DNA of 21,485 nt from a virus, in IMG/VR virus record IMGVR_UViG_3300025072_000063, positions 1-21,485 of that record; one strand, given 5' to 3'. Below, in pieces: positions 1 to 21,485 of this stretch. The position numbers and the translations under genes were made by a program. The stretch's first letter is position 1. The number at the start of each line of letters is the position of its first letter. A model generated the notes under the pieces. That model was not told where the DNA came from and searched no databases. It worked only from the letters and a program-made list of their open reading frames with translations.

Positions 1-909
1 ATCACCGTCAGCTGACGACGCGTCGATGTTTTCGATATTACCCTTATCGTCTATCTTTGCTTTACTAACGCCTTCAGCATCTTGCCATACAGCACCTGCG
101 GGTTTCAAACCACGTTTCTGTAAAGTTTCTCTAGATTGATCTCTACGTTGATCAGTACCACTCTTAGCATCTTTAGGAACAGGTTTATCTTCAGCTTCTC
201 TAATGGTATCCCAAAAAATCTTATTATATTTGTATACAGAGTGTAGAGTCTCTAGTAATTTCTCACCTACCTTTGGATCTATAGTAGATTCACTTATAAA
301 TACACTGAACGATTTATCAAAGTTCTCAAAGTTTCCTTTATGTAGTTCAACAATCTCATCTTCAGAAATATTAGAGAGGATATGATCAGCAATCTCTTCA
401 GCAGTCAAAACTTTCGGGGGGTTAGGTATGTCATCGTCATTAATGACAGATTTATTTTCCTCTTCATTTTCATTTTTTTCTAGGACCGAGTTTAATTCCT
501 CTACAATTTTCCTTATTAACTGCTGTTGTTTAGACTTCTTAAGATAAACATACTGCTTATACTGATCATCATCACCAGTAAACTTAAGGGGCTTGTCTAG
601 ACCTACTAGAATATATAGTGTACCATCACTCTTAGCTCTTATCTTATTGTTTACCCTATCATTCAGTAGATTAAGAGCCTCATAAAACTTCTCATCATCA
701 TGGATAAACTCTCTTCTCAGATCCATCTTAACATTATTGACAACAAACCTATAGATTGCTTTGATTTTATCTAGTACAGTATAGTCATTTCTATATTGTA
801 CTTCCTTACCCTTAGAATTATACGTATCATCAGAGTCGGAATTCTTTTCTACAAAAGCATGAAACTTATCTATCAGTTTGTTTTTATCTATACGATATTC
901 TATATCCAT
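1..909 (-). CDS. Unrecognised phage protein, C-terminus beyond the window
   Basis: This open frame begins at an ATG at 909 and runs 303 codons without a stop to position 1, so the 3' end is missing. It starts 1 nt after the stop of the transglutaminase-like gene (TGA-C-ATG). I do not recognise the family. The visible part has a charged N-terminal half (residues 1-140), an acidic Asn/Glu/Asp-rich linker (about 143-165), a second helical block (about 168-240), and a basic stretch containing GTDQRRDQSRETLQKRG (about 251-267) before an acidic end. No signal peptide or membrane segment is visible. It lacks the Ser/Thr/Gly-rich beta composition of the neighbouring fibre proteins, so a scaffold, chaperone or internal virion protein is as likely as a fibre. 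The ribosome-binding site is weak (GGTGG, about 7 nt upstream). That it is a gene is well supported; its function is not. Confidence 0.85.
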   Translation of the reverse strand, partial: MDIEYRIDKNKLIDKFHAFVEKNSDSDDTYNSKGKEVQYRNDYTVLDKIKAIYRFVVNNVKMDLRREFIHDDEKFYEALNLLNDRVNNKIRAKSDGTLYILVGLDKPLKFTGDDDQYKQYVYLKKSKQQQLIRKIVEELNSVLEKNENEEENKSVINDDDIPNPPKVLTAEEIADHILSNISEDEIVELHKGNFENFDKSFSVFISESTIDPKVGEKLLETLHSVYKYNKIFWDTIREAEDKPVPKDAKSGTDQRRDQSRETLQKRGLKPAGAVWQDAEGVSKAKIDDKGNIENIDASSADGD

Positions 910-910
910 G

Positions 911-1261
911 TCAACCACCCGGCCAGTTCCATCCTATAATGTGTCCAGTTTCTTTTCTGTTTTCTACAGCTTTCTTAGCAGGAAACATTTTCAGTGTTCT
1001 TTTGTTCGGTTTGTAGGCTGCATAAAACTCTTTTATAGGCCAACCTATACTAGCATACTTACTTAACTTTGCTTCCATAGTCTGCCAATCATATACTCGA
1101 CCTTTATACTCAGCCCAAGCGTGATTGTATTTCTTACCATCCCAAGGGTCTTTCACTTCAGCATATACAACACGAGCACCCTTGTCTCTAGTATGAAGCA
1201 TTGCCCATTTCATAGTATAACCTAAGCATTCACCACAAGCAACTGCTTCAGATAATTTCAT
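911..1261 (-). CDS. Small transglutaminase-like Cys-His-Asp protein
   Basis: A 116-residue protein with a compact papain/transglutaminase-type pattern. A candidate nucleophile Cys12 lies in ACGECLGYTMKWA at the start of a helix, His47 in YNHAWAEY and Asp58 in GRVYDWQTM. The order C...H...D and the 'HAW-E--G-VYDW' strand pair are what one sees in transglutaminase-like cysteine enzymes. The protein is about the size of the bare core fold, with no signal peptide or membrane helix. I chose the ATG at 1261 over a longer frame opening with TTG at 1276 because AGGAG lies just upstream and the TTG version overlaps the preceding gene. Activity could be a peptidase, an amidase or cross-linking; the sequence does not decide. 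It lies directly downstream of two LamG fibre genes, which suggests virion or lysis-stage work. Fold assignment is inference; the three residues are seen directly. Confidence 0.72.
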   Translation of the reverse strand: MKLSEAVACGECLGYTMKWAMLHTRDKGARVVYAEVKDPWDGKKYNHAWAEYKGRVYDWQTMEAKLSKYASIGWPIKEFYAAYKPNKRTLKMFPAKKAVENRKETGHIIGWNWPGG

Positions 1262-1265
1262 ACTA

Positions 1266-1270
1266 CTCCT
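1266..1270 (-). promoter_or_regulatory. Ribosome-binding site deciding the start of the transglutaminase-like gene
   Basis: The minus strand reads AGGAG followed by TAGT and then ATG at 1261. The spacing is short (4 nt) but the match to the anti-Shine-Dalgarno sequence is good. The site overlaps the last codons of the upstream LamG gene, whose stop is at 1271-1269, so the two genes are probably translationally coupled. The TTG at 1276 has no comparable site. Confidence 0.6.
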
Positions 1271-2648
1271 AAGCAATATTGATTTCAGAGATAACAGCCT
1301 GAGAAGGAATAGTTGAGATGAAGTTTTGCATTACCTCAGCATCACTCAAAGGTCTGTTAAATACTCTAGTTAGTCCTACAACACCAGTTAGTCCGCTTGT
1401 TGATCTATCCATATTCTTTCCGATGATCATTCTAGCATCACTATTAATTATAGGAAAGTCAATGTTGCCAGATAAACTAGTAGTGCTTCTAGCCAATATT
1501 GTTTTCTCTCCATTAATAAATATAGCGGCACCACTAATAGGGATAGTACGACCGGAAGTTGCTTGAGCACAAACATGTACCCATTGATTCAAGGGCATCT
1601 GTAATGCCCCAGCCTGTGTTCCAGACCCAGCTGTCAATGAACCGGCACTTACTGTTTCTCCATTAACATTCAACTCAACACTACCGTTCTTTACAGACAC
1701 TCCAGCTAACACAGTGCCACAAGCACCTACAGTAAACAAACTTGTACTATCACCTGTACTAAACATTTTAACATAACCCATCACAGCTATGCCCGAAGTA
1801 GATGTGTCTCTGAGTGAAAATGTATTTGATGTTGCTGTTTCAATATATGACGAACCGTCTAATAAGAATCCACCTTCAATGGGTCCGTGGGTCCAACCTG
1901 TAACGGTCGCTGTTACGGCATTATCTGCGTGATACGTAGCCATTCCACCAGCAGCCTTACCATAAATCCCGGCAGTAACTGCATTACCACTCCAATCCAT
2001 TACTCCAGTAAGACCAGAGGTGGTAAACGTTTCTTGTTTTTCCATACGATTATACATATATTGACAAACTAAACTTGATCCTACCCGACCACTGGCACTA
2101 CCTAAAGGATACGAAGTGCTCAACGGTCTAATACCCATACCCATACTAGTTAAGTTATTCAAAGGACTAGCAGCTTTGATTTGAAGATCGCCAGCAAATA
2201 CATTTGTTTCTTTATCTAATATGATAACGTCAACTTGTCTATTACCATCTACGACTGTACAAATACTATATTCTCTTTCTTCAGCACTAGTCGAAAACAA
2301 AGTGTTACCTACAGCACCACCAACCGGTGTTCCCCAATCAGAAGTCAATCCACCCGCGCCAGAAGTCAAACTTCGTGCCCTTATTCTGTGTGTACCCGTA
2401 AGTGACGTTAGACCTACACCATCCCCATAACTTATACCTAATAAACCATCAGCCGCGGTGACTGCCAAGCTAGCACCAGTAATGCTAAAACTTTCATCTC
2501 TAGATTGTCTAATACGATAAACAGATAAAAAGTTACCGCCAGTTAATGCGGATGTTTCATTAAGTGTATAGATAGGTTGTTTATCAAAACTTCCTCGATT
2601 GCTCTTAAATACAATCTTTGATTCTATTGTAAAGTTTTTTGATTCCAT
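1269..2648 (-). CDS. LamG-type (concanavalin-like) tail fibre/appendage protein
   Basis: A 459-residue Ser/Thr/Gly-rich beta protein with no membrane segment. The C-terminal part (about residues 245-450) has the LamG/jellyroll signature: GGFLLDGSSYIE, then a strand with GIAVMGYVKM, then WVHVCAQ, then AAIFINGEK, and finally MIIGKN...GLTRVFNRPLSDAEV, the classic last strand of LamG domains with the 'R-(F/W)-N-R-L-(T/S)-EE' ending. The N-terminal 200 residues look like another beta-rich region, not identified. LamG domains in phage virions usually bind surface glycans, so a role in adsorption is likely. The gene starts at an ATG 1 nt after the previous stop (TAA-T-ATG), with a weak AGG upstream. 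That it is a LamG protein is well supported; its exact position in the tail is not known. Confidence 0.82.
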   Translation of the reverse strand: MESKNFTIESKIVFKSNRGSFDKQPIYTLNETSALTGGNFLSVYRIRQSRDESFSITGASLAVTAADGLLGISYGDGVGLTSLTGTHRIRARSLTSGAGGLTSDWGTPVGGAVGNTLFSTSAEEREYSICTVVDGNRQVDVIILDKETNVFAGDLQIKAASPLNNLTSMGMGIRPLSTSYPLGSASGRVGSSLVCQYMYNRMEKQETFTTSGLTGVMDWSGNAVTAGIYGKAAGGMATYHADNAVTATVTGWTHGPIEGGFLLDGSSYIETATSNTFSLRDTSTSGIAVMGYVKMFSTGDSTSLFTVGACGTVLAGVSVKNGSVELNVNGETVSAGSLTAGSGTQAGALQMPLNQWVHVCAQATSGRTIPISGAAIFINGEKTILARSTTSLSGNIDFPIINSDARMIIGKNMDRSTSGLTGVVGLTRVFNRPLSDAEVMQNFISTIPSQAVISEINIA

Positions 2649-2649
2649 A

Positions 2650-4290
2650 TTAATCGCCTATGTCCCAAAATATTTGTCCACTTTTTCTAAGGCGTTCTGG
2701 TCTAATATATTGTGATGGGAAATCGCCTTCTTTTAAATACAATGCGTCTAAGTTAAATAAGGCCCCATTATCAGATCCACCATTATGAAGTTGTTGAACA
2801 GTAATCGAACCCGTGATCGTGGTTTCATTGGCGTCAGCAGAAACAGTGTTGGTAATAAAAATAGGTTTCCAAATAGATGTGCCCATCACAGCCGTTGTCG
2901 AAGCAGAGTTAGTACTGTGACCTATTGTAAAAACAACTCTAGCTGATGTAGAACCTGAAGTGGATAACAATCTTAATCCACATGTATACGTATTTTTATC
3001 AAACAAAAGGTTGCCACTATAATTGATAGTATGTTTTGCTCCCTGTCCAGCAGCTGTAGTGTTAACCCTATAACCAGAGGCACCAACCCATATTTGTTGT
3101 GTGTCAATATTAACATTTGAACTACCCGATGCAGCCCAAGTGTTTGAGGCATCTACTATAATATTGTGTATACCTTCTTCAAATAAAAGAGTGCCGTCAA
3201 GATTATCAAATGCGGCCATGCCGCCATGATCAAGAGTGCCACCTTTTAATGCTAATAAATCACTTGTTACTGATGGACCATATACAATTGATTGATCTTC
3301 AGAAAAATCTACTGAACCAGAAAAGTTAACTGGTGTTCCATGATTAACATAAGTAGTAGTATCCACTACAGAGTCGGCAATCCCGGCAAAAATATCTACA
3401 GCCGATATGCTTTCAAATCGGTACCACGCAACCAGATATTCCGCACTAGGAGAAAACTGTGTCACACCTTCCGTTGCAAGATCTTCTGGCGTAACACCCA
3501 AACTAGTTACAGAAGCCAACGCATTGATAGATTCAGTAGTGCCAGAATTTATCCACAGTCTCATCTCATCTAATTTACCACCAAATGAAATTTGTCTTAT
3601 AGCAAGCGGCGCGCCTGTTGCCGGATGTGGGTCTGTTTCTCCACCCAACGCAAGACCTGTTAACTCATTTAAAGTTTGTTCTCTATTTAACACACCATCT
3701 ATCCATATTTGCATCTTGCTTGTCGAACCATCATCTCCAGAAGTATAACTAGTAAGTACATGATACCAAGTATCTTGTATGATAGAGTCTGCCGATGTTA
3801 ATGACCAAGCCATATCTGAGCCAGAGGCAAATAGAAACTCAATAAAATTACCAGAGGCACCACCGGAAGTACCATATACTATTTGACTACTGTATATACC
3901 ATCAAATCCAGTAGTTGAAGAAGTTGAGTTTCTTTGTATCGTAGCTTCCCAAAACTGAGTGGTTGACCCGGTGCCGGACCCTTCTAATTTTAACCACGTT
4001 TCAAACATAATATTGTTTGCAGTACTACCGTGTTTAATAGTATTGTTACCTATTTCATCTAATAGGAATTCTGTTCCACGGCCAGAATCCGTAGGCAATA
4101 TGATGTAATCATCCACACCATCAAACGGCAGGGATTGTAACGAACCAGTAAGAGTTTCATTAATATCTAGACCAGTTTCTCCATTACTTGGAGTGTCATT
4201 AAGCGTAATGGTGTTCGGATCATCAATAGATCTTGAAAGTAAATATTGTATATTTCCGCTTGCTGCCGGTGAAACAAATCTAAATGCCAT
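2650..4290 (-). CDS. LamG tail fibre protein with a C-terminal CBM-like beta domain
   Basis: A 546-residue protein. Residues about 53-255 form a LamG domain: LPFDGVDDYIILP, IMFETWLKLEG, DTWYHVLTSYTSG, MQIWIDGVLNREQTL and ISFGGKLDEMRLW give all the expected strands, including the 'W-H' and 'hDGxhh' motifs. Residues about 280-300 have AEYLVAWYRFE, seen again in related form in other fibre proteins here (for example IMAWWHFNSI in the 778-residue protein). The last 150 residues (YTCGLRLLSTSG...FNLDALYLKEGD) resemble a carbohydrate-binding jellyroll of the CBM4/9 type, ending in a typical 'fxhDalxLxeG' strand. The start is an ATG at 4290 with AAGGA 8 nt upstream. An adsorption appendage is the simplest reading. 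The CBM-like call is by eye and less certain than LamG. Confidence 0.82.
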   Translation of the reverse strand: MAFRFVSPAASGNIQYLLSRSIDDPNTITLNDTPSNGETGLDINETLTGSLQSLPFDGVDDYIILPTDSGRGTEFLLDEIGNNTIKHGSTANNIMFETWLKLEGSGTGSTTQFWEATIQRNSTSSTTGFDGIYSSQIVYGTSGGASGNFIEFLFASGSDMAWSLTSADSIIQDTWYHVLTSYTSGDDGSTSKMQIWIDGVLNREQTLNELTGLALGGETDPHPATGAPLAIRQISFGGKLDEMRLWINSGTTESINALASVTSLGVTPEDLATEGVTQFSPSAEYLVAWYRFESISAVDIFAGIADSVVDTTTYVNHGTPVNFSGSVDFSEDQSIVYGPSVTSDLLALKGGTLDHGGMAAFDNLDGTLLFEEGIHNIIVDASNTWAASGSSNVNIDTQQIWVGASGYRVNTTAAGQGAKHTINYSGNLLFDKNTYTCGLRLLSTSGSTSARVVFTIGHSTNSASTTAVMGTSIWKPIFITNTVSADANETTITGSITVQQLHNGGSDNGALFNLDALYLKEGDFPSQYIRPERLRKSGQIFWDIGD

Positions 4291-4301
4291 TCTTATATTC
4301 C

Positions 4302-5207
4302 TTACAAGTCCACACTAACTCTAACTGTAATCGGTAAGTCAGTTGGCTTTTTTAATGGTGCAGCGAGTTTAGCAACTGCCATTAATTCATTACTATCGTT
4401 ATACAATCCTACGTGCGAAATCACAGGTGAAAACTTATGACCCGATGAAACCAAATCAGACCAATACTTATGGTTACCCGTATCGGCAGTAAGATTTGAT
4501 TTCGTTAACAAGTTATCAAAACTCTCAACAATCGAACTAGAAGTTAATGAACCAGTCATTACAGCAGTAGGGTTGAAAGTAAAATTCAACTCATTAGATT
4601 GACACTTACAAAACACATTCAAGTTAGTGTGCATCACTCTTGACTTGAAACTAACAGAGGTTACTGATGTTGCTACTTCCCGTACAGTTGACGATGTTAC
4701 AACAAACATTCCTGAATCTGGTATTACTATTCCAACAGTATTACCACTTGATTTTTGAATCAGAGCACCAGATCCAGAATCATAATAGTCGCCAGCAATA
4801 CTTGTGGCATCATACGTCACTCCGGTGGCAGTTGCTGTTAATCCCCCCTCTACTACTCCAATATCAAACATTTTCTTACGTAAAGCAAACACACCTATAT
4901 CTGTATTTAGGCCAGTGGTTGCTGTGAAAGAATTTCCCCACCCTTCATTCTTCAATAACATTCTTGTGTTCAACCAGTAAGACGAATTGCTACCAGACCA
5001 ACTTGCTGTAAAAGCACAAACAGAATCATTAGGTGCGGTGACAATATTATGATCAGCTTGACCCTTAGTTATAGTACTGCTTATACTAGAAATAGTATGA
5101 CCCCTAGAAGTTTCAAAATTAACAATAACCCGATCAGATGGTTTTATCTTAACGTAAGTAGAATCAACACTATTGTGAATCGCGATAGGTAGAAGTGGGT
5201 TAGCCAT
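4302..5207 (-). CDS. Virion structural protein with VGLYND C-terminal module (paralogue 3)
   Basis: A 301-residue protein that ends in a 36-residue module starting VGLYNDSNELMAVAKL and finishing RVSVDL. The same module closes the 778- and 307-residue proteins. Upstream of it lie GDYYDSGSGALI (about 140-150) and CKCQSNELNFTFNPTAVM (about 200-217), both with counterparts in the 307-residue protein, so the two are probably full-length paralogues without a LamG insert. I know this module from structural proteins of marine T4-like phages; its biochemical role is not established to my knowledge. The start ATG at 5207 is preceded by AGGAAAT. It lies 8 nt after the 778-residue gene and 11 nt before the LamG gene. 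Several Cys residues (CKCQ) are unusual for a fibre-like protein. Confidence 0.8.
   Translation of the reverse strand: MANPLLPIAIHNSVDSTYVKIKPSDRVIVNFETSRGHTISSISSTITKGQADHNIVTAPNDSVCAFTASWSGSNSSYWLNTRMLLKNEGWGNSFTATTGLNTDIGVFALRKKMFDIGVVEGGLTATATGVTYDATSIAGDYYDSGSGALIQKSSGNTVGIVIPDSGMFVVTSSTVREVATSVTSVSFKSRVMHTNLNVFCKCQSNELNFTFNPTAVMTGSLTSSSIVESFDNLLTKSNLTADTGNHKYWSDLVSSGHKFSPVISHVGLYNDSNELMAVAKLAAPLKKPTDLPITVRVSVDL
4305..4412 (-). repeat. VGLYND C-terminal module, copy in the 301-residue protein
   Basis: These codons encode the last 36 residues, from VGLYND to the stop. The copy is the same length as those at 5219-5326 and 8094-8201. Shared positions include VGLYND, (E/D)L, AVAKL or SVAKV, P(L/V)KK and a terminal V-L/Q pattern. 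The DNA is diverged but still alignable around the codons for LYN. Confidence 0.85.
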
Positions 5208-5215
5208 AATATTTC

Positions 5216-7552
5216 CTAAAAGTCCAAGTCAACTTGAGCACCAAGGGTAATGTTTTCATCTTTCTTTACAGGTTGAGCCAATTTAGCAACAGCTAACAAG
5301 TCACCGTTATCATTGTATAATCCAACCGTAGATATAAACGAAGTCGGGTTATCAAACACACTTTCACCTGTTTCAATATCTCTACCAGTATTATTTTCAG
5401 TGAAGTTAAACTCTGACCCTGAAGCAACTGCATCAACTAATAACCTACCAACAAAGTTACTAGCACCAAATCTTACTCTCTCTACTGAGAATGCCGCATT
5501 GTTGTTACCAGTGACGGCAAAACCAAAGTCACCTGTCACACCACTCACCGGCCATGTAAAGTTTAGTTTGGCGTTAGCGTCATCACCATCCAAAACTACA
5601 GATGAGATATCGTAAAAAATCATTCCAACTTTTTTGATTGTACCCTCAACTGTTTTTCTTACAACACGACCTTGTGAAAAATCATTATCAATCTGTTTAA
5701 TATTTAGCGGTTGATCGTAATACAAAAACGTCCTGCTAATGCCAGAAGCATTAAGATCTGTAAATGTATTTCCACTCACTCCTAATGTAATATCATCATG
5801 GTCATATAGTTTTGTGATACCATCACCAACCACAGCGCCAGTGCTTGAAGAAACATTACCGTATGGGTCCGGCAACATCGTAGCTACGGCACCAGTTAAC
5901 CCACCTGCAATATCCGAAGCTGACAGTGTGTTGATTGAGTTAAAATGCCACCAAGCCATAATGTTATTGGCACTAGTGCTTGTTAGTGTACTATCCATAA
6001 AGTTTTGATACGTTAGATTTAATGCACCAGAACCAGAAGCCTGTTCTAGTGACGGCAACTCCAACTTTTGATTAATGTTATGTTTGTAACCAGTGCTTCC
6101 ATCCTTCAATCTAATATTCCACATTCTGATTGATTGAATCTGTCCATCATAAAGACCAGCAATGTTTGAGTCAGTCGTGCCAACAATTTCACCTCGGTCA
6201 CCAAGAGTAACACCATCTTCTCTATTAAAGTTTGAGGCTCCAATATACACATTGTTACCACTAGGTCCAGAAGTAGGATCGCTAGATTGTAGTCTTACAG
6301 TACGTATCGGTATACGTTGTTCTAACATATTTGCTTGAGCAACAGGTCCGTTCGCTTCATCACCACCTTGTAGTCGTGGGAACACTTGCTCTTTATTGAG
6401 CAACTTGAATCCATCAATATAACCCAACACCACACCAGTTCCTCTATCTACACTGCCTCTAATATCACCTTCACCTAACTCATAAATAGACCACGTTACA
6501 ACAATGTGATGAAAGCCACCATCAAACAAGTTGACACCTACATCAGAGGGCACAAACAAACCACTACACTGTACATCTTTATCAGCAAAATCTTCTGAGA
6601 AGTTCGCTTCAACTTTGTTTGCTTCGTTATCTGCATTGTTTGTGTATACCGCTGTACTTCTAAGATAGAATCTAAACGCCGGTTGTTGTCCATCTGGAGA
6701 GTTGGTCAACTCTAATTTTAAAAACTTATTTCTTGTGTTTGCATCGGCACTATTCGCCAATCGTCTAAACAATATTGTTGAATCACTTCTATATGGACGT
6801 ATGATCGCCTCAACTGTTATTGAGTCTGTTATACTGTCTAAGTTAGCTGAAGCGGTGTACGGGTCGTTTGTGACCCCCACACCAAAGAATGACTTGGTAG
6901 TTGTTCCATCGAAACCACCATAGGGGTTTTTTAGGTCGAGAGCTGCCGTATATCCCGTAACATTGGAAGTCAAGAGTGTTGGTTGTGCCGATGAACCCGA
7001 AACATAACCAGTCAAAGAAGTGTTCGATGTATTCATTTCCATATAGAAAGTAGTAGGACGAATTGCATCTGCGTTAACATCTCTTCTAAAGTTTATGTTT
7101 CTAACAACAGATACCGTAGTGTTATCAATACTAGTACTATTTAATGCACTTGCGGCTGCAACATCATAAGAGTTATCTGCCCTATACAGATAACCTTTGA
7201 CATGTTCAAAAATATTTTGGTGAGAGATAGTTGAATTGCCACCCTGTGTCAAAAAACTTTGATCGGCCGAACTGATGAACACACCAGTAATTTTTTCGGC
7301 TGTGATCGAAGTATCATTTGGTATTGGTGTGGTATCAAATTCCCACTTGTATTTAATGACATCTTTTCGATTTAACCCAAAGGTAGGATTAAATATAGAT
7401 GATTCTAATGTTGGCAAATCACCAATAGTTTTGATGCCTGTAAAAAAATGTATATGAGATGCACAAGGACTGTTTTTTGATATGCTTACAGTCGCATCAT
7501 TAACTATTGATAATGGTTGAGTCTCATTTTCTTCAAACGCCTTAAATGACAT
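5216..7552 (-). CDS. Large LamG-containing virion protein with VGLYND module (paralogue 2)
   Basis: A 778-residue protein. An N-terminal region (1-230) is followed by a LamG domain at about 240-490 (SITVEAIIRPYRSD, GFHHIVVTWSIYELGEG, VLGYIDGFKLL, NNVYIGASNF, GQIQSIRMWNIRLKDG). Next comes IMAWWHFNSI (about 535-545), then a C-terminal portion (about 640-778) with GMIFYDISSVVLDGDD, SEFNFTENNTG and the 36-residue module ending VDLDF. It looks like paralogues 1 and 3 expanded by a LamG insertion. The start is an ATG at 7552, 1 nt after the stop of the endonuclease gene. The nearest purine-rich site (GAGG at 7571-7568) is 15 nt upstream, which is too far for a normal site. No membrane segment is seen. 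Likely a tail appendage that contacts the host surface. Confidence 0.82.
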   Translation of the reverse strand: MSFKAFEENETQPLSIVNDATVSISKNSPCASHIHFFTGIKTIGDLPTLESSIFNPTFGLNRKDVIKYKWEFDTTPIPNDTSITAEKITGVFISSADQSFLTQGGNSTISHQNIFEHVKGYLYRADNSYDVAAASALNSTSIDNTTVSVVRNINFRRDVNADAIRPTTFYMEMNTSNTSLTGYVSGSSAQPTLLTSNVTGYTAALDLKNPYGGFDGTTTKSFFGVGVTNDPYTASANLDSITDSITVEAIIRPYRSDSTILFRRLANSADANTRNKFLKLELTNSPDGQQPAFRFYLRSTAVYTNNADNEANKVEANFSEDFADKDVQCSGLFVPSDVGVNLFDGGFHHIVVTWSIYELGEGDIRGSVDRGTGVVLGYIDGFKLLNKEQVFPRLQGGDEANGPVAQANMLEQRIPIRTVRLQSSDPTSGPSGNNVYIGASNFNREDGVTLGDRGEIVGTTDSNIAGLYDGQIQSIRMWNIRLKDGSTGYKHNINQKLELPSLEQASGSGALNLTYQNFMDSTLTSTSANNIMAWWHFNSINTLSASDIAGGLTGAVATMLPDPYGNVSSSTGAVVGDGITKLYDHDDITLGVSGNTFTDLNASGISRTFLYYDQPLNIKQIDNDFSQGRVVRKTVEGTIKKVGMIFYDISSVVLDGDDANAKLNFTWPVSGVTGDFGFAVTGNNNAAFSVERVRFGASNFVGRLLVDAVASGSEFNFTENNTGRDIETGESVFDNPTSFISTVGLYNDNGDLLAVAKLAQPVKKDENITLGAQVDLDF
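5219..5326 (-). repeat. VGLYND C-terminal module, copy in the 778-residue protein
   Basis: The last 36 codons encode VGLYNDNGDLLAVAKL...VDLDF. Length and anchor residues match the two other copies, and the module again ends exactly at the stop codon. A few residues upstream, FIST matches FITT in the 307-residue protein. Confidence 0.85.
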
Positions 7553-7553
7553 A

Positions 7554-7997
7554 TTAGTATAGTTTAACCTCTATAAATTTACACCCTAAACATTCAGTTA
7601 TTTCTTTCTTTCTCATAACATCTCTTTCTTGTTGTTTAGGATTAGAGTGATATTTTTCTAACACTTCTATTACTGTGTTTTTCTTCTTATCATAACCATC
7701 AACAAAATATCCTAATACCTTAAATTCTCCACCATTTTCTGCGTGCTGAAAATTGTAACCATGTTGTAATCCATATTCATCAATAACTTTACATACATAT
7801 GGATTATAGTTTGGTGAATATTTGCCATTCAATTTTTCTATTCTTGATATTAATTTCTCTCTTATAATCTCTTTTGTTTTTGCTGTATGTCTTCTTCGGC
7901 TAGATGATAAATCTATTCTTTTCCTATGTATATATGTGCCATCTTTATATCTTTGTTTCTTTGTAGTAGATATTTTTCTCTTTTGAGTATCGCTCAT
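7554..7997 (-). CDS. Probable free-standing homing endonuclease (PD-(D/E)XK/Vsr-like)
   Basis: A 147-residue, very basic protein. The N-terminus contains SSSRRRHTAKTKEIIREKL (residues 31-49), resembling the NUMOD3-type DNA-binding helix found in phage homing endonucleases. The C-terminal half has VDGYDKKKNTVIEVLEKYH (99-117) followed by a D..RKKEI helix (about 126-133) and LGCKFIEV (137-144). This is the 'xVDGYD..n.hIE.xE..H...D..R...h...LgxxfhxI' layout of nuclease-fold homing enzymes related to Vsr (the EDxHD group). Candidate catalytic residues are D100/D103, E111, E114, H117 and D126. Homologues I remember usually carry Asp where Leu113 sits, so activity is uncertain. It interrupts a run of paralogous virion genes and has lower GC than they do, fitting a mobile gene. 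The start ATG at 7997 has AAGG 4 nt upstream. Confidence 0.75.
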   Translation of the reverse strand: MSDTQKRKISTTKKQRYKDGTYIHRKRIDLSSSRRRHTAKTKEIIREKLISRIEKLNGKYSPNYNPYVCKVIDEYGLQHGYNFQHAENGGEFKVLGYFVDGYDKKKNTVIEVLEKYHSNPKQQERDVMRKKEITECLGCKFIEVKLY

Positions 7998-8036
7998 TTT
8001 ACCTTGACTATGATCACAACCACTACCCCTTTTGTA

Positions 8037-8093
8037 TTACGACATCAACATATTTCCATAAGCAAGAAACGGTAATGCCAACCAACCTATTGC
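8037..8093 (-). other. 18-residue hydrophobic C-terminal extension beside the endonuclease gene
   Basis: Residues 290-307 (AIGWLALPFLAYGNMLMS) plus the stop extend beyond the point where both paralogues terminate. The segment contains no charged residue. It either arose when the endonuclease gene arrived and the original stop was lost, or is an acquired hydrophobic tail. The sequence alone does not decide between these. Confidence 0.6.
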
Positions 8094-8960
8094 ATATTGT
8101 AGTCTGACAGAAAATACTTTCTCTGTGTCGAATGTCTTTTTAACCGGAGGCGAAACCTTTGCTACACTCATAAGATCACCATCGTCATTGTACAATCCAA
8201 CTGTGGTGATAAATGTCGTGGGCATTCCTGTCAACGAAGCTGTGATAGTGCCCAACGCTGTATCACTACATGCGGTTGAGTTGTTGGTATAATTAAATTC
8301 TTGATTGAATGCTCGGCAGAATACTGACGAACGTTTAATGGCACTGATCGTCTTAAACGACAACTTGTTGATAGCTATATTACCAGCTGTTGCACCGGGA
8401 CCAAATTGAAAACCCGATGAAGATGTTACTAAGAAATTGGTAGTGCTATCACCACCGTGGAACACCATTGTTCCCGAATCATAATACACAGTACCTACAA
8501 TATTTGTCGTATCATTAGATTCAATTAAGTCACCCTTTCTACCAATACTACCAGTGACACTTGATTGAGGCACGTCAGTAAATACAAGATCGGCTACAGC
8601 ACCAAACGACATAGTAGCTGTTACACTTCCTGACAAGATACCATCATCTAATGTTGTTCTACCTACTTGAACCACTCTTGCAATAGCAGATGTAGCTACG
8701 TTATTTTGAGCAACTGGAATTGTATTGCTGGCTGTGGAAGAAAAGTAGTAATTACTAATATGTCTAAAAGCAGAGCTTAATGGAGTTGTTGTAGTTGTCC
8801 CTTGAGAGTTCACTAAGAAACCGGTTGAACTTCCTTCCATAACAAAGGCCACAACATTTCTTGCCTGTGCTGCAGTAGCAGAATCAATTGTCCAATTGAT
8901 TCTGGTTTCCACATCTGTTAATACTACATCTCTATTTAAATCGAGTTCTGTTAAAGACAT
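8037..8960 (-). CDS. Virion structural protein with VGLYND module (paralogue 1) and an odd C-terminal extension
   Basis: A 307-residue protein. The middle has TLDDGILSGSVTATM and GTVYYDSGTMVF, and the last third has FCRAFNQEFNYTNNSTA and FITTVGLYNDDGDLMSVAKV. These are the motifs of the 301-residue paralogue in the same order, and of the C-terminus of the 778-residue protein. The module should end at residue 289 (VRLQY), as in the other copies, but here 18 more residues, nearly all hydrophobic or small, follow before the stop. The homing endonuclease gene starts 39 nt further on, so the extension may mark its insertion point. The start ATG at 8960 has AGGGA upstream. It is probably a baseplate or fibre-associated virion component; its exact role is unknown. 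Confidence 0.8.
   Translation of the reverse strand: MSLTELDLNRDVVLTDVETRINWTIDSATAAQARNVVAFVMEGSSTGFLVNSQGTTTTTPLSSAFRHISNYYFSSTASNTIPVAQNNVATSAIARVVQVGRTTLDDGILSGSVTATMSFGAVADLVFTDVPQSSVTGSIGRKGDLIESNDTTNIVGTVYYDSGTMVFHGGDSTTNFLVTSSSGFQFGPGATAGNIAINKLSFKTISAIKRSSVFCRAFNQEFNYTNNSTACSDTALGTITASLTGMPTTFITTVGLYNDDGDLMSVAKVSPPVKKTFDTEKVFSVRLQYAIGWLALPFLAYGNMLMS
8094..8201 (-). repeat. VGLYND C-terminal module, copy in the 307-residue protein
   Basis: These codons encode 36 residues from VGLYNDDGDLMSVAKV to VRLQY. Length and anchor residues match the copies at 4305-4412 and 5219-5326, but this is the only copy not followed directly by a stop codon. Confidence 0.85.
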
Positions 8961-8974
8961 TATGATTCCCTATT

Positions 8975-9544
8975 TTAAGTTGTTGCCGTAGCACTAATGG
9001 TAAGAGTAAACTCTTTTCTTGCACCAGTATTAATACCAATTACATCAATCTTGGTATCACCAGATTTTCCACCAGCATTAGCACCTGTTTTAAGATTAAA
9101 AATACCAGTACCATTTTCATCTGGCAGAGCCTTTGTTGACTCTACAACGGCGATATCCAAGTCTCTTGATGTAGCGGTATAACCCTGTGGATCTTCACCA
9201 TTTTCGGTTGAAACTTCAATTCTAACGTCGTTACCAAAATCTGCTGTAGCAACAGTAGGTTGTAGCTTCAAGGTAGAAATCTTCAAAGTGCCCTTGGGTA
9301 ATGTAACCAACCTATTCAACAGAGCAACCGCGTCGTTTGAGATTGGTTCCAATACCGGTAGATTTAGAATGTCACGCTCAGGATTTACTGAGTTGGTAAC
9401 ATCAAACAATTGATAGTTTACGTCATCATCACCAAATGCAAACTTGGTGATTCTAAAACTACCATCATTTTTTGCCAGCGCTTCACGACCCTTTTTAGTT
9501 AGAATCGCGTCGATGACGGCTGTGGATGAGTCGAGAAAAGCCAA
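8975..9544 (-). CDS. Small conserved virion protein (MAFLD type), TTG start
   Basis: A 189-residue protein beginning MAFLDSSTAVIDAILTKKGR and continuing GDGSF-like as KNDGSFRITKFAFGDDDVNY. I recognise this N-terminus from structural proteins of marine T4-like phages, where a similar 'MAFLD...hlDaxLTxxGRxxLAKxDGSFxIxKFAhGDDExNY' opening is usual. Its biochemical role is not known to me. The rest is Thr/Asn/Gly-rich and beta-like, ending TLTISATATT; no membrane segment is seen. The start codon is TTG at 9544, supported by an ideal AGGAG 7 nt upstream and by the family N-terminus; no in-frame ATG is available nearby. It precedes paralogue 1 by 14 nt. It probably belongs with the same appendage set. 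Confidence 0.82.
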   Translation of the reverse strand: MAFLDSSTAVIDAILTKKGREALAKNDGSFRITKFAFGDDDVNYQLFDVTNSVNPERDILNLPVLEPISNDAVALLNRLVTLPKGTLKISTLKLQPTVATADFGNDVRIEVSTENGEDPQGYTATSRDLDIAVVESTKALPDENGTGIFNLKTGANAGGKSGDTKIDVIGINTGARKEFTLTISATATT

Positions 9545-9607
9545 TGTAGTTCTCCTTTTAAATGCAACACTAATATATTTTAATAACTTCTATTCTATTA
9601 CTAAATA
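9545..9607 (-). promoter_or_regulatory. AT-rich 63-nt spacer, possible internal promoter
   Basis: This is the larger of only two gaps above 50 nt. On the minus strand it is almost pure A/T (for example TTATTAAAATATATTAG) apart from the ribosome-binding site. I see no clear hairpin with a T-run. The T4 late motif TATAAATA is not present as such, so a late promoter is possible but not shown. Confidence 0.25.
9552..9556 (-). promoter_or_regulatory. Strong ribosome-binding site for a TTG start
   Basis: The minus strand reads AAAAGGAGAACTACATTG, with AGGAG 7 nt before TTG at 9544. It is among the best-matching sites in the window, and it sits in front of the only non-ATG start I accept. It may compensate for the weak start codon. 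Confidence 0.75.
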
Positions 9608-10165
9608 TCATTTTGTTGTGGTTTTACTCTGTTTGGTTGTTCTTTTCTTTGGAGGTGTTGAAGAAACAACTTTTTTATCTTCGGCAGCTGCCTGTTCCGC
9701 GGCAACGGCCGCTTCTGCAACCGCTCTCTTAACTTCTTTACTAACAACAATATTAATAGATTTGATACTATCGGTGGCATGATTATTGTATAAAAACTGA
9801 AATGGTGCGTGTGTGTTTTTCCCTAACCATGTAATCAAACCATCAATACGACCATGACTTTCATCAATATAGATTGCATCGAAATTACTGTAGTTATCTT
9901 TTACATACTGAATAACATCTTCTACTATTTCGTTTCTAATGTTAGAAATATGGTTTAGTTTGATATGGTCAGCTAAGTCTGGACTGAAGAATTTGTTAGG
10001 TAAATCAATACAAACCAAAGTTTCCACAACCTCAGCTAGTCGAACAGAAACCTGTCCAGCATAATAGCCCACCTCCAAAACATTTTTCTTACCTATAAGA
10101 CTATTGACAACTTCGCCCTCTTTATCGGATGACACTTGTCTAAATTGATTAATGTATTCGTTCAT
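9608..10165 (-). CDS. Class I SAM-dependent methyltransferase-like protein with Lys/Ala-rich tail
   Basis: A 185-residue protein. VLEVGYYAGQVSVRLAEV (29-46) has the E-x-G-x-x-x-G pattern of methyltransferase motif I, VCIDLPN (51-57) ends strand 2 with the acidic residue that usually holds the ribose, and FDAIYIDESHGRIDGLITWL (95-114) matches the 'D-xhhIDxxH' strand of the Methyltransf_24-like group. The fold is short, ending near residue 142. The last 43 residues switch to low complexity: Ala/Glu helix (146-162) and then a Lys/Thr/Pro tail, PPKKRTTKQSKTTTK, like histone H1 tails. The substrate is unknown. It sits between the gpI-like tail gene and structural genes, suggesting modification of a virion component or of surface glycan. 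The start ATG at 10165 has AAAGGAAT upstream. Confidence 0.68.
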   Translation of the reverse strand: MNEYINQFRQVSSDKEGEVVNSLIGKKNVLEVGYYAGQVSVRLAEVVETLVCIDLPNKFFSPDLADHIKLNHISNIRNEIVEDVIQYVKDNYSNFDAIYIDESHGRIDGLITWLGKNTHAPFQFLYNNHATDSIKSINIVVSKEVKRAVAEAAVAAEQAAAEDKKVVSSTPPKKRTTKQSKTTTK

Positions 10166-10181
10166 TTTATTATTCCTTTAG

Positions 10182-13100
10182 TTACGATTGAACTTTCTCT
10201 ACACCTTGCCGCGTAATTTGTGTAATTAAGTCTGTGTCTCTATTTGTATCGGCATTAATACCAACTCTAAACACATACGAATCGTTATTAAATAGATTCA
10301 CAACTGTAATAGGCACAATTCCTATACTGCCAGAGATGGTATCGTTCACCACTAGTTGTGTGATACTCCGTCCACCATTTATGGCACTCAAAGAAGTAAC
10401 AACATCATGTAGTGTTAAGTTAAATTGAATTTCTTCAATCTCTAATGGTGTTGTAATTATTGTGTCTTTATCTTTTATCTCTCTACCCTGCCCAGCATTA
10501 ATGTCACCAACAGTAGCGACAAACAAGTTAGTTCCATCACCAGAAGTAGGAAACTCAAAACGCAGAGCTGGATTGGAGGTCTTGAATACATTACCGCCAG
10601 CCAGCATTTTCACACGACCACTTATAAACCCATTAGACGCTGTCGTAACGGCCGTCGGGGAAAGCAATAATTGATCCAATGTTATATCCAATTCAGTTTG
10701 AGCACGACGGGCTGGTGTGATTCTGATTGGTAAAAACCTACCAACTCTTGTAGATAAGAATCTTGGAGCATTTCTAGAAGAGTTTTTGACTACGTTTGGC
10801 AGACTTCGTTGTGATGTAATAGATTCGTCAATCGTTAACTGTACATTGTTGTCCGTATATTGATATGCTTGGAAACGGGCAGTCGTACCACCACTAGCAA
10901 TCAATGTTTTTGTGTTACCACTGATAGCATCTTGGTGTTCTAAGTCCCAAGCATTAAATCTATTGCTGATAGGCAATGAAGTTAGTGGATGTTCAATGAT
11001 AGAAGGGGTAGAGTTGTATGGTGTTGACCCTTCATCGTCTGACAAAATGTTACCATCGGCTGTGAATGATCCTATTGATACTAACTCACCATTACTTCTA
11101 TGTCCAAATCTTCTCTTTAGTTTACTTCTTTCTAAAATATGTGGTTCAATATAAATACCTTCTGCCAATATATTAGTTTTTGCTGGAAGGAATTGTTTTA
11201 TGAATGGGAACATGCCACCCAACACATCATTAAAGTTGTCCATCGCCTTAATAAACGTGTTAATGTCTGTTAGTCCGACGTTATTACCAGTTACGCCCGA
11301 TATACCAGTTCCATCAATACCGCCACCGCTCTTAATTCTATTATTGAACACACCGTCACCAGAAACACTGGCACTTACGGATAAACCCCATTGTGCTGTA
11401 ATCTCATGCCATTTCTCAGGCATAGGTCCGTGATATCTTCCTTGTGTATGATCTTCAGCCGTACCTAATAGGTCATACAGGTTAAGATTTTGAATGTGAT
11501 TCTTGATTTGTCTATTGACAGCATTGATTGGGTTCAAACTGAAACTTACATAACCAATATCTTTTTGATCTGTTCCACTATTTGTTTGTCTAATACGATC
11601 ATTGTCCGCCGCAAAACCTGTGGGATAGTATGTGTTGACCTTTTTATGATTTGGAAAGATACGATAACGTTTGTCGGTATCTAATGATTCAAAACTCACC
11701 GGCACAGCACTGTTTCCAGCCGTTGTAGAGTCTACAATGAAGTTATAGTCACCAGCAAGAATAGTATTTTCTCGTAACTTATAATGAGCAGACAAACTGC
11801 TGTATGTGGCATTACGTGGACTAGCTGTTGAGTTAATAAACGATGTGGATTCAAAGTTTCTGGTATGTTCAATCATATCTTCATCAGCAAGAGGCACATC
11901 CCATGCTCTTACTTCGTGAATGTAACCAGTAAACGAACCACTACCGGGGAAATATGGAGCAAACAACGAGCCACTTGCACCAGATGAGTTAAAATCAGCA
12001 AGAGCAACGTCTGTATGTGTTGTGGAACCAGAGTTCATTGCAATAATGTCATTACCACCCGATGGTGAGGCAGATAAAGCAAAAGCAAAAACGTTTAGGC
12101 CATTACCACTACGACTTGCGGCAACATTAATGAAGTTATCTTGTGTATGAACGTATGATGATAGTGACCCTATACCACCAGATAACGCCAGACTAACCGT
12201 TTGTGCTGACATACTAGCTGTGAGAGTAGATTTGAAAGCAACCTGACCTGAAGCATTCATATCAATGGTGTATAATGGGTGTCTAAACAATACGTGACCC
12301 GTAGCACCTTGATTTGCACCGGCTGTGGCAGAAACTCTCATCTGAAGTGTGAAATCTTGTCCACTAGCGAAGTCAAAAGCGTTAGCACTTCCGGTTACAG
12401 CGTGAGATGTTGTCTGAACAAACACATCACCAGTAGAAAACAACACTGGAGTATCTACTTCTTCAATTTCTCTTACCATTGTCGGCGCATTGAATACCGA
12501 ATATTCGTTTGTCTTAAGGAAATTATGATCAACACCGTAAATACGACCAATTGATTCAACAGTTTCTCTAGTTCCCTTAGTTTTTAACAGGTACATAGCG
12601 TTGTTCATCACTCTATTCCACAATTTATAGGTGATTTCCTTGTTTGTGATATCACCAGTGGTCGTTGTGAAGTTTTGATTCGCTATATTTGCTGCAGCAG
12701 ATTCAAAAAGATCTATTCCATACTCTCTAGCTATGACCGGTAGGAATTTATTTGGTATTCTGTTCTTATCTTCGTAAGAAATACGTTTTACATATGGGAT
12801 ATATTCGATAAACATCTTCAATTCGTCTATCATATCACCCATAGCAGCCAAAGTGTTGTTCAATACGTCGTCAGTATCACCAGTAAACAGAATTTCTGGT
12901 AACATATTAGATAATTTCGATGCTCTGCTTATGATACGTTCACCAGTAGCGGCAATTGTTGTTACATGCCGTTCGACCCCAGTAGATGTTGAGACAATTT
13001 CTACTGCTGTACCTGACGTTTGATCAATTTGTTCTCTGTTTTCCTTCTCAAAGTTTTCAGCCCGAGCAGAAAGAGAGTCCATTGTAGCGGTTTGTGATCC

Positions 13101-13535
13101 TGTTATTGTATTGGTTGAGTTTCGTTTAACCCACGGCAATCTTACAGGTTCGCCTTTATCATTATTTGCAGAGGCAGTGATTGATCCAACAACACCATTG
13201 GTATCTTTGGTTAACTCATTCAAAAACCACAACTCAAAGTCAGTAGATTGCTTCTTGAACTTGTCTACTCTATAGATGTTTTCGGCACATAGAGAGGCTA
13301 TCGCCGGCTCGGCAGACGATCCAATAGGATACTCTTGCTCGATACGTCGCAATGATACTCTAAAACGTCGTAGGCCATCGCCAAAGAAGATGTGACGGGA
13401 GAACTCACCGAAGTCTATAAGGGGCCTTACTTGTTCTTGATCGGACGTTAGAGAGAGTGTAGCGAGGTCGCCTGAACTACTCCCAAAACCGGATAGAGAA
13501 TCAATTAAGCTCTCAATGGAAAATCCATCAGCCAT
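10182..13535 (-). CDS. Giant tail/baseplate protein: P2 gpI-like section with internal LamG domain
   Basis: A 1117-residue protein. The N-terminal part (about 30-110) is followed by a linker, then residues about 205-345 with the feel of P2 gpI/phage tail proteins: DDVLNNTLAAMGDMIDELK, FLPVIAREYGIDLF and YLLKTKGTRETVESIGRIYG, the last being the common 'KGTxxxhxxhhxlhG' motif. A LamG-like domain follows at about 385-560 (DFTLQMRVSA, FTGYIHEVRAWDVPLADEDM). Later, FPFIKQFLPAKTNILAEGIY and PHILERSKLK (about 770-810) match a phrase I know from large structural proteins of T4-like marine phages. The ATG at 13535 has AGGAAT upstream. Coming straight after J- and fibre-type genes it fits a baseplate-to-fibre connector. 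That it is a virion protein is very likely; the gpI relation is inferred from motif and position. Confidence 0.8.
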   Translation of the reverse strand: MADGFSIESLIDSLSGFGSSSGDLATLSLTSDQEQVRPLIDFGEFSRHIFFGDGLRRFRVSLRRIEQEYPIGSSAEPAIASLCAENIYRVDKFKKQSTDFELWFLNELTKDTNGVVGSITASANNDKGEPVRLPWVKRNSTNTITGSQTATMDSLSARAENFEKENREQIDQTSGTAVEIVSTSTGVERHVTTIAATGERIISRASKLSNMLPEILFTGDTDDVLNNTLAAMGDMIDELKMFIEYIPYVKRISYEDKNRIPNKFLPVIAREYGIDLFESAAANIANQNFTTTTGDITNKEITYKLWNRVMNNAMYLLKTKGTRETVESIGRIYGVDHNFLKTNEYSVFNAPTMVREIEEVDTPVLFSTGDVFVQTTSHAVTGSANAFDFASGQDFTLQMRVSATAGANQGATGHVLFRHPLYTIDMNASGQVAFKSTLTASMSAQTVSLALSGGIGSLSSYVHTQDNFINVAASRSGNGLNVFAFALSASPSGGNDIIAMNSGSTTHTDVALADFNSSGASGSLFAPYFPGSGSFTGYIHEVRAWDVPLADEDMIEHTRNFESTSFINSTASPRNATYSSLSAHYKLRENTILAGDYNFIVDSTTAGNSAVPVSFESLDTDKRYRIFPNHKKVNTYYPTGFAADNDRIRQTNSGTDQKDIGYVSFSLNPINAVNRQIKNHIQNLNLYDLLGTAEDHTQGRYHGPMPEKWHEITAQWGLSVSASVSGDGVFNNRIKSGGGIDGTGISGVTGNNVGLTDINTFIKAMDNFNDVLGGMFPFIKQFLPAKTNILAEGIYIEPHILERSKLKRRFGHRSNGELVSIGSFTADGNILSDDEGSTPYNSTPSIIEHPLTSLPISNRFNAWDLEHQDAISGNTKTLIASGGTTARFQAYQYTDNNVQLTIDESITSQRSLPNVVKNSSRNAPRFLSTRVGRFLPIRITPARRAQTELDITLDQLLLSPTAVTTASNGFISGRVKMLAGGNVFKTSNPALRFEFPTSGDGTNLFVATVGDINAGQGREIKDKDTIITTPLEIEEIQFNLTLHDVVTSLSAINGGRSITQLVVNDTISGSIGIVPITVVNLFNNDSYVFRVGINADTNRDTDLITQITRQGVEKVQS

Positions 13536-13549
13536 ATATTCCTACTTTC

Positions 13550-15013
13550 TTAGACTACAAAGAAGTTCCACAGATCCGGCCTGTCATAATGGAATGTGTC
13601 ACCTTTAATATTTAGTTTTAGCACTACCTTATATTCAATATCTGGATAAAGATTATTGGTATCTAACTCAAACCAGTTGCCATCTTTATCGTATGAGATT
13701 TCTACTTCTGGTACTTCAACTAAATCTGTAGTCAACTCACGTATTTCTACCGTACCACTCTTGGCAATAAAACCACTCATTGCTGTAGTGCTACCTGTTA
13801 CTGGACTTAATATTGTGCTTCTATCTCTAATGAATACTCTTATCTTTGTTGTTGAACCATAATCATATGTGGTTTGCTTGTTGATAAGATTGACAGTAAA
13901 GTTTGAAATGTTAAACGATTGAGCGCCCTGTACAGGTTGATTGAATGTCAACGCACCGGTTGTCGTTAGATATTCACCAGCCGTTGTAACCACCCAAGAA
14001 TCTACAAACAATGAAGAAGCAGAAGTTCCAATATTAATACCACTTACACTACCACCTGCTGCTGGAGCAGAAGTTCCAATGTTAACTTTATATACACCTT
14101 TAGCAAAACGACTTGCTGTTAGTGTCATAGGACTTGTTGCCACGCCGTCAGCAGAGATTGTAACATGGCCGGGGAATTCTTTTGTTCCATTCAAATCTTC
14201 CATTACACCGTCAACCATGTTGTAGAAGAATAGATTGCCAGTCTTAGAAAATTTCATTAATGACCTATCGTCTTTAAGTTCTCCCGGCCATTCTAACTGA
14301 ATGTATGGTCGTTTACGTGTGTTTGTTTCACGTCCATAAAATTTCTTCGTAAAGAAACTCGTAGATGATACTGACGTATCTACTCCTGCTGCCGTAGCTT
14401 CAGGCCCATCTTTTGCTTCTTGACCATCAGCCATTCTCAATAGGAAACCATAGTTAGCAGACACACTATTCAAGTGTCCCTTAAACCATGTAGTCACGTC
14501 TACCTTGAGGTTTTCTTCCCCCTGTGTGAACGTAGCACTACCCGAACTAGAATCATACACTTTTGTATCACTACCCAACACAGCATGCCCACCAGTAGTA
14601 GAGTTAAGTCCTGTCCATGATTGTGTGTTTGTAGCCGATAGAGCATCAGCATAACCCGTTTGCGAAAGTTTGTCATTATCTAAACCTGTCCCCTCAGTCC
14701 AATCTGCCGTAAGAGGTAAGGCCCAGATTGTAAAGTTAGATGCTATTGGATCACCGTGTAAAGCATTAAACAAATACATATATGCAGAGACAGACGTATC
14801 AGTTCTTGGGTCTGGATATTTACCAGTGCTGATAATACCACCTGTTAGTGATGTGAGAGAGAATTTTATCAACGCTCTGGCCCACTCCTTTGTGTTACGT
14901 GTAGAATTAACCTTGTTCCATACTTCTAATATTGGTGATAGACCAAAGTTAGAAGTTGTTGATTGTTCGGTAATCCACGTATCTTTTTCTACATATGCTC
15001 GAGCACGTGACAT
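13550..15013 (-). CDS. DNRLRE-type fibre/appendage protein
   Basis: A 487-residue protein. Residues about 6-260 follow the DNRLRE pattern: DTWITEQSTTSNFGLSPILE at the start, WARALIKFSLTSL, TADWTEGTG, VDVTTWFKGHL, NYGFLLRM, and a closing FYGRETNTRKRPYIQLEW. These beta domains occur in secreted and virion fibres. The C-terminal half is beta-rich and ends WFELDTNNLYPDIEYKVVLK...FFVV. The ATG at 15013 overlaps the previous stop by 1 nt (TAATG) and has GGGAG 9 nt upstream. A longer reading from TTG at 15061 would overlap the gp6-like gene by 49 nt and has no support, so I reject it. The gene sits between the wedge gene and the gpI-like gene, where P2 has none, so it is an insertion relative to that order. 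Confidence 0.8.
   Translation of the reverse strand: MSRARAYVEKDTWITEQSTTSNFGLSPILEVWNKVNSTRNTKEWARALIKFSLTSLTGGIISTGKYPDPRTDTSVSAYMYLFNALHGDPIASNFTIWALPLTADWTEGTGLDNDKLSQTGYADALSATNTQSWTGLNSTTGGHAVLGSDTKVYDSSSGSATFTQGEENLKVDVTTWFKGHLNSVSANYGFLLRMADGQEAKDGPEATAAGVDTSVSSTSFFTKKFYGRETNTRKRPYIQLEWPGELKDDRSLMKFSKTGNLFFYNMVDGVMEDLNGTKEFPGHVTISADGVATSPMTLTASRFAKGVYKVNIGTSAPAAGGSVSGINIGTSASSLFVDSWVVTTAGEYLTTTGALTFNQPVQGAQSFNISNFTVNLINKQTTYDYGSTTKIRVFIRDRSTILSPVTGSTTAMSGFIAKSGTVEIRELTTDLVEVPEVEISYDKDGNWFELDTNNLYPDIEYKVVLKLNIKGDTFHYDRPDLWNFFVV
14018..14080 (-). repeat. 15-nt direct repeat encoding a repeated IGTSA segment
   Basis: AGCAGAAGTTCCAAT occurs at 14018-14032 and again at 14066-14080 on the plus strand, 48 nt apart (16 codons, in frame). 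It encodes NIGTSA twice in the DNRLRE protein (VNIGTSAPAA and INIGTSASSL). It looks like a small in-frame duplication that has partly diverged. Confidence 0.7.
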
Positions 15014-16824
15014 TATACTGTTCTCCCAATAATGTCTATGTTGGGATACTTCACTTCCCAAATCATATCTTCTGGCATACTGAGTATGCCGTTTACTGTG
15101 TTGGCTAGTACATCAAACGTTGTCGTAGAATACTGTCTACCATCTACTGTGTTAGCAAGGTTGGTAAAATTAAATCTCACAACTGACCTAATTTTTACAG
15201 ATGCCTGAATCTTGGCAATAAAGTCTGACACTACCAAGGTGTCATTGAAGTTACCTAACGATGTATGTAACATCGGTTTGACAATATTGAACGCTTCTAA
15301 CAATGCTTCATTTGGGTTTATGTTTGGTGCAGCAACAATGCTAAAGTCTGTTCCAATGTTGACTACCTTACCGTCTGTTAGTTTGACACTATCTGAGAAT
15401 GACTTGAAACGTTTGATATACGTTTCAATATTGTTCTTCAGTGTTTCAGCGGGAACAATCAACTCACCTCTTGAGTTACGAGCCATTAATACCAACTCCA
15501 CACCTAATGAATTAGTTGAATCTTTTCGAGCAAAACTTCTAAATACACTACCAAAACATCCGGGCATTGATAACACTCTAACTTGATAGTCTGTTAAAGT
15601 AACCGCTCGGTTTTGAGCATTAAAAAACGACAACGCATTTTGTTTAATAGAAACTAAAGATTCTCGTTCTGCGCCGCCAGTAGCTTGAGCAGGATTTGTT
15701 ACAGCAATGGTTTTTACTAATGCATCTGTTGCAGCTGCATTCGAGACTTCAATTGTTGGATTTTTATACTCAATAACTCTATTTGTAAATCTTGACAACA
15801 CATTCATCCCAACGTTGGTAGCTAAACCACCACCAGTTCTATAATTTATGTCAATTATAGTGTTTGATGAAGGAGCAATACCCAATGTTTTTGTTTTTAA
15901 GAAATTAGAAGAATCAATTACCATAGGCGCAAAACCAGACACAGACCCTCTCAATGACGGAGGTAAAACAAAATCTTCTGGATTTGGTATGATCTCATTA
16001 TCTTCGGCTGTACTAATGCCTCCACCAAATGTTATTGCTGTTTTGCCACCAGCTATTTTTTCTTCAACAAACCTTCTTGGAACACGTTTCAACTTCAAAA
16101 TAAAAGGAACATCACCAGATGATGATGTTGTGTTTGCCTCACCAGCAAAAATAGTTTCTTGAGCTAAATTGTCTACTTTTTGCCACTCATATCCATCATT
16201 AGATGATACAGAAAAAATCTCTGTTATATCCACACTCGGTAACTCTATTCTTAAAAATGATTTCGGCACTACTCCTACACTATAAGAAAATAGTTTTGTT
16301 GTGCCAGCTGCAGCGGATACACCAGTAATACTATATGTAGCCTGTGTTGCGCCGGCGGATTTTGTATGAACTCTATTTGCTGAAGCTGAGAAATCAACAT
16401 CATTTAAAATCTCAAAACTAACAGATGGTTCAAAATTTGATGTTACTCTACTACCCTTCTTAAGAACAAAAGCAACGCTTGCACTTGTTGCGTCTTGAAA
16501 CGTTGCTGAAATTGATAGGTTAGTAACAGCCGGCGATGCCAGTTTTGGTTTATAACCAAAATTTTGTGCAAGACTAAATATGTTCTTTGTTTCAATAGCT
16601 CTATCAAGAAATCCCTCGTTTACTTGTCTATCCAACAAGAATGTCAGAGAGTCACCAAGATAGGCAATCATTTCTAACAATGCCATACCACCAGAGGCGT
16701 CATTAAAGTCTTGCCACTCGTTAGGAAAATATTTCTTTAAAAAGTTTATGAGATCTTGTTTATAATCATCAAAATCTTTTGAAAGATAATTTATCTCTCT
16801 TATTTCTTTTACGCGTTCAGTCAT
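15013..16824 (-). CDS. gp6: Baseplate wedge protein, T4 gp6/P2 gpJ family
   Basis: A 603-residue protein. The N-terminus carries the family signature: NYLSKDFDDYKQDLINFLKK (13-32), FPNEWQDFNDASGGMALLEM and IAYLGDSLTFLLDRQVNE, the '(D/E)-A-S-x-G-M-x-L-hE-x-hA-Y-hG-D-x-h' block found in gp6/gpJ-type wedge subunits. Later, SLVSIKQNALSFFNAQNRAV with TLTDYQ (about 405-430) matches the 'A-P...x-N-R-A-V-T-x-x-D-Y' region of gpJ, and the end has the usual IEVKYPN-like strand. Length fits T4 gp6 (about 660) better than P2 gpJ (about 300). It forms the wedge ring around the hub and ties gp25 to the fibre network. It starts 10 nt after the gp25-like stop, preserving W-J order. The RBS is weak (GAGA). 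Confidence 0.9.
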   Translation of the reverse strand: MTERVKEIREINYLSKDFDDYKQDLINFLKKYFPNEWQDFNDASGGMALLEMIAYLGDSLTFLLDRQVNEGFLDRAIETKNIFSLAQNFGYKPKLASPAVTNLSISATFQDATSASVAFVLKKGSRVTSNFEPSVSFEILNDVDFSASANRVHTKSAGATQATYSITGVSAAAGTTKLFSYSVGVVPKSFLRIELPSVDITEIFSVSSNDGYEWQKVDNLAQETIFAGEANTTSSSGDVPFILKLKRVPRRFVEEKIAGGKTAITFGGGISTAEDNEIIPNPEDFVLPPSLRGSVSGFAPMVIDSSNFLKTKTLGIAPSSNTIIDINYRTGGGLATNVGMNVLSRFTNRVIEYKNPTIEVSNAAATDALVKTIAVTNPAQATGGAERESLVSIKQNALSFFNAQNRAVTLTDYQVRVLSMPGCFGSVFRSFARKDSTNSLGVELVLMARNSRGELIVPAETLKNNIETYIKRFKSFSDSVKLTDGKVVNIGTDFSIVAAPNINPNEALLEAFNIVKPMLHTSLGNFNDTLVVSDFIAKIQASVKIRSVVRFNFTNLANTVDGRQYSTTTFDVLANTVNGILSMPEDMIWEVKYPNIDIIGRTV

Positions 16825-16834
16825 TACTTTTTCT

Positions 16835-17251
16835 CTATGGACTTAATGTTAATTGAACAGAATCAACCAACTGATCAGCATTCTTTAATACATACTTCAT
16901 TCTTATTAATACTTGATTAGTGTCTAAGGACACCCCTATTCCTCCAGCGGTATCTTCAGAATATAATTTTAAAGATACCAATTTAATTTCTGGCATCCAT
17001 ACTCTTATTGCAGATTCTATTTCTGAACGAATCCTAACTTCTAATTCAGCAGGGACGATTTGTTCAAACAAACTACCTAATAAAATAGGAATATTTGTAC
17101 CAATCCCACCATTTACAACACGTTCACCTTTTTTGGTCAAAAGAAGAATTTTAATATTTTCCCTGACCGCTCGTATTGTATCTTGGTTGCCTTCAAAAAA
17201 ACCTTTACGAAATTTCCTTAAAGGAAATGAATAGTTGATAGTCCCAGGCAT
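16835..17251 (-). CDS. gp25: Baseplate wedge protein, T4 gp25/P2 gpW family
   Basis: A 138-residue protein, the normal length for gp25. It has the family core: an N-terminal FPLRKFRKGFFEGNQD, then VRENIKILLLTKKGERVVNG (29-48), where the 'I-x-x-L-L-T-x-x-G-E-R' motif is diagnostic, then GIGTNIPILLGSLFEQ and ELEVRIRSEIESAIRVWMPE. gp25 is a wedge component conserved in nearly all contractile tail systems; it interacts with the gp6 dimer and initiates sheath assembly. Between the spike-like gene and the gp6-like gene it reproduces the P2 V-W-J order. The ATG at 17251 is preceded by AGAGAAT. Confidence 0.92.
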   Translation of the reverse strand: MPGTINYSFPLRKFRKGFFEGNQDTIRAVRENIKILLLTKKGERVVNGGIGTNIPILLGSLFEQIVPAELEVRIRSEIESAIRVWMPEIKLVSLKLYSEDTAGGIGVSLDTNQVLIRMKYVLKNADQLVDSVQLTLSP

Positions 17252-17260
17252 AATAATTCT

Positions 17261-18661
17261 CTAATTTAGATAATGTCTCTTACTTAAAATATCTCTTGCA
17301 TTAGATATTAGTGTTGTTAATTCATTAATTTGTTCTGCAAAATCATTTTTACGTTGGCCCAAGCTAGTATCAATAAAATGAGTTGCAGGTGACGACTCTG
17401 GAGTTGTTGTAAATCTAGTTGAGGATTCTCCACCAATAGAAATAGCGTCATAGTTAATTTTTTGCTTTTTAACCACAGTTCGTAAAGCTCCAGTTTTAAT
17501 AGTTGGAGGTTGTGGAATTGATATAGTTCTACCATCTACTTCAACAACTGAAGGGCGTTGATATACAAGAGTATCTGGATCGCGACGAGAGTCTCGAAAT
17601 TTGATTTCTTTATCTGGAATCTGGAAATTAATTTCTGGTATAGCATGAGTATGATTTAAAAAATGATTCAAAAAATCTTCTATAGATGTAACAACATCAC
17701 CTAACTTATCAAGTGTTTGGGCAAATATTGCTCCAATGTTTTCTTCGTACGAAACCAATTTTTCACCTAATACGTGACGATTCAAGGATCTCTCTGCGTC
17801 TTGTTCCAAAGATATAGTATATGTTTCATCAGCAATAGTTGCGATGAAGTTTCTAACAGCGTCTTTATCATTAATCATTCTAGTGCCGAGGGGAGTTGAA
17901 ATTATTTTTGCCACAGGAGTAACTTTTTTGACACTACCTATATCACTTAATTTTCCTTTTTCAACATGAATAACTTTAGTGGCAGTTTTACCTATGGTAG
18001 CAATGTTGTCTCTGAGCGCATAGAAATCTTTATTCATAATACCCATTTCTAATATGCCTCTTTTACTTCGCCGCGGCGAAAACGAATGTCTTATGAATGT
18101 TCTCGTTCTACCTTGTTGAATAACATCTCCCAATAACGCAGGAACTCCGGTATTTCTAATAGTTCTTTCTGGTTGAATATCATTGTTGATATCATTCATA
18201 CCGACAACATCTATATCAAAACCAGTTTCGCCCAATGCGTTTTGGGAGTTGTTATCACCAACCAAATGTGTGCTTAGCCACGGACTATTATTGACTCTGC
18301 CGATCCAATAACCCTTAGAGTCTGATTCAGTAGTTTCTCTTATTATTAAAATCTCTTCACCTATTTCGGGCAACGAAATTGTGTGTGTTGATAACAATGG
18401 CACATACCAATCATCAACCTCAGATGATGAGAAAACATCATCTTCCTGTTCTACTAATACACCCTCACCAATAATTTTTGCTTTTATACTATACTGTGGT
18501 AATACTTTTGTTGACTCTTTATCAAAATTAACGTCACGAAGAACATCAAGAACGATACCATTACTTAATATAAAATTAGTTTTGTTAAGCGAAGACTGAT
18601 AGGCTTCTTCTATAAATCTTTGACCGGGGTGGAATAAATTTGAAAAGCTAACTTCCGACAT
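17261..18661 (-). CDS. Baseplate spike/hub protein with OB-fold (gp5/gpV-like)
   Basis: A 466-residue protein. Residues about 30-125 have the OB-fold feel of gp5/gpV: ILSNGIVLDVLRDVNFD, then SIKAKIIGE, then WYVPLLSTHTISLPEIGEEI (85-104) and LIIRETTES...GYWIGRV. 'PLLSTHxxxLPxxGExVhhI' is a phrase seen in baseplate proteins of marine T4-like phages. The middle has NRHVLGEKLVSYEENIGAIF (about 290-310), the 'hLGExL' helix common in these hub proteins, with FLNHTHAIP. No lysozyme domain as in T4 gp5 is visible. Placement before gp25 and gp6 fits gpV. The start ATG at 18661 overlaps the 62-residue gene by 14 nt, with GAGA upstream. That it is a baseplate protein is likely; hub versus spike role is inferred. 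Confidence 0.72.
   Translation of the reverse strand: MSEVSFSNLFHPGQRFIEEAYQSSLNKTNFILSNGIVLDVLRDVNFDKESTKVLPQYSIKAKIIGEGVLVEQEDDVFSSSEVDDWYVPLLSTHTISLPEIGEEILIIRETTESDSKGYWIGRVNNSPWLSTHLVGDNNSQNALGETGFDIDVVGMNDINNDIQPERTIRNTGVPALLGDVIQQGRTRTFIRHSFSPRRSKRGILEMGIMNKDFYALRDNIATIGKTATKVIHVEKGKLSDIGSVKKVTPVAKIISTPLGTRMINDKDAVRNFIATIADETYTISLEQDAERSLNRHVLGEKLVSYEENIGAIFAQTLDKLGDVVTSIEDFLNHFLNHTHAIPEINFQIPDKEIKFRDSRRDPDTLVYQRPSVVEVDGRTISIPQPPTIKTGALRTVVKKQKINYDAISIGGESSTRFTTTPESSPATHFIDTSLGQRKNDFAEQINELTTLISNARDILSKRHYLN
18067..18080. repeat. 14-nt perfect palindrome inside the spike gene
   Basis: TTCGCCGCGGCGAA is its own reverse complement and is GC-rich in an AT-rich gene. It encodes the part of SFSPRRSKRG around the Pro-Arg-Arg codons. 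It could fold in mRNA or be a protein target, or be codon chance. Confidence 0.6.
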
Positions 18662-18836
18662 TTTTTATCTCTACGCCTCGTTTGATAAGTTCTTTTTCCA
18701 TCTCTACTAAATTTTTCTTTAGTGGTTCAATTTTTTTGAACAACTCTTTAGCAATAGTTAAAAAATCTTCGTATTGAACAAGACTGTCAGTATATTCTGT
18801 AGCTAATTCTTCAATATTTTTATCATCAAAAGTCAT
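18648..18836 (-). CDS. Small helical protein coupled to the sigma and spike genes
   Basis: A 62-residue protein, unrecognised. It is almost entirely helical in appearance, with IEELATEYTDSLVQYEDFL followed by LFKKIEPLKKNLVEMEKEL, whose spacing of hydrophobics suggests a short coiled coil. The ATG at 18836 overlaps the stop of the sigma gene (TAATG), and its own 3' end overlaps the start of the spike gene by 14 nt, so all three are translationally coupled. The upstream GAGG supports the start. Overlap at both ends and codon-consistent reading argue that it is real despite its size. A baseplate assembly chaperone or sigma partner are both possible; there is no sequence proof. Confidence 0.75.
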   Translation of the reverse strand: MTFDDKNIEELATEYTDSLVQYEDFLTIAKELFKKIEPLKKNLVEMEKELIKRGVEIKNVGS

Positions 18837-19501
18837 TAGCCCTCTATAAAATCTAATTTGATATGAGAATACAATCCTCTAATCTTATTCAAAGACTTGG
18901 TAATTTTACGAGATGGCAGATCAGTTGCTTCACGAACATAAACATAAAGCTGTTTCTTATTAGTAATGTTTAATATTTGATATTCTTTCAACATTTCAAT
19001 AACAATACTTAACACTTTGTTATCATCAATAGTCAAAACATTGTTTTCATCTTCAATGATCTCAATTAATTCATTAACAACTCTATCAATTAAATTTTTA
19101 CTTTCGTTATCCACAATTTCAGTATTATAATGAATCATACTTAGATCGTGAACAATACCATCTCTACTATCTCCATCTATAAATACCTGCTTCTTAAAAG
19201 AATTAGATTGTTGGATCAACCAATTTTTTACAATGGTACCGAAATACGAATATGATTTCTTGTTAAGTTTAGGATTATAACGATTTAATTTTTCATAAAG
19301 ATGTGTTATAGCTTCATGTTTAATACTATCGTAATCATATAATGTTTTGTTAAAGTTGTAGGCGTAGTAAATGTTTTCCACAAGGCGTTGAAAGGCTGGT
19401 TCTATGGTATTAACATAGATAACATGCTTTTCTTCTATATCTTCCATTTGATTAAATAGAACGATAGCTGTTTCTTCATCTTCGCCCCAATAGTATTTCA
19501 T
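18836..19501 (-). CDS. gp55: Late-transcription sigma factor, T4 gp55-like
   Basis: A 221-residue protein. It begins YYWGEDEETAIVLFNQMED and IYVNTIEPAFQRLVENIYYA (about 29-48), then has a sigma region 2-like core: DYDSIKHEAITHLYEKLNRY and KSYSYFGTIVKNWLIQQSN (82-100), which is the 'K-x-(F/Y)-S-Y-F-x-x-h-x-K-N-x-h-I' motif of T4 gp55-type factors. The C-terminus ends IKLDFIEG, a hydrophobic-acidic tail like the one by which T4 gp55 binds the sliding clamp. gp55 directs host RNA polymerase to late promoters; by family it would control the very operon in which it lies. The ATG at 19501 has AGGAG 6 nt upstream, the best site in the region. T4 gp55 is 185 residues, so this form is somewhat longer. 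Confidence 0.85.
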   Translation of the reverse strand: MKYYWGEDEETAIVLFNQMEDIEEKHVIYVNTIEPAFQRLVENIYYAYNFNKTLYDYDSIKHEAITHLYEKLNRYNPKLNKKSYSYFGTIVKNWLIQQSNSFKKQVFIDGDSRDGIVHDLSMIHYNTEIVDNESKNLIDRVVNELIEIIEDENNVLTIDDNKVLSIVIEMLKEYQILNITNKKQLYVYVREATDLPSRKITKSLNKIRGLYSHIKLDFIEG

Positions 19502-19562
19502 ATATCTCTCCTGAGAATGTATAACTATAGGAATTTAATGATTATTAGAGTTATTGTATACG
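19502..19562 (-). promoter_or_regulatory. 61-nt spacer upstream of the sigma gene
   Basis: One of the two gaps above 50 nt. The minus strand has ATAACT and AGTTAT that could pair across a 22-nt loop, but there is no T-run after it and the stem is only 6 bp. No consensus late promoter is seen. It may hold a promoter that lets the sigma gene be expressed separately from the hub gene. Confidence 0.25.
19508..19512 (-). promoter_or_regulatory. Strong ribosome-binding site of the sigma gene
   Basis: AGGAG is followed by AGATAT and the ATG at 19501. Spacing is 6 nt. Strong initiation of a sigma gene at the head of a coupled trio fits early synthesis of a regulator within the late operon. Confidence 0.75.
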
Positions 19563-21485
19563 TTACATCTGCCGCGCAAGTTGCATGGTAATTAATGTAT
19601 TGAAGTTCCCCGGCCGGAGATCTTCCTCCAAGTTGGAAATATAATAGATTCCCCTCACACCTTGGATAACATTGTCCACCAAAATATAATCTAATGGACT
19701 TAGGCCTGTTATACCATGAACTGTAGTTGTTATTGTTAACAGATAATTTGATAACACTTTTCCTAAGTGTACATTAGAATTTTCTTCCATAAAAGACACT
19801 AACAAACTATTATAAAAAGTCATATCAGTAAACAATAATGTGCCTAGTGCACTGTTGGCCAAGCGTCTGTTTTCTTCTGTGTTTCCACCCTCTTGTTGAA
19901 CCTCCCTCAATACCAAAGATATTCTTCTTATTGATTCTAATTCGGCTTGAGTTTTGTGCATTAATTGCAGATCTTCGTTTGCTATAAGCTCATTCCATGT
20001 TTTATTCCTGAGCCGCGCGGACGCGGCGGACTGGTTGCGGCCGCGATTATCGGTTTCCTCTGGCCGATCCACCCAATTTGAATCTATAATTGCTTGTATG
20101 TAATTAGGTATCACGCCTACTTTAAATTTCCCATCATCGCCCAGTAACTCTTTTAATAAATCAACACCCATTCTATTAGTGGCCCCGTCTTGTCTAAAAA
20201 CAGCCCAAGCGTTGACATCAATTTTAGAAGCAACATCAATATTTTCAACTAATGAATTATCATGGGCATATGTAATAGAAATCGCGAGGTCTTTTGCATC
20301 CTCCATCTTGCCTTCTTTAATTAAATTTTCAATTGTATCTTCAATAGTTTGTTCAATGTTTGAAGTGGAGAAAATTTCCACAATATTAGCATTACCTGCA
20401 GCAACTCTTGAATCTAATCTAAACCCAACAGATTCTTCTTGACCCGCGCCTAATGTTTTAGAAGCTATAGCAATTATCGCTTTTATTAATTTCAATGCGT
20501 TCATATTTGGATTTTTATTTAAAAGATTATTAATTTGTTTTATTGATACAGGTGCATCAAATGTAGTGTATAAAAGTTCATGACTTACCGATTGTGTTTT
20601 AAAAAATTCTGTGCCGCTCCGCGCGATATCGGTCACCGCTCGCAAATAGTCCTCCCATTCTTGTTCACTTCTTGCGCGGATTTCACCCGTCAACATTTCA
20701 TTCGGGTCGGTCAAAGCTCCATCCGGTGGTAACATCACTTTTAACGGTATATCTTCTTCGCTCCGTACGGGACCAATTAATGGTATACTAACCGGAGCAT
20801 TTGGTAACGGTTTATAAACAAAATTCAAATCAATTTTTTCATCCGCATCCTGCCTTCTGAAATTATTTGCAACAGCTTCTAACACATACCCAAGTCTATA
20901 ATATGTAGGTATAGACCGTGTTATTGCCTCACACTTAAATCCATTAGGCATTGAACCATACTCATTGATCGACAGCGGCTTCACTTCTGGAACAAACCTT
21001 TCGCCAGTATATATTTCCAACCTTTCGTTTCGATCTTCAAGTTGAGCCTGTGTAAAGTGTGTATCTGGATGTGCCCCGTTCCCGTCCCAGTAGTCGATCA
21101 GCATATCGTTGTACAACGCATCGAAGGCATTGTCCTCGTTGCCTATTTCATTGCCAAGTTCGTCCGTAGCCACATTCGAGGGGTCTACTTCCATGTGGGG
21201 GTTATTGTGATCTTGTTCCGCGTTCGTTAGTAGTGGAGGTGCATCGTCGAGCACTATCTCGACGCGCGGAAACTCGGTGGGTGGCTGATTTGACCATTCA
21301 TCGACTGCTGATTGATAGCTTCGTTCCGCTAGTATTTTTCTTACCTCGGGATCTTCTTCGTCTGCAAACTTTGCATAGTGATCCGCGTACACCGGGTACG
21401 GCGGGGTCAGCTGTTGGGTCGGTGCCTGTTGCTGTTCTTCGCGTTGCTGTTGTTCTTCGTACTCGGCATCGTCGGCCGCCAACTT
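19563..21485 (-). CDS. Large hub-like baseplate protein, 5' end beyond the window
   Basis: The frame is open to the window edge, so the true start lies upstream; the apparent first codon at 21482 is TTG in the middle of a lysine-leucine-alanine reading. About 640 residues are visible. The N-terminal part is Gln/Glu-rich (YEEQQQREEQQQAPTQQ) and probably a flexible linker. The last 54 residues contain HGITGLSPLDYILV and YYISNLEEDL, then NTLITMQLARQ, resembling the C-terminal barrel of gp27/gpD-type tail hubs ('h-x-G-h-x-P-h-Dxh...GxYxhxxhxH...hxTxhxhxR'). Position just before the sigma and OB-fold spike genes fits a hub (D-V order). The hub call rests on a short C-terminal match plus synteny; the bulk of the protein is unrecognised. 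Base composition is uneven (GC islands). Confidence 0.55.
   Translation of the reverse strand, partial: KLAADDAEYEEQQQREEQQQAPTQQLTPPYPVYADHYAKFADEEDPEVRKILAERSYQSAVDEWSNQPPTEFPRVEIVLDDAPPLLTNAEQDHNNPHMEVDPSNVATDELGNEIGNEDNAFDALYNDMLIDYWDGNGAHPDTHFTQAQLEDRNERLEIYTGERFVPEVKPLSINEYGSMPNGFKCEAITRSIPTYYRLGYVLEAVANNFRRQDADEKIDLNFVYKPLPNAPVSIPLIGPVRSEEDIPLKVMLPPDGALTDPNEMLTGEIRARSEQEWEDYLRAVTDIARSGTEFFKTQSVSHELLYTTFDAPVSIKQINNLLNKNPNMNALKLIKAIIAIASKTLGAGQEESVGFRLDSRVAAGNANIVEIFSTSNIEQTIEDTIENLIKEGKMEDAKDLAISITYAHDNSLVENIDVASKIDVNAWAVFRQDGATNRMGVDLLKELLGDDGKFKVGVIPNYIQAIIDSNWVDRPEETDNRGRNQSAASARLRNKTWNELIANEDLQLMHKTQAELESIRRISLVLREVQQEGGNTEENRRLANSALGTLLFTDMTFYNSLLVSFMEENSNVHLGKVLSNYLLTITTTVHGITGLSPLDYILVDNVIQGVRGIYYISNLEEDLRPGNFNTLITMQLARQM
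20011..20044. other. GC island in the hub-like gene (contains GCGGCCGC)
   Basis: By count, 24 of the 30 bases at 20011-20040 are G or C, in a gene that drops below 30% GC in nearby stretches. It encodes a basic, Ala/Arg-rich linker (RGRNQSAASARL) written with GC-ending codons, unlike the A/T-ending codons around it. It includes the 8-nt palindrome GCGGCCGC at 20037-20044. Confidence 0.6.
20611..20640. other. Second GC island in the hub-like gene
   Basis: 21 of 30 bases at 20611-20640 are G or C by count. It encodes the segment RAVTDIARSG with GC-ending codons for several residues. The neighbouring 20581-20610 stretch is clearly AT-rich. Confidence 0.5.
21040..21485. other. GC-rich 5' part of the hub-like gene
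   Basis: By count, 36 of 60 bases at 21421-21480, 34 of 60 at 21241-21300 and 32 of 60 at 21061-21120 are G or C, compared with 14 of 60 at 19021-19080 in the sigma gene. The segment encodes the Gln/Glu/Pro/Asp-rich N-terminal region. Confidence 0.6.

What the first reader, a model, noticed from the sequence alone, without database searches (positions are those of the whole stretch)
911..1261. Minimal transglutaminase-like protein next to tail fibre genes
A 116-residue protein has a clean C12/H47/D58 pattern of a papain-like/transglutaminase fold. An enzyme of this type among adsorption genes could process or cross-link virion proteins or act on a host surface polymer, and I know of no described function for it.
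Basis: partly seen in the sequence, partly recalled or inferred. Interest (0 to 1): 0.6.

Follow-up and report, generated by a model that had tools for sequence, protein, structure and literature searches.

The report
Phage deamidase-like enzyme, likely capsid cargo
A small marine-phage protein really is a minimal cysteine enzyme of the transglutaminase/papain kind, but it looks like an accessory enzyme that such phages pack into the virion to act inside the host cell, rather than a tool for attachment, and its family has no entry in the libraries searched.

Summary
The ORF is real (minus strand, ATG 1261, stop 911-913, 116 aa, good ribosome site) and C12/H47/D58 is right. Pattern and profile scans found more than 20 homologous loci, all in uncultured virus contigs. 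Across 20 aligned sequences G10, C12, V36, H47, W49, D58, W59 and Q60 are invariant; C9 is not. The AlphaFold model (pLDDT 87) has Cys at a helix start and His and Asp on consecutive strands. Its solved-structure neighbours are nearly all papain/transglutaminase-like (LapG, protein-glutaminase, SseI, vasohibin). A homologue's model is closest to human N-terminal glutamine amidohydrolase (Z 8.8). So fold and catalytic site are supported; a tail or adsorption role is not. The gene is an accessory insertion, absent from the same site in seven sister contigs. Homologues sit among dozens of unrelated small genes (Nudix, kinases) that share a 10-residue leader MIKLKDLLxE with the layout of the T4 capsid-targeting sequence, or are fused to Nudix, ART-like and MuF-like proteins. 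I infer a virion-packaged, host-acting amidase or deamidase. The window's own leader is shortened (MKLSE|A), so packaging of this copy is plausible, not shown. New variant of a known kind.

The parts
911..1261 (-). 116-aa minimal transglutaminase-like protein (P0001); invariant G10, C12, V36, H47, W49, D58, W59, Q60
1226..1228 (-). codon of C12, predicted nucleophile at the start of helix 11-22
1121..1123 (-). codon of H47, in strand 44-52
1088..1090 (-). codon of D58, just after strand 55-57
1247..1261 (-). short leader MKLSE|A: keeps the L-x-E|A cleavage-like motif; homologues have the 10-residue MIKLKDLLxE leader here
   Evidence: L/I-X-E motif from PMC9026906
1266..1270 (-). AGGAG ribosome-binding site
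1269..2648 (-). upstream neighbour: structural protein with a concanavalin-like (Laminin_G_3) domain
1..909 (-). downstream neighbour P0002 (cut by the window end); directly follows the LamG gene in sister contigs that lack P0001

Best explanation
P0001 is a stand-alone, minimal cysteine enzyme of the transglutaminase-like/papain-like superfamily with a C12-H47-D58 triad. Its structural neighbourhood is N-terminal glutamine amidohydrolase (NTAQ1), protein-glutaminase, SseI and LapG, so the likeliest reaction is a Cys-thioester attack on an amide, most probably deamidation of glutamine in, or at the N-terminus of, a host protein. It is an accessory gene in the late operon of a T4-related marine phage, one of a set of small effectors that this kind of phage packs in the head and ejects with its DNA. 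Shown: ORF, conservation, predicted fold, accessory insertion, shared T4-like leader on homologues and their neighbours. Inferred: packaging, cleavage of the leader, reaction and target. Weakest step: the window copy has only a shortened leader.
For: C12, H47, D58 invariant in 20 sequences. P0001 model pLDDT 86.8; VIA neighbours nearly all papain/TGase-like, led by LapG Z 5.7 and protein-glutaminase Z 5.0. Reading the start of each match without gaps, C12 falls on SseI C178 and VASH1 C169, and H47 on VASH1 H204 (numbers from PMC4214742, PMC4866520). L043 homologue model: NTAQ1 Z 8.8, rmsd 2.9, 99 residues; its C18 falls on C28, the residue mutated in the listed C28S entries. NTAQ1's own published structural neighbours are the same set: protein-glutaminase, SseI, LapG (PMC4214742). 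Accessory: absent from the site in seven sister contigs. Cargo: in 18 homologue contigs 46 distinct ORFs start MI[KR]L, with E at position 10 in 40 and hydrophobics at 4, 7 and 8, on 23 unrelated bodies, against 1 of 1605 ATG frames in the window's clade. T4 ipII and ipIII start MKTYQEFIAE|A, the same frame. Tagged proteins are basic, median pI 9.7 against 7.6, as T4 internal proteins are (PMC9026906). The 511-kb contig of L043 has a gp21-type protease, E 1.4e-25. Fusions with Nudix and a weak ART-PolyVal match.
Against: P0001's own leader is MKLSE|A and fails the 10-residue pattern; 0 of 17 window genes match it. No match in any curated family over its cut-off. NTAQ1 was not among the rows for P0001's own model, PF09764 finds nothing, and Z values for P0001 are modest. 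No prohead protease could be sought in the window's fragment. Atomic distances of the triad could not be measured. Deamidation against proteolysis cannot be decided from fold.
Confidence: 0.5

Rival explanations
1. Same packaged cargo enzyme, but a peptidase (LapG/BTLCP-like or lasso-B2-like) that cleaves a host or phage protein rather than a deamidase.
For: LapG is the top neighbour of P0001's own model (Z 5.7) and second family for the homologue (Z 7.0). One homologue gives a weak Transglut_core3 match (E 0.097).
Against: NTAQ1 stands above LapG for the homologue (Z 8.8 against 7.0), and other nearest families include protein-glutaminase, a deamidase; the very small domain leaves little room for an extended peptide cleft (inference).
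Confidence: 0.25
2. A cytosolic accessory enzyme made late in infection and not packaged; the leader on homologues is a general tag of another kind (for example membrane, assembly or regulatory), and P0001 has lost it.
For: P0001's leader is shortened, and the window's clade mostly lacks tagged genes.
Against: Leader length, E10 and hydrophobic positions match the T4 CTS, whose residues 4, 7, 8 and 10 matter by experiment (PMC9026906); the tagged bodies are unrelated and basic.
Confidence: 0.25
3. A tail- or adsorption-associated enzyme that crosslinks virion proteins or acts on a host surface polymer.
For: It sits directly after LamG-containing structural genes and is co-oriented with the baseplate operon.
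Against: Absent in sister phages with the same tail operon; homologues are mostly away from tail genes or fused to Nudix and ART-like cytoplasmic-type domains; no tail-binding domain seen.
Confidence: 0.08
4. A peptidoglycan-type endopeptidase (NlpC/P60 or PeiW-like).
For: PeiW and PeiP, pseudomurein endoisopeptidases, are structural neighbours (Z 4.9 and 4.7).
Against: NlpC/P60 uses C-H-H (PMC10318531), here the third residue is invariant Asp; no wall-binding repeats; cytoplasm-type partners.
Confidence: 0.07

Closest known systems
NTAQ1, protein N-terminal glutamine amidohydrolase (PF09764)
   Same: Fold and C-H-D order; best structural match of a homologue's model (Z 8.8; its C18 falls on C28)
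   Different: About 7% identity; no PF09764 match in the searched contigs; about half the size; NTAQ1 not listed for P0001's own model
Protein-glutaminase and SseI structural group
   Same: Fold neighbours of both models; catalytic Cys in register or within one residue
   Different: No sequence similarity; larger, secreted proteins
LapG / BTLCP cysteine proteases
   Same: C-H-D, transglutaminase-like; top neighbour of P0001's own model
   Different: Periplasmic calcium-dependent protease; no profile match
T4 internal proteins with a capsid-targeting sequence (IPII, IPIII, Alt)
   Same: Homologues and their neighbours share a 10-residue leader ending in E10 with hydrophobics at 4, 7, 8; basic; unrelated bodies
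   Different: Leader letters differ; P0001 itself has only MKLSE|A; packaging untested
Polyvalent proteins of phages and conjugative elements (PMC5512222)
   Same: The same domain is fused in large phage proteins with Nudix, ART-like and MuF-like parts
   Different: P0001 is a single domain; that paper's main text contains neither 'transglutaminase' nor 'papain'

Membership tests
Transglutaminase-like/papain-like superfamily (Pfam clan CL0125) | Catalytic C-H-D in this order, Cys at helix N-terminus, His and Asp on following strands | tested here: met
   Invariant in 20 sequences; secondary structure of two models
Transglutaminase-like/papain-like superfamily (Pfam clan CL0125) | Fold similarity to solved members | tested here: met
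   Neighbours nearly all of this superfamily, Z up to 5.7 (P0001) and 8.8 (homologue); P0001's Z alone is modest
Transglut_core (PF01841) | Profile score over curated cut-off | tested here: not met
   14.5 bits against 23, E 0.045
NlpC/P60 (PF00877) | C-H-H triad | tested here: not met
   Third residue is invariant Asp; C-H-H per PMC10318531
NTAQ1 (PF09764) | Sequence profile match | tested here: not met
   No match at E<=10 in seven records including the window
NTAQ1 (PF09764) | Structural match of P0001 itself | tested here: inconclusive
   Listed for the homologue's model only
NTAQ1 (PF09764) | N-terminal Gln amidohydrolase activity | not testable with these tools
   Needs biochemistry
T4-type CTS-bearing internal protein | 10-residue N-terminal leader, hydrophobic 4/7/8, E10 | tested here: not met
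   P0001 has MKLSE|A; met by close homologues L036, L039, L097, L100, L102, L106, L107
T4-type CTS-bearing internal protein | gp21-type prohead protease in the same genome | tested here: inconclusive
   Present in the 511-kb contig of L043 (E 1.4e-25); others are fragments; the window holds no head genes
T4-type CTS-bearing internal protein | Present inside the virion and ejected | not testable with these tools
   Needs proteomics
Polyvalent protein | Several disparate domains in one polypeptide | tested here: not met
   P0001 is single-domain; met by L032 (1617 aa) and L040 (607 aa)

The most novel reading that the evidence does not exclude
Uncultured marine T4-related phages use a modular 10-residue leader (MIKLKDLLxE) to load twenty or more unrelated effector families into the head, one of them a new minimal NTAQ1/protein-glutaminase-like deamidase of which the window gene is a member. 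This would be a phage enzyme that rewrites host protein amides on entry.
Probability: 0.4. Interest if true: 0.75.

Novelty: new variant of a known kind. Interest (0 to 1): 0.52.

Why it matters
The enzyme family has no entry in Pfam (over cut-off), PHROGs or NCBIfam and no tblastn match in 50,697 phage records. If it is packaged, it adds amide chemistry to the short list of known virion-delivered host-modifying activities, such as T4 Alt. The shared leader gives a sequence handle for listing likely ejected effectors in uncultured phages, which a T4 packaging experiment could test directly.

Tried and rejected
Direct relatives: no match in phages by tblastn, PHROGs, NCBIfam or PDB sequence search, nor with 8-residue patterns in viral or bacterial contigs. 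One pattern scan was wasted by a frame slip. The bacterial/archaeal genome scan with the profile confirmed none, so a host origin could not be shown. Foldseek against PDB gave no E<=1e-3; in the VIA look NTAQ1 is absent from P0001's rows, which excludes nothing. Ten window-clade records searched with the profile: none. An upstream start giving a full leader was checked: the in-frame upstream residues are CKTSSQLFLLRLLSLKSILLRSS, no leader. A strict leader test on my own gene calls undercounts, because start choice was imperfect. NlpC/P60 rejected on the triad. Literature searches for a phage deamidase or a shared packaging leader of this kind found no description; the library holds only open-licence papers.

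Full report
WHAT IS THERE. The ORF lies on the minus strand, 1261 to 911, 116 aa, with AGGAG before the ATG and the stop one base before the next start. It follows a structural gene with a concanavalin-like domain (Laminin_G_3, E 1.2e-9) in a co-oriented late operon that contains a gp6-like baseplate wedge (phrog_219, E 3.9e-33). The record is a 21,485-base virus contig. The nearest isolates, at 30-33% identity of the wedge, are Microcystis phage Mel-JY01, Flavobacterium phages immuto and an uncultured phage.

HOMOLOGUES. Ordinary searches found nothing. A DNA pattern for H-A-W-x-E-x2-G-x2-Y-D-W gave four relatives, and profile scans raised this to more than 20 loci, all from uncultured viruses. 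In 20 aligned sequences G10, C12, V36, H47, W49, D58, W59 and Q60 are invariant, and Y45, F79, P85 and W111 nearly so. C9 is not conserved. dN/dS between pairs is 0.13-0.29. The C-H-D site is therefore under selection and is not a chance pattern.

FOLD. The AlphaFold model of P0001 (13 sequences) has pLDDT 86.8 and pTM 0.81, with C12 at the start of helix 11-22, H47 in strand 44-52 and D58 after strand 55-57. Aligned to solved structures, its neighbours are nearly all papain/transglutaminase-like: LapG Z 5.7, protein-glutaminase 5.0, PeiW 4.9, SpvD, SseI, arylamine N-acetyltransferases, vasohibins, cathepsin B. These Z values alone would be unconvincing; the agreement on one superfamily, and the register of the catalytic residue, is the argument. 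Reading matches from their first residue without gaps (an inference, since the tool gives only ranges), C12 falls on SseI C178 (4g29) and on VASH1 C169, and H47 on VASH1 H204 (numbers from PMC4214742 and PMC4866520). The model of homologue L043 (pLDDT 83.4) matches human NTAQ1 at Z 8.8, rmsd 2.9 over 99 residues, above LapG (7.0) and protein-glutaminase (6.1); C18 falls on C28. NTAQ1's published nearest structures are the same three: protein-glutaminase, SseI and LapG (PMC4214742). This favours amide hydrolysis of glutamine, but PF09764 does not match by sequence and a peptidase is not excluded.

CONTEXT. In sister contigs L048, L052, L061, L062, L063, L064 and L065 the LamG gene is followed directly by the P0002-like gene with no P0001, and G011/G014 carry a different 474-aa gene there. 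P0001 is thus an accessory insertion. Its close homologues lie in clusters where many small genes begin MIKLKDLLxE. In 18 such contigs 46 distinct ORFs start MI[KR]L; L4 in 46, L/I7 in 44, L/I8 in 42, E10 in 40; with the leader removed they fall into 23 clusters without detectable similarity. In the window's clade the same start occurs once in 1605 ATG frames. Tagged proteins are more basic than untagged ones of similar size (median pI 9.7 against 7.6; sequences are not all independent). P0001 has pI 9.6.

LEADER. T4 ipII and ipIII begin MKTYQEFIAE|A. The first ten residues suffice for packaging; residues 4 and 7 matter for targeting and 8 and 10 for cleavage, after L/I-X-E (PMC9026906). MIKLKDLLxE fits this frame exactly. 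The 511-kb contig of L043 has a gp21-type protease and its own variant of the leader, 12 matches against 3.5 expected in the 240 kb read. The same enzyme domain is also fused to a Nudix domain (L040) and lies in a 1617-aa protein with a weak ART-PolyVal match (L032).

LIMIT. P0001 itself has MKLSE|AVACGEC where homologues have MIKLKDLLNE|ATIACGEC: the L-x-E|A remains, five residues are missing. In the sister contig G011 small genes start MKLKEA, MKLREA, MKLRNVLSEA, MKLRETLTES, so short forms recur nearby, but a functional leader in the window copy is not shown. The shortest T4 propeptide named in PMC9026906 is 7 residues (Alt).

VERDICT. Fold and active site: about 0.93. Family used as packaged cargo in relatives: about 0.7. 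Window copy packaged: about 0.5. Deamidation as the reaction: about 0.5.

Noticed in passing
window 7554-7997 (-): A basic 147-aa ORF (pI 9.7) with a sub-threshold match to REase_MTES_1575 (E 0.072), not seen between the neighbouring structural genes in the sister contigs listed; perhaps a homing-type endonuclease insertion.
   Followed up: partly
window 18836-19501 (-): 221-aa protein with a weak match to the late sigma factor family (phrog_234, E 2e-4), possibly a gp55-like late sigma factor placed next to baseplate genes.
   Followed up: no
window 9608-10165 (-): Methyltransferase-like protein (Methyltransf_24, E 0.039, below cut-off) within the baseplate operon, with a counterpart at the same position in sister contigs.
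   Followed up: no
L047 (122-kb contig), e.g. 7879, 9499, 9962, 13134: Many unrelated genes start MNWF/MNWY, a second kind of shared N-terminal tag, also carried (as MNWH) by that contig's homologue of P0001.
   Followed up: partly
L055/L056 and L036: Another recurrent start, MK(I/L)(K/T)..(L)K..I(K/R)E, on small genes (e.g. L056 2749, 3051; L036 3574).
   Followed up: no
L034 2647-5538 (+): The homologue sits at the N-terminus of a 964-aa open frame whose later part looks intein-like (CLCLTNC ... VVHNS); no Pfam match at E 0.01, so its MuF-like label rests on my reading only.
   Followed up: no
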